Source: Muribaculum sp. An289
GTDB lineage: Bacteria; Bacteroidota; Bacteroidia; Bacteroidales; UBA932
DNA: 64,000 nt
Reading direction: 5' to 3'
Assembly: GCF_002159555.1 (NCBI RefSeq)
Contig: NZ_NFIV01000001.1
Location: 186,001 to 250,000, forward strand
This document shows, piece after piece, positions 1 through 64,000 of the stretch. A program made the translations under genes and the position numbers. The notes beneath the pieces are model-generated. The model ran no database searches. It worked only from the letters and a program-made list of their open reading frames with translations, and was not told the origin of the DNA. How positions within the stretch are numbered: the first letter of the stretch is position 1; every line of letters begins with the position of its first letter.

Positions 1-31
1 TAGTTCGTCGATAGACATAATATTTTTTAGT

Positions 32-607
32 ATGGCAACAAGAGGACCAATGGAAATCAACTCAAGCTCGATGGCGGATATCGCCTTCCTGCTTTTGACG
101 TACTTCCTTATGACAACCACGATGGACCAGAACTATGGTTTGCGCCGTCAGCTCCCTCCGCCTGTAACCGGCGAAGTTGAGAACCAGCAGATTAACGAGC
201 GTAACATCATTATCGTGCGTATCAACTCTCTTGACAGGTTGTTCGCAGGTGGCCAGGCGATGGATGTCTCCATGCTGAAAGATAAAGTCAAAGAATTTTT
301 ACTTAATCCTACCGACGACCCTAAGCTTCCTGAAAAGAAGATGACTTACATCGAAGGGTACGGTGACTACCCCGTTTCAAGCGGTGTGATTTCCTTACAG
401 AACGACCGCAGTACCACATATAAAGCCTATATCGAGGTACAGAACGAGATAGTCAAGGCCATAAACGAAATCCGCGACGATTTCTCAATCAAGAATTGGG
501 GAATGCCTTATGCACGTCTGGACGAAGAAAGACAGAGAATCGTCCGTGACGCCATTCCTCAGCAGATTTCCGAGGCCGAGCCTAAGGATGTAACAGGTGG
601 AAGATAA
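32..607 (+). CDS. exbD: ExbD/TolR-family biopolymer transport protein
   Basis: A 191-aa inner-membrane protein of the ExbD/TolR family, the stator partner of ExbB that uses proton motive force to energise TonB. There is one N-terminal membrane segment (about residues 14-31, SSMADIAFLLLTYFL) with the family's conserved Asp at residue 16; the remainder is periplasmic. The frame is open back to base 2, but the ATG at 32 is the only visible start and gives a normal ExbD N-terminus. It is followed after 14 bases by a second ExbD-like gene. The usual ExbB partner would lie left of the window, which is inferred. Confidence 0.9.
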   Translation: MATRGPMEINSSSMADIAFLLLTYFLMTTTMDQNYGLRRQLPPPVTGEVENQQINERNIIIVRINSLDRLFAGGQAMDVSMLKDKVKEFLLNPTDDPKLPEKKMTYIEGYGDYPVSSGVISLQNDRSTTYKAYIEVQNEIVKAINEIRDDFSIKNWGMPYARLDEERQRIVRDAIPQQISEAEPKDVTGGR

Positions 608-608
608 T

Positions 609-617
609 AGGAGGTAA
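609..617 (+). promoter_or_regulatory. Shine-Dalgarno-like site of second exbD
   Basis: AGGAGGTAA ends 4 bases before the ATG at 622. Most genes here have no such site, as is usual in Bacteroidota, so this near-perfect one stands out and fixes the start. Confidence 0.6.
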
Positions 618-621
618 CAGC

Positions 622-1086
622 ATGGCAAAATTTGGAAGAAAAGACAAGAACAAAATGCCAGGGGTCAATACTTCGTCACTCCCGGACATCGTATTCATGG
701 TACTGTTTTTCTTCATGGTCACTACGTCCATGAGGACTACCGAAATCAAAGTACAGGTACGTCTCCCGGAAGCAAGCGAAGCAGTGAAGCTGGAAAGGAA
801 GGACCTTACATCCTATATTTACATAGGAACTCCTATCCTCAGCATGCAGGCCCAGTATGGTAATGACGTTCGTATACAGCTCAACGACTCATACAAAACG
901 GTGTCGGATATCGGTGACTTCATCGCATCCGCACGTGAATCAATGAGCGAAAGCGACAGGCAACTCATGACTACTGCCCTCAGGGTGGATGAATATGCCC
1001 GCATGGGTACGGTAACAGACGTGAAGCAGGAGCTTCGCCGCTGCTACGCACTGAAAATCCTTTACTCTGCAAGAAGGGTACAGTAA
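622..1086 (+). CDS. exbD: second ExbD/TolR-family protein
   Basis: A 154-aa paralogue of the preceding gene. It has a short basic N-terminus, one membrane segment with the conserved Asp at residue 22 (SSLPDIVFMVLFFFM) and a periplasmic domain. Bacteroidota Ton clusters often carry two ExbD proteins that may form mixed stators; that role is inferred. It is cotranscribed with the first exbD and ends 25 bases before a strong terminator. Confidence 0.88.
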   Translation: MAKFGRKDKNKMPGVNTSSLPDIVFMVLFFFMVTTSMRTTEIKVQVRLPEASEAVKLERKDLTSYIYIGTPILSMQAQYGNDVRIQLNDSYKTVSDIGDFIASARESMSESDRQLMTTALRVDEYARMGTVTDVKQELRRCYALKILYSARRVQ

Positions 1087-1111
1087 TCTAAATTGTTAAT
1101 CCGTATTATAA

Positions 1112-1148
1112 AAACGGCCCGGGATTCTGACTTCGGGCCGTTTTTATT
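1112..1148 (+). terminator. intrinsic terminator after the exbD pair
   Basis: Ten-base arms AAACGGCCCG and CGGGCCGTTT enclose a 12-base loop, followed by a T-rich run. Confidence 0.85.
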
Positions 1149-1273
1149 TTTATACACCTCCTTATTTTTCTGCACCTCTTCATTTTTTTGCACCACCCGC
1201 CCTCCCTGGTGCAGGCACTCGACTTTGCCCGCATGCAGATGCGGGCGCACAGCACACAGATGTCCCGGGTTTG

Positions 1274-1305
1274 TTTGCATTGCTCCCGGCTTCTGCGTAT
1301 TTTTG
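1274..1305 (+). promoter_or_regulatory. predicted cstA promoter
   Basis: TTTG at 1274-1277, a 20-base spacer and TATTTTTG at 1298-1305 match the Bacteroidota housekeeping promoter (TTTG / TAnnTTTG). Transcription would start near 1312, leaving a leader of about 50 bases. Just upstream, the 277-base gap between exbD and cstA also holds a perfect hairpin (GCCCGCAT-GCAG-ATGCGGGC, 1227-1246) of unknown role. Confidence 0.55.
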
Positions 1306-1363
1306 CATCCGAATATATTGTTCAGGAAATTTAATGTCACATACGCTTTAATGTAATAGGTAC

Positions 1364-2660
1364 ATGCTTACTTTCGTCATATCTATCGCGCTTCTTGTCG
1401 CGGCATATTTCATTTACGGAAAATTCGTGGAACGTTATTTCGGGGCCGACCCTTCGAGGCAGACACCTGTGCAGAAACTTGCGGACGGTGTCGACTACAA
1501 GGAAATCCGTCCCTGGAAAGCCTTTGTGATACAGTTTCTGAACATTGCTGGCCTGGGCCCGATATTCGGAGCCATTCTCGGTGCGGCATACGGCCCGGCG
1601 GCTTACCTGTGGATAGTATTAGGATGCATTTTCATGGGAGCCGCACACGATTATTTTTCCGGAATGCTGTCGATGCGGCACGATGGAATGAGCCTTCCCG
1701 ACATAGTCGGGCAATATCTCGGCAAAACTGTGAAGAAGATACTCCTGTTTTTCGTGAGCCTCATGCTGCTTGCCGTAGGAGTCTCTTTTGTCGTCGGCCC
1801 GGCGGACTTGCTCGCAACGCTTACATCCTGGCCTAAGGAAGTATGGTTGTACATAGTTTTCGTTTATTACCTGCTTGCCACTTTGCTCCCTATAGACAAG
1901 ATAATAGGCACCATTTATCCATACATGGGAGCAGCGCTTCTGTTCATGGCTGTCGGAGTAGGCGGAATGATGATTGTCAAGGCGGTCTCGGGTGATATAA
2001 CCATGACCGAACTTACCTTGGAGACATTGAAAAACTACCATGCCGATCCGGAAAACAATGTGCTTGTCCCAATGCTTTTCATCGTGATTTCATGCGGGGC
2101 GATTTCCGGTTTCCATTCCACACAGTCCCCTCTGGTCGCCCGCTGCCTTGTGAACGAGCGCTACGGACGCCCCGTATTTTACGGAGCCATGATCTGCGAA
2201 GGCATAGTCGCAATGATATGGGCAACGGCGGCCATGGCATATTTCGGCGGACCGGAAGGACTGAATGCGGCCGCGACCGAAGGGATAATGATTGATGGCG
2301 TACTTACCAAGGTTACACCGGCCATAGCCGTGGATCTGATTTGCCGTTCATGGCTCGGGAAAATAGGTGCTGTCATAGCCATCATCGGAGTGATTGTGTG
2401 TCCTATAACTTCCGGCGACACCGCTTTCAGAAGTCTTCGCCTCACATTGGCCGACGGGCTCAAATACAGGCAGAAGCCGCTGCTGAACAGACTGATTGTG
2501 GCAATCCCCGTTTTTATAGTAGCATATATCATGTGCAAAGTGGAGTTCTCCACAATATGGAATTACGTTGGCATAGGCAACCAGGTCCTTGCCATGACGA
2601 CTTTATGGGCGGGGGCGGCATATCTTGTCAAGGCAGGAAAGAATCATCTGATACTCTCGT
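1364..2660 (+). pseudogene. cstA: cstA carbon starvation/peptide transporter, 5' part, split by prophage
   Basis: The N-terminal 432 codons of a CstA-family membrane transporter (many transmembrane helices, family motif NIAGLGPIFG, HDYFSGMLSMRHDGMSLPDI). The frame crosses into the prophage, adds a few phage-encoded residues (YNHKNEMRQN) and stops at 2692. Joining codon 432 (TCG, 2657-2659) to TTG at 34354 restores L-I-L-S-L-P-A-T-F and a 493-aa protein, so the gene is interrupted rather than naturally short. Family members import peptides or pyruvate; the exact substrate here is unknown. The truncated product lacks the last membrane segments and is probably inactive. Confidence 0.92.
2656..2660. 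repeat. target-site duplication, left copy (CTCGT)
   Basis: CTCGT directly precedes the phage end and recurs at 34350-34354. Five bases is the duplication length made by Mu-type transposases. The last T is also compatible with being phage sequence, so the duplication is 4 or 5 bp. Confidence 0.85.
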
Positions 2661-2668
2661 ATAATCAC

Positions 2669-2731
2669 AAAAACGAAATGCGACAAAATTAAAAACGAAA
2701 TGTGATTATTTGTTAAAAAACGAAATGCGAC
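2669..2731 (+). repeat. transposase-binding repeats at the attR-like end
   Basis: Three direct copies of AAAAACGAAATGYGAY at 2669-2684, 2691-2706 and 2716-2731, spaced 22 and 25 bases. Three close sites of about 22 bp are the layout of Mu attR (R1-R3). Binding by the MuA encoded here is inferred from position and from the inverted copies at the other end. Confidence 0.8.
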
Positions 2732-2766
2732 AAAAAAAACGCACTCTCATATAGTGCGTTTTTTTA
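2732..2766. terminator. bidirectional terminator at the phage end
   Basis: Arms AAAACGCACT and AGTGCGTTTT with A and T runs on both sides. It would end the leftward late operon after the endolysin gene and also block rightward transcription arriving from cstA. Confidence 0.85.
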
Positions 2767-2772
2767 ATATCC

Positions 2773-3204
2773 TCAATCAACCACCTTTTCCCCACCGTAT
2801 GTCTTATTATACAGTATCTGCTTTCTTTGAGCCCCATTGAGTTTGTGTGAAAAATGCACGAAGGTGGGATAAAGTATCATTTGGTCGTATGGAAGTCCGA
2901 GATCGTATGCCAGCTGCGCGAGTTTTGCCGGTTCGGCACAAGCGATATCGGCTGCTTCGCCTTTACAGTGCTGACTGGTAGCCACGCCACCGACGGCCTC
3001 ATTCAATTTCTGGCATCGGTATCCGGAATTTACATGAAGCGGCTCACCCCAGGCATCCCGCAACGGTTGCAGCACATCAAGTACAAGAGCCTTGATGCCG
3101 TCCCTTATCTCTGATGTGCCGATTACATTAATTATCCCGAGCCTTTTTGCGGTGTCGGATTGTTCGAATTCTCGATAATCGAAGTTCTTGCTAATAGTTC
3201 CCAT
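2773..3204 (-). CDS. endolysin, M15-family zinc peptidase
   Basis: A 143-aa D,D- or L,D-peptidase of the peptidase M15 family, predicted to cut peptidoglycan peptides at the end of infection. Zinc ligands are visible as His79 (SQH), Asp86 (GEAAD) and His117 (FVH), with the family's SGYRC motif near residue 60. No signal peptide, so export depends on the holin. It is the last gene of the leftward late operon. Confidence 0.9.
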   Translation of the reverse strand: MGTISKNFDYREFEQSDTAKRLGIINVIGTSEIRDGIKALVLDVLQPLRDAWGEPLHVNSGYRCQKLNEAVGGVATSQHCKGEAADIACAEPAKLAQLAYDLGLPYDQMILYPTFVHFSHKLNGAQRKQILYNKTYGGEKVVD

Positions 3205-3207
3205 ATT

Positions 3208-3819
3208 TTATGCGTTTAATCTGTGGTAAAAATCAAGTTTGATATTGTCATAAACGGCTTTCACATTCGTATAAGCGCGACCGTTGTTCTCGCCTGCCTC
3301 GTTGTAGAGTTCCCCCTCGACGACATCGGAAACCCATTCTATCCATTCGGGATTGGTATAGGAAGACAACGATTTCCCTTTATATTTAAAGCCATCGAAA
3401 CGGCTGTTCCTGTCCTCGTGGATGTTGGTCAGCAACGTGTGTATCTTCTCCGCCGTAGCCTCACGGTCCGCTATGTGGTTCTCGCTCCTGACTTTCTTGA
3501 TGATGCGGCACACCTTCTCCACTGCAAGGTCGAAAAAGGCGGAGGACATGTTCTTTATCCGCAACTGAGTTTCCGGAATCAGCCCCTCCGCTATGCGTTC
3601 CATCACCCTGTTGTTCTCCTCCAGCTGACTGTTCAGGTTGCCCATCTCCCCGGTAAACTTCAGCAGGTCGTCAAGCGACTTCTTAAACCACTTGAAGCAG
3701 GCTATCATCAGCGATGCCGACAGCAGCAGGAACACGGCGCATATTATTATCATTATGCCGTATTCGCTTATCCCCTGCGCCATTTGCAGGGCTTCGTTGG
3801 CAGTATCCATTTTATCCAT
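3208..3819 (-). CDS. membrane-anchored coiled-coil lysis-module protein
   Basis: A 203-aa protein with one membrane helix (about residues 21-43) followed by a long helical, probably coiled-coil region. No recognised family. It lies 3 bases upstream of the endolysin gene in the lysis cluster, which suggests a lysis accessory or holin-regulator role. A second ATG three codons in is an alternative start. Confidence 0.7.
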   Translation of the reverse strand: MDKMDTANEALQMAQGISEYGIMIIICAVFLLLSASLMIACFKWFKKSLDDLLKFTGEMGNLNSQLEENNRVMERIAEGLIPETQLRIKNMSSAFFDLAVEKVCRIIKKVRSENHIADREATAEKIHTLLTNIHEDRNSRFDGFKYKGKSLSSYTNPEWIEWVSDVVEGELYNEAGENNGRAYTNVKAVYDNIKLDFYHRLNA

Positions 3820-3823
3820 ACGT

Positions 3824-4204
3824 TTATGCGCGTTTCACTCCTCCGAGCCTGTCGGCCCATTTCTCGGTAAAGAACCGGTAGTATCCGTGAGGGTCCGACG
3901 GGTCGTACCTGTAGAATGCGGCCCATATTAGGGATGGCAGCCCTACTACTATCAGGTACAGGGGCCCGAGCATGTTCGACTGCCTCGTATGGCCGTACTC
4001 ATGCATTACGGTCTTCGTGTCAGTGTCCCCTACGTACACGTAGAACCCGAGCGATATCCCTCCCGGAAAACGCGGACAGTAGCGTATCTTCCTGTCCTTG
4101 TGCCGTATCGTCCTGTCCTTCCTGTAAAAGGGCATGATTGCGAGGCCCATGAGGTTCTGCGGCAGCTGCCATATCCACAGCAGCACATCCATTATCCTTT
4201 TCAT
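3824..4204 (-). CDS. small membrane protein with HEYGH zincin motif
   Basis: A 126-aa protein with H68-EYGH-72 (HExxH), a membrane segment around residues 81-99, and a downstream EKWAD (about 114-118) that could supply a third zinc ligand. The start is the ATG giving MKRIMDVLL; the longer open frame runs through the holin gene and is not protein-like. It sits in the lysis cluster between a holin-like gene and a coiled-coil protein. The motif predicts a metallopeptidase fold, but activity and substrate are unknown. Confidence 0.72.
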   Translation of the reverse strand: MKRIMDVLLWIWQLPQNLMGLAIMPFYRKDRTIRHKDRKIRYCPRFPGGISLGFYVYVGDTDTKTVMHEYGHTRQSNMLGPLYLIVVGLPSLIWAAFYRYDPSDPHGYYRFFTEKWADRLGGVKRA

Positions 4205-4268
4205 GATTTCGGTTTTAAACAGGGGAGGGACACGCCCTCCCCTGAAGAAGATGAAAACACTTACAACC

Positions 4269-4667
4269 CTAAGCCTGCCCCTTCTTGAACAGGCCCGCGA
4301 TTGCCTTGACCACATCGTAGAACCCGCATCCGGACAGTCCCGCCGCCAGGCCGTACAGCAGCACCTGCCACCATGCGGAACCGACAAGAAGCGGCGATAT
4401 CTTAAGCCCCCAGGCGGCGAAGCATACCACTATGCCGACACCTGCCGAAATGCCTATTTTCGCCAGCTTGCTGCCCTGTATCTTCGGCACCAGCTTCAAC
4501 AGCTGCGTTACGATTGCGGAGATGAGCGCGACGATTCCCGTGAAGGTGGTAAGGTCTATTACGAAGCCAGACCCTTCAACGGGTGTCTCCCCGGTCTGTG
4601 CCATGAGCGTTACGGCGCCCATGGCGAGCATCAACAACGATGCGATGATAAAAACGATTCTTTTCAT
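4269..4667 (-). CDS. putative holin
   Basis: A 132-aa hydrophobic protein with a signal-like N-terminal helix, two or three further membrane segments (about residues 40-60, 75-90, 96-118) and a basic tail (FKKGQA). Size, topology and position beside the endolysin fit a phage holin, which would release or activate the endolysin. The start MKRIVF is preferred over a TTG three codons upstream. Confidence 0.65.
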   Translation of the reverse strand: MKRIVFIIASLLMLAMGAVTLMAQTGETPVEGSGFVIDLTTFTGIVALISAIVTQLLKLVPKIQGSKLAKIGISAGVGIVVCFAAWGLKISPLLVGSAWWQVLLYGLAAGLSGCGFYDVVKAIAGLFKKGQA

Positions 4668-4700
4668 ACTAACCAATGCTAATTCAATAATTTAAAAACT

Positions 4701-6002
4701 TCAAGTCCTTTTCAGAACGAACGTGCCCAAATTAATGGAATTGCCTCCGGCATCCTGAGGGGTCCAGCCGAACACGTACGATATGTCCTGCGGTCGTAGC
4801 GACCCAGGCAGTGCCGGCACGAGCAGGCGTATTTCCCACTCGTAGGCCTCGTACCTGCCACGGTATGAGGCTATGTTGCCGATTTCAGCATTTCCCGGCT
4901 CCCATTCCAACGCCTCCTCGCCGTTGATGAGCATCGTGGCGGATGGCGTTGCGGAGAGTGAAACATACCGTATGAACACGCAGGTTGAATTGCTCCTGCC
5001 CTTGATGGATATCGTACCCTCCTGCAACTTCGGGAAGCTGTACGTCGGAAGCACTTCCGTCTCCACTTCGCAGAACTCCTGCGCACCGCCCTGCGACAGC
5101 TGCGGCCCTTCTACGTTGGTGTCGGCATCGCCGATGAGCCATTTCCCGCTCTTGTCGGACCAACCGGTATTTTCCGGCCATTGCTGTATAAGGAGCTCCC
5201 ATTCGTAGGCTTCGTCCACCCCCGGGTCGTCGGGTATGGGGTATACCTTCCCCGACTCGGTCAGCTCTACCGTCTTCACCGTACCGCTCGACTTGCCCGT
5301 CACCGTCAGGGTCGCCTTCATCGCGGCGCCGGAAGTAAAATTGGAGCCAGAGGCCGGCAACAGCCCGATGCCTCCAATGTTGCCCTCCCCGTACAATCTG
5401 GCCGGGTACTTCCCGTTGGCATTGATGCTCAATGACGGCACTTTGTCGGCGCGTGTGATGAACGGCGAGGCGCCTTCCTGCGACAAGCGGACAAGACCGC
5501 TTTTGTTGGAGGAAGGTATAATCGCCGCATCGGCTACGGAGAGCGTGCCCCGGATTTCGGCCCTGCCGAGACGTTCCGGGAACGTCATGCCGTAGCGGAA
5601 TACGTATTCGGCATCCGCACCGGGGTCGCCTTCGATTTGTACTGGATTGAAAGGGTCCTCCAAATCGGTGCTGTAGCTGTCCGCAAGAAGGTTCACGCGG
5701 GATGGCTCGGGCATTGCCCCGGACTCAAGCTGAAGCATCAGCGCAACGGCATTGGACATGCCACCCAACGCCACACTTCCACCGGAAGCAGGGACCGTCA
5801 GTACTCCGGAGGTAAGCACGGACACGTAGGCGGACTTGCCCTCCTGAATGACCTCCAGCGTATCCGGAGTCCCGCCATCGGGCGTGCCGGAGACTGTAGC
5901 GGACCGTGCCTCCCGCCCGGTATGTTCCTGGGCGGAAAGTTCCAATACCGCGTCCCCTTCACCCGATGTGGGAACGATTTCAAGCCATTCCGGAAGAGCC
6001 AT
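4701..6002 (-). CDS. BACON-domain tail fibre protein, distal member of a three-gene chain
   Basis: A 433-aa protein that begins with the second half of a BACON domain (PEWLEIVPTSGEG, then HTGREARSATVSGT, residues 4-38) and continues with further beta-sandwich-like repeats to the C-terminus. BACON is a Bacteroidota Ig-like domain of secreted carbohydrate-active and phage fibre proteins, so host-surface binding is likely. The missing first half is the C-terminus of the preceding gene. The two frames are the same, separated by TAG-CGT-ATC before this ATG. Confidence 0.82.
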   Translation of the reverse strand: MALPEWLEIVPTSGEGDAVLELSAQEHTGREARSATVSGTPDGGTPDTLEVIQEGKSAYVSVLTSGVLTVPASGGSVALGGMSNAVALMLQLESGAMPEPSRVNLLADSYSTDLEDPFNPVQIEGDPGADAEYVFRYGMTFPERLGRAEIRGTLSVADAAIIPSSNKSGLVRLSQEGASPFITRADKVPSLSINANGKYPARLYGEGNIGGIGLLPASGSNFTSGAAMKATLTVTGKSSGTVKTVELTESGKVYPIPDDPGVDEAYEWELLIQQWPENTGWSDKSGKWLIGDADTNVEGPQLSQGGAQEFCEVETEVLPTYSFPKLQEGTISIKGRSNSTCVFIRYVSLSATPSATMLINGEEALEWEPGNAEIGNIASYRGRYEAYEWEIRLLVPALPGSLRPQDISYVFGWTPQDAGGNSINLGTFVLKRT

Positions 6003-6008
6003 GATACG

Positions 6009-6617
6009 CTACGATATGTTCCAGGTGGTATTGGATTCGATATTGACGGATACGTTGCCTCCGGCTTGCGGTATAGTGATGCTTTCCTTCGCGAAACGGA
6101 AGTATGCATCTCCTGCCGCCTGCTTTATGACTATCTGCTTCGATATCGACCCCCCGTTGTTTACCTGGAGCGTGAATTCCCTTTCCTCTATCGTGCCGTT
6201 CTCCGGAAGTGTCACTTTCACGGAAAACTCGTATTCGGCAGAGGCACCGGGGTCTCCGGCTATGGCCTGCCCGTTCGCCGTGGACTTGCCGCCGGCGGTG
6301 TAGTTCTCGGCGATATCCAGTTCGCCACTGCCTCCTACCTGGGAGAAAGAGAGCTTCGCGGAGTTGGATTTTCCCGTTACGGTGACTTCGCCGCCGTCTT
6401 TCTGTGCAGCCATTTCGGCTCCGTCGTTAAATTGTATGAACTCGGCCTTGCCGGCTTGTTCCACCTGATAGGTATCAGGGGTCTCCACACCCGTCGCGGT
6501 ACCGGTGACGGTCGTTTCACGCGACTCTCGTCCTGTGTGCTCCTGTGCGCTGTTGTTCAGCGATTCGTTTCCCGAGCCCGACATCGGGCTCACGGTCAAC
6601 CATGATGCTTTTGCCAT
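6009..6617 (-). CDS. BACON-domain tail fibre protein, middle member
   Basis: A 202-aa protein. Its N-terminus is the second half of a BACON domain (SWLTVSPMSGSG, HTGRESRETTVTGT). The centre matches the neighbouring fibre protein (GDPGASAEYEF against GDPGADAEYVF). The C-terminus is the first half of another BACON domain, ending at SNTTWNIS and a TAG stop. It therefore looks related by duplication to the 433-aa gene, and each end could complete a domain with a neighbour. A role in the receptor-binding fibre is inferred. Confidence 0.8.
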   Translation of the reverse strand: MAKASWLTVSPMSGSGNESLNNSAQEHTGRESRETTVTGTATGVETPDTYQVEQAGKAEFIQFNDGAEMAAQKDGGEVTVTGKSNSAKLSFSQVGGSGELDIAENYTAGGKSTANGQAIAGDPGASAEYEFSVKVTLPENGTIEEREFTLQVNNGGSISKQIVIKQAAGDAYFRFAKESITIPQAGGNVSVNIESNTTWNIS

Positions 6618-6689
6618 AATTGTAAATAGTTAGTGGTTATTATTAGTGGTTATTAAATATGGTTAAAAATCAATTGCAATCAATGTGTC

Positions 6690-6887
6690 TCATTCTATAT
6701 TCCAGTCCGTATTGCTCTCGACTTCGTTTGTCGCCGTCGAGCCGTTGGTTGGCGCGAGCCATACGATTTTTCTTTTGAAACGGAAGTATTTCTTTTCCGT
6801 CCTTGGCCATACCAATGCGCCTCCCACGTATACCCTCGACACCTTCCGCGTGCCGATGCGTATGTCCTTAATGTTGTCCAGCAGCAT
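6690..6887 (-). CDS. short fibre/baseplate connector ending in half a BACON domain
   Basis: A 65-aa protein. The N-terminal part (DIRIGTRKVSRVYVGGALVW) is a motif common in short phage tail proteins. The C-terminal 32 residues (from YFRF to SNTDWNIE) align with the half-BACON at the end of the 202-aa protein. It overlaps the 3' end of the preceding gene by 20 bases. About 70 AT-rich bases with several stops in all useful frames separate it from the next gene. Confidence 0.68.
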   Translation of the reverse strand: MLLDNIKDIRIGTRKVSRVYVGGALVWPRTEKKYFRFKRKIVWLAPTNGSTATNEVESNTDWNIE

Positions 6888-7425
6888 CCCCCGTATCCTC
6901 CGTTATAACGTACATCGTGTTCCCGTCCTTGACCTCCAGCGCATCGTATTCCGACTGTGTGAGGGGAAGAATGGTGCGGATTTGCTTAGATAAAACATAT
7001 TGTTCATTCATTCTTATCCATTCTTCCTCTGTGCCTTCGTAACCGTGCAGTACCGCTATCTCGTATGCTGAAAGCCCGTTTGCGGGAACTACGATGTTGC
7101 TTTTGACCGCAAGCGTGTTGTCATTGCAGGTGTCGACACACCCGTACGTAAGACAAAAGGCATCGCATGCCTCTATTGTAACCATTCCCTCCCCATCCTG
7201 ATTTTCAATTAGCTTCAGTCCGTATTTCCCTGCTATTTTTTGTGCTGCGCCTTCAAACACAAAGCGGATCACGTTGTCCTGCACAAGGTAGTCTTTGATT
7301 TCCGTGTCCCCGTAAATGTTAGTCAGAAAGACCTTCAACTCTTTCCCAGCCAGGGTTTCGGGCTTTCCAAGCCGCTTAACGGTCCATTCTATAGGGAGGT
7401 CGTTTTTTATTCTGAATATCTTCAT
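6868..7425 (-). CDS. baseplate/fibre attachment protein
   Basis: A 185-aa protein starting at MKIFRIKNDLP. It contains the phage fibre motif LSAYEIAVLHGYEGTEEEW and, near the C-terminus, PLTQSEYDALEVKDGNTMY, both frequent in upper-baseplate or fibre-linking proteins of tailed phages. It lies between baseplate and fibre genes, fitting a connector role. No enzyme motif is visible. Confidence 0.7.
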   Translation of the reverse strand: MKIFRIKNDLPIEWTVKRLGKPETLAGKELKVFLTNIYGDTEIKDYLVQDNVIRFVFEGAAQKIAGKYGLKLIENQDGEGMVTIEACDAFCLTYGCVDTCNDNTLAVKSNIVVPANGLSAYEIAVLHGYEGTEEEWIRMNEQYVLSKQIRTILPLTQSEYDALEVKDGNTMYVITEDTGDAAGQH

Positions 7426-7457
7426 AATATAATGGCGTAAAATTATTATAAAGAGCT

Positions 7458-8291
7458 TCAAATTGTGTTCAAACGTGTTTCGAACGTTGATTGAATACCA
7501 GATGGAAGCAGCAATCCCAGTTCCGGCACGTCTGGAGCTATCTGCATCTTCATACTCACGCCGTCATCCGAGGACGACAACGATATCACAAGCGGCACCA
7601 CGTATCCTCCAATATTGCCTATTTCTATCGGCTGTGACAGGGCGAGCGGACAATAGGTCTTCCCCGCATTGATGCTGCCGGATAACAAGGCCGATTTGTC
7701 CTTGTCTTCAAGGACGATATTGACATTGTCCGCCAGGATGCTTGTCACCGCCGTTGTCGTCCTGAAGGAAGCAGTGATATGATACGCCCCGTTCTTTCTT
7801 GTGATTTTTCCCGCCATGCTGACCCCGGACACATCGGAGACGAACGTCGCGAGCTTCTTTTCCCCAGTGTTCATGCGCGGGAACTCGGATGAATATCGCC
7901 ATTTGGACAATACGGTCGTAAGGACTGCTTCCCTTTTCTCGTAGCAGTTGTGTGACTGTCCGTCCTTGAATATGCGTTCTCCTTCCTGCGGATATGATTT
8001 TTGTACGTGGAAGTATATGTTAGGGAGATGGGGAATCCGGATGCTGATGCTTCCAGATTTTATCGGCAGTATTTCCCCGTCAAGTGCCACCACGCCGTCC
8101 GTCCATGCATATGTGGGTTCCTGCACGGAACTGCCGGATACCGACACCTCGCATCCGGAGAGGATGACGGAATCGTATCCGGTCATCGCCCTTACGAGGT
8201 TTTTCAATGTGCTTCCGACAGCTTCTTGCATGAAGTCGAAATCCCCGAGCCACATAGGCTGCAAGCCTTCGAAAGTCAAAAATTTATCCAT
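7458..8291 (-). CDS. tail protein between baseplate and fibre genes
   Basis: A 277-aa protein with no family I can name. The N-terminus (LTFEGLQPMWLGDFDFMQ) and a predicted beta-rich body suggest a baseplate-fibre adaptor. Its start lies one base after the stop of the preceding gene. Confidence 0.7.
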   Translation of the reverse strand: MDKFLTFEGLQPMWLGDFDFMQEAVGSTLKNLVRAMTGYDSVILSGCEVSVSGSSVQEPTYAWTDGVVALDGEILPIKSGSISIRIPHLPNIYFHVQKSYPQEGERIFKDGQSHNCYEKREAVLTTVLSKWRYSSEFPRMNTGEKKLATFVSDVSGVSMAGKITRKNGAYHITASFRTTTAVTSILADNVNIVLEDKDKSALLSGSINAGKTYCPLALSQPIEIGNIGGYVVPLVISLSSSDDGVSMKMQIAPDVPELGLLLPSGIQSTFETRLNTI

Positions 8292-8292
8292 T

Positions 8293-8772
8293 TCAATATG
8301 TTTTTATTATGTATTTCACCCCTGCGAACTTGTAATAGTCCACCCATTTGCCGATGTCTCCTGTTTTTCCCGAAAGGGATTCCGGGATATTTACTATGAA
8401 TCCTCCAGATATCCTGTCAGGTTGTTCTGAAGACAAATACACCGGAGGGTCGTATCCTTCTTCTCCTGATATTCCGACATAGACCGTGTCCAATGTCTCG
8501 TCTTTGTACGACATGTAGAAAAAATCCTCGTCGGCATAATCCGTTATGTATATTCCGCCTCCGAACAATTCGTTCAGGAACCGTTCGAGATAGTTCGTGA
8601 ACGCGTTGTAGCTCAGTTTGCGAAGCGTGCCGTCCGCATAGGAGGACATCCTGTCAGACAGTGAGGACAGCGGCATTGCGAGCGCATCAATGAGCGCCAG
8701 CAGGCCCTTCCTCCTCAATATCGGCGGAAGCAGCCACCTTGCGAGCTTTGACGTATCAAAGTTGTAATACAT
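8293..8772 (-). CDS. baseplate protein, positional counterpart of Mu gp48
   Basis: A 159-aa protein directly downstream of the baseplate J-like gene, overlapping it by 17 bases. In Mu-type phages this place is held by gp48, the end cap of the wedge. I see no diagnostic motif, so the call rests on order and size. Confidence 0.6.
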   Translation of the reverse strand: MYYNFDTSKLARWLLPPILRRKGLLALIDALAMPLSSLSDRMSSYADGTLRKLSYNAFTNYLERFLNELFGGGIYITDYADEDFFYMSYKDETLDTVYVGISGEEGYDPPVYLSSEQPDRISGGFIVNIPESLSGKTGDIGKWVDYYKFAGVKYIIKTY

Positions 8773-9613
8773 ACGTGATTCCCTCCCTCAGTTTTTCAGT
8801 TTTGAACGCCCCTCCGACGGCGGTATAGTTGTTCCCCGATATCGACACATAAGATGCCGATGCGGCCGGCCTCACGGCGACGTCCTGCAGCAGTACGTCC
8901 ACCACTCCATCGGCGGACTGTACGGCATCCACGAGTTTTGTCTTGTTGAAAGTGCCGCCGTACTTGATGGAGGACAGATATCCCTCTATCGCGGTTTCCA
9001 CCGGATAATCCGTGCCGCTTATCCTCTTTCCGTCCGTCTCCAGCATGAGAGGGTCGTATTGCACATACAATGACATGCTGATGCAGTCGGGGTCATAGCT
9101 GAACACATCGACCAGCACCCCTGCCGGTTTGCGCCTTCTGATGTACTCCTTGAATGCGTCCAGGATGTCGGAAGAAAGCGCTTCCGGTTTTCCTTCACCG
9201 TCCATGCCCGAGACCAGGATCAGCACGCCCCCTCCGCGGTCGCTGCATGCGGCGAATTTCACCACCCTTTTCGAATCGTCCTCGTCAGGGTAACGGTAGG
9301 TTTTTGTGGTGTCGTCGTATACGAGTTCGTCCCCGTGCTGGTATTCAAGGCAAATGGAATAATACCACGGCAGCGATGCCACGACCGCGGTCCTCGACTT
9401 TTCGTCCACTTCGGACCTCAATGCATCGAACATCGATTCGAGCACATATATGGTTGAAGCGACGATGAAGAACAGTATGTTCTCGACACTTACTTTCGAA
9501 AAGACGTCATCGAAAGCCCCGTCCCCTTCAATCCCGTACTTTTCCCTTATGTACGGATCGGAAATGAACATGTCCGTCATTTCCCTTTTTATTTCACTGA
9601 TGCTTCGTGCCAT
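8756..9613 (-). CDS. baseplate wedge protein, J-like (Mu gp47)
   Basis: A 285-aa protein of the baseplate J family. The C-terminal half has the typical pattern of a strand-rich core, TAIEGYLSSIKYGGTFNKTKL, then a repeated strand (VVDVLLQDVAV). Baseplate J proteins form the wedge that triggers sheath contraction. It precedes the gp48-like gene as in Mu. Confidence 0.82.
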   Translation of the reverse strand: MARSISEIKREMTDMFISDPYIREKYGIEGDGAFDDVFSKVSVENILFFIVASTIYVLESMFDALRSEVDEKSRTAVVASLPWYYSICLEYQHGDELVYDDTTKTYRYPDEDDSKRVVKFAACSDRGGGVLILVSGMDGEGKPEALSSDILDAFKEYIRRRKPAGVLVDVFSYDPDCISMSLYVQYDPLMLETDGKRISGTDYPVETAIEGYLSSIKYGGTFNKTKLVDAVQSADGVVDVLLQDVAVRPAASASYVSISGNNYTAVGGAFKTEKLREGITYVLQL

Positions 9614-9622
9614 GATTATGTG

Positions 9623-9853
9623 TTATAAGTTGTCCTCTGTCGCCGTAGCGGGCGAAACCTTTTGATTTCTCACGTATTCCTGCATGTATTTGTCGAAAAC
9701 CGTTTCCGGACATTCCAGCATCGTCCCGGCAGGGACGTCATGCGTTAGCGGCAGATTGTTCGCATCCGCCAATGTGACGATTGCCCGTATGTCCCCGTAC
9801 ACCTGCATCGCCATGTCGGCCAACGTCTGTCTCGGCATCACTTTCGTCTTCAT
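9623..9853 (-). CDS. LysM-like tail protein (gpX type)
   Basis: A 76-aa protein starting MKTKVMPRQTLADMAMQVYGD, a LysM-type fold (repeat near residues 5-45, ending in PAGTML). Small LysM proteins join the tail tube to the hub in contractile phages. The start codon overlaps the previous stop by four bases (ATGA), which supports this ATG over the longer frame. Confidence 0.72.
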   Translation of the reverse strand: MKTKVMPRQTLADMAMQVYGDIRAIVTLADANNLPLTHDVPAGTMLECPETVFDKYMQEYVRNQKVSPATATEDNL

Positions 9854-10371
9854 CTTCCTGACCGTTTTAATATTATCGCCATTGCGGCGGCCGTTGCGGC
9901 ACACGCAATCAGGATCCATGTCAGTCCGCCGCCTGTCGCAGGCTCCCTGCTCGCATCCATGGATGACTCCTCGGACACCGTTTCGTCCGTGGCCGACGTA
10001 CGTCCGGACAGGCTGTCCGTCCTTTCCGAAACCGTCCCGGACTTTGCAGACATTGAGCCGTAGGCCCCCGTCTCCTCCGTCTTTATTTCAGCCTGTATCC
10101 TTTCAGTCACATGCTGGCTTCCGCTACTGTCGGGTTCGGAATATTTTTCCTTTCTGAATATGATGTCGCGCGACTTCATGAGCGCAAAAGCCTCTGAGGC
10201 GTAATCGTCCATGATGCGCCTTATTTCTCGCTGCAGCATGGTGGAATCCTCCTGCAACGCAAGTGTCCGGGACCGGGCCTCCTGGGACGACGAAATGTTC
10301 TTATGTGCGCCGCAGGAGTGCAGTCCCATGCAAACAAAAACAATTATGATGGTAACTATTGTCTTATTCAT
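9850..10371 (-). CDS. predicted unimolecular spanin (lipoprotein plus C-terminal membrane helix)
   Basis: A 173-aa protein. It has a lipoprotein signal with lipobox LHSC (Cys20), a helical periplasmic middle, a Ser/Thr-rich linker and a C-terminal membrane helix (about residues 149-168) ending KRSGR. An outer-membrane lipid anchor at one end and an inner-membrane helix at the other is the architecture of T1 gp11-type u-spanins, which fuse the two membranes in lysis. The location among baseplate genes rather than beside the endolysin is unusual. Confidence 0.65.
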   Translation of the reverse strand: MNKTIVTIIIVFVCMGLHSCGAHKNISSSQEARSRTLALQEDSTMLQREIRRIMDDYASEAFALMKSRDIIFRKEKYSEPDSSGSQHVTERIQAEIKTEETGAYGSMSAKSGTVSERTDSLSGRTSATDETVSEESSMDASREPATGGGLTWILIACAATAAAMAIILKRSGR

Positions 10372-10672
10372 AGCTCGCTTCTATCGTTATGCCTTTGTAC
10401 GTAATTGCCACGCCGGTGACGGTCTGTCCGTCAAGTTCCATCTGTTCCCGAATCTCGCGCTTCCACAGTTCGAGGTTCTCGTCAAGGAGCATGTCGCTGA
10501 TGCCAACCCCTATCGACGGGTCTTCCTTCCACTCGCCCTTGTGCGTTTGCAGTATGAGTGCCTGGTTCTGCGACAGGATGTCCCCGATGACAAAGCCGGA
10601 GGCTATTTTCCCGTAACCGTCTTTCATTACATGTATGTCGATGTCGTACTCCGACAGCCGTATCCCGTTCAT
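10364..10672 (-). CDS. baseplate wedge protein, gp46/gp25-like
   Basis: A 102-aa protein starting MNGIRLSEYD. The body (DIDIHVMKDGYGKIASGF... SIGVGISDMLLDE) fits the W/gp25 lysozyme-like wedge family (Mu gp46), which nucleates sheath assembly on the baseplate. The chosen start lies 4 bases after the previous stop; an upstream ATG at 10702 would overlap that gene. Confidence 0.78.
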   Translation of the reverse strand: MNGIRLSEYDIDIHVMKDGYGKIASGFVIGDILSQNQALILQTHKGEWKEDPSIGVGISDMLLDENLELWKREIREQMELDGQTVTGVAITYKGITIEASYE

Positions 10673-10676
10673 TTCC

Positions 10677-11171
10677 TCAATGTCTGATGTTTGTGTCCTC
10701 ATAGTCGTCCTTGTCGAACCGGTCCGCCTTGCCTGCCGTCGCGGCCGCCGTGCCGGTCTGCGATGCGGCGGTTCCGGTAGTGGAAACCTGGTGCGTATGC
10801 CTGTTGAAGGCATCTACGAGGGCGTTCAGTTTTTCGGTGAGCGTTGCGATGTTGATCAGCCCTCCGAGTCCCCCGCCGTTCATCTCTATGCGCTCCACTT
10901 CGTCCACCTGCAGTACTGCGAGCGAGGAAAGGTCGCCCGACAGGCTTCCGACTATGACCGCGCTGCCTATGCGGGGAATGATGAGGGCCTGCCTGTCCCG
11001 TTCGGACAGCGATGCCCGCAGACGTATGCCGGATACCTCGGTACTGCCGAAACGGCAGGAGCATGTGGGGCCGTCTTCGTCTACGGAGGTGACTATGCCC
11101 TGGTATAGCGTGATTGACATCGGCGCCATGACCTTTTTCAGGTTTTCGAGCAGTCTTCTGTTGTTGTCCAT
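10677..11171 (-). CDS. baseplate central spike, gp45/gpV-like
   Basis: A 164-aa protein with an OB-like N-terminal half (GIVTSVDEDGPTCSCRF) and a C-terminal repeat ending in HTHQVSTTGTAASQTGTAA. The HTH motif (His-Thr-His, about residues 124-126) matches the metal-binding tip motif of gpV/gp45 spikes. It forms the membrane-piercing needle of the contractile tail. Confidence 0.82.
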   Translation of the reverse strand: MDNNRRLLENLKKVMAPMSITLYQGIVTSVDEDGPTCSCRFGSTEVSGIRLRASLSERDRQALIIPRIGSAVIVGSLSGDLSSLAVLQVDEVERIEMNGGGLGGLINIATLTEKLNALVDAFNRHTHQVSTTGTAASQTGTAAATAGKADRFDKDDYEDTNIRH

Positions 11172-11181
11172 GTTTTCTACC

Positions 11182-12135
11182 TTAACTTAAACGGAATCCG
11201 AGTGTCACCTTCCTTGTAGCGCCGCCGCTGCCGAACTCGGTATCGACAGAAGTGACGAAATATTTTCCATCCTTGTATCCATAGTCCCTGTCGTGCAGTA
11301 CCGCACCGTCCCCTGCGGCCACATGCGGCACGAGCCACGTGGTTATGTCCCCGTCGTAGCCGTCGAACGACAGGCGCTTATGCTCGCTTTCGCCACGCAG
11401 CCGCATCGATTCGTCATCGGAAGCCGCAGCCCTGACCTCGACCTTGTCGCCTCCGGTGCTGCCTATCTCCATTTCCTTTACGGAGCCGTCGGGAAGCAAA
11501 GCCTTGACCACTACCCGCACTTTCCTCTCATCGGCGTTCCTGTATTCGAGATTGCAATCCTGCACGTTCAGGGAGAAATCATACAGCACGTCCTTGCCGA
11601 CCTTTTCCCCTGGAGCATGCACATGCAGGGTTTTCCCTTTCAAATAGACGTCGGCCCCGCATTCCTCCTGTATCTTTTTCAATACGTCGTATGCCGTGGC
11701 CGTGCTGACAACGAATTTGTCGTATGTCCACGAGTAGCTGCATTCGAGTGAATATCCCCCGCCCGTTTCCTCCAGCACGCCCTTGAGCAGGTCGGACAGA
11801 CGGACGTTTTTCATTTCCCTGTCGGCAAGCGGGACACGCAGTTTGAAAAGGTCGTCCTCGCATTCGACCGTGATTGCGCCGTTGTCCGTACCGATGCGCT
11901 GCACCCATCCGGAGAATTCCTCCGCGAGCCCTGTTTCCCCGTAGCCGAGACGGATGGACACCCTGTCGCCGCGTTTTATCTTGCCTTCGACATCCAATGC
12001 GGAATTGTATTGAGTGCCAGGAAGGGTGATGACCGCCGTATCGGCCAGCAGCTCAACTGAGCTGTGTATCTCGACCTTTTCCATCATACCGACCTTGTAA
12101 TCGCCTATTTCTATGTCATAAAGCAACGTGAACAT
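11182..12135 (-). CDS. baseplate hub protein, gp44/gpD-like
   Basis: A 317-aa hub protein of the late-control D/Mu gp44 family. The N-terminus (MEKVEIHSSVELLADTAVIT) and middle (YDVLKKIQEECGADVYLKG) match the hub pattern. The trimer caps the tail tube and holds the spike encoded by the next gene. Confidence 0.8.
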   Translation of the reverse strand: MFTLLYDIEIGDYKVGMMEKVEIHSSVELLADTAVITLPGTQYNSALDVEGKIKRGDRVSIRLGYGETGLAEEFSGWVQRIGTDNGAITVECEDDLFKLRVPLADREMKNVRLSDLLKGVLEETGGGYSLECSYSWTYDKFVVSTATAYDVLKKIQEECGADVYLKGKTLHVHAPGEKVGKDVLYDFSLNVQDCNLEYRNADERKVRVVVKALLPDGSVKEMEIGSTGGDKVEVRAAASDDESMRLRGESEHKRLSFDGYDGDITTWLVPHVAAGDGAVLHDRDYGYKDGKYFVTSVDTEFGSGGATRKVTLGFRLS

Positions 12136-12138
12136 CTC

Positions 12139-12750
12139 TCATAACTGTTTTAAATCGTCCTTTTTCAAAAGCAGCCTGTATATGTCGTCGGAACTGGCGG
12201 CAATCCTGTACGCCTGGTTATGACGTCCCGAAGTGAAGGGGAAGGAATAATCCTCTATCACCATCCTGTTGATCGAGAAGACCTCGAAAAGCGGGCATGC
12301 GACTTCGACCGATGCAGCTTCGCAGTGTTCCTTCAGCCTTCTTACGTCGTCATACGGGTAATCATTGCCGGAAAAATCAGTGAGTATGCCTTCGATGCTC
12401 AGCTGGTAGTCCCCTTGTGTCCATCTCTCCTTTATCGATCCGCGCACCTTGCCTTTTGAAACCTGCTTCTTAGTGATGACGTTTGTGCCGTTGATGGTAA
12501 TCAGCGGTTCCAGCGGCAATGTCCACCAGTCCTTGCCTTGCATCCTGAGCTGTAGTGGGAACACCATCGGCACGCCGATTGCGTTTGTCTTTACGAGCTC
12601 TTCGAGCTCGCCGTAGTCCATCGACTCGATGTCCGTGAACCGGTCCGGCGGAATGTCGGCCACGGCGGTGTCGTCGAACAGGAAATACGGAGGGAGCTTT
12701 CCCGGAAGCACCCTTGAAAGTATGTTGCCCAATATGAACTTCGTAATCAT
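12139..12750 (-). CDS. tail-hub associated protein (DUF6046-like)
   Basis: A 203-aa protein between tape measure and hub genes, the position of Mu gp43 (DNA circulation/N protein). The sequence looks like the Bacteroidota phage DUF6046 group, though I cannot confirm this without a profile search. It overlaps the tape measure stop by four bases. Confidence 0.65.
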   Translation of the reverse strand: MITKFILGNILSRVLPGKLPPYFLFDDTAVADIPPDRFTDIESMDYGELEELVKTNAIGVPMVFPLQLRMQGKDWWTLPLEPLITINGTNVITKKQVSKGKVRGSIKERWTQGDYQLSIEGILTDFSGNDYPYDDVRRLKEHCEAASVEVACPLFEVFSINRMVIEDYSFPFTSGRHNQAYRIAASSDDIYRLLLKKDDLKQL

Positions 12751-14474
12751 CTTGCCGCGCTTGTCGCTATTTCAAGCGATCTGTTTATTGATTCAATTAT
12801 TATCCTGCTCAATTCGTTCATACCGACCCCGTGCTCGTTTGTCACATTGATATTGTCGAAAAACTTCCCTATGTTCAGTGTTATCTGCGTGTTGCGCGTT
12901 CCCCCGGTCGTTATGTCGTTCGCTACTTTCCCTGGAGAGGTGCTTGCCGCCGAAGCATCCAATGCGGGGCCGATGAAATCATCGGCTACACCTGCCGCCG
13001 CCTCGGGCTCCTCGATGGCATCCTTGGCCGCCTGCTTGGCGCGTTCCTGCGCAAGCCGGGACTGGTAGTTGCCGGATATGCCTCCGAAAAGCTCTTTGGC
13101 CTGTTGAATGTTCCTCGCCTTTCCTTCTGTGTCGATGAACGCCTTGCCTGCATCCTTGACAGACTGCCACGCCCCGTCGAAATCGCCTCGGAAGAGCTTC
13201 CCGATGGCCTCGCCGACCTTGCCTATGGCATTGAGCAGCGACATGATGTTGCCGACCACGACGTCTTTGATCAAAAGGGCGAAACCCTTTATCGTGTCCC
13301 ATACGGTGAGTATGACGGCACGGAATCCGGCGAACTTGTTCCAGCACACGATAACGGCAGTGACAAGAGCCGCTATTCCGGCTATTATGAGTCCTATCGG
13401 GTTTGCTGTCATTGCTGCGTTGACGAGCCATTGGGCCTTCTCGACGAGCAGCAACGCCGCATAATGCGCAAGTTCCGCTATCTTCCATCCTTTCAGGACG
13501 GTCGTATTGATTGCCATCGCCACGGTATATGCTCCGATTGCGGCCGCAGCGGCCAGGACGACGGGATTTCCTTCCCTGAAAAGGTTGAAAAGCCAGTTGA
13601 AGGCGGCCGCAATGCCCTGTACGACAGGAATCAGGACTTTTTCCATTATCGAAGACAACGCGTTGAATGCCGGGATCAGGAGAGGTTTCATTATCTTGTA
13701 GATTTCGAGCAGTACTTTTGAGGCCACGCCCAGCATTTGCTGGAACGCCCCTCCCGAGGTTTGGGCAAGTTTGTCCGTCATGCCGTTGAACCGTCCTCCC
13801 GCCGAGGTGGCCTTGATTATTGCCTGCCTGAAAATCTCGTAGGATATGGTCCCCTTTGACATCTCCTCCCTTACTTCGGCCATGGTCTTCCCTGTGAGTT
13901 CGGCGATATCCTGGAGCGGGTTGTATCCCGCATTGATGAGCTGCAACAGGTCCTGGCCTTGCAGCTTCCCGGCCGATGCCACCTGCCCGAATACGAGCGC
14001 GAGCGACTGTAGCCTCTGCTTGTCGCCCATGGCTATGTCGCCGAGCCTTTGAAGGTCCGAGACGACCGTGTCCGCCGATACGCTGTAGCCGAGCATGGTC
14101 TTCGAGGCTTCGAGTATCTCCTTACGGCCCCAGATGGTATCGTCCGCGTATTTGTTGAGTTTCTCGAGCATCGATGCCGATTTCTCTTCCGAGCCTACAA
14201 GTACCCCGAACGAAGTGGCTGTCATGTCGGCCTCCATGCCGAGCTTGGCCACCGTGCCTATTCCTGCAGTCATCGCCACTATCGGGTTGGTGATGAATTC
14301 CGCACCTGGCAGCGACATGAAAGCGGACTTCAGCCGTCCGCCCACGCTTGATGCGAGGCGTGCCGCGGACGAATCCGCGGCATCGAGCCTCTGCTGGAGG
14401 GCTGCCGCCTGTGCCGCCACGGCGTTGCCGCCTTTCGCGGAAAAGTTTATTATGAATTGCAGGACCTTGTTCAT
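12747..14474 (-). CDS. tail tape measure protein
   Basis: A 575-aa protein. Residues about 60-230 match the tape-measure N-terminal domain (GVLVGSEEKSASMLEKLNKYADDTIWGRKEILEASKTML split over the region, then LINAGYNPLQDIAELTG). Hydrophobic helices follow at about 265-390, then a charged helical tail. It sets tail length and is ejected with the DNA. Its start overlaps the -1 frame stop of the chaperone fusion (ATGA). Confidence 0.9.
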   Translation of the reverse strand: MNKVLQFIINFSAKGGNAVAAQAAALQQRLDAADSSAARLASSVGGRLKSAFMSLPGAEFITNPIVAMTAGIGTVAKLGMEADMTATSFGVLVGSEEKSASMLEKLNKYADDTIWGRKEILEASKTMLGYSVSADTVVSDLQRLGDIAMGDKQRLQSLALVFGQVASAGKLQGQDLLQLINAGYNPLQDIAELTGKTMAEVREEMSKGTISYEIFRQAIIKATSAGGRFNGMTDKLAQTSGGAFQQMLGVASKVLLEIYKIMKPLLIPAFNALSSIMEKVLIPVVQGIAAAFNWLFNLFREGNPVVLAAAAAIGAYTVAMAINTTVLKGWKIAELAHYAALLLVEKAQWLVNAAMTANPIGLIIAGIAALVTAVIVCWNKFAGFRAVILTVWDTIKGFALLIKDVVVGNIMSLLNAIGKVGEAIGKLFRGDFDGAWQSVKDAGKAFIDTEGKARNIQQAKELFGGISGNYQSRLAQERAKQAAKDAIEEPEAAAGVADDFIGPALDASAASTSPGKVANDITTGGTRNTQITLNIGKFFDNINVTNEHGVGMNELSRIIIESINRSLEIATSAAR

Positions 14475-14641
14475 TTCCTTTTACCTGATTCCCTTTGCCT
14501 GATGTCTCCAAGTTGCGCCAGCATCGTCGCCCATTGCTGGTCCGACAAGGTGTCCGGATCCACGTGCAGGTAATACCTGAGCAACGTGTCGGAATATCCG
14601 ATGAAATCCGCCCCCGGCGAGCCGTCGGCCAGCTCTACAGC
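14471..14641 (-). CDS. -1 frameshift extension of tail assembly chaperone
   Basis: A 56-codon frame entered only by -1 slippage on A-AAA-AAG (14647-14641) at the end of the short chaperone gene. It reads AVELADGSPGADF, then LLRYYLHVDPDTLSDQQW, and ends KRK with TGA overlapping the tape measure ATG. The protein-like sequence, absence of its own start and exact coupling to the next gene support a gpG/gpGT-type programmed frameshift giving a fusion of about 154 aa. Confidence 0.82.
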   Translation of the reverse strand, partial: AVELADGSPGADFIGYSDTLLRYYLHVDPDTLSDQQWATMLAQLGDIRQRESGKRK

Positions 14642-14934
14642 TTTTTTATTTCCGCCTTCTTCGTTTCCGCAAGCGCCTCGAGCGTAGGGACTGCTCCGAG
14701 GAAGTATTCATCGTCGTCCATTATCTCCTTGTCTCCGTCCACCCAGCATTGCCGCAGCAGGATTTCCGCGAATTTGAGAGCATCCTTGCCCTGCGAACTG
14801 CCGGCCGTGGCGAAGGACAGGTCCTTGCGGCCCGGCTTCCTGACTATTGCCAATTTGTCTTCCACCTTGATTTCGAAAAGCATCCCGTGCTTTTCCTTCC
14901 ATTTTGAAAGTTGTTCCTTTGTGTATTCGAACAT
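14635..14934 (-). CDS. tail assembly chaperone (short form)
   Basis: A 99-aa protein starting MFEYTKEQLSKWKEK and ending AEIKKL at TAG. Its position between tube and tape measure genes and the slippery end identify it as the gpG-like chaperone (Mu gp41 position) that holds the tape measure during tube polymerisation. Confidence 0.8.
   Translation of the reverse strand: MFEYTKEQLSKWKEKHGMLFEIKVEDKLAIVRKPGRKDLSFATAGSSQGKDALKFAEILLRQCWVDGDKEIMDDDEYFLGAVPTLEALAETKKAEIKKL
14641..14647 (-). promoter_or_regulatory. programmed -1 frameshift site A-AAA-AAG
   Basis: A classical X-XXY-YYZ heptamer in the correct zero frame (ATA AAA AAG CTG TAG), two codons before the stop. The -1 frame stays open for 56 codons. 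Confidence 0.85.
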
Positions 14935-14944
14935 GTCCGTAATT

Positions 14945-15358
14945 TTAAATGTAATTCCTTTTGACATCCATCATTATGATTGGAATCTCTATTTCCATGA
15001 ATTTGTCGTTCTGCGCCATCCCTTTCGGAATCTCGGTGATTTCGACCCCGACGAGGAGGTCCGTCTTTATGACATCGCCCCTCAGGGGGTTCCCATAGGC
15101 TACGACGACGTTGAAAGATATGTCGAGCGCATCACCGCCTGCGGCCGTCTCCAGGGCTTCGAGCTCCGATTGCAGCAGGGTGATGGTCCCTGAGTACGAC
15201 TTGTTGCCCCGCTGTATGCCGTGCGGCTTGTTACCCTTCGCATAAAGCGGCTCCTTCTCCTGCGAGGGAGAGTATTTCACGGCGCGTATGCCGGTTACGT
15301 CGCGCCCTGCCATGATGACTGATACGTCAGCCCATTCGTATTCCCTTGAATTGAACAT
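14945..15358 (-). CDS. tail tube protein
   Basis: A 137-aa protein directly after the sheath gene. The predicted beta-rich fold, the KSYSGTITLLQSELEAL motif and the position match the inner tube subunit of contractile tails (Mu gpM). Confidence 0.85.
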   Translation of the reverse strand: MFNSREYEWADVSVIMAGRDVTGIRAVKYSPSQEKEPLYAKGNKPHGIQRGNKSYSGTITLLQSELEALETAAGGDALDISFNVVVAYGNPLRGDVIKTDLLVGVEITEIPKGMAQNDKFMEIEIPIIMMDVKRNYI

Positions 15359-15364
15359 ACAACT

Positions 15365-16549
15365 TTAGTTTGATGAAGACAATAAAAATCCTATCGACAC
15401 GTTGATGAAACGTGCGTATCCGTAGGGCCTCACTTTCAGCGTTACGTTTATTCTCGAAGTGGATACGACGTTCTGCGAAGGGTCTATGCTGCATTTGCAT
15501 CCCGACCCGTCCGTCCCGCTCAGTTCCCCTGCCGAGGTCATCTGTGTGTCGATTGCGCCTTCCACCTCTGCCTGCCAGCTTTTGATGACACCCTGCTGCA
15601 TGGTGCCGTCTTCGTTGGTATCGATCTCCCCGAGCAAGTAGTCGAGCAACGTCGAATACGCTATCCTTGCGGCCTTATCGATGGTGCGCCTGTTCGTGAG
15701 GTGCGCATAGTCGTCCGTAGGATCGCACGCCATCCTGTCGTCGGTGAAGAAATATCCGGTACGTCCCACATACGTGCGCGGACAGATGTAGCCCTTGTCG
15801 TATATGGCGGTTATGTCGTCAACGCACTCGTCGACCGGCTTGCCGCCGACATACATCTTTTCAGGGTATAGCGCCCCGTCGGCAACGCGGCCTATGTTCC
15901 GATGCACGGGTACGGATGCGACCTTGCCGGCGAATATGCCCATCGCCGCTCCGTCCCCGTCGTCGGACGTGCCCCCTATGACCACGCAGCACCTGTTGTA
16001 TCCGAGGTCGCTCAGGTCCTTGAGGTCCGCGGCATCGGTGAACCCCTTCCCCTCAAGCGCCACGAATATCGGGGCGTACAGTTCCGAGGCCGAATAATCG
16101 GCAAGCTCCTGCGCCTTGGGCAATGCGGAAAACACGTCCGCATCAAGGCCTTCAGCACCTTCCTCCGCTTCGACCGCCGAAGCGAGCACTATCCCCCTGA
16201 GCTCCCCTTTCTGGGCTTGCAATAGGGTACGGAGCTTGCCGGAAGTCTTGTCGCAAAGCCCGGACATGGTATCCGTGGACGGATAGCCGACGACCACGAG
16301 CTTCGTGCCTTCGTCGGCCGTGGAATAGAACTGCGACACGAGCGAATGCAGGCGCGCATTGTTTTCCTGTGTCACGCCGAGCCCGTCGAGCGACTGCGGA
16401 CGGTATATCGTGTACGGATTGCCGAGTGCGAAAGTTGCGCCGGCCGCCGTAGCCCCTATCACGGCAAGGGCGAGAAGGCCGTCCTGTGATTCAGGCACGG
16501 TCCCGAGCTGGCCGTTAAGGTATTCTATCGTTATCTTTGGCAGTGCCAT
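15365..16549 (-). CDS. contractile tail sheath protein
   Basis: A 394-aa sheath subunit (Mu gpL counterpart) starting MALPKITIEYLNGQLG; the longer open frame upstream overlaps the capsid gene and is not used. The central region (GRTGYFFTDDRMACDPTDDY, about residues 260-280) and C-terminal handshake strands are typical of sheath proteins. Confidence 0.87.
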   Translation of the reverse strand: MALPKITIEYLNGQLGTVPESQDGLLALAVIGATAAGATFALGNPYTIYRPQSLDGLGVTQENNARLHSLVSQFYSTADEGTKLVVVGYPSTDTMSGLCDKTSGKLRTLLQAQKGELRGIVLASAVEAEEGAEGLDADVFSALPKAQELADYSASELYAPIFVALEGKGFTDAADLKDLSDLGYNRCCVVIGGTSDDGDGAAMGIFAGKVASVPVHRNIGRVADGALYPEKMYVGGKPVDECVDDITAIYDKGYICPRTYVGRTGYFFTDDRMACDPTDDYAHLTNRRTIDKAARIAYSTLLDYLLGEIDTNEDGTMQQGVIKSWQAEVEGAIDTQMTSAGELSGTDGSGCKCSIDPSQNVVSTSRINVTLKVRPYGYARFINVSIGFLLSSSN

Positions 16550-16569
16550 GGCTTTTGTTTTTTTAGTGA

Positions 16570-17481
16570 TTAGCCTGCCGACACTGCCGACTGAACCAAC
16601 GCATATACTCCTTTCTTGTCGTTTCGGCGTATCGCTCCGCCGCACCTAACAAGGAAACTGTATATGTCCCCGTAATAGAGAGGGTTGTCCATTGAATCGA
16701 ACATCTTCACTTCGCCGAGTGCGCGCGACACGGAAGCTTCGTACCAGGCGAGTCCCGCCGCATTGTCGGCGGCCGCACCGGCCTTGTCGAATTCAAGCAG
16801 GGCGTTGGAGGAGTTATACCGGAGCACCTGGCTTCTTTTCATGACCTCGAAGCCGTACAGGCCTCCCACTATGCCGCGTTTGACGTCCGCCGCCTGGAAG
16901 AAGCCTATGGCATCCGTCTCGGTCATGTCCGAGAGCAGCTGCGCGTACATCTGCGCGTCAAGGAGAAGGTACCTTCCGCGCTGCGGTATGTTGTCCTTGT
17001 CGAACTGTGTCATCAGGGTCAGCACGTCGGCCTTGGACAGGCCCTTCCTGTTTCCTGTAGCCAAAGCGGTGTGTGCTGCCACGCTCTTTCCCGTCGTAGG
17101 CACCATGTGGTTCGAATCGGGGGCCCATCTATATAGCAGGTTCTGCCTTGCCACTTCGAACAGTTGAGCCCTGTCCTGCGATATCACCGAATTGCGCTTG
17201 TCATACGACAGCTCTATGGTCTCGGCATAAGGGATGTGTACCGGGTCCGTGGTGAACTCGTCCAATGCGTATTCTACATCCGTGTCCGTCCTCTTTGACA
17301 CCGTTGCCGGAACAGTACTCCTGTTTTTCTGCACTTTGGAAGGCGCGCCGGCGTTGGGTATGTGTACTTTCTTGCCCTCGTTCACGTACTGGTCGTCGTT
17401 GACGGCCTTCGCCGCGAAGGTGTCGTCGGCGAAAAGGTTTTCGACTATCGTCCTTAACCAGATTTCTTTCTGTATAGCCAT
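16570..17481 (-). CDS. major capsid protein
   Basis: A 303-aa capsid protein of the HK97 fold as in Mu gpT: N-arm region VNEGKKVHIPNAG, E-loop-like segment, then RGRYLLLDAQMYAQLL and GLYGFEVMKRSQVL (P-domain, about 165-220). It is translated between the protease-scaffold and sheath genes, as expected for high expression. Confidence 0.88.
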   Translation of the reverse strand: MAIQKEIWLRTIVENLFADDTFAAKAVNDDQYVNEGKKVHIPNAGAPSKVQKNRSTVPATVSKRTDTDVEYALDEFTTDPVHIPYAETIELSYDKRNSVISQDRAQLFEVARQNLLYRWAPDSNHMVPTTGKSVAAHTALATGNRKGLSKADVLTLMTQFDKDNIPQRGRYLLLDAQMYAQLLSDMTETDAIGFFQAADVKRGIVGGLYGFEVMKRSQVLRYNSSNALLEFDKAGAAADNAAGLAWYEASVSRALGEVKMFDSMDNPLYYGDIYSFLVRCGGAIRRNDKKGVYALVQSAVSAG

Positions 17482-17504
17482 ATCTGTACTGTTTTATTTG
17501 GTTG

Positions 17505-18605
17505 TCATTTACTGAAAGTCTCCTTGAACTTCCTGTCATAAAGTTCGGGATGGTTCTCCTTGAGCTCCGCGAGCCTTCCGGCCTTGTCGATTTCGTCCCA
17601 GGTCATCCCCGCAAGTTCCGCGGACCTGTCAGAGCCGCTACCGATAAAGTCGTTTATGCGCCCCTTCTTTTTAGGTAACGAGTCAATGAGTTTTCTCGCA
17701 TTCGCCTCGTCTGATTTCATGAGGGCCATGAACGTTGCTGTCTGCTCCTGCGTTATCCTGCCGTCCGCCACGGCCGAGTCTACGAACGCCTTCCTTGCGG
17801 CCTCTGCGGCCTCGTCGCGTTCCTTTTCGAGCGTGTCCACCCGTGCCTGCAATGCCGGCACCTTGGCCGCATCGTTTTCCAGTTCCGCCACGCGCCGCAT
17901 GACTTCGTCGTCGTTTGCGACATTCTTGAATGACGGCCTTTTCCTGATTTCTTCTAAAAGTCCCATGTCTTTATCATATTTTGCACGCCTGTCAGCCAGG
18001 CTGTTGGTTAATTCGTAAATTTCCTCCGCGGAAGGATTGTCATTGCGGTCGGCCCCTTCCATGTCATATATGGAATCGGCCAGGCCCATCTCCAACGCTT
18101 CCTGCGCGTTTATCCAATGGTCGCCGCCTGAAAAATACCGTGATATTACGTCCTGCACGTCCATCTTGCACTTCCCGGCTATGATCTGTGCAAGTATGAC
18201 CTGCGCCTGTTCGGCCTCCTGGGCCGCGCGGCGTATCTCCTCCGATGTGCCGTATGCGCCCCCGGACACCTGGTGCAACATGAGGCGGGCGAAGCGGGAC
18301 ATGTGCAGCGGTTTCCCGCACAAGGCTATGACGGAAGCTATTGAAGCCGCTATGCCGTCCACGTATATGTTGATTTCAGAAGCGGAATTCCTCAGGGCGT
18401 TGCAGATAGCGATGCCGGAAAAGACCTCCCCTCCGTAGCTGTTTATGCGCACGTCTATGCTTCCGTACTGTTCCTGCAGCGACAGCAGTTCCGCCACCAC
18501 GTCGGAGGCGTCGACCCTCTCGTGTGTCCCGATAGGTCCGTAGAGCAGTATGCAGGCGCTCCCTCTGCCTGGTCCCGGTATGACATTGAAAAATTTCCTT
18601 TCCAT
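17505..18605 (-). CDS. prohead protease with fused scaffold (ClpP-like)
   Basis: A 366-aa protein. Residues 1-190 are a ClpP-type (S14) serine protease with Ser88 (DGIAASIAS) and His111 (MLHQVSGG). Residues about 230-340 are a charged coiled coil resembling a capsid scaffold, like Mu protein I with its internal scaffold. It matures the prohead. It is the first gene of the leftward late operon, with a short leader. Confidence 0.9.
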   Translation of the reverse strand: MERKFFNVIPGPGRGSACILLYGPIGTHERVDASDVVAELLSLQEQYGSIDVRINSYGGEVFSGIAICNALRNSASEINIYVDGIAASIASVIALCGKPLHMSRFARLMLHQVSGGAYGTSEEIRRAAQEAEQAQVILAQIIAGKCKMDVQDVISRYFSGGDHWINAQEALEMGLADSIYDMEGADRNDNPSAEEIYELTNSLADRRAKYDKDMGLLEEIRKRPSFKNVANDDEVMRRVAELENDAAKVPALQARVDTLEKERDEAAEAARKAFVDSAVADGRITQEQTATFMALMKSDEANARKLIDSLPKKKGRINDFIGSGSDRSAELAGMTWDEIDKAGRLAELKENHPELYDRKFKETFSK

Positions 18606-18621
18606 CCTTGAAATGTTTGTG

Positions 18622-18652
18622 CAAAGATGACCGATTGCCGCAAACCGTCAAA
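18622..18652 (-). promoter_or_regulatory. candidate promoter of leftward late operon
   Basis: Read on the minus strand: TTTG (18652-18649), a 19-base spacer and CATCTTTG (18629-18622), one base off TAnnTTTG. It lies just ahead of the protease start. The imperfect -7 box fits an activator-dependent late promoter; that dependence is inferred. Confidence 0.45.
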
Positions 18653-18664
18653 AACTTGATTTAA

Positions 18665-18713
18665 TGACACTTCGATTTTTGAAGTATCACACTCCGATTT
18701 TCGCAGTGTGATA
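18665..18713. promoter_or_regulatory. two adjacent dyads between divergent late operons (activator sites)
   Basis: Dyad 1 has arms TGACACTTC / GAAGTATCA (one mismatch) around GATTTTT, 18665-18689. Dyad 2 has perfect arms TATCACACT / AGTGTGATA around CCGATTTTCGC, 18685-18713. Both have CGATTTT at the centre and their centres are 22 bases apart. Position between head and tail operons suggests sites for the phage late-gene activator. Confidence 0.55.
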
Positions 18714-18769
18714 AAAACAGAATTTCACGCACCGCCCGCAACGGGTGATATTTGCAATAAAAAAAAGCG

Positions 18770-19216
18770 ATGGCGCCATTGAAAAATGAACAGAAGAAGT
18801 CCCTTGCGAGGGAAATATACCTCCTCGGCTCGTACACCCTTGAGGAGATTGCCTCCAAGGTGGGCACGACGAGGCAGACCGTGGGCCGCTGGGCCAAGTC
18901 GGAAGGGTGGGACGAGCTCAAGGCGGGCATGACCATAACCCGCGAACAGATACTCAAGAACATGTACCGCCAGATTGACGAAATCAATTCCGGCATATTG
19001 CAACGCGAGGCCGGGCAACGCTTTGCCAATGCCAAGGAGGCAGACGTGCTTGCGAAGCTCGCGGCGGCCATCGACAAGATGGAACGCGAGGCCGGACTTG
19101 CCGACATGGTGTCGGTCGGCATACGCTTCTGCGAATGGGTCCGCAAGACGGACATCGATATGGGGAAACAAGTGGCCTCCCTATGGGATGCCTTCATCAA
19201 GGATGCGATAAACTGA
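18770..19216 (+). CDS. terminase small subunit
   Basis: A 148-aa protein with an N-terminal helix-turn-helix (YTLEEIASKVGTTRQTVGRWA, about residues 22-42) followed by long helices, as in TerS proteins that recognise packaging DNA. First gene of the rightward head operon. Confidence 0.82.
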   Translation: MAPLKNEQKKSLAREIYLLGSYTLEEIASKVGTTRQTVGRWAKSEGWDELKAGMTITREQILKNMYRQIDEINSGILQREAGQRFANAKEADVLAKLAAAIDKMEREAGLADMVSVGIRFCEWVRKTDIDMGKQVASLWDAFIKDAIN

Positions 19217-19218
19217 CC

Positions 19219-19962
19219 ATGGCATACGGAATACCATACAAAGGCTCGAAGAACAAAATTGCCGGATGGGTGGTGTCCCATTTCCCAGAGGCGGAGCATT
19301 TTTACGATGTCTTCGCCGGAGGGTGTGCGGTCGCCCATGCGGCAATGCTTTCCGGAAAATTCAAGTCGTTCCATTTGAACGACATCCAGGAACAATATCC
19401 CCGCATGTTCGTCGATGCCGTACGTGGCAAGTTCAAGGACGGCGCGGCTGCCGTCACCAGGGAGGAATTCCACCGCATGAAAAACACCGACCCATACGTG
19501 GCGGCATGCTGGAGTTTCGGGAACAACTGCAGGAATTACCTGTGGGGGAAGGATATCGAAGAAATAAGATATGTGGCATGCGACATGGTGCTGAACCCTT
19601 CATGGGAACGGCGCTTCGAGTGCTACAAAAAACTGATGAAAACTCCCGGGCCTTTGCCCAAGTTGGATCCCGTGCAGCGTTTGAAGCGCCTGCAGGTTTC
19701 CGGGGTTCCGCCGGTGGAAATCACGGTTACCGGGCTCGATTATGCGGATATCGCCTTTGAGAAAGACAGCGTGGTATATTGCGATCCCCCTTATTCGGGG
19801 ACCGATGGCTATGGGATGGAATTCGACCACTGCCGGTTTTACGACTGGCTCCGTGAGCTTCCCTGCCCCGCATTCGTGTCCGAATATTCGATGCCCGATG
19901 ATTTCACCGAAATAGGCTCGATAAGCAAAACATGCTCATTACCAGCGCATGGGGGGGGGTAA
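19219..19962 (+). CDS. D12-class DNA adenine N6-methyltransferase, out of frame at a poly-G tract
   Basis: As sequenced, 247 aa. Motif I is YDVFAGGCAVAHA (SAM binding, about residue 33) and the catalytic motif is DPPY (about residue 194). Nine G (19951-19959) end the frame at GGG-TAA. With eight or eleven G the frame continues KMTIEKLFIHKKWNP, the usual EKLF-type end of the family, and stops at 20008. That stop overlaps the terL ATG at 20005 (ATGA), strong support for the longer form as native. The enzyme probably protects phage DNA or alters host methylation. The truncated form may lack activity. Confidence 0.85.
   Translation: MAYGIPYKGSKNKIAGWVVSHFPEAEHFYDVFAGGCAVAHAAMLSGKFKSFHLNDIQEQYPRMFVDAVRGKFKDGAAAVTREEFHRMKNTDPYVAACWSFGNNCRNYLWGKDIEEIRYVACDMVLNPSWERRFECYKKLMKTPGPLPKLDPVQRLKRLQVSGVPPVEITVTGLDYADIAFEKDSVVYCDPPYSGTDGYGMEFDHCRFYDWLRELPCPAFVSEYSMPDDFTEIGSISKTCSLPAHGGG
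19951..19959 (+). repeat. G9 homopolymer near the 3' end of the methylase
   Basis: Nine consecutive G. Eight or eleven would join the methylase to its in-frame C-terminal tail; nine or ten stop it within a few codons. A slipped-strand phase-variation site or a sequencing error are the two explanations. Confidence 0.7.
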
Positions 19963-20004
19963 GATGACAATAGAGAAGTTATTCATCCATAAAAAATGGA
20001 ATCC

Positions 20005-21534
20005 ATGACAGCCGAGGAAAAATTAAAGATCAAAGAGTGGGAGGCATACCTTGAAGGCATCCGAAACAGCACTCCTGTGGAAAACGGGCTTGACGAGGCC
20101 GCAAAAAGACGGAAACTCGCATGGCTCGAAGCGCACCCGCTTGAATGGATAACGTATTTCTTCCCCGTATACGCCAGGTATCCGTTCGCGGAATTCCATA
20201 AAAGGGCGATAAGGCGCATCCTGTCCAATGACGAATGGTACGAGGTGCTCAGTTGGTCGCGCGAACTCGCGAAAAGCACCGTGGTGATGTTCTGCGCCAT
20301 GTTCCTCGCGCTGACCGGGAGGAAAAGGAACTTCATCCTCGCTTCGGCCACCGAGACGTCGGCGGAAAAACTGCTTGCGCCGTACAAGGCCAATTTCGAA
20401 GCCAACGGAAGGCTGAAGCAATTCTACGGGGAAACGGCCGTTCCCGGAAGCTGGACATCGACAGCCTTCAAACTGAGGAACGGCGCCGCTTTTTATGCGA
20501 TAGGCGCCGGGAACGCCCCGCGAGGCATGCGCAACGAGTCCGTCCGCCCTGATGCTATCATAGTGGACGATTTCGATACAGACGAGGACTGCCGGAACAC
20601 TGTGACGTTGGACAAGAAATGGGACTGGTTCGAAAAGGCCCTGTACCCGACCCGTTCAGTCAGCAAGCCGACACTGGTGATATTCTGCGGGAACATCATA
20701 GCCAAGGACACGTGCGTGGCCCGCGCCGGAAAGATGGCCGACCACTGGGACATCGTGAACATCGTGGACAGGGACGGGAACAGCACGTGGCCGGAAAAGA
20801 ACACCCCTGAGAAAATAGACAGGATAAGGATGTCGATATCGAAAAAGGCGTTCCAGGGCGAATACATGAACAACCCGGTAAGCGAGGGGAAGATATTCAA
20901 GAACCTGCCTTACGGCAAGGTGCCCGCTCTCAAAAAGTTCAAGTTCCTCGTGGTTTACGGCGATCCGGCCTATTCGAACAGGAAGGACAAGAGCGATTCG
21001 ATGAAGGCCGCATGGCTCGTGGGCAAGATTGGCGGGAAATACTACGTGATAAAGGGCTTCCTCGCAAGGGAGACGAACGCGAACTACATAGGGTGGTTCT
21101 ACGAGCTCAGGGATTACGTGGGAGGGAGGACGGCGGTCTATCTCTACCAGGAAAACAACAGCCTCCAGGACCCTTTCTTCGAGCAGGTGTTCAAACCGCT
21201 GATCCGGCAGGCGAACGGGAAAAGGCACGACAGCCTGTTCATCAGCCCCGACAACCGTGCCAAAATCGACAAGGCCGCGAGGATAGAGGCGAAACTCGAA
21301 CCCCTTGACAGGAACGGCTCGCTGGTATTCAACGAGGAGGAGAGGGACAATCCCCACATGGCGGAACTGCATGACCAGTTCGGCCTTTTCGAAATGTCGC
21401 TGCCCTACAACGCCGACGGCCCGGACTGCATCGAAGGAGCAGTGAAAATCATAGACGACAAGATGCTGGAGGCTTCTTCGGCAATAGACACCATGCCGTT
21501 TTCATCGTTCAGGGACAAATCAAAAAGGATGTGA
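20005..21534 (+). CDS. terminase large subunit (Mu gp28-like)
   Basis: A packaging motor of about 509 aa (an ATG three codons upstream at 19996 is an alternative). ATPase: SRELAKST (Walker A-like, about residue 88 of the longer form) and DAIIVDD (Walker B, about 186-192). Nuclease: VVYGDPAYS, about residue 320, and further acidic residues. The start at 20005 overlaps the restored methylase stop (ATGA), implying translational coupling. Confidence 0.92.
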   Translation: MTAEEKLKIKEWEAYLEGIRNSTPVENGLDEAAKRRKLAWLEAHPLEWITYFFPVYARYPFAEFHKRAIRRILSNDEWYEVLSWSRELAKSTVVMFCAMFLALTGRKRNFILASATETSAEKLLAPYKANFEANGRLKQFYGETAVPGSWTSTAFKLRNGAAFYAIGAGNAPRGMRNESVRPDAIIVDDFDTDEDCRNTVTLDKKWDWFEKALYPTRSVSKPTLVIFCGNIIAKDTCVARAGKMADHWDIVNIVDRDGNSTWPEKNTPEKIDRIRMSISKKAFQGEYMNNPVSEGKIFKNLPYGKVPALKKFKFLVVYGDPAYSNRKDKSDSMKAAWLVGKIGGKYYVIKGFLARETNANYIGWFYELRDYVGGRTAVYLYQENNSLQDPFFEQVFKPLIRQANGKRHDSLFISPDNRAKIDKAARIEAKLEPLDRNGSLVFNEEERDNPHMAELHDQFGLFEMSLPYNADGPDCIEGAVKIIDDKMLEASSAIDTMPFSSFRDKSKRM

Positions 21535-21535
21535 A

Positions 21536-21979
21536 ATGGAAAACTATAATTTTATAACATTGAGGGATTACGACGCCTCGATACACAGGGACATACTCGA
21601 TTCGCTCCTCCGCGGCGATGCCGCTTCGGACGGGGCAATAATAGAAGTGTGCGAGGACCGGGCGGTAATGGAGATGCGCTCGTACCTCGGAAAATTCTAC
21701 GACTGCGACAAGATTTTCTCGCAGACCGGGGAGGGGCGGCACCAGCTGGTGCTGATGATGGCCGTGGACATCGCGGTGTACCATCTCTTCTGCATCCACA
21801 ACCCGTACAAGATGTCGCAGGTCCGGAAGGACCGTTACGACAGGGCGGTGGAATGGCTGAAGGCCGTATCGCGCGGGGACATCACCATCGACGGCGCGCC
21901 CAGGCTTCCGGACTACACACAGTCGGCCAACAGCCCGTGGCAGATAACGGGCAACCCGTTAAGGGAAACGCATTTTTAA
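21536..21979 (+). CDS. head-tail connector protein gp36-like (DUF1320)
   Basis: A 147-aa protein matching the Mu gp36 family: AVMEMRSYLGKFYD, a central MMAVDIAVYHLFCIHNP helix and RYDRAVEWLKAVSRGDI. Proteins of this group complete the neck between portal and tail. Confidence 0.82.
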   Translation: MENYNFITLRDYDASIHRDILDSLLRGDAASDGAIIEVCEDRAVMEMRSYLGKFYDCDKIFSQTGEGRHQLVLMMAVDIAVYHLFCIHNPYKMSQVRKDRYDRAVEWLKAVSRGDITIDGAPRLPDYTQSANSPWQITGNPLRETHF

Positions 21980-22000
21980 CCGTTCAAACAGCGTTCAAAC
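21980..22000 (+). promoter_or_regulatory. CGTTCAAAC direct-repeat motif upstream of portal gene
   Basis: CCGTTCAAACA-G-CGTTCAAAC, two half-sites one helical turn apart, 13 bases before the portal ATG. A near-identical copy in the same orientation lies immediately before the ATG of the RecA-like ATPase gene (28112-28131). Confidence 0.4.
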
Positions 22001-22012
22001 ACCAGACATACC

Positions 22013-23365
22013 ATGAATGAATACAGGAAAAAAGGCCGCCCGGCAAAAGGGCGCAAGATAACTTCCGGGGGCGTAACGCAGCTCTCGGAGGAAAGGACGA
22101 GGCTGGACATCGTGCTCCAGTCCCCCGAAATATTCCATTTCGACATGCAGTCGTACATGTCGTCGCTGTCATCCGCCACGGCCATAGACTTGTACAGCCG
22201 TTCGAGGCTTTACGACATATACGCCTCCGTCCTGCTCGACCTGCACCTGACGGGGGTGATCAACAAAAGGCTTGCCGGCGTGTCCCGGATGCCGATAGAG
22301 TTCCGCAGGGACGGGAAGCCGGACGACGGCGTGAACGCGCATCTCCGCTCGCCGTGGTTCAGGCGTTTCGTGAAAGACCTGATGTGGTCCAAATTCTGGG
22401 GGTTCACCCTCGTGCAGTTCCGCAGGGACGGCAGGGGATGGATAGACTACGACCTCATAGACCGCAAGCATTTCGACCCGGTGAAAAGGGAGGTGCTGCG
22501 CTACGAGTCCGACACGTCCGGGGTGCCGGTCGGGGAATTCTCCGATGTCCTGTACGTGTCCGAGGGCGACAGGGAACTCGGGATGCTCGCAAAGATAGCA
22601 CCGATGGTGCTGTACAAGAGGGGGAACATGGGAGACTGGGCCGAGTTCTGCCAGGTGTTCGGAATGCCCATACGCGAATACACCTACAACGCCGGGGACG
22701 AGGAAGCGAGGCTGAGGCTGTTGAAGGATGCCAGAAGTCAGGGCGCGAACGCGGTGTACATACATCCCGACAACAGCACCCTGAACCTCATTGAATCCTC
22801 GAACAAATCCGGCACGGTGGACCTGTACGAGCGTTTCGCGAACATGTGCAACACCGAGATATCCATAGCGGTCCTCGGCAACACGCTGACGACCGATGCC
22901 AAATCGACCGGGACACAGGCGCTCGGCACCGTGCACAAGGAGGAGGAAGACCAGCTCAAGGAGGACGACAGGGATTTCATACTCGACGTCCTTAATTACG
23001 ACATGGCGGACATCTTCGCCTCCCTCGGGGTGGATGTGGCCGGAGGGGAGTTCTGCTATGTCGAAAAGAAAAAAATAGACAAGACCGTACAAATCAACGT
23101 CGTGGAGAAACTTTCCGCAATGGGCCTGCCGATATCCGACGGCTATCTGTACGAGACCTTCGACATTGACAAGCCTGAAGACTACGAGAAGCGCAAGGCG
23201 GACATGGAGGAGGAAAAACGCCTCAAGGCCGAACGCGCCGCACTGTTGGAGAAGCGGCTGAAGGACGGCGGCGTTAAAGGGAACGGGGGTGAAGGAAAAT
23301 TCATTGACAGGCTCAAGGGTTTTTTCGCCGCGGCCCCGCAGGACGGGGCTCCCTTGAAGTACTGA
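22013..23365 (+). CDS. portal protein (Mu gp29-like, DUF935)
   Basis: A 450-aa portal of the DUF935 family: FYDLIDRKHFDP-type core (IDYDLIDRKHFDPVKREV), PMVLYKRGNMGDWAEFCQVF and a clip region LLKDARSQGANAVYIHPD. The dodecameric portal is the DNA gate of the head. The C-terminus is rich in Lys/Glu helices. Confidence 0.9.
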   Translation: MNEYRKKGRPAKGRKITSGGVTQLSEERTRLDIVLQSPEIFHFDMQSYMSSLSSATAIDLYSRSRLYDIYASVLLDLHLTGVINKRLAGVSRMPIEFRRDGKPDDGVNAHLRSPWFRRFVKDLMWSKFWGFTLVQFRRDGRGWIDYDLIDRKHFDPVKREVLRYESDTSGVPVGEFSDVLYVSEGDRELGMLAKIAPMVLYKRGNMGDWAEFCQVFGMPIREYTYNAGDEEARLRLLKDARSQGANAVYIHPDNSTLNLIESSNKSGTVDLYERFANMCNTEISIAVLGNTLTTDAKSTGTQALGTVHKEEEDQLKEDDRDFILDVLNYDMADIFASLGVDVAGGEFCYVEKKKIDKTVQINVVEKLSAMGLPISDGYLYETFDIDKPEDYEKRKADMEEEKRLKAERAALLEKRLKDGGVKGNGGEGKFIDRLKGFFAAAPQDGAPLKY

Positions 23366-24612
23366 TCGACTCCCTTTACGGCCACAGGTGCGAATCTTGC
23401 GGCGGACTGTACGGCGATGCCCGGCAGGAAATATCGTTCAGTCCCGAAGCACTGGCCAAAGGGCTCAGGGAGATATGGTCCGGCATGGATGTGCGCAGCC
23501 GCATACAGCGGGACATCTTCGAGGAGACCCTGAGGCTGTTCGACAAGGCGGCGGCCGAGGGGCTTGCCGAGTCCGGGAAGGCCGCCGACGACATGTTCCT
23601 TGACGAAATCAGACGGAACAACGCCGTGTTCTCGGCGTTCCGCACGCACAGGATGCAGAACGACCTGGCATCGAGGCTGCTGGACGGGGACGGCAACCTG
23701 AAAAGCTTCGACCGGTGGGTGCGCGACGTCCGGGGCATGACGTCGCACTATTGCGGAAGCTGGCTCCGGACCGAGTACGACACGGCCGTCATCAGGGCGC
23801 ACCGCGCCGCCGACTGGAGGCACTTCGAGGACGAGGCGGACGTGTTCCCGAATGTACGATGGATGCCCACGACCTCGCCGAACCAGGACCCGCTGCACCG
23901 CCAGTACTGGGAAGCCCGGCTCACCCTGCCCGTGAACCATCCGTTCTGGAACGACCACCGTCCGGGCGACAGGTGGAACTGCAAGTGTTCATTGCGGCAG
24001 ACGGACGAACCGGCAGACGATTCCGTGATCCGCAAGTTCTACCCCGTCAAGGCGCAGCCCGGCCTTGACAACAACCCCGCAACGGACGGCAAACTGTTCT
24101 CGGATTCGCACCCTTATTATACCAAGGCTTACCCTGGCGCGGAAAAGGCCGCGGAAACCATGGCGCTTAAAAAGCAAATCAAGGGAATCATCGTACAGGT
24201 CAAGGAGACATTCCCGACCGGACAGGCCGTCAAGATAGGGAATCTCGACAGGTCCGTGCTGCGTTTCATTGAAAAACGTGGGATAACCCCGGTATCGGAC
24301 GAAATCTTCGTGACCGACCATAGGATAAAACATGCCATTCGCGAGAATAAGACAGACAAAGGGAAGACTGTCAATCCGGATCATTTGGCCGATGCCCTTT
24401 CCGACCTTGGCAGGCTGGAAGTGTATTGGGACGAGAAGCAGAAAGGCCTGTGGTACGTGGAGACAGTGGACGGTATCACGAACAAATACGTGTTCAGAAT
24501 AAACGAGAAAATAAAAGCGGACGGACAAAGAATCACTGTGAATTCATTCGTCACAGCCGGAATCATAGATAAAAGTACCTTGAAAATGATTGAACTTATA
24601 AAAATAAAATGA
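23362..24612 (+). CDS. MuF-family head protein with C-terminal toxin-like nuclease domain
   Basis: About 416 aa if it starts at CTG 23362, whose CTGA overlaps the portal stop. The first ATG (23485) would drop a protein-like segment IDSLYGHRCESCGGLYGDA with a CxxC pair. Residues about 150-225 are the MuF core (NHPFWNDHRPGDRWNCKC). The last 140 residues (from KKQIKGIIVQVKETFP) are lower in GC and resemble the phage barnase-EndoU-colicin E5/D-RelE nuclease group often fused to MuF. Pattern: ITPVSDEIFVTDHRIKHA, later LWYVETVDG and ITVNSF. MuF is a minor head protein, so the domain could enter the next host with DNA. Confidence 0.78.
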   Translation: MIDSLYGHRCESCGGLYGDARQEISFSPEALAKGLREIWSGMDVRSRIQRDIFEETLRLFDKAAAEGLAESGKAADDMFLDEIRRNNAVFSAFRTHRMQNDLASRLLDGDGNLKSFDRWVRDVRGMTSHYCGSWLRTEYDTAVIRAHRAADWRHFEDEADVFPNVRWMPTTSPNQDPLHRQYWEARLTLPVNHPFWNDHRPGDRWNCKCSLRQTDEPADDSVIRKFYPVKAQPGLDNNPATDGKLFSDSHPYYTKAYPGAEKAAETMALKKQIKGIIVQVKETFPTGQAVKIGNLDRSVLRFIEKRGITPVSDEIFVTDHRIKHAIRENKTDKGKTVNPDHLADALSDLGRLEVYWDEKQKGLWYVETVDGITNKYVFRINEKIKADGQRITVNSFVTAGIIDKSTLKMIELIKIK

Positions 24613-24704
24613 TTCTCATACGGTAAGGACTCGAACCTTACAATATAAGGGGTTTTAAACCCTTCCGCCTACCTGATGGCGGCATCGTATAAGAATCATT
24701 TTAT
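24604..24704 (-). ncRNA. tRNA-Leu(UAA)-like structure with extended acceptor helix
   Basis: Minus-strand RNA folding as a tRNA-like cloverleaf: D arm CCGCC-ATCAGGTA-GGCGG, anticodon-type arm GGG-TTTAAAA-CCC (anticodon TAA), short variable region, T arm TAAGG-TTCGAGT-CCTTA. Acceptor arms TTATACG/CGTATGA (24692-24686, 24622-24616) continue outward into a total helix of about 19 bp. One pair is G-U on the minus strand but A-C on the plus strand, favouring a minus-strand RNA. No encoded CCA. The extended helix, short variable arm and an extra base at the T-stem junction argue against an ordinary tRNA. It overlaps the end of the MuF-toxin gene in antisense. Confidence 0.55.
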
Positions 24705-24753
24705 AGCGCGAATATATTAAAAGTTTTTTACAAAACAAAAAATATCATAAAAA

Positions 24754-25353
24754 ATGTCACCGGAACTTGAGAAATCAATAAACCTGCTGCTGAAGAAACT
24801 TGAACGCGTGCGCGACAGGGAACTCCCGGTGCGTGTCGGCAGGGCGGTCGTGAACGGGATCAGGGACAATTTCAACCGGGGCGGATTCTACGGCAAGCCG
24901 TGGAAAACGCCGATAAGGTCGAAAGCAGGCTTCAGGGGAGCCACGGGGCGGTACGGGCCGCTGCTGTCCGGTACCAACCACCTGAGGGATTCGACCGACT
25001 ACATCCCAGGTACCGGGCGCGTGGCAATCCGCAACACCGCCCATTATGCCGGAACGCACAACGATGGGGCGGACATCGCCGTGACCGCCAGGATGAAGAA
25101 GTTCTTCTGGGCGAAGCATTACGAGGCCGCAGGGGATGTCCCGGTGCTGAAAAGCGGCAGGCCGTCGCGGAGCAGGAAGGCCGATTCCATACGCGGGGAA
25201 GCCGCTTTCTGGCGCAACATGGCCTTGAAGAGGACAGGCAGCAAGATAAAAATACCGCAAAGGAAATTCATGGGGGAATCCCCGGAAGTGGGAAAGGCCG
25301 TAGAGGCCGAAACCATGAAGGCGCTGCAAAGGATTATCGACAACATAAAATGA
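24754..25353 (+). CDS. virion morphogenesis protein (Mu gpG-like)
   Basis: A 199-aa protein of the phage virion morphogenesis family: IRDNFNRGGFYGKPWKTPI, then LLSGTNHLRDS (about residue 70) and IPQRKFMGESPEV near the C-terminus. Family members take part in head or tail-tube completion. Its AT-rich leader follows the tRNA-like element. Confidence 0.85.
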   Translation: MSPELEKSINLLLKKLERVRDRELPVRVGRAVVNGIRDNFNRGGFYGKPWKTPIRSKAGFRGATGRYGPLLSGTNHLRDSTDYIPGTGRVAIRNTAHYAGTHNDGADIAVTARMKKFFWAKHYEAAGDVPVLKSGRPSRSRKADSIRGEAAFWRNMALKRTGSKIKIPQRKFMGESPEVGKAVEAETMKALQRIIDNIK

Positions 25354-25360
25354 TTGGAAT

Positions 25361-25873
25361 ATGGAAGAGACATTGCTAATGCCGCTGATACGGCATCTGT
25401 CCGAAAACATGAAAGGCGTGGAACTCGTCGATGAGGATTACGGACAGCTCGAGATGATAGACGATGAAAACCGGGACACATACCCCCTCGTGTTCCCGTC
25501 CGTACTCGTGGATGCCCCCGACACCTCATGGGACAACATCAAGGGGCTTTCGCAGAAAGGCCTGGCCACGGTCAGGGTACGGCTCCTCGTCGACTGCTAC
25601 GACGACACGCACGCATCGTCCGGGACTGTCAGGAGGATTGAGGAACGGGAAGTGCTGAGGCGCAGGCTGCACTCGCTCGTGCAGGGGTTCCGGGCCGAAA
25701 GCTGGACTACCGGGCTCGTGCGCGTTTCAAGCAGGTTTTACACCTACAATCATGGAATCAAGGTGTACGAGGCCTCATACACGGCCGAGGTCACGGAAAT
25801 GCTGCGGCCGGACACGGCGGCAATTCCCGGATCGTCAGTCAGGATAACAATTGAAAATGGACGGATGCCGTGA
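25361..25873 (+). CDS. tail completion protein gp37-like
   Basis: A 170-aa protein in the position of Mu gp37, last of the head operon. Contains TYPLVFPSVLVDAP and VRVRLLVDCYDDTH, fitting a tail-terminator or completion fold. Its final codons form the left arm of the terminator hairpin. Confidence 0.68.
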   Translation: MEETLLMPLIRHLSENMKGVELVDEDYGQLEMIDDENRDTYPLVFPSVLVDAPDTSWDNIKGLSQKGLATVRVRLLVDCYDDTHASSGTVRRIEEREVLRRRLHSLVQGFRAESWTTGLVRVSSRFYTYNHGIKVYEASYTAEVTEMLRPDTAAIPGSSVRITIENGRMP

Positions 25874-25892
25874 AGGTTCCGTCCATTTTCAA
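25851..25892. terminator. hairpin between convergent operons
   Basis: Perfect 14-base arms TTGAAAATGGACGG / CCGTCCATTTTCAA with a 14-base loop. No long T run, but the position between convergent gene ends suggests bidirectional termination or mRNA end protection. Confidence 0.6.
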
Positions 25893-25907
25893 TATATTCC
25901 GCCTATG

Positions 25908-26189
25908 TCAGACATCCTCTTTCCCTGACAGTTCCCGTGTGAACAACGCCAGCTGTTCCGCCGTGATCTTCGGGCAACGGGGACGGCGTATCTTCACGGG
26001 AACGCCTGTGCGGGACATCTTTTTAAGAATCTGCAATATGGTGCTCTCGCTCAGAAAGAACTCGTTTTCCGCCAACTGCCTTATGGCATCGTCCGTCCGG
26101 AGACGTTGCTGTTCCGTCCAGTAGTGGAACCTTACCGCGACCATGCGGTCGCGGCGTTCCAGCAGTCTTCGCGAGCGCCCCCGTGACAT
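25908..26189 (-). CDS. small helix-turn-helix protein, last early-operon gene
   Basis: A 93-aa basic protein starting MSRGRSRRLLERRDR. Residues about 36-60 (AIRQLAENEFFLSESTILQIL) read as a helix-turn-helix. It occupies the place where Mu has Mor, so it may activate late transcription. No clear similarity to Mor is seen. Confidence 0.6.
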   Translation of the reverse strand: MSRGRSRRLLERRDRMVAVRFHYWTEQQRLRTDDAIRQLAENEFFLSESTILQILKKMSRTGVPVKIRRPRCPKITAEQLALFTRELSGKEDV

Positions 26190-26191
26190 GG

Positions 26192-26848
26192 CTACGCCTC
26201 CGTCATGCCGAGCGGGATGCAGACCCACTCGTTGTTGTCGCCCTTTATTTCCGCCTTGATGTAGGTCTTTGAAACGGCGGGCTGGTATGCCTCCTCTATG
26301 ATGCGCACGCCCTCGATGAAACGCGGGTCTCCGTTTTCTTCGGCTATTTTGCGCAGCTGGAGGATGCGCGAAGCCTTCAGCGTGCCCTTGTTGTCGCGGG
26401 ACAGCAGCTTCATTACCATGGACACCAGGGAACGGGTCCTGTCGTCCCCGGCGAGCGACTCGATGTATTCGCGCACTATACGTACCCCGTCCTCGGCAGT
26501 GTCCCTGTAGCCGTCCGTGGTGTAGACCCCGAGGGTTATCCTTTTGTTCCCTTCGGAGTTGGTGAAGGTGTGCGACCTCTGGTCGTCCTTCGTCAGGTGG
26601 AGGATTTCGGATTTCATTTCAAGTATGGCCTTGAAGTTCTCCAATACGGTCCTTTTGACCGTCTTGATGTCCCTGGACACCTGCAGCAGTTCCGGTATCG
26701 CCGAGTCGATTTCATTGTCAACCATCTGCCTGTAGGCCTCCCTGTCGGATTTGGCCTTCTCGGCAGCGGCCTTGCGCTGCCTTTCGGCCTGGAAAGCGCG
26801 GAACTCGGCAAGTTCCGCCTCGCTGATTTGTAATTGTCCCTTTTCCAT
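26192..26848 (-). CDS. DUF3164 protein
   Basis: A 218-aa protein of the DUF3164 family found in the early region of Mu-like phages: long N-terminal helices (residues 10-85), then SEGNKRITLGVYTTDGYRDT. Function unknown. It overlaps the next gene by one base. Confidence 0.78.
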   Translation of the reverse strand: MEKGQLQISEAELAEFRAFQAERQRKAAAEKAKSDREAYRQMVDNEIDSAIPELLQVSRDIKTVKRTVLENFKAILEMKSEILHLTKDDQRSHTFTNSEGNKRITLGVYTTDGYRDTAEDGVRIVREYIESLAGDDRTRSLVSMVMKLLSRDNKGTLKASRILQLRKIAEENGDPRFIEGVRIIEEAYQPAVSKTYIKAEIKGDNNEWVCIPLGMTEA

Positions 26849-26850
26849 TT

Positions 26851-27012
26851 TTACTCCTGTTTATTGAATTTTTTCCTCAATGATTCTATGTGTTTCCAGA
26901 ATTCTTCCGCCGACATGGTCAGAAGATCTTTTTCGTGATTATGCCTGCCCCCGTCTCCCGATTCCGGCGTTATGATACCGAAATTCACCACCGCATTGTT
27001 TATCCTGTCCAT
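26851..27012 (-). CDS. 53-aa early protein of unknown function
   Basis: A short gene reading MDRINNAVVNFGIITPESG and ending FNKQE at TAA. Its ATG overlaps the stop of the GemA-like gene (TGATG), and it ends 3 bases before the DUF3164 start, so it fills the operon gap exactly. No family recognised. Confidence 0.6.
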   Translation of the reverse strand: MDRINNAVVNFGIITPESGDGGRHNHEKDLLTMSAEEFWKHIESLRKKFNKQE

Positions 27013-27479
27013 CACGAAAGCCATTTGCTGTCCTTGTAGAAAACCGGCATCACGGCGATGTCGCGCCTTTCCGGCCGTTCCTGCTTCAGCCCGCCCTTGT
27101 GCAGGATGCTTTCGAGTTTCTTGACGAGCGCCTCCAGCTCGTCGGTGCCGAGCTGCGCGAATTTCTTCCCCGCTATCTTCGGGGACATGCAGAAGGCGTC
27201 GATGCCGTCCCAGTTGTCCACAGTGTCCAGTCCGAGCCTCGCAAGCCTCAGCAGCACAGCCGAACGTGCCTTCTTCAGGCGTGTCCGGTCTTCCGCCCCG
27301 TGAGGGCTCGTACCCCTTTCAAGGTCACGGCACATGGCCTCGTATTCCGCCGAACTCATCTCCCTTAGGGAGGAAGTGCGCCCGTCGGTGTATTGCAGCA
27401 CCAGGGATTCCTTGTCCGCGTAAGGGTTGGCCTTCAGCAGCGAATAGAACCATGCGTAGTTTTTAGTTTTCTTTTCCAT
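27012..27479 (-). CDS. GemA-like regulatory protein (DUF1018)
   Basis: A 155-aa protein. The second half (LARLGLDTVDNWDGIDAFC, then LGTDELEALVKKLESI) resembles the DUF1018/GemA fold, and the place between MuB and late genes is that of Mu gemA. In Mu, GemA modulates host gene expression; here only similarity of pattern and position is visible. Confidence 0.62.
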   Translation of the reverse strand: MEKKTKNYAWFYSLLKANPYADKESLVLQYTDGRTSSLREMSSAEYEAMCRDLERGTSPHGAEDRTRLKKARSAVLLRLARLGLDTVDNWDGIDAFCMSPKIAGKKFAQLGTDELEALVKKLESILHKGGLKQERPERRDIAVMPVFYKDSKWLS

Positions 27480-27491
27480 GATGACAATGTT

Positions 27492-28112
27492 TTATTCTTC
27501 TTTTCCCCAATATTTTTCCGCCCCTTTCGCCCAAATGACGGCCTTCCCGGTCTCGCCGATGAAACGGCCCTTGCTGAATGCCACATGCCCCTCGACCCAT
27601 ATCTTCAGCCCGGCGTCGTACTCCACGCTCCTTGCCGCACGCCCGGCCGGCCTCTTGCCGTCCGCGTGGCTGACGAATATCAGCATCTTGTTGCGGTGCC
27701 TGTCCCTGAACGCCGAGTACTGCCTGTAGCTGAGGTGCATGTACTGGAAGGAGTCCACCACTATGAATTCCGGCGACCTCGGGCGCGAGAGCCTTTCGTC
27801 GAGCTCGTCAAGGGTGCAGGATTCCAGCAGCTGGAACCTCGGACCGCACTCGGCCATGTTGAACCGCCTCAGCGTGTTCTGGAGGGAAAGGCTGTAGCCT
27901 TCCTCCAGGGACAGGTACAGCACCTTGCCGAACGCCGTGAGTTCCCGGCAGAGGCTGACGACCGCGGAAGTCTTCCCGTTGCCGGAGTTGCCCCACACGA
28001 ACACCACGCAGTGCCGGTCGATGTCCCCGAGGCATCCCGCCCATTCCCCGCCGGGGGATATCTTCTCCCTGCGGATTTCAAGCACCTGCCTTGCCGATAA
28101 CGATTTTGCCAT
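27492..28112 (-). CDS. RecA/RadA-like ATPase of the early operon
   Basis: A 206-aa P-loop NTPase: Walker A GNSGNGKTS (residues 41-49), Walker B FIVVDSF (116-122), in a RecA-type core. Mu has no direct counterpart. It lies between MuB and GemA genes and could take part in transposition target handling or recombination; this is inferred from context only. Confidence 0.72.
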   Translation of the reverse strand: MAKSLSARQVLEIRREKISPGGEWAGCLGDIDRHCVVFVWGNSGNGKTSAVVSLCRELTAFGKVLYLSLEEGYSLSLQNTLRRFNMAECGPRFQLLESCTLDELDERLSRPRSPEFIVVDSFQYMHLSYRQYSAFRDRHRNKMLIFVSHADGKRPAGRAARSVEYDAGLKIWVEGHVAFSKGRFIGETGKAVIWAKGAEKYWGKEE

Positions 28113-28131
28113 TTGAACGATGTTTGAACGG
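28112..28131 (-). promoter_or_regulatory. CGTTCAAAC direct-repeat motif at the ATPase start
   Basis: On the minus strand CCGTTCAAACATCGTTCAAA ends at the start codon. It matches the motif upstream of the portal gene at 19 of 20 bases in the same orientation, suggesting a shared regulator or RNA-level control. Confidence 0.4.
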
Positions 28132-28134
28132 TTT

Positions 28135-29004
28135 TCAGTTGTTTCTCAATGAAAGTTTCTTCAGCTCCTTGTGTACCGACTTCTTGACCCTGCGAAGGTC
28201 GTTCCCGCATTCGGCCGCCTCCTTGCGGACGGTGCGTATCGCCGCCTTGTCGGAAAGCCCGTTGGCGACGCATATCGCCTCCACCTCGTCCCCGCTCACC
28301 AGGTCGAGCTGGACGAACCGGCGGCAGATGCGGCTGTCGAGTTCGTCATACCCCTTTTTCGCCCTGCCGAGCCCCTTGCGCATCCTCTCCCTTATGTAGT
28401 TGGTGGAGAGGAACACCATGCCGCATTTGTCCTCGAGGGCGTTGTACAGCGATATGTAGTAGTACAGCACGCTGTCCGTCAGCTTGTCGCCCTCGTCGAA
28501 TATCAGCAACGGGGATTCCATCTTCACAAGCGAGTCTATTATCGCGGAGAGGGTCTCCCTTACCGTCATCCCGGTCGCCCGCACGCCGATCTTGGCCGCA
28601 AGCTCCTTCACGAAATCGGACTTGTGCATGTCCTCCGAGCATGTCAGCAGGAACACGTTGCGGTTCGACTTCGAGAACTCCCCGGCCGCGGTGCTCTTGC
28701 CTATACCGGCGGGGCCGACAACCCACATGACGTTGCTTTCGTCCTTCGCATCCTTCATGTACAGCATGAGCGAGTTGTAGGCGGAAGTGCCGCACAGCCT
28801 CCAGCCGCCGGACATGTCCAGCTGGCTTTGGATTTTCATCCACATGTCGTCGCTGATGCTGTCCCATTTGCCGTTCAGTATCGACGACACCGTGCCTTGC
28901 GAAGTTCCCTTGAGGGAATTGACCGCCTTGTTCTGGGAGGGGTAGCGCCTTACGTATTCTTCAAGCTTAACCCTGATGAGTTCTTTCTGTTGTAGTGTCA
29001 CCAT
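28135..29004 (-). CDS. MuB-like transposition target-selection ATPase
   Basis: A 289-aa AAA+ ATPase: helix-turn-helix N-terminus (about residues 25-60), Walker A GPAGIGKST (97-105), Walker B LLIFDEGDK (166-174), then a C-terminal helical domain. MuB coats target DNA, activates MuA and gives target immunity. Directly downstream of MuA with 22 bases between. Confidence 0.92.
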   Translation of the reverse strand: MVTLQQKELIRVKLEEYVRRYPSQNKAVNSLKGTSQGTVSSILNGKWDSISDDMWMKIQSQLDMSGGWRLCGTSAYNSLMLYMKDAKDESNVMWVVGPAGIGKSTAAGEFSKSNRNVFLLTCSEDMHKSDFVKELAAKIGVRATGMTVRETLSAIIDSLVKMESPLLIFDEGDKLTDSVLYYYISLYNALEDKCGMVFLSTNYIRERMRKGLGRAKKGYDELDSRICRRFVQLDLVSGDEVEAICVANGLSDKAAIRTVRKEAAECGNDLRRVKKSVHKELKKLSLRNN

Positions 29005-29026
29005 ATCGTTTTTGTTTTGTTTGTGT

Positions 29027-31087
29027 TTACAGTTTGTCGTATGCCGCTATCTGGTCGAAGGTGGAGTTGCTCTGTGCCTTGTTGAACTGCCCGACGGTTC
29101 CCGGGGCGGGTTCCGCGGCGGCCGTTTCATTTGCCGCCTCTTCGGCCATTATGATGTCCGCGTAATGCTCGTATTCCTTGTCGGTGATGCCCTGGGGCCT
29201 CGGCGTGACGAGGCCGTGCTGTTCCGGGGCGGTGCCGTACTTCATGTCCAGCCTCATGCCCTCGAGGTGCCTGCGGACACGTTCCTTCTTGTTTGCATCC
29301 TCCATCTGCCGAATGAACGCGCGTTCGCCTTCCAGCTGGTCCTGCAAGGCCCTGTGGACGACGGCGTAGGTGGCGGCTTCCGCCACGAGGCGGTACCCGT
29401 ACCCGTCCTTGGTGCAGAGCCGCACCCTCGACATGTCGTGCGGGTCGTACTGCACATGGAACTTCTCGCCGGTATGGTCGCGCCTGAAGGCCATGTCCGG
29501 AAGCCCGTCCCTGCCATAGACGTCGTAGGTGTATTCCTTTCCCCTGACGGTGATTTGCAGCCCCCTTGCCGTGAACCGGCATTCCTTCGGGGAGGTTATC
29601 CAGAACAGTTCGCGGAACGCCGCCTCGCCGACTTCCGGGGATTCCGGATTGGACGAGGACTCGTACAGCTCGATGCGAGGCCTGCCGTATTTAGGGTGCG
29701 GCATCGAGTTCCATTCGTCGCGCATCCCTGCGTACAGGGCAAGGGCCTCCTCGTATGTCGGAAGGTTCTCGAGGTTGGCCATGACGAACTCCATGTTGGG
29801 CCTTGAGGATGCAGACTTCGTCGTGACGTTCATGCCAGTGAAGGCGAAATGCCCGTGCATCACGCCGCTCTGGAAACGGTTGAAGATGGACTCGATGGTC
29901 TTGGATGCCGCGTTGTACGGGGCTGTCGGGCGGCTGCACCGCACCGACACCTTTGCGAGCCATTCCTTCGCATCCGCCCTTTTCGTGCCGCCCTGGTTGT
30001 CATATACGAGTTCCACTGGAAGGTGCCGGTTGTTTGTTATCGCCATGCGCACCGCCTCGTACATGGACTCGAAGCATTCCGTCTCCGATACGTGGTAGCC
30101 GATGAGGCACTCCGAGTACGCGTCGACGACCTCCACGACCTGCACCGACGACAGGACATATCCTTTTTGCGTGTATCTCTTGAAATAGAGGTTGAGTTTC
30201 GTCCCGTCCATGTACCAGAGGGCATCCCGTGTCTCCGGAAGGACGGTGACGTGCTGCCAGTTGTAAAGCCTCTTCGCCTCCAGTTCCCCGTGCGCCGCCG
30301 CGTACCAACGCCCCTTCACGTCCGGGCGGTTCAGGAACTGCGTGAGCATCGTAAGCGATTTGAGCGGCTTCCAGCCGGTCTCCGCGCATTTGGCGTTGTA
30401 TTCCGCCAGTATCTGGGAGTTGGTATAGACGGGGACCATCGACCGCTTCAGGGCTATGATGTATTCCCCGGCCTCCGGGGTGATCTTCTGCGCGTTGGTG
30501 TTCAGGAGCCTTCCGGACACCAGGCATGCGTAGCCCTCGCGCCTGTACTGCCGCATCTTCTCGCGAAGCCTCGCGGCATTATGCGGGAGGGTGTGTCCGT
30601 ATGTGTCCCTCAGCGACTCGCACTCCGCATGGATGCCCTTCCAGTTGATCGGGGTGGAGTTGCCGCACCGGTGGCGCGCCGCCCTCTGCTCGTCGGCGCG
30701 GCGCAGAAGCAGGTTCAGTACCGAGGCGTTCATGACGAACTCCGACTGCTTGCCCGACTTTATCCCCTTCCCGTCCGGAAGGATGTACTCCGCGAAGAAC
30801 TCCTTCGCCTTCATGTCGTATTCAAGCATGCCTTCGTCCTTTTTCAGCATCTTCTCCGGGTCGCCGTATTTTTCCATGAACCTTTCCTTGAACCTCGCGG
30901 GGATGGAAGACCATTCTATCAACGCATAGCTGCCGAGGCCTCTGCCGGCGCGGACTATGTTGATGCGATGGCGAGAGGCTAACTTCTGGTAATTGTCGTA
31001 GCTCATCACCTGCACCCCTCCGTCGTCGGCCGTCAGTTCGGCCACGGTCACGCACAATATGTCGTTGAATATTTCCATCCTTCGCAT
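29027..31087 (-). CDS. MuA-like DDE transposase
   Basis: 686 aa from ATG 31087 (MRRMEIFND); ATG 31078 three codons later is equally possible. The DDE catalytic triad is Asp294 (MDGTK), Asp363 (VYDNQGG) and Glu399 (KTIESIFNRFQ). The N-terminal 280 residues hold DNA-binding domains for end recognition, and the C-terminus is the MuB/ClpX-contact region in Mu. The start codon lies only 3 bases downstream of the encoded CCA of a tRNA-like element, so any tRNA-type processing would create a near-leaderless transposase mRNA. Confidence 0.93.
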   Translation of the reverse strand: MRRMEIFNDILCVTVAELTADDGGVQVMSYDNYQKLASRHRINIVRAGRGLGSYALIEWSSIPARFKERFMEKYGDPEKMLKKDEGMLEYDMKAKEFFAEYILPDGKGIKSGKQSEFVMNASVLNLLLRRADEQRAARHRCGNSTPINWKGIHAECESLRDTYGHTLPHNAARLREKMRQYRREGYACLVSGRLLNTNAQKITPEAGEYIIALKRSMVPVYTNSQILAEYNAKCAETGWKPLKSLTMLTQFLNRPDVKGRWYAAAHGELEAKRLYNWQHVTVLPETRDALWYMDGTKLNLYFKRYTQKGYVLSSVQVVEVVDAYSECLIGYHVSETECFESMYEAVRMAITNNRHLPVELVYDNQGGTKRADAKEWLAKVSVRCSRPTAPYNAASKTIESIFNRFQSGVMHGHFAFTGMNVTTKSASSRPNMEFVMANLENLPTYEEALALYAGMRDEWNSMPHPKYGRPRIELYESSSNPESPEVGEAAFRELFWITSPKECRFTARGLQITVRGKEYTYDVYGRDGLPDMAFRRDHTGEKFHVQYDPHDMSRVRLCTKDGYGYRLVAEAATYAVVHRALQDQLEGERAFIRQMEDANKKERVRRHLEGMRLDMKYGTAPEQHGLVTPRPQGITDKEYEHYADIIMAEEAANETAAAEPAPGTVGQFNKAQSNSTFDQIAAYDKL

Positions 31088-31090
31088 TCC

Positions 31091-31175
31091 TGGCTCCCGC
31101 ATCCGGACTCGAACCGGAGACACTTCCTCCTGCAAGGGCAGGGTTGGATTGCTCTGCCAACTGAGCTATACGGGA
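31091..31175 (-). tRNA. tRNA-like gene with encoded CCA and non-canonical anticodon arm
   Basis: 85 nt: acceptor TCCCGTA / TGCGGGA with discriminator G and encoded CCA, D arm GCTC-AGTTGGCA-GAGC, T arm TCCGG-TTCGAGT-CCGGA, all perfect. Between D and T arms are 32 nt instead of about 23. No 5-bp stem with a 7-nt loop fits there; the best fold is CCTGC-CCTT-GCAGG, so no anticodon can be assigned. It sits inside the phage early operon, directly before the transposase ORF and in the same direction. A degenerate tRNA or a tRNA mimic used for RNA processing are both possible. Confidence 0.7.
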
Positions 31176-31238
31176 AATCGCTAAATTTGTACTTGAAAAC
31201 TTTAAATATTAGCGTTATGGTACCTGCATGTTTCAAAT

Positions 31239-31691
31239 TCATTTTTCATCTGCCGAATCGCCTCTTGCTTGACGATGCAAGAAAATCTTTCGGAGCGATT
31301 CTGAAGAAACTGAACCTGAGATACAGAAGCGAGACGAATTGGAATCCGTATGGATCAGTATCGAATGGCAACGAATGCCATTGGGAACTTGAATTCTCAT
31401 TAACCCTGCAAGGACGGCAGATAAAAAATCATTTGGAAACAATTCGACATCTGATAATGACAGTCGTTCCTGAATTTGAAACATCTCATCCCGAACTGGG
31501 AATGGTAACCATTTGTAGGAATGTGATAGATTATCCTGGTCTATGTCTATTAACGTCGGATTGGTGGCAATGATCTTTTGCTCTAGGGCACTATATTTCA
31601 GGAACAAGTCCGACAGGGTGTCTATATCCCTGGATTTGTCCGACTCAAAATGGTCTGACCATTCCTTGAACCCTTTTTTCTTACGTTTCAT
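31239..31691 (-). CDS. hypothetical early protein
   Basis: A 150-aa frame starting MKRKKKGFKEWSDHFESD, 3 bases after the stop of the preceding gene, which favours this strand. Base composition is more AT-rich than the operon around it. The C-terminal half is less protein-like. An overlapping plus-strand frame (31187-31573, LDDARKSFGAILKKLNLRYR) is also plausible, so strand and extent are uncertain. No family recognised. Confidence 0.45.
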   Translation of the reverse strand: MKRKKKGFKEWSDHFESDKSRDIDTLSDLFLKYSALEQKIIATNPTLIDIDQDNLSHSYKWLPFPVRDEMFQIQERLSLSDVELFPNDFLSAVLAGLMRIQVPNGIRCHSILIHTDSNSSRFCISGSVSSESLRKIFLHRQARGDSADEK

Positions 31692-31694
31692 GGC

Positions 31695-32087
31695 CTACTG
31701 CATTATGGTTTCGATTTCGCCGGTCTCCGACAGCCGCTGCGCCCTGTCGAGGATGTTGCCCCACGTGCGGAGAGTGACACCTGAGTAGGACTCCATCTCG
31801 TTCCCATGCACGAATATTTTCGCCGTGTCCCCCTCGAGCAGGACCGCCACGCCGTTTGAAAATGCTTGGCTGATCTTGCCTTTCCCGAGGTGTTCCGTGC
31901 GGCAGTTGGGCACGAAGCCCTCCTCGATCAGCAGGCCGCCCCATTTGAGGGCGTCCCTCCTGATGCCTTGGGACCTCTCGTTTTTCGTGATGAATGACAG
32001 GGCCTCCCATACCGTCTTCTTTGTCACCCCGTACTTCCCGGACAAGCGTGCCCGGATTTCTTTCGTTACCTGGATATACCTTCTCAT
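31695..32087 (-). CDS. first early gene, putative DNA-binding regulator (Ner position)
   Basis: A 130-aa protein starting MRRYIQVTKEIRARLSG. The N-terminus contains YGVTKKTVWEALSFI (about residues 19-33), which looks like a recognition helix. It is the first gene after the early promoter, as Ner is in Mu. The function as early repressor is inferred. Confidence 0.6.
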   Translation of the reverse strand: MRRYIQVTKEIRARLSGKYGVTKKTVWEALSFITKNERSQGIRRDALKWGGLLIEEGFVPNCRTEHLGKGKISQAFSNGVAVLLEGDTAKIFVHGNEMESYSGVTLRTWGNILDRAQRLSETGEIETIMQ

Positions 32088-32088
32088 A

Positions 32089-32121
32089 ATTGTGATGTTA
32101 TTGATTTTGTTCTTAACTTTG
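32089..32121 (+). promoter_or_regulatory. candidate repressor promoter
   Basis: TAACTTTG (32114-32121) matches TAnnTTTG; the upstream element is only ATTG at 32089-32092, 21 bases away. Transcripts would cross the palindromic operator before the repressor ATG, which would allow autoregulation. Confidence 0.35.
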
Positions 32122-32144
32122 CCCGTAACTGTATTACGGTTTTG

Positions 32145-32175
32145 CAAAAGTAGGGAAAATTTTCCCTACTTCAAA
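32145..32175 (-). promoter_or_regulatory. phage early promoter
   Basis: On the minus strand TTTG (32175-32172), exactly 19 bases, then TACTTTTG (32152-32145), a full match to the Bacteroidota consensus. It drives the leftward early operon. The spacer is filled by the palindromic operator. Confidence 0.75.
32148..32171. promoter_or_regulatory. operator O1, perfect 24-bp palindrome
   Basis: AAGTAGGGAAAA followed by its exact reverse complement. It fills the spacer of the early promoter, so a bound repressor would exclude RNA polymerase. Confidence 0.75.
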
Positions 32176-32184
32176 ATTTTATGA

Positions 32185-32196
32185 AGAAAATTTTCT
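32185..32196. promoter_or_regulatory. operator O2, partial palindrome
   Basis: AGAAAATTTTCT, sharing the GAAAATTTTC core of O1. Its centre is 31 bases from the O1 centre, about three helical turns, placing both on one DNA face. Confidence 0.5.
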
Positions 32197-32202
32197 ACTA
32201 TT

Positions 32203-32895
32203 ATGAATGATATTTTAAATAGAATTCAGCAGATAATTAATAATGAGCATATTACTGTTGGTAAAATGGAACAATTGATAGGAGCAAGTAAAGGTGTACT
32301 ATCAAAAGCTTTCATAAAAAAAACCGATATTCAAACCAAATGGCTACAGCGTATAGTAGAAAATTTTCCCCAATATTCGGGTGATTGGTTGTTGTCCGGA
32401 AATGGCAGTATGCTGAAACAGGCAGCCGATGTTCAACTTGCAAATACCTTTCTTTTGCGAACTGATAGAAAGATAGAGGTTCAGGACATACCTTTATATG
32501 ACACGAGTGCGACTGCCGGACTGTTGGCGATTTTCAACGAAAGCAACATTAGCCCAGAAGACTACTTGCGGATTCCGAATATCCCTCCCGTCGATGGGGC
32601 AATCTATGTCAGGGGAGAGTCGATGACACCGCTCCTGAAAAGCGGGGACATTATTATATATAAGAAACTGGAACTGTCGTTAGACAGCATCCTCTGGGGG
32701 CAGATATACCTGTTGTCTTTCGTCGCAGGGGGCGACACGTTCACGGTCGTCAAATACATCCAGAAATCGGATCAGCCGGAATGCATACGCCTTGTCAGTC
32801 ACAACGACCGTTTCGAGCCCAAGGATATCCCCCTCGGCAGCATACGCGCCCTCGCCATAGTCAAGGCATCCATCACCTTTCATACCATAGAATAA
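32203..32895 (+). CDS. S24/LexA-like phage repressor
   Basis: 230 aa: N-terminal helix-turn-helix (about residues 15-60), C-terminal S24 peptidase domain with Ser140 (RGESM) and Lys184 (TVVKY), and an Ala105-Gly106 pair as the likely self-cleavage site. RecA-stimulated cleavage would induce the prophage. Divergent from the early operon across two palindromes that are its probable operators. Confidence 0.88.
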   Translation: MNDILNRIQQIINNEHITVGKMEQLIGASKGVLSKAFIKKTDIQTKWLQRIVENFPQYSGDWLLSGNGSMLKQAADVQLANTFLLRTDRKIEVQDIPLYDTSATAGLLAIFNESNISPEDYLRIPNIPPVDGAIYVRGESMTPLLKSGDIIIYKKLELSLDSILWGQIYLLSFVAGGDTFTVVKYIQKSDQPECIRLVSHNDRFEPKDIPLGSIRALAIVKASITFHTIE

Positions 32896-32926
32896 AAAAG
32901 GCCGACACCTCCCATCGTGCCGGCCT
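32894..32926 (-). terminator. terminator of the membrane cassette
   Basis: Arms GGCCGACA / TGCCGGCC with one mismatch; on the minus strand the hairpin is followed by TTTTTT. It lies at the 3' end of the two-gene cassette and between it and the convergent repressor gene. Confidence 0.75.
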
Positions 32927-32946
32927 CACAGTCCTATATAAAAACT

Positions 32947-33312
32947 TTAGAATTTTGTATTGTCCATCAAATCTTTGATTATATCATCAACAGAATCCTT
33001 ATATCGTATCGCATTGATGGCAGTATAAATCACATATACCAATGCAGCTATCCAGCATAGAAAGAAAAATGTCGAAATCTGATCGGCGCTTACTTCCAAT
33101 CCGAAGATAGGTTTCACTGAAAATTCCGACAGAAAATAGGTTAATGTAAACGGCACAAAGAATATCAGTGCATTAATCCATTCCTTACTCTTTTTTACCT
33201 TGTGCAAATGGTGATTTAAAATGTTTCGCGCACTGCTTTCTGGGATTTGAATAAGAGTAACGATCACTTCATTTTCCACTGAAATGGTTATAGGCTGTTT
33301 TATTGTTCCCAT
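32947..33312 (-). CDS. two-helix membrane protein of the repressor-side cassette
   Basis: 121 aa with a soluble N-terminal region and two membrane helices (about residues 46-64 and 79-99), then a charged tail. No family recognised. Its start lies one base after the stop of the partner gene, so the two are translated together. AT-rich relative to the phage core. Confidence 0.7.
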   Translation of the reverse strand: MGTIKQPITISVENEVIVTLIQIPESSARNILNHHLHKVKKSKEWINALIFFVPFTLTYFLSEFSVKPIFGLEVSADQISTFFFLCWIAALVYVIYTAINAIRYKDSVDDIIKDLMDNTKF

Positions 33313-33313
33313 C

Positions 33314-33694
33314 TCATTCTCCCCCTTTTATCTGATACTGGACATTTGTCTGATATGTCAATTTGCCATTTGACTGAACCGGCATTACTTCAAACGAAAC
33401 ATACAATCCCGTATTTTCACCCGCAACCGATGATTTTTTGCCGTATGTACCTATCTTTATCGGAGGCGTTCTTCTAACCCCCGAACCTTTCTTTATGGTC
33501 AAAATGAGCGTGCCATGAGCATTATCCTCTGGTACAAATTTTATTGTGCCGTCACTGTCATCAGATTCCTTAATGAGAAATTTGAAATACATATCCACAT
33601 CGCCACTATCCTCTATGAACATCTGCTCAGATGCTTTGAAAGGTTCCAGCCTTAATCTAAAATCCTTTAAAATGCTAAACTTGTTATCGCACAT
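33314..33694 (-). CDS. soluble beta-rich protein, partner of the membrane protein
   Basis: 126 aa starting MCDNKFSILKD (an ATG five codons upstream is possible). Alternating hydrophobic pattern suggests a beta fold: TLILTIKKGSG, then GLYVSFEVMPVQ. No recognised domain. Two-gene sensor-plus-membrane cassettes beside phage repressors often act in superinfection exclusion; that role is a guess here. Confidence 0.65.
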   Translation of the reverse strand: MCDNKFSILKDFRLRLEPFKASEQMFIEDSGDVDMYFKFLIKESDDSDGTIKFVPEDNAHGTLILTIKKGSGVRRTPPIKIGTYGKKSSVAGENTGLYVSFEVMPVQSNGKLTYQTNVQYQIKGGE

Positions 33695-33727
33695 ACTAAA
33701 AATAACCAATTTTCATACAAAATTACG

Positions 33728-33735
33728 CAAAAATA
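33728..33735 (-). promoter_or_regulatory. -7 box of the membrane cassette
   Basis: TATTTTTG on the minus strand, 34 bases before the start codon. No good -33 TTTG is seen. A 9-bp dyad (CGTGTATTT / AAATACACG, 33768-33791) just upstream may be a regulator site. Confidence 0.4.
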
Positions 33736-33926
33736 GTGCAATTAATGGCGCACACACACTTTTTTCGCGTGTATTTTGGGGTAAATACACGAAAATCAGA
33801 CAGTTAATTTAAATTTAATTGCCTTTTTTCATGTCATAAGGGGTGTCTTAACCGCCTAAAATCAGCATTTTTTAGCCTTTTTATGTCATTATCCCCCTAT
33901 CCAAAGGGGTATTTTTTTACAAAAAG

Positions 33927-34017
33927 TGTCCGCCCTAATGTCCGCCCTACGCGCACATTTCGTTTTTTTGTCACACTATTTTGTCCGCCCTAATGTCCGC
34001 CCAAGTGTCCGCCCTAA
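33927..34017 (+). repeat. five copies of TGTCCGCCCTAA with an embedded transposase site
   Basis: Copies start at 33927, 33939, 33982, 33994 and 34006; the second ends CTAC and the fourth CCAA. Copies 1-2 and 3-4 are in tandem, with a transposase-site repeat between the pairs. The array lies in the non-coding phage end and looks like an iteron-type protein-binding cluster. Confidence 0.75.
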
Positions 34018-34340
34018 CTGATTTTCCACAATTTTATGATTTAACAAAAAGGGTGTGAGAAGGGATGCGATATAGGCACAAAAATAAACCGCCATAAATG
34101 GCCAAAATAGCCTTTATAGCGGTTTTCAAGCGCGATTTATGTGCATTTGATAGTTTCTTTGTGCCGATGTTAAATATTCATTGAACAGCGCGTTCAAAAT
34201 CGGGCTAAATGTTAAACGAATGTTATGTTTATGCGCATTTCGTTTTTAACCTCTTTCTGCCTTCAAGGATGTTTAAAGTTCGTTTACTCATGAAGTTATA
34301 CCACTCATCACTTTACTCTAAAAAATCACATTTCGTTTTT
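33951..34340 (-). repeat. transposase-binding repeats at the attL-like end
   Basis: Copies of ACATTTCGTTTTT or GCATTTCGTTTTT at 33951-33967, 34231-34247 and 34325-34340, inverted relative to those at 2669-2731. The wide spacing contrasts with the tight trio at the other end, as Mu attL does with attR. The 640-base stretch from 33710 to 34349 has no convincing gene; besides these it holds a 13-bp-arm hairpin. Confidence 0.75.
34086..34125 (-). terminator. hairpin insulating the phage end from host transcription
   Basis: Arms AAACCGCCATAAA / TTTATAGCGGTTT (one mismatch). On the minus strand the hairpin is followed by a T-rich tract. It could stop transcripts entering from the tonB-like gene. 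Confidence 0.5.
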
Positions 34341-34349
34341 ACCCCCTTA

Positions 34350-34354
34350 CTCGT
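34350..34354. repeat. target-site duplication, right copy (CTCGT)
   Basis: Matches 2656-2660 and directly follows the phage terminus ...CCCCCTTA. Removal of the phage and one copy restores the cstA frame. Confidence 0.85.
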
Positions 34355-34539
34355 TGCCGGCGACGTTCCTGACTTTTGTCTGTGTGAGTTATTTTCTGAT
34401 TGCACCTTATCCGAGCGGAGGCCTGGATTTGAATCCTGTCATAGGCTACGTTGCCGGAACGGTTGCGGCCCTCGCGCTGTTCGTATGGAGGATAGTTTCG
34501 GCAAGAAAGGCTACTGGCTATTGCGCCACGAAACGATAG
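34354..34539 (+). pseudogene. cstA: cstA, 3' part separated by the prophage
   Basis: 61 codons (LPATFLTFVCVSYFLIAP, then a last membrane helix VAALALFVWRI) that form the C-terminus of CstA. They are in frame with the 5' part across the duplication. There is no promoter or good start here, so it is probably silent. The end overlaps the convergent tonB-like gene by 22 bases. Confidence 0.88.
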
Positions 34540-35261
34540 ACGATTTCTCCGGTCTGCTTGGAAGGAGCCGACTCGGAAGCCTTGAAAACAGACCTTTTCG
34601 CCGCCTGTACGGCGTATTTCCACAGGCATTCGTCCGGTTCGGAAACTTCGGCGATTACGTCCGCATCTATTACCCGGCCTGAACGGTTTACCGTAATGAC
34701 GACGGAGACATCCCCGCCCCCGATGCATTTGTAGGCCGGAATTTCCAACGTCACCGCCTTCCTTCCGTCCAGACTGTAGGATACGACGGAAGGGCCTTTA
34801 TAAGATATTTTTTCCTCGCTGTCATCTTTCCTGCTCCTGCCTCCACTCAAATCAACGGCGTCCTCTTCGAATTGCTCTTCGAGTGCGGCATTCCTTGACG
34901 CATCCAATTTTCTTTGCAGTTCCCTTGCCTGATCGTATACGTCATTGGCACCACGGTCGTCGCGCAGCTGTTCTCCCGTACGCGTATCATTGGCATCCAC
35001 TGCTATGTTACGGATATTGGACCGGTTCTGCGACGCCGAGGCACTGGCAATCATTTCATCAAGCTGCGCACTTATGTCCGCCTTGAATTCCTCCTGCCTA
35101 CGCTGTTCTTCAGCTTCTTCCAGACCGGTAAAATCGAGGACGAATGACTGCTCTCCTACTGTAAGTCTGGTGATTTTGCAGGAAAGCAGCACTATGACCG
35201 CCGTAAGATGGATAATTACGGTGAGGTATAGTCCGGCCATGTTTTCTTTCCTGAATCTCAT
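34518..35261 (-). CDS. TonB-like energy transducer
   Basis: 247 aa: N-terminal membrane anchor (about residues 10-28), a charged helical linker of about 120 residues, and a C-terminal TonB-type domain (CIGGGDVSVVITVNRSGRV, then CLWKYAVQAAKRSVF). It passes energy from ExbB/ExbD to outer-membrane receptors. In the pre-phage genome it lay close to the two exbD genes, separated only by cstA. Confidence 0.78.
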   Translation of the reverse strand: MRFRKENMAGLYLTVIIHLTAVIVLLSCKITRLTVGEQSFVLDFTGLEEAEEQRRQEEFKADISAQLDEMIASASASQNRSNIRNIAVDANDTRTGEQLRDDRGANDVYDQARELQRKLDASRNAALEEQFEEDAVDLSGGRSRKDDSEEKISYKGPSVVSYSLDGRKAVTLEIPAYKCIGGGDVSVVITVNRSGRVIDADVIAEVSEPDECLWKYAVQAAKRSVFKASESAPSKQTGEIVYRFVAQ

Positions 35262-35282
35262 CTTTCAAGCAAGACGTCTTTT

Positions 35283-35894
35283 CTATTTTGCAAGCGTTTT
35301 TTCTATCATGGCAGTGAGGACGTCTATTGCCACTTTGTTATGCCCTCCCTGCGGAATGACTATGTCGGCATATCTCTTGCTCGGCTCTATGAACTGCAAG
35401 TACATGGGTTTTACCGTCTTGGTATACCGCTCTATGACCTGTTCGACGGTCTTCCCCCTTTCCTGGATGTCCCGCGTGATTACCCTCATGAGCCTGTCAT
35501 CGTCATCGGCATCGACGAATACCCGTATGTCCATCAGATCACGCAAGGCCTTGCAGGTAAAGATAAGTATACCTTCGATGATTATCACGCTTGCAGGACG
35601 TACCGTTATGGTTTCAGTTTTTGAACGGGAACATGTCAGATACGAATATACCGGCTGCTCGATGCTGTTTCCCCTCTTCAGCTCATCTATCTGCTCTATC
35701 AGCAGGTCGAAATCTATCGATTCCGGATGGTCGAAATTGAGTTTCTGGCGTTCTTCCAAAGCAAGATGGCTCGAATCCTTATAGTAAGAATCCTGAGGAA
35801 TAACGACTACCTGCTCTTTCAGGTTTTCTGTTATGTTTTTTACAACGGTCGTCTTGCCTGAACCCGAGCCGCCGGCTATGCCTATCACGAACAT
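35283..35894 (-). CDS. udk: uridine kinase
   Basis: 203 aa. P-loop GGSGSGKTT (residues 8-16), PQDSYYKD and the FDHPESIDFDLL motif define uridine/cytidine kinase of pyrimidine salvage. It is transcribed with asnS upstream (11-base gap). Confidence 0.95.
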   Translation of the reverse strand: MFVIGIAGGSGSGKTTVVKNITENLKEQVVVIPQDSYYKDSSHLALEERQKLNFDHPESIDFDLLIEQIDELKRGNSIEQPVYSYLTCSRSKTETITVRPASVIIIEGILIFTCKALRDLMDIRVFVDADDDDRLMRVITRDIQERGKTVEQVIERYTKTVKPMYLQFIEPSKRYADIVIPQGGHNKVAIDVLTAMIEKTLAK

Positions 35895-35905
35895 GACGGA
35901 AAATT

Positions 35906-37303
35906 TTAAAAATCAGCGTTTTTAGGTGTTCTCGGGAATGGGATGACATCCCTTATGTTAGCCATTCCGGTGACGAAGAGCAGCAGCCTTTCGAAACCCA
36001 GGCCGAATCCGCTGTGCGGCGCCGAACCGAATCGTCTCGTATCGATGTACCATTGCAGGTTCCTTGTGTCCATTCCCAGCTCGGCAATCCTCCTGTTGAG
36101 CTTGTCCAGATCTTCCTCACGTTGCGAACCTCCTATGATTTCTCCTATTTTCGGGAAAAGCACATCCATGCCCCGCACTGTCTTGCCGTCATCGTTCTGT
36201 TTCATATAGAAGGCCTTTATGTCCTTAGGATAATCGGTAACTATGACAGGCCTCCTGTAGTGCTCCTCGACAAGGTACCTTTCGTGCTCGCTCTGCAAGT
36301 CGACTCCCCACGATACCGGGTATTCGAAATCCCTTCCGGATTTGAGAAGGATGTCGACTCCTTCGGTGTAGGTAATCCTCGCAAACTCAGTGTTTATCAC
36401 GCCCTGTAGCCTGGAAATCAGTTCTTTGTCGAACATGTCGTTCAGGAACCTGAGGTCGTCCATGCAGTTGTCGAGCGCGTATTTTACACAGTACTTGATG
36501 AATTCTTCGGCAAGATCCATGTTGTCCTGGATTTCGTAAAACGCCATTTCAGGCTCGATCATCCAAAATTCGGCAAGATGCCTCGGGGTATTGGAGTTTT
36601 CCGCCCTGAATGTCGGGCCGAAGGTATAAATCTGCCCCAGGGCCATTGCCCCAAGCTCGCCTTCGAGCTGTCCGCTTACCGTAAGGGAAGTCATCCTTCC
36701 GAAGAAATCCTGCGAATAGTCGATGCTTCCATCGGCATTGCGAGGCGGATTGTTCAGATCCAGGGTAGTAACCTGGAACATTGCTCCTGCGCCTTCACAG
36801 TCGGAAGCCGTAATCAGCGGAGTATGAAGGTATACGAATCCTTTGTCATTGAAAAATTTGTGTATGGCGAATGCCATGGCGTGCCTGATTCTGAGGACTG
36901 CTCCGAAAGTGTTGGTCCTCGGCCTCAGGTGCGCTATGCTTCTAAGAAATTCGAGTGTGTGCCCCTTCTTTTGCAGAGGATAGGTATTCGGATCCGCCGT
37001 ACCGTACACGAGGATATCCTTCGCCTGTATCTCCACTGCCTGGCCGCTGCCGACGGACTCCACCAGATCCCCCTGCACCCTCAGGCAGGCTCCGGTAGTG
37101 ATTTTCTTCATCATCTCCTCGTCGAATGCCTTCATATCGCACACGACCTGTATGTTATTGATGGTAGAACCGTCATTCAGAGCTATAAAGTTTATATTCT
37201 TGTTCCCTCTCTTTGTCCTGACCCAGCCTTTTGCCACGACTTCCGCTCCCGGCTGCATCGAAAGCAGCTCCTTGATTTTGGTTCTTTTAATCTCTTTTTC
37301 CAT
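35906..37303 (-). CDS. asnS: asparaginyl-tRNA synthetase
   Basis: 465 aa starting [12 protein letters not shown]-terminal OB-fold anticodon domain, class II motif 2 ([20 protein letters not shown]) and motif 3 ([15 protein letters not shown]). A TAAATTTG -7 box lies at 37336-37329 on the minus strand, 26 bases upstream; the longer ATG is ruled out because it would overlap it closely. Confidence 0.95.
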
Positions 37304-37409
37304 CTTATTGATTTTTTTGTTCAAGATGCAAATTTACGAAACTTGCATTGATAAAATGCAGAAGCTGTTTAAAATTTTCTGAGAAAAAAATTTCAAGCAA
37401 CTTCGCAAA

Positions 37410-37616
37410 TTACTGTAAAAATTCACGGCAGATGCGTCCACACATCCGCCGTTTGTCTTTCATTATTCCAAGCAAATCAGCATACTTGGGAGACTTCGTT
37501 TCAAAATAAACGCGCCTGCCTTCAGATTCATAAGTGTACCCATATTCAACTGTTCCGCTGATTGTCCCATCCGTCCAGAACTCAAATACCTGTGCTTGGA
37601 AGATAGTCTGGAGCAC
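37410..37616 (-). pseudogene. possible fragment of a small protein
   Basis: 68 codons from GTG reading VFEFWTDGTISGTVEYGYTY, then RRVYFETKSPKYADLLG. It looks like the end of a small beta-rich protein but has no ATG and no recognisable full-length parent, so it is likely a remnant or a small gene of unknown role. Confidence 0.3.
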
Positions 37617-38000
37617 ACCACCGATAGAACAATCTATTTATATACAGCTGTGTATCAATCGATTAACAATAATATAAAGAAAACACGGTGTGGATTCTGA
37701 GGTATTTAAAACCCGGCGAAATCCACAGCCCTGTCTCACATCGCCGGTATAACGTATTATATATCAATAAATTACACAATAAATTCAATTTTCAAGTGTG
37801 CGCGCAACTGCATCATACCTGCCGCATAACTGCATCATACCTGTCATCGCAACCACATTCCGCCTGCCACCTTGCCACTGCTTGCCGGCATCCGTCACCA
37901 TCCGCTGTCCTGCACTGCCTGGGAGAACCACATTCCGCCTGACACCGCGCACCGGCATCATACCGCCACCGCACACCACTCCACACCTGCCGCTCCGCAC

Positions 38001-38035
38001 CAAAACAAAACAAAACAAAACAAAACAAAACAAAA
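38001..38035 (+). repeat. (CAAAA)7 pentanucleotide repeat
   Basis: Seven exact CAAAA units, TTTTG on the minus strand. Slippage would change spacing of TTTG promoter-like elements, but no gene is clearly downstream within 600 bases. Confidence 0.85.
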
Positions 38036-38231
38036 CCGCTGCACCCGGGATGGCCTCCATGGTACAGCGGCTGTATTTAATTATGGCTTACAAAATTCGT
38101 TGCAAAGATAGTCCGGCCGACGGCCGCCCGCAATAGCAATAAATAGGTAAAATTCCGGTTAAAAGCCAAAAACCGTCACAATATATTACTACTCGGCCCC
38201 ATACGGCCACCCTACCCCTTGCAACAGCAGA

Positions 38232-41200
38232 CTATCTTGCAAGCCTTTTGTAAGACTCAAGCCTTATTTTGGCGTACTCCTCCGTCTTTGCGAAAAGTTC
38301 TTCAGCCTCGGCAGGGAAAGCTTTCATCAGCGAAGCATAACGCACTTCGCCCCTGATGAACGCCTGGAACTTGCTCCAGTCAGGCTCCTTGCTGTCGAGA
38401 GTGAACGGATTTTTGCCCTGTCCGGACAGTTCCGGATTGAATCTGTAAAGATGCCAGTATCCGCACTCGACTGCCGCCTTTTCCTCCGCCTGGCTCTTGC
38501 CCATGCCGGCCTTCAGACCGTGGTTTATACATGGGGAGTACGCTATTATCAGCGACGGGCCGTCGTATGCCTCAGCCTCTTTTATGACGGAGAGGAACTG
38601 TGCTTGATTCGCGCCCATGGCTACCTGCGCCACATATACATAGCCGTAACTCATGGCCATCATTCCGAGGTCTTTCTTGCGGACACGTTTTCCGGCCGAA
38701 GCGAATTTCGCTACTGCGCCGGCAGGAGTCGACTTGGAAGACTGGCCTCCGGTGTTGGAATATACTTCGGTATCAAGGACAAGGATGTTCACATTCTCTC
38801 CAGATGCAAGCACATGGTCGAGTCCGCCGTATCCTATGTCGTATGCCCAACCGTCACCGCCGATAATCCACTGCGAACGGGCCGGGATGAAATGCTCATA
38901 CTCGAGAATCTTACGGCACACATCACAACCGCACTCCCTCATCATCGGCACGAGTCTGTCGGCAATCTTTCGCGTTGCCTTGCGGTCATTCTTATTTTCA
39001 ATCCATTCGGCAAACAGGGCCTTCATCTCTGCCGTACAGCAATCGCATGCAAGGCCTTCCTTCATCAGCCTTTCCACATAATTGCGCACGCAATCGGAAC
39101 CGATTTTCATTCCAAGCCCGAATTCGGCATTGTCCTCGAACAGAGAATTGGCCCAGGCCGGACCATGTCCGTCCGCATTGGTACAATACGGAGAAGAAGG
39201 GAACGAAGCGCTGTATATCGAAGAACAGCCTGTCGCATTCGCCACCATCATGCTTTCCCCGAAGAGCTGCGAAATAGCCTTCACATACGGAGTTTCACCG
39301 CAACCGGCACATGCCCCGGAGAACTCGAAAAGCGGCTGCGCGAACTGGGAAGCCTTGACATTCTGCTCCTTAGGAAGAATATTGTCCTTGTAACCGACTA
39401 CTCCATGCAGATAATCGAATGATTTCTGCTGCTCCGTCTCGGTCTCGAACATGGACATGACAAGGGCTTTTTCCTTGGCAGGGCAGACATCGGCGCAATT
39501 GCCGCAGCCCGTACAATCCATAGGTGAAACCTGCATCGTGAAGAAATAATCTTTCAGCTGAGCCTTTCCAGCCGCCTTTTTCACGGAAGCAGGAGCTTTT
39601 GAAGCCTCCTCAGGAGTCATGACGAACGGACGGATTGCAGCATGAGGGCAGACGTATGCGCACATATTGCACTGGATACAGTTGTCCGGAATCCATGAAG
39701 GGACTTTTACCGCCACTCCCCTCTTTTCGTATGCGGCGGTACCCGAAGGTATGGTACCGTCCACACCGTCACCGGCGAAGGCGCTTACAGGAATCCTGTT
39801 TCCTTCCTGCGCATTGCATACATCGGCTATGTTTTTAACGAAATCCGGAGCGAGCCTGTCCTGGTTAGGATTCACGAATCTGTCGGAAGCTATATTTTTC
39901 CAAGACTCCGGAATTTCCACCTTTACATACTCGGAACCCCTGTCCACGGCGGCATAATTCATCTTGACGACCTGTTCTCCCTTCTTGCCGTAGCTCTTGT
40001 CGATTGCCTGTTTCATGTATTTTACCGCATCCTCATACGGAATGATACCGGTAATCTTGAAAAAGGCCGACTGGAGTATCGTATTCGTACGGCCTCCGAG
40101 ACCTATCTCTGCCGCAATCTGTGTCGCATTAATTATATAAAGCGTTATGTTTTTCCTTGCAATGACTGCCTTTACATTGTCCGGAATCCGTTCAAGCGTA
40201 TCCTCGACAGACCAAAGGCTGTTGAGCAAAAACGTTCCGTTCTGCTTTATCCCGCTCAGCACATCGTATTTTTTCAAATACGAAGGCACGTGGCAGGCTA
40301 CGAAATCAGGGGTCGAAACCAGATACGGGGCCTTGATCGGAGAATCTCCGAAACGGAGGTGCGAACAGGTATAACCTCCAGATTTTTTTGAATCGTAATC
40401 GAAATATCCCTGGCAAAATTTGGATGTATGGTTGCCGATGATTTTAATAGTGTTCTTGTTGGCGCCTACCGTACCGTCGGAACCGAGGCCGTAGAATTTA
40501 CATTCCGCAGTACCCTGCTTGACGATACTGATTTCTTCCTTGAGCGGCAACGACTTGAAGGTCACATCGTCCACTATGCCGACAGTAAAACCGTTTTTCG
40601 GTTCCGCCAATTCAAGATTGTCATAGACAGCGACAATCTGTGCAGGGCTTGTGTCCTTAGAAGACAGTCCGTAACGGCCACCTACGATGAGAGGGGCGTT
40701 TTCCTTCCCTTCGAAAAGCGCCTTGACATCCATGTACAACGGCTCTCCGAGAGCTCCCGGTTCTTTCGAACGGTCGAGAACGGCGATTCTTCTGACAGAT
40801 TTCGGGAGGACCTTGAGAAAATATTTTTCCGAGAACGGACGGTACAACCTGACCGTAACGAGTCCGTATTTCCTGCCCTGGGCATTGAGGTAATCGATTG
40901 TCCCTTTGATTGTCTCGCACACGGAACCCATGGCGATTATAATGTTCTCGGCCTGAGCGTCTCCGTAATATTCGAACGGCCTGTACTCACGTCCGGTTTC
41001 TTCGCTTATTTCTCCCATATAACGGGCCACTATGTCCGGAAGTGCATCGTAGTAAGCATTGGAAGCCTCGCTGGCCTGGAAATACACGTCAGGATTCTGG
41101 GCCGTACCCCTTATCACCGGAGCATCCGGATTGAGGGCACGTGCGCGGAATGCGGCCAGGGATTTTTCGCTCAGCATAGAGCGGAGTGCATCCTCGTCTA

Positions 41201-41762
41201 TGAGTTCTATCTTCTGTATTTCATGCGATGTCCTGAATCCATCGAAAAAATGCACGAAAGGGACACGCGACTTTATGGTTGCAAGATGGGCGACCGCCGC
41301 CATATCGAGAGCCTCCTGCACACTTGCGGAAGCCAGCATCGCAAATCCGGTCTGCCTTACGGCCATCACGTCCTGGTGGTCTCCGAAAATCGAAAGCGCC
41401 TGTTTTGCAAGGCTGCGGGCCGAAACATGGAAGACACATGGCAGAAGTTCGCCAGCTATCTTGTACATATTCGGAATCATCAGCAGGAGTCCCTGCGAAG
41501 CCGTGAAAGTGGTTGTCAGCGTACCGGCCTGCAAAGAACCGTGCACGGCACCTGCCGCACCGGCCTCGCTCTGCATCTCAGTCACCTTTACGACCTCACC
41601 GAAAAGGTTCTTCTTTCCGGCAGCGGCCCACTCGTCCACATATTCGGCCATCGTAGACGAAGGCGTAATAGGATAAATCGCGGCATGCTCGCTGAACAGA
41701 TAAGCTATATGTGCGGCGGCATAGTTGCCGTCGCAGGTAATGAATTTTTTCTCTTTAGCCAT
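38232..41762 (-). CDS. nifJ: pyruvate:ferredoxin (flavodoxin) oxidoreductase, single chain
   Basis: 1176 aa. Order: alpha (pyrimidine-binding) domain at the N-terminus, gamma domain, two ferredoxin-type clusters (CIQCNMCAYVC and CTGCGNCADVC, about residues 690-765), a further cluster motif CAGCGETPY, and the thiamine-diphosphate beta domain (GGDGWAYDIGYGG, SNTGGQSSKSTPAGA). It oxidises pyruvate to acetyl-CoA, reducing ferredoxin in anaerobic metabolism. Start 31 bases after fabD, likely one operon. Confidence 0.96.
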   Translation of the reverse strand: MAKEKKFITCDGNYAAAHIAYLFSEHAAIYPITPSSTMAEYVDEWAAAGKKNLFGEVVKVTEMQSEAGAAGAVHGSLQAGTLTTTFTASQGLLLMIPNMYKIAGELLPCVFHVSARSLAKQALSIFGDHQDVMAVRQTGFAMLASASVQEALDMAAVAHLATIKSRVPFVHFFDGFRTSHEIQKIELIDEDALRSMLSEKSLAAFRARALNPDAPVIRGTAQNPDVYFQASEASNAYYDALPDIVARYMGEISEETGREYRPFEYYGDAQAENIIIAMGSVCETIKGTIDYLNAQGRKYGLVTVRLYRPFSEKYFLKVLPKSVRRIAVLDRSKEPGALGEPLYMDVKALFEGKENAPLIVGGRYGLSSKDTSPAQIVAVYDNLELAEPKNGFTVGIVDDVTFKSLPLKEEISIVKQGTAECKFYGLGSDGTVGANKNTIKIIGNHTSKFCQGYFDYDSKKSGGYTCSHLRFGDSPIKAPYLVSTPDFVACHVPSYLKKYDVLSGIKQNGTFLLNSLWSVEDTLERIPDNVKAVIARKNITLYIINATQIAAEIGLGGRTNTILQSAFFKITGIIPYEDAVKYMKQAIDKSYGKKGEQVVKMNYAAVDRGSEYVKVEIPESWKNIASDRFVNPNQDRLAPDFVKNIADVCNAQEGNRIPVSAFAGDGVDGTIPSGTAAYEKRGVAVKVPSWIPDNCIQCNMCAYVCPHAAIRPFVMTPEEASKAPASVKKAAGKAQLKDYFFTMQVSPMDCTGCGNCADVCPAKEKALVMSMFETETEQQKSFDYLHGVVGYKDNILPKEQNVKASQFAQPLFEFSGACAGCGETPYVKAISQLFGESMMVANATGCSSIYSASFPSSPYCTNADGHGPAWANSLFEDNAEFGLGMKIGSDCVRNYVERLMKEGLACDCCTAEMKALFAEWIENKNDRKATRKIADRLVPMMRECGCDVCRKILEYEHFIPARSQWIIGGDGWAYDIGYGGLDHVLASGENVNILVLDTEVYSNTGGQSSKSTPAGAVAKFASAGKRVRKKDLGMMAMSYGYVYVAQVAMGANQAQFLSVIKEAEAYDGPSLIIAYSPCINHGLKAGMGKSQAEEKAAVECGYWHLYRFNPELSGQGKNPFTLDSKEPDWSKFQAFIRGEVRYASLMKAFPAEAEELFAKTEEYAKIRLESYKRLAR

Positions 41763-41792
41763 AATATGTAAAGTACACGTTATTATAAAAAT

Positions 41793-42701
41793 TTATGCAA
41801 TCGAAATCGCATTTGCACCCGGAATGATTTTCTTTACCAGCCCCTGAAGGACGGTTCCAGGCCCGAGTTCTATAAATTCGTCGGCACCTGCGGCTGCCAT
41901 GTTTTTGACAGTCTGGGTCCATCTTACCGGAGAAGTGAGCTGTGAAAGCAGATTGGCTTTTATGACAGCCGGATCGGTACTCGGCTGTGCGTTCACATTC
42001 TGGTATATCGGGCATACAGGAGACGAAATCGAGGTTTTTTCTATAGCCTGGGCAAGTTCGGCCCTCGCCGGTTCCATTAGCGGGGAATGGAAAGCGCCGC
42101 CTACCGCAAGCATTACCGCCCTTTTCGCTCCGGCAGCCTTCAACTTGTCACAAGCCCTCTGTACGGCCTCAATATCACCGGAAATTACGACCTGCCCGTC
42201 GCAATTGTAATTTGCAGGGACAACGACACCGTCAGTCTCTTCCTTGCATATCTCTTCTATCTTCGAGCTGTCAAGGCCGAGGATGGCCGCCATTGTCGAA
42301 GGTTTGATTTCACAGGCTTTCTGCATGGCCGAAGCACGGATTGCCACCAAACGGAGCCCGTCTTCGAATGAAAGCGCCCCGGCAGCCGTAAGTGCCGAAA
42401 ACTCGCCAAGGGAATGGCCGGCAACCATGTCAGGGCAGAACCCTCCTTCGTACCCGCCTATCACGTCCCCGTCCTTCAGGCAGCTTGCCAGAAGCACCGA
42501 ATGCACAAAGATGGCAGGCTGTGTCACCTTGGTGGCCTTCAGTTCTTCCGCAGTCCCGGAAAACATCACATCGGTAATATTAAAACCCAAAATCTCATTT
42601 GCACGTTCAAACAATTCCTTGGCCTTTGCATTCCCGTCATAAAGGGATTTGCCCATTCCCGTAAACTGGGAACCCTGGCCTGGAAAAACATACGCTCTCA
42701 T
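41793..42701 (-). CDS. fabD: malonyl-CoA:ACP transacylase
   Basis: 302 aa. N-terminal FPGQGSQFTGMG, nucleophile Ser97 in GHSLGE, catalytic His near 207 (GGAFHSPLM). It loads malonyl groups on acyl carrier protein for fatty acid synthesis. A -7 box TATCTTTG lies at 42751-42744 on the minus strand. Confidence 0.95.
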   Translation of the reverse strand: MRAYVFPGQGSQFTGMGKSLYDGNAKAKELFERANEILGFNITDVMFSGTAEELKATKVTQPAIFVHSVLLASCLKDGDVIGGYEGGFCPDMVAGHSLGEFSALTAAGALSFEDGLRLVAIRASAMQKACEIKPSTMAAILGLDSSKIEEICKEETDGVVVPANYNCDGQVVISGDIEAVQRACDKLKAAGAKRAVMLAVGGAFHSPLMEPARAELAQAIEKTSISSPVCPIYQNVNAQPSTDPAVIKANLLSQLTSPVRWTQTVKNMAAAGADEFIELGPGTVLQGLVKKIIPGANAISIA

Positions 42702-42792
42702 AACTTTACGTTGTATTAATTAAGCAATTGATAAAATTTACCGCAAAGATAATACTATTTTATCTTTTTCGTATATTTGCACCTCCAAACCG

Positions 42793-42864
42793 GCTCCCGT
42801 AGTTTAATGGATAGAATTGAAGATTCCGGTTCTTTAGGTTGGGGTTCGATTCCCCACGGGAGTA
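42793..42864 (+). tRNA. tRNA-Arg (anticodon CCG)
   Basis: 72 nt with acceptor GCTCCCG / CGGGAGT, D arm, anticodon stem GAAGA/TCTTT with loop TTCCGGT (anticodon CCG), and T arm TGGGG-TTCGATT-CCCCA. CCA is not encoded. A -7 box TATATTTG sits at 42772-42779. Confidence 0.93.
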
Positions 42865-42898
42865 CTCACAAAGCCGCAAGGCACTTAGAAACTGTTTC

Positions 42899-45800
42899 TC
42901 ACCAGGCCGACACAACCTTCTGCACGGCAGTCCTGCCCCCGTATTGAGGGGCGTACAGCGAAACGGCTTCCACATTCCCCGCCGAGAACACACCCGGAAC
43001 CGACACGAAAAACTCTTCAGTAATCTCGGTAACCCCCTCCGGAAGATAATCGATGTAGTAATCCGTACCGCTATCCCTTATGTCCCTGTAAGAGGACAAG
43101 GAGGCTTTCCACGAATAAGTATAGCCGGAACGTATGTCGGAAACGGCGAAACAGGCAGGCCTCATCGCCCCGAGCCGCACGAAAGAACGGGCTTCGTCAT
43201 TGTCAATCACATATTTGCATACGACGACATCCCCGGTCTCCAATGAAGAGCCTTCGGACAGAGGTTCCAGTGACGAAGAAGCAAGAGGACGTCTGTAAAA
43301 TTCACGTCTGACGGATATGCCGTTGGAAGCATCGTCGAGTTCCCAAATCTTCGTGCTCCATATCTTCGACACGGAAACTATTTTCATATTTCCGCTTTCC
43401 GAAGCCGGCCGGCCATCGCTGGCGGATGAAGGAATCCTGAGAATACCGTCCTCATCGGCCATGGAAGCAAGCCCCTCCTCATCGGTAACGATACTGCCAT
43501 GCTTGACCGGAAAATCTCCCGCGGAACGGGAAACCAGGGCTGCAACGGCCACCGAAGTCCTTATACCGTCGCCCCAGTCCAACCCCTCCTTCAGGGTGAG
43601 AAGATGCCTCTCTGTCCCGGAAATCAAAGAACTGATTTTCCCTGAAGTTCCTTTCCTGTCATCGAAGCCCGCCGCTTCCAGCCTGTCGAAAAGCATCAGG
43701 GCCGACGAATTGACATAAATCCCGCTGTCGAACATACCATAAATCCCCGGAGCTCCGGAACTGAAACAGAGATTGCCCCATCTGTCTTCGGAAGCATGCT
43801 CGTACAACGAAGCGACGATATCGGCCATACGGCGCGAACCGGCATAACGGTCTCCGTTCAGCAAGACTCTCGCATATTTGATTTTCGAAGAAACATCCGC
43901 CTTCGAAGCCCTTTTCGCCATCAGCTTCTCGCATTTTTCATAAAAACGCCCCGCCGTTCCGGAAAAAGCCACCGAATTCCGGTAGAACGACCTTACGAAC
44001 ATATAATCATGGACGAAACCGTCGGAATCGAAATGACGGGAAGAATATTTTCTCCACCCGACGGAATCCGACATATTTTCCATATAGGAAGAAAATTCAC
44101 CGTCAAGGTAGCTTATCGCATCCGAAATATATTCCGCCTCCTCCCGCGAATGGACGATTCCGAAATCCTCCGCCACGGCATACCTTTCCAGAAGCATCAA
44201 CGTCATGTAAACCGAAGGCTTTCCTCCCGGAAACCATGAAAACGCCCCGTTCGAATAACGGAAACCGCTTATCTTGCCGACGGCCTCCGCTGCGAAGCGC
44301 TGCCTCCATGACGGGGACAGGAGCGAATCCAGCAATGCCCTCCTGTCGTTCTGGCGGGACATGTAGGCATACCACGGAGTATTCCTGTAATTCTCCAAAT
44401 CTTCCGGCTCAATGGATTTTATATAATCCGCCATGCCCGGCTTTTCAGCGAGCAGCATTTCGGCAATCTTCATCGTCACAAGGGCATCGGTCCAATCGGT
44501 CAGCGAGCCGGCCGAAGGAGCCAGGACAACCGGCATCGCATCGACGGCGGCAGAAACAGGCGTGGATAGGTCTATCCTGTAGACAGCAGCCCCGCCATCC
44601 GCAGGTTCTCCGTCCAGCAATCCGGAAACATCCACCGAAATATCGCCATCATGCGCATCCGAGATGGCGGAAACAGTATTTACAGCCATGACATCGGAAG
44701 ACACGACATGGACGGTATGCTCTTCGGCATCGCTTACTTTCGTATCATTTTCCCCTATAAACGCGAAACGCAGCACATATTCGGATATATTGCCGCCTAT
44801 TTCCGGCAATACTGCCTTCTCCACAGCGGTCTTCCCGGCCTCGACCATCATAGGTTCGCTTTCCCAAAGAAAGACCGGGGCTGCTGACGTCTCCACACCG
44901 CATGAGGCATCGTACATTTCCACGACGAAACGCCCGGAAGCAGGCAGGGACATATCATTCTTCACTGTCAGCACAAAGGCAGGACAATCGCCCTCACGCA
45001 GGAAATCCGGCACGGAAGCCGAAACCATGAGTTCTTTCTTCACGACAACCTCGTCCCTCGCAACGGCACGCCTCATGGACCTGTCATGCGCAAGAATCTG
45101 TACCACGAAAGTGGACAGGCGGGCAGAAGTGGCATATTCCACCTCAAGCCGGCCCTCGGCATCAGGCCTCAGATGAGGATAAAACGCAAGAGTGGAAGAA
45201 AAATCCTTTCTCAGTATGTCTTCAGGGATATAATCCGCCAGACCGTCCGAAGCCGACCCGGCCTCCGAAACTCGTGCAGCCTCTTCCACGACCGCCCCAT
45301 CCATGACCGCCTCGTTCCTGGCCACAGGGGAAGCGGAAGAAGATTTCATCGCTACGGCATTCAGGGAAAACCCATAGTCACGCCGGTAACCGGCCCCGCC
45401 GAAATAAGCCGAAGCATAAGGGATATAAGCCCGTCTCAATACATTCTCCGGAGCGAAATAATAATTGTTCGGTACAATGTCTTCCGAGGCCTTGTCGAAA
45501 ATATCCACCAAGACCTCCGCATCCGCCAATTCCGGGAACACGAGAGTAAAATGCTCGGTCACACCGGAAGTCGTCACCTTACGGAGCGATGATATCTCCA
45601 TATCGAGGACATAATCCTTCTCGCCCGCGATATCGGTACGGAACACTTTGGCCTCCCCTTCCTTAACGACAAAGAGCGAGCGCACGAAATCCCTTCCGGG
45701 ATAAACGCCGGAAATGCCTTCCTCGACCCTCCGGATTCCCGGAGCAAACGTATCGTGCCGTATTTCAAGCAATTCGCCGGTATTCGAATCAAAATATTCC

Positions 45801-48358
45801 GTCAAGACCCAGAGACTGTCGCGGCCTCCGATATAATAGGCACCAGAAGTATCGGGAAGGAAAACATAAGGTCTCTCCATATCAGGATAATCCTGGAATG
45901 CTCCCGTGTCAAGCAGTACAAAGTCCCGCGACACACTGCGCCTGAGGCCTTCGACCTCCATTGAAGCATATACCCTATAGCCGCCCGTCTCCAAATCCCG
46001 CGTATCTATCGCCAAGCCGCTCCCGGAAAGAGCCGTCCCACGTTGCACCAGGTGTTTCATCCCGTCCGCACCGATACGGAAGACAGAATAATCGCAGCCG
46101 AGGCTGTCTAAAGCCACCCCATCCATGTTATCGGCCTCCAGCGTAAAGACGAGGCTGTCCGGTTTTCTGAAATAAAACCCTCCGTCCCCCGAAACTTCGA
46201 GAGCATCGGTCACCAGCGCCAGTTCAACACCGTATTCGTCCGTCACAAGGGATTTTCTCAATTCGAGAGACTCCCCGTCCGGCAATGTTGCGACCGCATT
46301 TATCGAAATATAACCGGCAGTCATTACGACCGGGATTGAAAAACTTCCGTCCGCACCGGTATAGGTCTCTCCCGAAAATTCCTCGTAATACCAGTGGTCT
46401 TCGACAGTATAGGCTATCCTTACCCCATCGGCCCCGTAACCGCGGTAGCTTCTGACATGGCCGGTCACAGTAAGCGTATCGTCATATCTGAAAATGCCAT
46501 CAACCGGGTCGAAAGAAGCCGTAAAAGTCGGAGGTTCCGCATTTTCGACCCTGAAATATTCCATTACGCCATCATCCGTCCTTATGCTGAACATGCCGTT
46601 CATCAGATTTTCAGGAATATCGAAACTCCCTGAAAACGAACCGAAACCGTTCGTAACCGCGTAAAGGCTGTCAATCTTACGGCCATCGGCGGCATAAAGC
46701 CCCACCGATACCTGTTTTCCTTCTTCAGCCACAAGGGACTTCCCGTCGGAACGGTATGCGATATACTTGAAAGAGACCTCCTCTCCCGGCCTGAAAAGCT
46801 TCCTGTCCAGAAAGAACTCCCCGTATGAAGCATCGTAAGGCCGGCTTCCCGAATAATAAGGCCGTGCCGGATATACCGGAATCGCCGGAGAACGCTTCCC
46901 GTCAGGGGAAACAAAACTCAGCCTCGCATAACAGTCCAGGTCGACAGGGAGTTCCGTAAAACCGTCGAAATCCATCACTCCCGAAAACGGGTCGCGCCCC
47001 CTGTCATCGAATTCGACAGTAAAGCCCGAGCGCTCCACAGGTTGTCCTGTCTTCGCATCGGTCAGATAGAATTCCTTCACCCCGCCGGCATCGGAACGTA
47101 CCGCTACCGCGTATGAAGACACATCGAGATATCTACGCTCCTGCTTCCATTTGTCGGATTCTTCTCCGACTATATCATACCTTATATAATAATAACCGTC
47201 CTCAAGCGCAGGAAGGGTCATGACCGACACGGTATCCGGAATCCCGAAACTCCTTTCGCCCGGGCAATGCACCACCGTGTCCAGAACGAGGGTAGAATCC
47301 GATTTTTCTATCCTCACGCGCACATCGCTGCAATTCTTCATGGCAAGGACGATTTCCGTTTCGGCAGGATAAGGGAAATAGGCAGTCTGATCGGATATGG
47401 TTTTTTCCCTTAATTTTTCAACATACAATTCCATATAGCCCGTTTCTTTCTCGAGCAAATGTCTTTCATAAGGCCGGAGGCCTTTTTCAGAAAGCTTCTT
47501 CTCGGCCCAGTCAAAGGTCTGCCTCAGAAATGAGTCTGCTTCAAGACATTCCTCTTCGGTTTCAGGATAGATATAGGCAAGCCTGTAGGCTATGGACGAA
47601 AGGGGAAGTATCTTGGCCGGATTGTCCCCGCATTCTTCGGCAATCTCGTAAAATCGCCTGATTAATTCCCTGTCCGAGTCCACTACGGAAGCATGCCGTA
47701 CCTCGCGGCCCGCCTTCATCATCTTGGAACTGACAAGATTGATCATGTATTCTTCCCCCGCTTTCGAACGATATTCCAGCAATTCGTCAACATAACGCAT
47801 CGGGACTTTGTCCCCCTCGGCACTGTACAACGTAATGTATGAAGAAAGGAAAAATTCGTAGTCGTCGATATAGTGGAAGTCGTCACCTATGCCATAAGGC
47901 ATAATGGAAGCCAGTTCTTTTGTCATATATTTCGCACCGCAAAGCTCTTCCCTGTATTTTTCCAGCCAGGAAGTAAGCGAATCCGCCCCGCGTGCAGGGT
48001 GTTCGTCCATCATGCGCAGACACATTAACATCTTCAACTGCACCGGGGAAAGCCCGTCGATTACTTCATAGACATAGTCCAATCTTTTATCCCTGTCCTT
48101 GAAATCATACCCGGCCATCCGTAGATATTCATCGAAAGCATAGAACAAATCGAGACAAGCCTTGTCCGAAGCGGCCTTGTCCATAATCCTTTTGAGTATT
48201 TTCTCCTGTGTCTTGGGCAAATCCTTTTCCTGGGCTTCGGAAAATTCCACCCAGTCCTTCCTGAACCTTATACGCTTGTCATCATAACGGTTGTTGATGG
48301 CATACGCAGCTATCGAAAAGACGGCCACGAATACCAGAAAACATAAAAAACGTTTCAT
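42899..48358 (-). CDS. large alpha-2-macroglobulin-family protein
   Basis: 1819 aa with a signal peptide (residues 1-20) and no lipobox. An N-terminal helical region (20-300) is followed by MG-type sandwich domains with the MG2 pattern DRKLFRPGEEVSFKYIAYR (about residue 525), a central A2M region (DVVVKKELMVSASVPDFLREG type, about 1105) and a helical toroid domain. The thioester motif CGEQ is absent (the region reads GAFSWFPGGKPSVYMT), so it is a thioester-less Bacteroidota type. It probably acts as a periplasmic or surface protease trap or colonisation factor. Confidence 0.85.
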   Translation of the reverse strand: MKRFLCFLVFVAVFSIAAYAINNRYDDKRIRFRKDWVEFSEAQEKDLPKTQEKILKRIMDKAASDKACLDLFYAFDEYLRMAGYDFKDRDKRLDYVYEVIDGLSPVQLKMLMCLRMMDEHPARGADSLTSWLEKYREELCGAKYMTKELASIMPYGIGDDFHYIDDYEFFLSSYITLYSAEGDKVPMRYVDELLEYRSKAGEEYMINLVSSKMMKAGREVRHASVVDSDRELIRRFYEIAEECGDNPAKILPLSSIAYRLAYIYPETEEECLEADSFLRQTFDWAEKKLSEKGLRPYERHLLEKETGYMELYVEKLREKTISDQTAYFPYPAETEIVLAMKNCSDVRVRIEKSDSTLVLDTVVHCPGERSFGIPDTVSVMTLPALEDGYYYIRYDIVGEESDKWKQERRYLDVSSYAVAVRSDAGGVKEFYLTDAKTGQPVERSGFTVEFDDRGRDPFSGVMDFDGFTELPVDLDCYARLSFVSPDGKRSPAIPVYPARPYYSGSRPYDASYGEFFLDRKLFRPGEEVSFKYIAYRSDGKSLVAEEGKQVSVGLYAADGRKIDSLYAVTNGFGSFSGSFDIPENLMNGMFSIRTDDGVMEYFRVENAEPPTFTASFDPVDGIFRYDDTLTVTGHVRSYRGYGADGVRIAYTVEDHWYYEEFSGETYTGADGSFSIPVVMTAGYISINAVATLPDGESLELRKSLVTDEYGVELALVTDALEVSGDGGFYFRKPDSLVFTLEADNMDGVALDSLGCDYSVFRIGADGMKHLVQRGTALSGSGLAIDTRDLETGGYRVYASMEVEGLRRSVSRDFVLLDTGAFQDYPDMERPYVFLPDTSGAYYIGGRDSLWVLTEYFDSNTGELLEIRHDTFAPGIRRVEEGISGVYPGRDFVRSLFVVKEGEAKVFRTDIAGEKDYVLDMEISSLRKVTTSGVTEHFTLVFPELADAEVLVDIFDKASEDIVPNNYYFAPENVLRRAYIPYASAYFGGAGYRRDYGFSLNAVAMKSSSASPVARNEAVMDGAVVEEAARVSEAGSASDGLADYIPEDILRKDFSSTLAFYPHLRPDAEGRLEVEYATSARLSTFVVQILAHDRSMRRAVARDEVVVKKELMVSASVPDFLREGDCPAFVLTVKNDMSLPASGRFVVEMYDASCGVETSAAPVFLWESEPMMVEAGKTAVEKAVLPEIGGNISEYVLRFAFIGENDTKVSDAEEHTVHVVSSDVMAVNTVSAISDAHDGDISVDVSGLLDGEPADGGAAVYRIDLSTPVSAAVDAMPVVLAPSAGSLTDWTDALVTMKIAEMLLAEKPGMADYIKSIEPEDLENYRNTPWYAYMSRQNDRRALLDSLLSPSWRQRFAAEAVGKISGFRYSNGAFSWFPGGKPSVYMTLMLLERYAVAEDFGIVHSREEAEYISDAISYLDGEFSSYMENMSDSVGWRKYSSRHFDSDGFVHDYMFVRSFYRNSVAFSGTAGRFYEKCEKLMAKRASKADVSSKIKYARVLLNGDRYAGSRRMADIVASLYEHASEDRWGNLCFSSGAPGIYGMFDSGIYVNSSALMLFDRLEAAGFDDRKGTSGKISSLISGTERHLLTLKEGLDWGDGIRTSVAVAALVSRSAGDFPVKHGSIVTDEEGLASMADEDGILRIPSSASDGRPASESGNMKIVSVSKIWSTKIWELDDASNGISVRREFYRRPLASSSLEPLSEGSSLETGDVVVCKYVIDNDEARSFVRLGAMRPACFAVSDIRSGYTYSWKASLSSYRDIRDSGTDYYIDYLPEGVTEITEEFFVSVPGVFSAGNVEAVSLYAPQYGGRTAVQKVVSAW

Positions 48359-48369
48359 GGCAGTAATGT

Positions 48370-50574
48370 CTAATTGCTAACTTCGCAGAGGAACTTGATT
48401 CTCACCAGACGGACTTCTTCTTCAGTAAAATCGGGACCGAGTTCCCTGATGGCATCGGCTATGGAATCGGATTCGGCTTCATTCCTGAAATAATCGTATA
48501 TTTCCTCCACCTTGTCTTCATCCACCTCCTGCCTGATGTAGTAGTCTATGTTCAGTTTGGTACCGGAATAGACGATGGATTCTATCTCGTCCAAAAGCTC
48601 GTCCATCTCCATTCCCCTGGCCTCGGCTATGTCATCCAACGGGTGCATCCGGTCTATGCCCGTGATAATATGCACCTTGTTGGCGGACTTGTTCACTACT
48701 GTCTTGACAACGAAGTCGTTAGGGCGGATAATCTCATTTTCCTCAACATAACGCTTGATGAGTTCGGCAAATTCCTTGCCGAATTTTTTGGCCTTTCCCT
48801 CGCCCACGTTCTGGCAATGCTTCAGCTCGTCGACGGTTATCGGATAAAGGATTGTCATGTCTTCGAGGGCCACATCCGTAAAAATCACCCACGGCTGCAA
48901 TTTCAGGCGCTTCGACATTGAGGAGCGCAGGTCTTTCAACATGGCGAGCAGGGTCTCGTCCCCACCGCCTCCGCCGCCGGCCTTGACCGGAGAAGACACC
49001 ATATCGTCATCGTCATCATCACCTTCGGCGAATTCCCTGTCTTCGGTCATCATTACAGGATAAGGCTCGTCATAGAATTTTCTTCCTTTTTCGGTAACGC
49101 TGACAAGGCCGAAGGTCTCGATATCCTTGTCGAGGAACTTGTCTACTATGCCCTGTCTGATTACCGCAATCCAGTGCCGGACCCCTTTGGACTGCCCGAT
49201 GGCGAACATTTCATGCGAGTTGTGATGATAGGACTTCACCAGGGCCGTCTCGACCCCGGCGAGGATATTCGCAAGATGCTCCGTCTTGAAGTTCTCGGGC
49301 ATCGACGATATCAGTTCTATTACCGTAAGCAAATCCTCCTGGGCATCGAAAGTCTTTTTAGGATGCAGGCAATTGTCGCAGGCCCCGCAATTGTCTTCCG
49401 TATATTCCTCCCCGAAGTAATTCAGCAGTATCTTCCGGCGGCACTGGTTGGACTCCGCGTATGCCACGGTTTCCAGCAGCAGCTGCTTGCCTATTTCCTG
49501 CTCGGACACGGGCTTCCCCTGCATGAATTTTTCCAGTTTCACCATGTCCTTATAGCTGTAATAGGCTATGCACTTGCCTTCACGGCCGTCCCTTCCGGCC
49601 CTTCCGGTCTCCTGATAATATCCTTCGAGGCTTTTCGGCATGTCATAATGTATCACGAAACGCACGTCCGGCTTGTCTATGCCCATGCCGAATGCAATGG
49701 TGGCCACAATGACATCGACTTCTTCCATGAGGAACTTGTCCTGATTGGCCGCACGGGTGTTGGAATCCATGCCCGCATGGTAAGGCAGCGCCTTGATTCC
49801 GTTGACACTCAGCAGCTCGGCTATTTCCTCGGTCTTCTTGCGCGAGAGACAGTAGACTATGCCCGATTTTCCTGCATTCTGCTTTATGAACCTGATCATG
49901 TCCCGCTTCGGGTCAACCTTGTCCCTTATCTCGTAATAAAGATTGGGACGGTTGAACGAGGACTTGAAAACCTTGGCATCGAGCATCCCGAGATTTTTCT
50001 GGATGTCATACTGCACCTTCGGAGTGGCCGTGGCCGTAAGGGCGATGATCGGAGCACGCCCCACCTCGTCCACTATGGCCCTTATGCGCCTGTATTCCGG
50101 ACGGAAATCATGCCCCCATTCCGAGATACAGTGTACCTCGTCCACGGCATAAAACGATATCTTCAGCTGTTTAAAGAAAGCCACGTTCTCATCCTTGGTC
50201 AGGGATTCGGGAGCCACATACAGCAGCTTCGTCACCCCGGACAGAAGATCCTCGTGCACCTCGGCTATCTGGGCCTTGTTGAGAGACGAATTCAGAAAAT
50301 GGGCAATTCCTTCTTCATCCGAGATGAAACCCCGGATTGCATCCACCTGATTCTTCATAAGTGCAATCAAAGGAGAAATCACTATGGCAGTTCCGTCCAT
50401 CACAAGCGCAGGAAGCTGATAACACAGCGATTTTCCGCCGCCCGTCGGCATCAGCACGAAGGTATCGCGGCCGCTCACGAGATTCATTATTATGTCTTCC
50501 TGCTGGTTCTTGAACTTATCGAAACCGAAGAACTCCTTTAGCTTAGCATGCAATGACTCAGATGTAATTTCCAT
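48370..50574 (-). CDS. recQ: ATP-dependent DNA helicase RecQ
   Basis: 734 aa. Walker A MPTGGGKSLCYQLPA (residues 42-56), DEVH box (VDEVHCISEWGHDFR), RecQ zinc cluster (CRRKILLNYF, then CGACDNC), winged helix and an HRDC-like domain (about 545-620), plus an extra C-terminal domain of about 100 residues. It unwinds DNA in recombination and fork repair. Confidence 0.95.
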   Translation of the reverse strand: MEITSESLHAKLKEFFGFDKFKNQQEDIIMNLVSGRDTFVLMPTGGGKSLCYQLPALVMDGTAIVISPLIALMKNQVDAIRGFISDEEGIAHFLNSSLNKAQIAEVHEDLLSGVTKLLYVAPESLTKDENVAFFKQLKISFYAVDEVHCISEWGHDFRPEYRRIRAIVDEVGRAPIIALTATATPKVQYDIQKNLGMLDAKVFKSSFNRPNLYYEIRDKVDPKRDMIRFIKQNAGKSGIVYCLSRKKTEEIAELLSVNGIKALPYHAGMDSNTRAANQDKFLMEEVDVIVATIAFGMGIDKPDVRFVIHYDMPKSLEGYYQETGRAGRDGREGKCIAYYSYKDMVKLEKFMQGKPVSEQEIGKQLLLETVAYAESNQCRRKILLNYFGEEYTEDNCGACDNCLHPKKTFDAQEDLLTVIELISSMPENFKTEHLANILAGVETALVKSYHHNSHEMFAIGQSKGVRHWIAVIRQGIVDKFLDKDIETFGLVSVTEKGRKFYDEPYPVMMTEDREFAEGDDDDDDMVSSPVKAGGGGGGDETLLAMLKDLRSSMSKRLKLQPWVIFTDVALEDMTILYPITVDELKHCQNVGEGKAKKFGKEFAELIKRYVEENEIIRPNDFVVKTVVNKSANKVHIITGIDRMHPLDDIAEARGMEMDELLDEIESIVYSGTKLNIDYYIRQEVDEDKVEEIYDYFRNEAESDSIADAIRELGPDFTEEEVRLVRIKFLCEVSN

Positions 50575-50696
50575 TTCCGTTCACATAATTTCCCTTAAAG
50601 GTATCAAATACCGCACACCTATCCAAATTTTTTTTACCTTTTCAAGCAAGATTTTGCTAATTTTGCCCCCGATTAACCATTAATGACGGAATAATT

Positions 50697-52049
50697 ATGG
50701 CCACCGACAGGGAACAGAGCCTGAAAAAACTGCGGATGTACGAAATCCGGAATATTTTCAATACATTTTTCCACAACGAATCGACCGGAGGCATCGTCCT
50801 GGTGATATGCACCATCATCGCTCTGATAGCCGCGAACGTGGATTCCATGACCGGACTGGAAACCCTATGGACAAGGGAAATGGGTATCTCCGTGGGGAAT
50901 TTTTCCCTGCACATGTCCCTGATGGAATGGGTGAACGACGGGCTCATGGCAATCTTCTTTTTCGTGGTAGGCCTCGAAATAAAACGGGAGCTTCTGGTCG
51001 GGGAACTCTCATCGTTCAGACATGCTTCGCTTCCTGTTTTCGCGGCAATAGGCGGAATGCTGGCACCGGCCCTCATCTATTTCGCATTCAACGCGGAAAA
51101 CCCTGTGACTCAAAAGGGATGGGGGATACCGATGGCTACGGACATAGCCTTCGCCATAGGCATCATGTCGCTGCTCGGGAAAAGGGTCCCGATGGCGCTC
51201 AAGGTCCTGCTTACCGCCCTCGCCATAGTCGACGACCTGGGTGCGATAATAGTGCTTGCGCTCTTCTACCCTTCGCATGAACTGCAAGCCGTCTTCCTTC
51301 TGTACGCCGCAGCCGTAGTGGCCGGGCTCGCACTTCTGAATTTCCTGAACATCAGAAACAAATACGTCTACATCATTGCAGGCGTTTTCCTTTGGTATTT
51401 CGTTTATATGTCAGGAGTCCATGCGACTATCGCCGGGGTGCTCCTGGCGGCGGTGACACCTGCAAGGAGCGTGATAAACGAACTCCGCTTCGGAACGAAA
51501 CTCCAGTACCTCATAGACAAATTCAAGATGTCGAGCAATGCGGAAGTAGAGGTGATAGCCAATCCGGAACAACAGCACATAATCCATACGATGCACAGCA
51601 TGGTGAACAAGGCCGACCCTCTCATGCACAAATTCGAAAGCACCCTGCACCCGTGGGTCACCTTCTTCATAATGCCGGTCTTCGCCCTTGCCAACGCGGG
51701 GGTCGTTTTCGACAGCAGTATTTTCAGTGCAGGAATACCCGACATCTCATCCGGGATTTTCTTCGGCCTCCTTCTCGGGAAACCGCTGGGAATATTCGCC
51801 TTCAGCTGGCTTGCAGTCAAGGCCGGACTTGCCAAAAAGCCGGAGAGCATAAAGTGGATGCAGATTCTCGGGATAGGTCTTCTCGGAGGAATCGGCTTCA
51901 CGATGTCCATCTTCATAAACAACCTGGCATTCTCCGAAGCAAGCATAACGGACATAGGAAAGATGACAATCCTCGTAACTTCACTCTGTGCAGCCGTCAT
52001 AGGACTAACTTTCCTGTACTTGTCTTGCAGAAAACAAAATAAATTGTAA
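50697..52049 (+). CDS. nhaA: Na+/H+ antiporter NhaA
   Basis: 450 aa, about 12 membrane helices. Conserved AIVDDLGAII carries the two ion-binding Asp residues of the family. A loop of about 50 residues between the halves is larger than in E. coli. A -7 box TAATTTTG lies at 50658-50665. Confidence 0.95.
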   Translation: MATDREQSLKKLRMYEIRNIFNTFFHNESTGGIVLVICTIIALIAANVDSMTGLETLWTREMGISVGNFSLHMSLMEWVNDGLMAIFFFVVGLEIKRELLVGELSSFRHASLPVFAAIGGMLAPALIYFAFNAENPVTQKGWGIPMATDIAFAIGIMSLLGKRVPMALKVLLTALAIVDDLGAIIVLALFYPSHELQAVFLLYAAAVVAGLALLNFLNIRNKYVYIIAGVFLWYFVYMSGVHATIAGVLLAAVTPARSVINELRFGTKLQYLIDKFKMSSNAEVEVIANPEQQHIIHTMHSMVNKADPLMHKFESTLHPWVTFFIMPVFALANAGVVFDSSIFSAGIPDISSGIFFGLLLGKPLGIFAFSWLAVKAGLAKKPESIKWMQILGIGLLGGIGFTMSIFINNLAFSEASITDIGKMTILVTSLCAAVIGLTFLYLSCRKQNKL

Positions 52050-52054
52050 TTTTG
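52024..52054 (+). promoter_or_regulatory. predicted promoter of the FKBP gene
   Basis: CTTG, 19 bases, TAATTTTG (52047-52054). It overlaps the nhaA stop codon and is 39 bases before the FKBP ATG. Confidence 0.5.
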
Positions 52055-52093
52055 CGGAGATTAGAAATTTTTAATAAAAATTGTCATAGAAAA

Positions 52094-52906
52094 ATGAAAA
52101 TTATCAAGATTCTTTCTGTAAGCGCACTCGCTATCGCGCTTGTGTCCTGCGGCACCGGTTCCGCTCCGAAAAATCCGGGATTCGAAGTTGAAGCGGAATT
52201 TCCTCAGCAGTCCCTTATCGATTCAGTAAGCTACTACATCGGTTTCAATTTCGGATATTTCATAAAGAACAACGGTTTTGACGAGAATGTCGTGAACATG
52301 AGCAAAATAAAGGAAGGCATGCGCGATTACTTCAAGGCATCGTCTCCTAACGACACCAACGCGTTCAAGCTGAATCCTCAGGACATGAACAAGACTTTCA
52401 GCTATTATATCGGAAAAATGAACGCTTACAATAACGAAATCAACCTCAAGAAAGGAGAAGCGTTCCTGGAAGCCAACAAGGAAAAGGAAGGGGTCGAGAC
52501 TACCGAAAGCGGCTTGCAGTACAGGATTCTGGCTGAAGGCAGCGAAGTCCGTCCTACCAGCACAAAAGATACCGTTGAAGTAAGATACGTGGGAACATTC
52601 ATCGACGGGAGCGAATTCGATTCTTCCAAGGATGAAACCGTAAGCATGCCTCTTTCAATCTTCATCGAAGGCTGGAAAGAAGGTTTGCAGAAAATAGGCG
52701 AAGGCGGTGAAATCGAGCTTTACATACCGGCCAATCTGGCTTACGGCCCGACAAGAAGGGGCATGATACCTGGAAACTCCACGCTGATATTCAATGTGGA
52801 GCTCATAAAGGTCAGCCCTTATGACGAAGAAGCTAACAAAAACAAGATTTCAAAAGGAAAGGAATTGCAGAAAGTCACTTTGCCAGTAAAACCGGCAAAT
52901 AAATAA
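52094..52906 (+). CDS. FKBP-type peptidyl-prolyl isomerase lipoprotein
   Basis: 270 aa starting MKIIKILSVSALA. Lipobox LVSCG, helical N-terminal dimerisation domain, then an FKBP domain (VEVRYVGTFIDGSEFDSS and LAYGPTRRGMIPGNSTLIF). It assists folding of envelope proteins. The longer open frame starts inside the promoter and is rejected. Confidence 0.9.
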   Translation: MKIIKILSVSALAIALVSCGTGSAPKNPGFEVEAEFPQQSLIDSVSYYIGFNFGYFIKNNGFDENVVNMSKIKEGMRDYFKASSPNDTNAFKLNPQDMNKTFSYYIGKMNAYNNEINLKKGEAFLEANKEKEGVETTESGLQYRILAEGSEVRPTSTKDTVEVRYVGTFIDGSEFDSSKDETVSMPLSIFIEGWKEGLQKIGEGGEIELYIPANLAYGPTRRGMIPGNSTLIFNVELIKVSPYDEEANKNKISKGKELQKVTLPVKPANK

Positions 52907-52930
52907 GCGGACTCTTCGACAAAAGACATC

Positions 52931-52963
52931 AGGAGGGTGGCCCGCGGGGCGCCCTCTTTTTTT
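52931..52963 (+). terminator. intrinsic terminator after the FKBP gene
   Basis: GC-rich hairpin (GAGGGTGGCCC ... GGGGCGCCCTC) followed by TTTTTTT. Confidence 0.8.
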
Positions 52964-52977
52964 AAAAGACACGGATT

Positions 52978-53412
52978 ATGGATATAACTGGAAAAATAAC
53001 ACGGAAACTGGCAGTGCAGAAAGGCGTATCGGCAAGGGGCGAATGGCAAAAACAGGAATTCGTCATCGAATACCAGGAAGGCCAGTATCCAAGTTTCGTA
53101 TGCTTCAATGTATGGGGCGCGGACAAAGTAAATGAACTCGCAGGATACGGCGAGGGCGACGAAGTAAAGGTTTCTTTCAATATTTCGGCAAGGGAATATG
53201 CCGGAAGATGGTACAACGACCTCAGGGCATGGAGGATTGAGCGTGTCAACGATGCCGCGCGCCAACCGGCGGCAGGCGCTTCGGCTGCCGGCACGACCGG
53301 GACAGGCACGGCTAACAATACGGCCAGCGGACAACCGGCGGCCGGCAACGGCATACCGGCCCCTACGATAGACGACCTGTCCGAACCGGAAGAGGACGAT
53401 CTGCCGTTCTGA
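52978..53412 (+). CDS. DUF3127 OB-fold protein with SSB-like acidic tail
   Basis: 144 aa. Residues 1-100 are DUF3127, a predicted ssDNA-binding OB fold (MDITGKITRKL, FVIEYQEGQYPSFVCFNVWG). An Ala/Gly/Thr linker leads to the tail EEDDLPF, like the DDDIPF tip of SSB that recruits repair proteins. This suggests an accessory single-strand binding protein; no classical SSB name is assigned. Confidence 0.82.
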   Translation: MDITGKITRKLAVQKGVSARGEWQKQEFVIEYQEGQYPSFVCFNVWGADKVNELAGYGEGDEVKVSFNISAREYAGRWYNDLRAWRIERVNDAARQPAAGASAAGTTGTGTANNTASGQPAAGNGIPAPTIDDLSEPEEDDLPF

Positions 53413-53449
53413 TTTGGGACCAGCGGATAATTCCGGTCGGAATCTTCAG

Positions 53450-53621
53450 TTTTCCACCCCACAGCCAGCCATCGTTTTTGTAAAATATTGATAATAAGTA
53501 GTTTATAAAAATCACATCTGCACTTGGGTACTTTCTAAGGTACCCAAAGACAGCCTGTATTTTTGTAAGTTATTGATTATCAACCACTACGAAAGAGACC
53601 GACTGGCTGTGGGGTGGAAAA
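53450..53621. repeat. 172-bp inverted-repeat element, copy 1
   Basis: Perfect 19-base terminal inverted repeats (TTTTCCACCCCACAGCCAG), inner inverted TTGATAAT, and a central GGGTAC-TTTCTAAG-GTACCC-type dyad. The whole unit can fold back on itself. A second copy of equal length and orientation is at 58519. No coding capacity and no clear target duplication; a miniature mobile element or structured regulatory element. Confidence 0.8.
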
Positions 53622-53669
53622 TGACACTACAAATCCGCAGGTCCTGTTTTTTATTATGTAATAAAGCCA

Positions 53670-53677
53670 TATCTTTG
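53670..53677 (+). promoter_or_regulatory. -7 box of the poly-G lipoprotein gene
   Basis: TATCTTTG, 26 bases before the ATG at 53703; the -33 position holds TTTT (53647-53650), 19 bases upstream. Confidence 0.5.
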
Positions 53678-53702
53678 TAAAACAATTAAAACGTACTATT
53701 AC

Positions 53703-55141
53703 ATGAAAACGATTACAAACCCTGCCCGGGGGGGGGGTATTTTAGGAATCTCCGGATTTTGTCGCTCCTGAGCATCTTCGCTCTCTTTACCGTCTCATGC
53801 GAAAAAGGGGAAACACCTGCCGACGACCCTGAAAACTTCGTAAACCTTTCCATCTCCGATGTAAGCGACGGACACTTCACCGTCGATTTCCAAGCCGGAA
53901 AAAGCACAAAGACCATCGAATATGCCGTCTGCCGTGCCGTGAACATGAAGGCCGACTCCGTAGCCTTTATGGAAGGTTCGCTCGACAACATACGGCAGGC
54001 CATTCCCGAGGGAGACGGCAAGATATCAGTGCATTTTGATTTCTCAAATCCTCTGGATTTCGGCCCGTATACTGTCTATGCCCGCGCAATCTCCGAATCC
54101 GGACAAGCATCCCGATTCGTGAAAGAGCAGGTCTGCGCGCTGACTACGGGAGTCACCGTAGAATATGTAAGTCGCGCAAGATATAAAATGAAAACATCTT
54201 ATCACGGAAAGGACTTCATCATCGCAGGATACAGACAATCAAAACAGAATTTCTTCCGGAACCTTGAGCGTAACGGATATGAACAGAGTCTGGACAGGAT
54301 AGTCGATTTTATCATGAATGATGCTACCGAGAGCGTACAGAACGGCTGGCTTGATTTAAGCACCCCGATATTTAATGACGGACAGTCATGGGAAGAGCAG
54401 TTCTTTTGGGATTTAAGCTCGGATAACAGCTACACATGCCGCGACGACCAAATCGTAGGATTCGTCACGTCTGACGGGACAAAAATCACCGGTGCTTATG
54501 CTTTCGAGATTCCGCTTCAGGAATACGACCCGTCCATACCTCTTCCGGACAGCATGAAAGTTGAAATCGATTTTTCACAAACCTTGACTGAAACCGAAGA
54601 ATGGAACGACGGCGGCGGCACCGCCACCACTACATACGAATATTTCCCTGTTGAAATCTCTATGGGAGATGATTATGAACACTATTTTTATGGTCATTTC
54701 ACAGGCAACTTTTATGACTTTGTTTATGAATACGACGGCCTGATGGACAGGTTTGGATACCTATTCGGGCAAAACGAAGAAGAAATGTTAAAATGGTATT
54801 TTACAAGCGGAGGGTTCAATTACATATTAGACACTGAAAAGATCGACTCTTCCTTACTGTCATTCCATGGAATTACCGTTTACAGCAATGGGGAAACAGT
54901 CGAAGACTATTATCCTGAAATGACGATAGTCGCCTGTCCAGTAAACTGGAACGACGAGAGCGTCCTCGGCATAACAGTCGTACAAGTCCCTGAAGAATAC
55001 CTGAAAGGTGCTGGAACGACAACAGACATGGAAACGAAGGGCATTGGTAAAACGGACATGGGTAAAACGGCTACATTCACTGTTCCGGTCACCCGTTTTA
55101 CGGAAACACCGCCTTGCAAAGTCATGCCGACGGTACAATAA
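53703..55141 (+). CDS. surface lipoprotein, frameshifted at a G10 tract (phase-variable candidate)
   Basis: ATG at 53703 reads MKTITNPARGGG and then leaves frame. With one more G (11, or 8) it continues YFRNLRILSLLSIFALFTVSC, a lipoprotein signal with lipobox VSC, followed by about 450 residues. N-terminal part is an Fn3-like domain (SDGHFTVDFQ ... FGPYTVYARAISESG); the remainder is a beta-rich extracellular region with no known family. The promoter sits at the proper distance from this ATG, which supports it as the true start. As sequenced the protein would not be exported. Confidence 0.75.
53728..53737 (+). repeat. G10 homopolymer in the lipoprotein signal region
   Basis: Ten G ten codons after the start. 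Eight or eleven restores the frame; ten gives an early stop. Position just before the signal peptide makes it a complete on/off switch. Confidence 0.7.
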
Positions 55142-55177
55142 ATACACCTGGCTGTCAGCAAAACAACAACTTACGCG

Positions 55178-55220
55178 TGTGGCCCGGACGGGGTTTTCCC
55201 ATCCAGGCCACACTTGTTCT
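55178..55220 (+). terminator. hairpin after the lipoprotein gene
   Basis: Arms TGTGGCC / GGCCACA with an inner stem, followed by the T-rich CTTGTTCTTTTG. Confidence 0.65.
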
Positions 55221-55245
55221 TTTGAAGCTGTTTCTCAGAAGCTTC

Positions 55246-55407
55246 TTATTTCATCCTGCCGCTTTTGCGCAACGCTTCGGCAATAATCCATTGGAGCTGG
55301 CCGTTCACGCTGCGGAACTCATCGGCAGCCCACTTTTCAAGAGCCTCCCATGTCTTCGAATCCACTCTGAGGACAAAAGATTTTATGTCGGAAGAAGGCT
55401 TCGCCAT
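55246..55407 (-). CDS. Arc-family ribbon-helix-helix protein
   Basis: 53 aa: SFVLRVDSKTWEALEKWAAD then SVNGQLQWIIAEALRK, the Arc/MetJ-type fold used by small DNA-binding regulators. It follows the SPFH gene by 13 bases and is probably cotranscribed; this pairing suggests it regulates or binds near that operon. Confidence 0.78.
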   Translation of the reverse strand: MAKPSSDIKSFVLRVDSKTWEALEKWAADEFRSVNGQLQWIIAEALRKSGRMK

Positions 55408-55420
55408 GACCAGCCGCGGT

Positions 55421-56350
55421 TTAATTGTACAGCGACCCTGTATTGACTACAGGCTGTGCGGCCTCATCGGCGCAAAGGACAACCAACAGGTTGCTGACCA
55501 TTGCCGCCTTGCGTTCCGGGTCAAGGGTAACGACCTTGTCCGACTCGAGTTTGTCCAGAGCCATCTTGACCATGGACACCGCGCCTTCCACAATCTTTTC
55601 CCTTGCCGAAATCACGGCCGAAGCCTGCTGGCGGCGCAACATCACGGCAGCTATTTCAGGAGCGTATGCAAGATAATTTATACGGGCCTCGATGACTTCT
55701 ATGCCGGCCATTTCCAGCCTCTCGTTCAGGGTCTTTTCAAGGATGTCGTTGATTTCATCGCCACCGCTGCGGAGTGTAATCTCGTCGTCCGGCCCCTCGT
55801 TATTGTCATAATTGTAATTGGTAACCACCTGCCTCAAGGCCGCATCGCTCTGGATATTCACAAAATTTTCGAACGCCTTCATCACAGACGACACTGAAGC
55901 TATGCCCTGTCCGGCTCCGGCCATAGTCTGCGAATCTATTTCGAACATGGCCTTGTAAGTGTCCCTGAGTTTCCACACAAGCACCATGCCCACCATAATC
56001 GGATTGCCCGACTTGTCATTCACCTTGATAGGACTTACATCGAGGTTGCGGGCACGAAGCGACAGTTTTTTCTTCTTATAAAACGGATTAACCCAATGGA
56101 AACCGGTACTGACAAAAGTTCCCTTGTATTTTCCGAAAAAGACCATCACCCTCGCCTGATTCGGCTCCAGCTGGAAAAACCCGAACAGCGAGAACAGGAA
56201 AACTATCAGAAGTATGGCACAGACTATCGGACACCATAGGGCATCCGTCGGCAAAGCCGCAATATAAACAATCGCCGCGACAATGACGGCCAAGAGAAAA
56301 AGGGCCAAAAACCCGTTAAGAACCAATCCTTTAAATCCGTATTCTTTCAT
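55421..56350 (-). CDS. SPFH/Band 7 membrane protein
   Basis: 309 aa starting MKEYGFKGLVL. Two N-terminal membrane helices (about residues 8-60), then a Band 7 domain (QARVMVFFGKYKGTFVSTGFHWVNPF, in two pieces) and a helical region ending in an oligomerisation tail. Such proteins scaffold membrane microdomains. The upstream ATG lies inside the promoter and is rejected. Confidence 0.88.
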   Translation of the reverse strand: MKEYGFKGLVLNGFLALFLLAVIVAAIVYIAALPTDALWCPIVCAILLIVFLFSLFGFFQLEPNQARVMVFFGKYKGTFVSTGFHWVNPFYKKKKLSLRARNLDVSPIKVNDKSGNPIMVGMVLVWKLRDTYKAMFEIDSQTMAGAGQGIASVSSVMKAFENFVNIQSDAALRQVVTNYNYDNNEGPDDEITLRSGGDEINDILEKTLNERLEMAGIEVIEARINYLAYAPEIAAVMLRRQQASAVISAREKIVEGAVSMVKMALDKLESDKVVTLDPERKAAMVSNLLVVLCADEAAQPVVNTGSLYN

Positions 56351-56371
56351 AATGATATTATTTTGATATCG

Positions 56372-56401
56372 CAAAGATATAAAAATTCAGGAATACGCAA
56401 A
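56372..56401 (-). promoter_or_regulatory. promoter of the SPFH gene
   Basis: On the minus strand TTTG, 18 bases, TATCTTTG (56379-56372), both elements perfect. Start site would be about 15 bases before the ATG at 56350. Confidence 0.7.
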
Positions 56402-56468
56402 AATTTTTCAGGCAAATTTTTAATTTGAAGCCAGGGGCACAGGTCACATCGGCCGATGCCAGATGATA

Positions 56469-56517
56469 CAAAAAAGTTCAGGGGCCTTCATACATACTAT
56501 GAAGCGCCTCCTGAACT
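56469..56517 (-). terminator. terminator of the riboswitch-controlled lipoprotein gene
   Basis: Minus-strand hairpin with arms AGTTCAGG / CCTGAACT and an inner stem CTTCATA / TATGAAG, followed by TTTTTT. Confidence 0.8.
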
Positions 56518-56576
56518 TGGAATTAAGTTTTTATCTAAAATATATCCTTACAGCAGCCGGCTGCCGGCCCTTATTT

Positions 56577-58019
56577 TCATAACCTGATTTTCACCGTTTC
56601 TCCCTCGCCTTCATATACCAAATCGTCGAAGCAGAAGTACGCAGGGGTATTGAGCCCGTAATCGCCCGTATCGGAACCCTGCATGTCGAATTCCACGAAC
56701 TGGCATTCGGGAAGCACGCTCAAATCGAACTCATGCCACCCTTCGAGCAGGCCAGGGGCATCCGGAGTACGGAAATCCGCAAGATAAAACTCGGCGGACC
56801 CGACCCTTTCCATGTTTTCGTCGAGAGCATAAGCCACAATCTTGAACCAGTCTCCGGTTTCATAACCGAAAGGCTCACCTGTGCCGAAAGGATTGCCGTC
56901 CCGCATCAGCAGATATGCGTATGTCGAATTGGCCACATACATGCGCAGGAGCTTCCTCGGCGTAGCAAAGTTTATCCTTGTCGGCTCGCCATAGCCTCCT
57001 ACGACACTGAAATTCACCACGAAATGTTTGGAACCCCCATGTCCGCCCAGGCCTGTCACCGGGTCGGAGAAATAGACACTCAGCTGATTGTTAAAGTCAC
57101 CCTGCTCCATATCGTTGCTGTATGAAACAAGCAAGGAACCGTTGTACATCTGATAACTGCCATAGGAAAGATTGGTTCCGAAGAAAACATCATAATTTTC
57201 ATCACTGACAAAGTTCATCCCCTGCCATTGGTCGTCTTCGGGCACATTGTAAAAACAGTTGCCGTAATTGTCACCGGCTTCAGCCAGCCTTACATAATAG
57301 TAGTCGCCTTCGAAATCCAGGGTTATCTCCTCGGTCCCCGGCCTGTATACGTAAGCATATACAGGGAGTTTGGCTATGATACTTTCGCCATGACCCACGG
57401 CGATAAAATCTATCGTGCCCTCATATTCAGCATAGTCCAGACCTTCCTGCGGCGCCGTCACCGAAACCTCGTTTCCGGAAACAGCAACAGTCCAGCCTAC
57501 CGGTTTTATCACGGAAAAATCATCCACGCCTTTCGTCTCAATAGATACGGAAACGGTTTTACCGGCCTCTACCCCATCGATTGAAGAAGCATCGATGACA
57601 AACTGCAATTCTTCATACATCGGAAGCCGGATTTCCGTGCCGTCCGCAAGCACTACGACAAAGACATCCCCGTCCACGTACGCCTCTTTGAAAAGAGCCT
57701 CCGGAATCTCGGGCGTTTCCGCTTCCGACGGATGGTTTATCGTGATGGAAGAGCCGTCGCTGAGGTTGATTACGGTAGTTTCACCGGTCTCCGCAACCGA
57801 AACAATGTGAAGGTTTTTCGAAAGGGCATCCACTATCTGCCTCAAGGCCTCGACATCCTCCTCCAGGGCATCTGTCGAAGCGAGCAAATCATTGATTGAC
57901 TCCTCCAGACGGTCCAGTTCGCTGTTGATACCGCTGTCATCGTAAGGTTCATAATCCTGACATGAAAACAAGGCCCCTGCCAGAAGGGCAGCAAAAACAA
58001 AACGTAAAAATTTCTCCAT
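56577..58019 (-). CDS. DUF4465-type surface lipoprotein under cobalamin riboswitch control
   Basis: 480 aa. Lipobox LFSCQ, a short coiled coil and DUF4988-like region (residues 25-100), an Ig-like segment (about 140-235), then a DUF4465-like beta domain (residues about 240-480: DQWQGMNFVSDENYD, GYGEPTRINFATPRKLL, GWHEFDLSVLPE). B12-binding BtuH lipoproteins of Bacteroides are reported in a family of this kind, and a cobalamin riboswitch lies directly upstream. Together these suggest capture of vitamin B12 at the cell surface. Family membership needs a profile search. Confidence 0.78.
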   Translation of the reverse strand: MEKFLRFVFAALLAGALFSCQDYEPYDDSGINSELDRLEESINDLLASTDALEEDVEALRQIVDALSKNLHIVSVAETGETTVINLSDGSSITINHPSEAETPEIPEALFKEAYVDGDVFVVVLADGTEIRLPMYEELQFVIDASSIDGVEAGKTVSVSIETKGVDDFSVIKPVGWTVAVSGNEVSVTAPQEGLDYAEYEGTIDFIAVGHGESIIAKLPVYAYVYRPGTEEITLDFEGDYYYVRLAEAGDNYGNCFYNVPEDDQWQGMNFVSDENYDVFFGTNLSYGSYQMYNGSLLVSYSNDMEQGDFNNQLSVYFSDPVTGLGGHGGSKHFVVNFSVVGGYGEPTRINFATPRKLLRMYVANSTYAYLLMRDGNPFGTGEPFGYETGDWFKIVAYALDENMERVGSAEFYLADFRTPDAPGLLEGWHEFDLSVLPECQFVEFDMQGSDTGDYGLNTPAYFCFDDLVYEGEGETVKIRL

Positions 58020-58157
58020 AATTGAATCTATTAAAATTTAACAATTTCAAAATTCAATCAGGATAATAGTAGCGGCAAAAAAAGCGTAAACAATAATGTT
58101 CCCGTAAACAATAATGTCCGCACCTGTGGTCCCGCAGGCTAAAACCCCGAAAAGCAA

Positions 58158-58350
58158 GGCAGGTCTTCTGACTCGTCCTTTCCGGAGCCTTCCCGGCGGC
58201 AGACTTGCAAAGTCCGCGAAAGTGCCTGAGCAACTTTCTGGTGCCAGTGGCGCAGATTTCCGAAAAACTCAAAAGCCGGTTGTCACACGGCTTTTTGGAC
58301 TCACAGCAGCGGGTACTGTCGCCGATTCGCACGGCGTTCCCTTGGCCATT
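58158..58350 (-). ncRNA. cobalamin (B12) riboswitch
   Basis: On the minus strand the conserved elements occur in order: AAGGGAACGCCGTGCGAATC, GCTGCTGTGAGTCC, GCCACTGGCACC, GGGAAGGC and the B12 box AGTCAGAAGACCTGCC. A gap of about 140 bases to the lipoprotein ATG leaves room for an expression platform. B12 would repress the downstream gene. Confidence 0.9.
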
Positions 58351-58357
58351 GCGGGGG

Positions 58358-58387
58358 CAAAGATAGGCATATTTCCGAAAAAACAAG
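58358..58387 (-). promoter_or_regulatory. promoter of the riboswitch transcript
   Basis: On the minus strand CTTG, 18 bases, TATCTTTG (58365-58358). The predicted start site is at the 5' edge of the riboswitch. Confidence 0.6.
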
Positions 58388-58518
58388 AGCCGCCTCAAAA
58401 AAAACGATGCGCAAAGTTTTCGGACGGCGAGGTGACAAAGGAACGAAAATCTGATTTTTTTCCGCCGATTTTTACCGCATTCCTGTTTTCGTGACCGGAA
58501 AAGCAATTTCCCAGCAAA

Positions 58519-58690
58519 TTTTTCACCCCACAGCCATCTTTCCCATTTTGAACATATTGATAATCAGTATATTACAAAAACACAGGCTACTTTTGGGTAC
58601 TTTCTGAGGTACCCAAGCGCAGGTCGAATTTTACTAATTTATTGATTATTAGCCATTTATCAAATCACTGGCTGGCTATGGGGTGGAAAA
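58519..58690. repeat. 172-bp inverted-repeat element, copy 2
   Basis: Same length and orientation as copy 1. Terminal repeats TTTTTCACCCCACAGCCA / TGGCTATGGGGTGGAAAA (two mismatches), same inner TTGATAAT inversion and central GGGTACTTTCTGAGGTACCC dyad. Blocks at the ends, centre and inner dyads are conserved; the sequence between them has drifted, which suggests selection on structure. Confidence 0.8.
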
Positions 58691-58765
58691 CAGGCCCGAT
58701 AGCATCTCACAAGCGCTCAACCACTCCAAGTTCCCGGCCTTGTGCAACCGAGGCCCGGGACAATG

Positions 58766-60211
58766 TCACTCAATCATATTGTCGTACTCCAGGACCTTGA
58801 GCTTGTAGCTGATACATTTGTCGACATACTGCCCGACACTTTGCTGGTAAAGTGCCTGCGCTTCAAGCAGGTCTGAAAGTGGCACCATTCCGGAGGCATA
58901 GTAATCACTGTTCACTTTCAGGTTTTCTTCCGCCTGGACGATTGTCTGCTCATAAATCCCCACCTGGCGGTAAAGGTCGCAAAGCTCATCCCAGGCCTGT
59001 CTGACCTGAAGCGACAGCAGGCCGCGGTAATCTTCGCGTTCGTTCACGGCTATCTGCTCCATGACCTTCTGCCTGCGGTAATTGAAAGTATTGTCCCACC
59101 ATGAAGAAATCGGGATGCTCAAGGTTACGAAAACCCCGGCATTGTGGGTGTTCGCCCCCCAAAGGTTACCGTAAAAATAGCCCGCACCCAAGCCGAGCTG
59201 AGGGAGAGACTCGCCGAGAATCAGGCGCTTCTTGTATTTTTCCGCCTCTACATTGAGGCTCAACAGCTTATATTCGTCACGGCGGCTTATTTCCGTACTG
59301 TCGGGCACCATCGGAAGACGGGGCAGCGAATGCATCCCTTCCAGACCGTCGACAGGCACGACCGTATCTTCCAAAGGGAGACCTATATACTGGCAAAGGG
59401 ACATATTGGCAAGCGCTATGGCGCTGTTCAGGGTAGAACGTCCCGACATCAGTTCATTGCGCTTCAGCTCCACCTTCAGCAAATCGTTCTTGTTGACAAG
59501 CCCCGCCGAATACGCCGCCTCCACATCCCGGTACAACGTATCCACAAGGGCGGACATGCTTTCGAGTGTCTTCATCTTCTCATTCAGCGAAACAAGAAGC
59601 CAGTAACGCTGCTCGGCACCATACGAAACGTCTTTCAGAGTCATCGACTTCTGGATTTCGGCAGCTTCCACCCCTACCCTGGCCAGTTTGTTCCCGTTTA
59701 TGATGCGGCCACCAGAATAAAGCGGCTGCAAGGCCACGACCGAAGCCGAAACGCCTTTCTTGACCATCTGCAAAGAAGCATTATAAGACAGCCCCGACAC
59801 GAAATCGCTGACTTCCTGCTTAATATCCACGCCGAACTGCTCGAACAGAGGGGCTATCTCGTCCAGAGCCTCACTGATGTATGACTCTATCGATTTTCCG
59901 TCGGAATACATTTCCACCGATATTTTCCCGTCGGTGACATCGGAAGTGGAAACATCCACCAGATAATCATGCAACAGAAAAGCGGAAACATTCGCGGAAA
60001 CCGAAGGAAAATATTTCGCTACCGCGGAACGTTTCGTTTCGACAGCCGCCTGCACCTTCAGATCGGCATTCCTGACTGCCGCATTGTTTTCCAGAGCCCT
60101 CGCGCGGCAACTGTCGGCATTGAATTTCCATACATTCTGCGCCGGGCAGGTTCCGGGGACAGCCATAAACGACAGTACCAGAACCACAAATATTTTCATG
60201 ACGGTTTTCAT
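58766..60211 (-). CDS. TolC-family outer-membrane efflux channel
   Basis: 481 aa with a signal peptide (cleavage near AQN, residue 25) and two OEP repeats with long helices (about 30-230 and 320-475). It is the outer-membrane exit duct of the tripartite pump. Its start overlaps the RND gene stop (ATGA). Confidence 0.9.
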   Translation of the reverse strand: MKTVMKIFVVLVLSFMAVPGTCPAQNVWKFNADSCRARALENNAAVRNADLKVQAAVETKRSAVAKYFPSVSANVSAFLLHDYLVDVSTSDVTDGKISVEMYSDGKSIESYISEALDEIAPLFEQFGVDIKQEVSDFVSGLSYNASLQMVKKGVSASVVALQPLYSGGRIINGNKLARVGVEAAEIQKSMTLKDVSYGAEQRYWLLVSLNEKMKTLESMSALVDTLYRDVEAAYSAGLVNKNDLLKVELKRNELMSGRSTLNSAIALANMSLCQYIGLPLEDTVVPVDGLEGMHSLPRLPMVPDSTEISRRDEYKLLSLNVEAEKYKKRLILGESLPQLGLGAGYFYGNLWGANTHNAGVFVTLSIPISSWWDNTFNYRRQKVMEQIAVNEREDYRGLLSLQVRQAWDELCDLYRQVGIYEQTIVQAEENLKVNSDYYASGMVPLSDLLEAQALYQQSVGQYVDKCISYKLKVLEYDNMIE

Positions 60212-63200
60212 GCCACTGTTTCCTCCTTACCTGATTTTGCTTTATTGAAACATTTCCAATACGCCACCGGAAGTATCGTAACCACGAATCCGATAGCGAA
60301 AATGGTTCCGAAACATATCACAACGCCCATAGGCATCCACAGCGTACTGCGGCTGATAATCATCGGAAGCACTCCCACGGCCGTAGTCAGGGACGTCAGG
60401 AATATCGGCCGCATCCTCCGTTTTCCTGCCTCGAAAGCGGCTTCCCGGGCAGTATAGCCTTTCTGGAGCCTGAGTTCCTCGGCCAGCTCGAACAGTATTA
60501 TCGTATTCCTTATATTGATTCCGAAGAGGCTTACTATACCGACGACAGCGGTAAGGCTGACATCCAGCCCGAAAATCCTGAGCCCGAGAAATGCCCCGAA
60601 AAGGCAGAGGGTCGTAGAAGCCAGCGACAGCAGCGCGATGGATATTTTCTTGAAATTGAACATCAGGAAGAAAAACAGGATGGCAAGAGAGGCTATCAGC
60701 CCGAGTATTATGCCCGGCCCGTTATCCTGATTGATGGCAGTAAGTCCCCCGTAACGGATTTCAACGCCCTCCGGAAGGGTCTTGCGGAAATCCTCCTCGA
60801 CGTATTTTTGTATCTTCTTCATCGCCACCGGCTGGCTCGCCCCCTCCCTCAACTCGGAAGAAACCGTAACGGTCGGAACCCCGTTATAATGCGTAATGAC
60901 CGCCGGAGTCCAGTCCGGAGTCAGATCCGCCACCTGGCGCAAAGGCACCCATACCCCTGGCACTGCGGCAGGTACCATCGCATTGTACAGGTCATTGTAG
61001 GACGGAGAACCGCCGAATCCTGTTTCCAACACTACATTTACCGAATAATCGTCCTCCCAGACCGTAGTCAGCGGGATTTCGCCGAAAAGTACCGTAAGGG
61101 CGGAAGATAGCGAAGCCCGGGAAATCCCCAGTTTTGCAGCCTCCTCCGGCTTCATGTCGATTCTGATTGTATACAGGGACTGGCCATAATCCGAATGCAC
61201 CCATACCAGCTCATCGTCCATGCCATGCATGAAAGCCTTCAGGGTATCCGCATATTTTTCCAGCACGGCCCTGTCATTCCCGCACAAACGCAATTCGATA
61301 GGGCAGGTCGAAGCCTGGTAATCAAGCTGCTTGACCCTTACCGTAGCCTCGGGATACAAATCGAACGAACTATCCTTAAACTTGGCTATCAGAGCCTTTG
61401 CATCATTGTTACTCCTCGTGTTCACAATAAACTGGGCATAATTCGAGGCCGGAAGATTTGGCGAATACGCCGCCATGAAACGCGGAGAACCGCTTCCGAT
61501 GAAAGCCGTGACCGAAAGCACCCTCCTGTCGGTCTTCAGATAATCCTCGAACTCCTGCGCGACCCGTGCCGTCTCGTCCAGCGTGCGGCCTTCGGGAAGA
61601 TAAATCTCGACAGCGAAAGAGTCGCGTTCCGCCTTCGGCATCAACTGTATGGGGGAGAGCAGGAAAATCACCACCGCAAGGGCTACCGAACCCACAGCGG
61701 CAGTTATTGCCGCATACGGATATTTCATGCATTTCGACAGCACGAACTCGTAAGTACGGTTGACGAAAGCGAAAAACCGTTCCTGAATCCTCTCGACGAG
61801 ATTCAAATCCCCCGAAAGGGACTTGCTCCCGAGCATCTTATATTCCATCAAAGGAACCAGCAACATGGCCATTATCAATGAAATGAACAGCGACAGGGCA
61901 ATCATCGGAGGAAAATATCCCACGAATTCCCCGAGGTATCCGTCGATGGTGAAAATGAACGGAACGAAAATCGCGCTTATCGAGAAAGTCGCCACGAACA
62001 GAGGCATGAAAAGGCTTCTGGTACTTTCGACAGCCGCATCCCAACGGGACATACCCCTTCTGAGGTTGTCCACGAAAGCGTCCACCATCACTATCGAGTC
62101 GTCCACCAACATACCGAGGGTGACTATGAGGGCCGCGAGGGTTACGGTATTGAGTTCCATTCCGAGCACATACATGACGGCAAGGGTGATGAACGTAACT
62201 ATCGGTATCTCCACGGCCGCCACTATGGCCGAACGCAACGGGAACATCATGAGCATCACCGCTATGACTATCAGGATGGAAATCATCAGGTCACGAAGGA
62301 ATTCGAACACGGATATCTTCACAACCTGTGGAAGATCCGTTATCCTGAACATATCCACACTGTCGGGCAGCCCGTTTCCGAATTCATCTATTATGGCATT
62401 GACTTCCTTTCCGAACTGGACTATATTATTGCCGCTGCGCATCTCCACCGACAGCACCAGGGACTTCACCCCGTCATGGGTAATATACGAGGACGGATTG
62501 TCGTAGCGCCGTTCTATGACGGCTATATCCTTCAGCCTGACCATATTGCCGGACGTCGTAAAGGCAACGACCTGCTCCCCTATCTCCTTTTCCGTAGTGA
62601 AAGGGACGGTCACTTCCAGCGGAACATCGGAACCGTCCAGTTCAAGAGACCCTCCTATGGAAAGGAGCCCCTGAGGGAACAAAGTCGCGAAAACCGTTTT
62701 CGCATCGATGCCGTAGGATGTGATTTTCTCCTTGTCGAGCCTTATGGCTATCTCCTCGTGACAGTCGCCGTAACGTTTGATGTTGCCGATTGCAGGCACT
62801 TCACGCAGCCTGTCTTCGAGCAAGCCCATGTATGTTCCGAGCTCCCTGTAATTCTTGTCGGCCGAAGAAAGGGTTATGAGAAGCGACGTAGTGTTCCCGA
62901 AATCGTCATTCACCGATATGGCAAGGACCCCGGGAGGAAGGGTCGCCTTGAAATCCTTCAACCCGTGCCTGATTTTCGACCACGCCTGACCGTCGTTTTC
63001 GACCGTCTCGTCGAGCACCACATAGATATAGGTTATCCCGTTTTTCGTAACTGAAAAGGTATTCCTCTTGTCGACCTCTTCGTATGAAAACAGAAAGTCT
63101 TCGAGAGGTTCCGTAAGCTGTTCCTCGACCTGCTCCGCATTGGCCCCGGGATACACGCCGGCGACGACACCGAGCCTTACCGAAAATTCCGGGAACTCCT

Positions 63201-63324
63201 GCTTGTTCATGTTAATCAGGCCATAAACGCCGAAAACGCACAGCACGGTCACCAACAATATGACTATGCCCGGACTGCGCATTATGTTTTCGACTATGCC
63301 TTTGCCGCGATTATGCTCAGCCAT
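60208..63324 (-). CDS. RND-family efflux permease
   Basis: 1038 aa with 12 membrane helices in two halves and two large periplasmic loops. Motifs GMLVDDSIVMVDAF in the fourth-helix region, and a repeated FGINIRNTIILFELAEE in the second half. A proton-driven AcrB/MdtB-like pump; the substrate cannot be told from sequence. Confidence 0.93.
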   Translation of the reverse strand: MAEHNRGKGIVENIMRSPGIVILLVTVLCVFGVYGLINMNKQEFPEFSVRLGVVAGVYPGANAEQVEEQLTEPLEDFLFSYEEVDKRNTFSVTKNGITYIYVVLDETVENDGQAWSKIRHGLKDFKATLPPGVLAISVNDDFGNTTSLLITLSSADKNYRELGTYMGLLEDRLREVPAIGNIKRYGDCHEEIAIRLDKEKITSYGIDAKTVFATLFPQGLLSIGGSLELDGSDVPLEVTVPFTTEKEIGEQVVAFTTSGNMVRLKDIAVIERRYDNPSSYITHDGVKSLVLSVEMRSGNNIVQFGKEVNAIIDEFGNGLPDSVDMFRITDLPQVVKISVFEFLRDLMISILIVIAVMLMMFPLRSAIVAAVEIPIVTFITLAVMYVLGMELNTVTLAALIVTLGMLVDDSIVMVDAFVDNLRRGMSRWDAAVESTRSLFMPLFVATFSISAIFVPFIFTIDGYLGEFVGYFPPMIALSLFISLIMAMLLVPLMEYKMLGSKSLSGDLNLVERIQERFFAFVNRTYEFVLSKCMKYPYAAITAAVGSVALAVVIFLLSPIQLMPKAERDSFAVEIYLPEGRTLDETARVAQEFEDYLKTDRRVLSVTAFIGSGSPRFMAAYSPNLPASNYAQFIVNTRSNNDAKALIAKFKDSSFDLYPEATVRVKQLDYQASTCPIELRLCGNDRAVLEKYADTLKAFMHGMDDELVWVHSDYGQSLYTIRIDMKPEEAAKLGISRASLSSALTVLFGEIPLTTVWEDDYSVNVVLETGFGGSPSYNDLYNAMVPAAVPGVWVPLRQVADLTPDWTPAVITHYNGVPTVTVSSELREGASQPVAMKKIQKYVEEDFRKTLPEGVEIRYGGLTAINQDNGPGIILGLIASLAILFFFLMFNFKKISIALLSLASTTLCLFGAFLGLRIFGLDVSLTAVVGIVSLFGINIRNTIILFELAEELRLQKGYTAREAAFEAGKRRMRPIFLTSLTTAVGVLPMIISRSTLWMPMGVVICFGTIFAIGFVVTILPVAYWKCFNKAKSGKEETVA

Positions 63325-63336
63325 ATCCGTCCCCCG

Positions 63337-64000
63337 CTAATTTTTAACGACTACCTTCATCCCTTCGGAAATCTTCTGGATACCGTCCGAAACGACGGCA
63401 TCACCGGCTTCGAGGCCTCCGGAAACGAGGACACCGTCCGGCCCGGCACTGTAGACATCCACATATTTTCTGGATACGGTTCCATCCCCGGCCACTACCC
63501 ACACATACCGTCTTCCGTCATTCGAAAGCGACACCGCCCGTCCGGGAACCATGAAAACCTCCGCCGCACCGGCCTGCGGCGCGAAAGACACTTTGCAGGT
63601 CATCCCGGGCAATATGCCGAACCTCCCCGTAACGGCCAAACGCACGGAGTATCCATGGGACAGCAAATCGGCCTCCACCCCTTTCGACACGATGACGGCC
63701 GGGACTCCCTCCAGATTCATGGAAGGAACGGCCACGGAGGCCTCATCGCCGAGTGAAAACGAGGATATCTCATTTTCCGGGACGTTGATTTCAACCTCTA
63801 TGGCATCCGGGTCGGTAAGCTCGGCTATCGGCCTGTAGGGCGGGACATTCATGCCCTGCTCGGCAAGCACCGACGATATCACCCCTGAAGCCGGGGCGTA
63901 AAGCCTGCAATCCTCAAGATTCTTCTTCGCAATATCGAAGAGGGCCGCCGCCTGATCGCGCTGTGAAACGACCTCTATCCATTTTACTTCCGGCAGACTG
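63337..64000 (-). CDS. RND efflux periplasmic adaptor (partial, runs off the window)
   Basis: C-terminal part of a membrane-fusion protein: helical hairpin end (KKNLEDCRLYAPASGVISSV), beta-barrel (IEVEINVPENEISSFSLGDEASV) and membrane-proximal domain ending SEGMKVVVKN. The start lies beyond base 64000. First gene of the adaptor-RND-TolC operon, 12 bases before the permease. Confidence 0.9.
   Translation of the reverse strand, partial: SLPEVKWIEVVSQRDQAAALFDIAKKNLEDCRLYAPASGVISSVLAEQGMNVPPYRPIAELTDPDAIEVEINVPENEISSFSLGDEASVAVPSMNLEGVPAVIVSKGVEADLLSHGYSVRLAVTGRFGILPGMTCKVSFAPQAGAAEVFMVPGRAVSLSNDGRRYVWVVAGDGTVSRKYVDVYSAGPDGVLVSGGLEAGDAVVSDGIQKISEGMKVVVKN

Follow-up and report, generated by a model that had tools for sequence, protein, structure and literature searches.

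According to PMC11868660, a phase-variable locus is recognised by variation at a single locus, by its reversibility and by a minimal rate at which variants become detectable without selection, and invertible promoters are classed there as phase variation by recombination. Discussions of phase variation in gut Bacteroidota mostly concern DNA inversion, and among the matches listed in the open-access literature (titles and abstract openings) none was a phase-variable set of the slipped-strand or homopolymer kind from Bacteroidota. Poly-G/C switching is described for Campylobacter, in which such tracts peak at lengths of 9 (53%) and 10 (26%), tracts of at least 8 G mediate switching in C. jejuni, and the genes concerned act on surface structures (PMC6321876). 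According to PMC2831843, poly-G/C tracts were generally under-represented in a survey of 99 genomes, and tracts of more than 7 bases were generally not over-represented.

The locus described here lies in a 64-kb window (the whole stretch of DNA that was analysed, G000 C1:186001-250000) of a host genome of 2.32 Mb in 36 contigs (G000), the host being a probable gut bacterium. At a distance of 25 nt downstream of ATG 53703, the window carries a pure G10 tract (Table 1), which, judged from its frames and surroundings, is probably a simple-sequence-repeat on/off switch of slipped-strand phase variation that would be OFF in this assembly. Such a lipoprotein switch would combine a known kind of mechanism with a surprising host group. 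With ten G, the tract lies within the length of at least 8 G/C that is regarded as hypermutable. As in the Campylobacter phasome, the tracts are pure G/C (there mostly within ORFs), the genes are surface-modifying and expression would be frame-dependent (PMC6321876), whereas the phylum is a different one, the tracts are fewer (17 of at least 9), many of those in sister species sit in intergenic repeats, and length variation within a strain is here a prediction. The poly(A) tract of Listeria inlA is likewise a 5' homopolymer with a short out-of-frame leader peptide, and its frameshift is reversible (PMC2831843). The invertible promoters of Bacteroides share the phylum and the surface-gene targets, but the lipoprotein locus has no gene-specific invertible segment.

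When tract lengths of 6-13 were tried, a lipoprotein of 478/479 amino acids resulted only at 8 and 11 G, and the closed lengths of 9, 10 and 12 G led to a stop after 13-22 codons. The original prediction had placed the tract between the ATG and the lipoprotein signal, with 10 G closed and 8 or 11 G open, and both statements were borne out. Upstream, TATCTTTG is presumably a -7 promoter box of the TAnnTTTG consensus (the two strands of the 64-kb window together hold 25 matches to it); its 3' end lies 25 nt upstream of ATG 53703. It is a credible promoter, well placed for this ATG as had been claimed. In the proposed switch, the promoter at 53670 would make a short AT-rich leader, translation would begin at ATG 53703, and the tract, nine codons after it, would set the frame. 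With 8 or 11 G, the ribosome would continue into a lipobox signal peptide and an envelope lipoprotein that is probably surface-exposed, and with 9, 10 or 12 G it would make a short leader peptide. A G gained or lost by slipped-strand mispairing at replication would switch single cells and render the population mixed. We infer frequent and reversible changes of tract length among the cells of one strain, export of the protein to the surface and a benefit from the ON as well as the OFF state.

Table 1. Features of the lipoprotein locus (positions in the window), tracts inside genes of the host genome, and loci of the repeat families in the sister species G016.
Feature	Position	Strand	State or remark
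Presumed -7 promoter box TATCTTTG (TAnnTTTG)	53670..53677	+	box of the same type seen by eye before the homologous ATG in L034 and L037
Leader frame from ATG 53703, G10 as assembled	53703..53771	+	closed; 22 codons and stop TGA (53769-53771)
Pure G10 tract setting the frame	53728..53737	+	run length exactly 10
Lipoprotein frame downstream of the tract	53738..55141	+	467 codons, then stop TAA; continuous with ATG 53703 if the tract has 8 or 11 G
In-frame TTG, rival start	53759..53761	+	
Lipobox cysteine codon	53798..53800	+	N-terminus of the mature protein, C-E-K-G-E
In-gene tract 1, lipoprotein of the window			closed at 10
In-gene tract 2, lipoprotein with below-cutoff DUF4136 match, tract in signal peptide			open at 9
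In-gene tract 3, Acyl_transf_3 gene			closed at 10, judging by the frames
In-gene tract 4, hexapeptide acetyltransferase			closed at 10
In-gene tract 5, SLT transglycosylase			closed at 10
In-gene tract 6, DUF3575 protein with below-cutoff OmpA match			closed at 12
In-gene tract 7, MBOAT			closed at 9
In-gene tract 8, lipoprotein with below-cutoff BACON match			closed at 12
Repeat-family loci, G016			L043, L046, L047, L048, L049, L051, L053, L054, L055, L057

For the lipoprotein gene, the closest named relative found came from a MAG of Candidatus Merdivivens pullicola (a Bacteroidales genus). The N-termini of the mature proteins, C-E-K-G-E in the window and C-E-K-E-E in this relative (L034), resemble the lipoprotein export signal C-X-K-(D/E)2 that is known from Capnocytophaga (PMC5080379), and by this analogy the lipoprotein is likely surface-exposed. 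It had no Pfam match and no match in the viral contigs searched. An AlphaFold model from a two-sequence input (mean pLDDT 31.4) was discarded as unusable.

Whether the tract can act in this way depends on the start codon, which is very probably ATG 53703, because in the sister orthologue the homologous ATG begins an open frame, and the region at TTG 53759 is structured. The Ca. Merdivivens pullicola orthologue (L034, the same sequence as L036 of G035) has an uninterrupted frame that begins at the homologous ATG, crosses GGGAGGGGG and continues into the signal peptide; not a single ATG, GTG or TTG lies between that ATG and the lipobox. The residues directly after the tract are similar in the three species (YFRNL, YFRNL and IFRTL). 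Bacteroidetes genes are generally described as lacking a Shine-Dalgarno sequence and as having low-GC, unstructured leaders (PMC3155529); GC content is 20% over the 25 nt before ATG 53703, with a folding energy of 0.0 kcal/mol for the region, as compared to 44% GC and -12.8 kcal/mol around the TTG. A start at 53759, or a restart there after the leader peptide, would reduce the tract to a mere part of the 5' leader and had been named as the case that would speak against the original prediction. It would account for the closed frame in the sister species G016, where a TTG is found at the homologous place and, as in G000, in the lipoprotein frame; moreover, the TGA of the leader sits just past the TTG, and the 5' sequence between the tract and this TGA looks, by eye, strikingly similar in G000 and G016. 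The G035 orthologue nonetheless has no start codon at that place, the fold of the TTG region is unlike that of Bacteroidetes start regions as characterised in PMC3155529, and the signal peptide of a TTG start, MSLLSIFALFTVSC, has no basic residue ahead of its hydrophobic core, so that this alternative is very improbable.

The sequence downstream of the tract is conserved between the species. Its dN/dS amounts to 0.19-0.25 in all three species pairs (NG86; 440-457 codons), by which measure the lipoprotein frame is under purifying selection; therefore, the frame that is closed in G000 and G016 appears nevertheless to be kept as a protein. Purifying selection is what a switch would predict, and by itself it would also be compatible with a recent loss. 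At the tract site, the three species differ: G10 is closed in G000, GGGAGGGGG is open in G035 and GGGGAGGGGG is closed in G016, where the tract is interrupted and both its length and the closed frame are identical to those of G000. The upstream gene is common to G000 and G016. We read GGGAGGGGG and GGGGAGGGGG as putative frozen alleles, one open and the other OFF; if GGGGAGGGGG is no such allele, G016 would have to express the gene in another way. The closed frame of G016, which persists without a slippery tract, is the strongest point against a simple switch story, and together with the closed state in G000 it counts for an explanation by which the tract is mutation-prone and not an evolved switch, the frameshifted gene being either on its way to loss or rarely reverting under selection. 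The intact frame of 467 codons and its low dN/dS argue against gene loss, and we consider this explanation unlikely, all the evidence from other tracts included (see below). Another conceivable scenario is leaky expression, in which slippage of RNA polymerase or the ribosome on G10 yields a steady in-frame share and the tract tunes the level. Purifying selection on a closed frame would fit, and transcriptional slippage is described as rescuing frameshifted homopolymer genes in Buchnera (PMC2831843). The GGGGAGGGGG of G016, however, is a poor substrate for slippage, and yet this species retains the closed frame. We regard the scenario as quite improbable; expression by slippage and switching can coexist.

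Along with the switch, a survey of the genome for G tracts had been proposed, and it returned a strong excess of long tracts, several of them inside envelope genes. Across the whole of G000, G/C runs of 7, 8, 9, 10, 11 and 12 number 8, 7, 6, 9, 0 and 2, respectively, which gives two humps, and runs of at least 9 (9-12) amount to 17 as compared to about 0.035 expected by an order-5 extrapolation. Long G/C tracts are thus strongly over-represented in G000, in contrast to the general picture of the 99-genome survey. A 317.5-kb sample, which was drawn around tracts and hence used for short runs only, contains 218, 14, 1 and 0 G/C runs of 5, 6, 7 and 8, and its A/T run counts fall off smoothly. By dinucleotide shuffle alone, the two tracts of the window are not unusual (5 matches to 8 G observed, a mean of 3.49 in the shuffles, and 34 of 100 shuffles reaching 5); in the real genome, G/C runs of 6-8 are far rarer than this model implies. 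At least one G9 run was present in 133 of 149 genomes of the family, with very uneven counts.

The 17 long tracts of G000 comprise eight inside genes, two special cases and seven that are intergenic or unclear. The special cases are the tracts at the gene for an OmpR-type response regulator and at the end of the phage D12 methyltransferase gene, both of which are described below. Seven of the eight in-gene tracts are closed, which might indicate gene loss or decay; still, the proportion does not deviate strongly from an expectation of one third open, since, by simple arithmetic, drift with one third open would leave at least seven of eight closed with a chance of about one in five, and the closed majority accordingly says little in favour of gene loss. 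That runs of 9-12 G/C lie so far above extrapolation, with eight of them in genes (mostly envelope genes), speaks against it as well. Long G runs are also error-prone, the assembly consists of contigs only, and in five of the seven closed genes the loss of one G would open the frame, as would be seen if the run had been misassembled or misread, its true length was 8 or 11 and the gene was simply open. This is next to negligible as an explanation, because pure G9-12 runs in place of the mixed sequence of the sisters would not arise through errors, and no common shift opens all genes: with one G fewer, the lipoprotein of the window would remain closed and the DUF4136-like lipoprotein would become so.

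Sister orthologues were searched for seven of the in-gene tracts (all except the hexapeptide acetyltransferase) and were comparable for three. The acyltransferase and the DUF4136-like lipoprotein had no match in this search, and the DUF3575 gene and the lipoprotein with the weak BACON match had distant or paralogous matches only. The MBOAT gene (80-81% identity) has a closed G9 in G000, an open G8 in G016 and AGGTCGGGA, which is open without a tract, in G035. The SLT transglycosylase gene (73-76% identity) is closed by G10 in G000 and carries mixed sequence, open in both cases, in G016 and G035. These comparisons indicate that, at a given site of a conserved gene, a tract may be present in one species and absent from the next, and that the open or closed state differs as well. 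In the SLT gene, ordinary in-frame sequence is found in both sisters at the place where G000 acquired a pure tract, which may be counted in favour of a mutation-prone tract.

Taking these tracts together with the switch proposed for the lipoprotein, the chances appear evenly balanced that the Bacteroidales lineage of Ca. Merdivivens and its kin possesses a Campylobacter-style poly-G phasome. It would comprise at least eight genes with slipped-strand tracts (for lipoproteins, a DUF3575 outer-membrane-type protein, O-acyl/O-acetyl transferases and a lytic transglycosylase). The surface would be switched one gene at a time and without invertases, and in sister species single tracts would be frozen open or shut by interruption. 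Should some lineages commonly use slipped-strand poly-G switching as well, a survey restricted to inversions would overlook part of their surface variation, and what is annotated in their genomes as a frameshifted gene may be a switch.

The first of the two special cases in G000 is a G9 tract just before the likely ATG of an OmpR-type response regulator (L078:9976-10022; G000 C31:24939), where a short upstream frame ends in TAATG and overlaps that ATG, so that tract length could change translational coupling. Another G9 tract (G000 C15:11978, L021) is situated in the upstream region of the SLT transglycosylase gene, about 300 bp upstream of the tract listed in Table 1.

In G016, 11 of 17 long tracts belong to two intergenic repeat families, of which one combines a G run with TAATTTTGCGG and the other a G run with A's and GTGC.ACG. 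Within the copies of the two repeats, G runs reach up to 13, the shortest ones being of 4 or 5 (below which the patterns did not match), and therefore such runs change length in the genus. Since most long G016 tracts are located in intergenic repeats, a long G run cannot by itself be taken for a switch. In a crude scan, a single one of the 17 tracts lies in an ORF of more than 160 aa (L049, with 567 aa and open at 10), and two of nine tracts in G035 (L058 and L060) are possibly coding, both doubtful. In the first repeat family, a TAnnTTTG-like box follows right after the G run; with regard to poly-G as a promoter spacer, no steady -33 box was seen by eye in these G runs followed by TAATTTTGCGG. 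For four of the 17 long tracts of G016, the nearest contig end is no more than about 150 bases away (C35:33, C67:1, C81:103 and C74:35028), as if the assembly broke at length-variable or repeated G runs.

The second tract of the window, G9 at 19951-19959, is located at the 3' end of a phage gene for a D12 N6-adenine methyltransferase and encodes its last three glycines. An IMG/VR contig (L084) that is identical over this gene also has G9, and a 93%-identical one (L085) has G6 with the frame unchanged; at 8 G, the frame change would only add about 15 residues. A role as on/off switch was rejected for this tract, given its position at the gene end and not the start, and given the G6 in the same frame of the 93%-identical phage. 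Of the two poly-G switches that had been predicted for the window, the host tract thus stands as a probable one, and the phage tract falls away as gene-terminal glycines.

An invertible promoter was also considered for the lipoprotein gene, upstream of which a perfect 19-bp inverted repeat spans 53450-53621. It was rejected, as the repeat is a dispersed element and the -7 box at 53670 lies outside it. The element is near-palindromic and about 170 bp long, with 19-bp inverted ends and copies at 53450-53621 (ends perfect) and 58518-58691. Seven paired copies were counted in 317.5 kb of G000, whereas 166.7 kb of G016 and 122.9 kb of G035 contained none. A terminator stem (53417-53428 with 53633-53644, followed by a T-rich run) seems to enclose the first copy in its loop.
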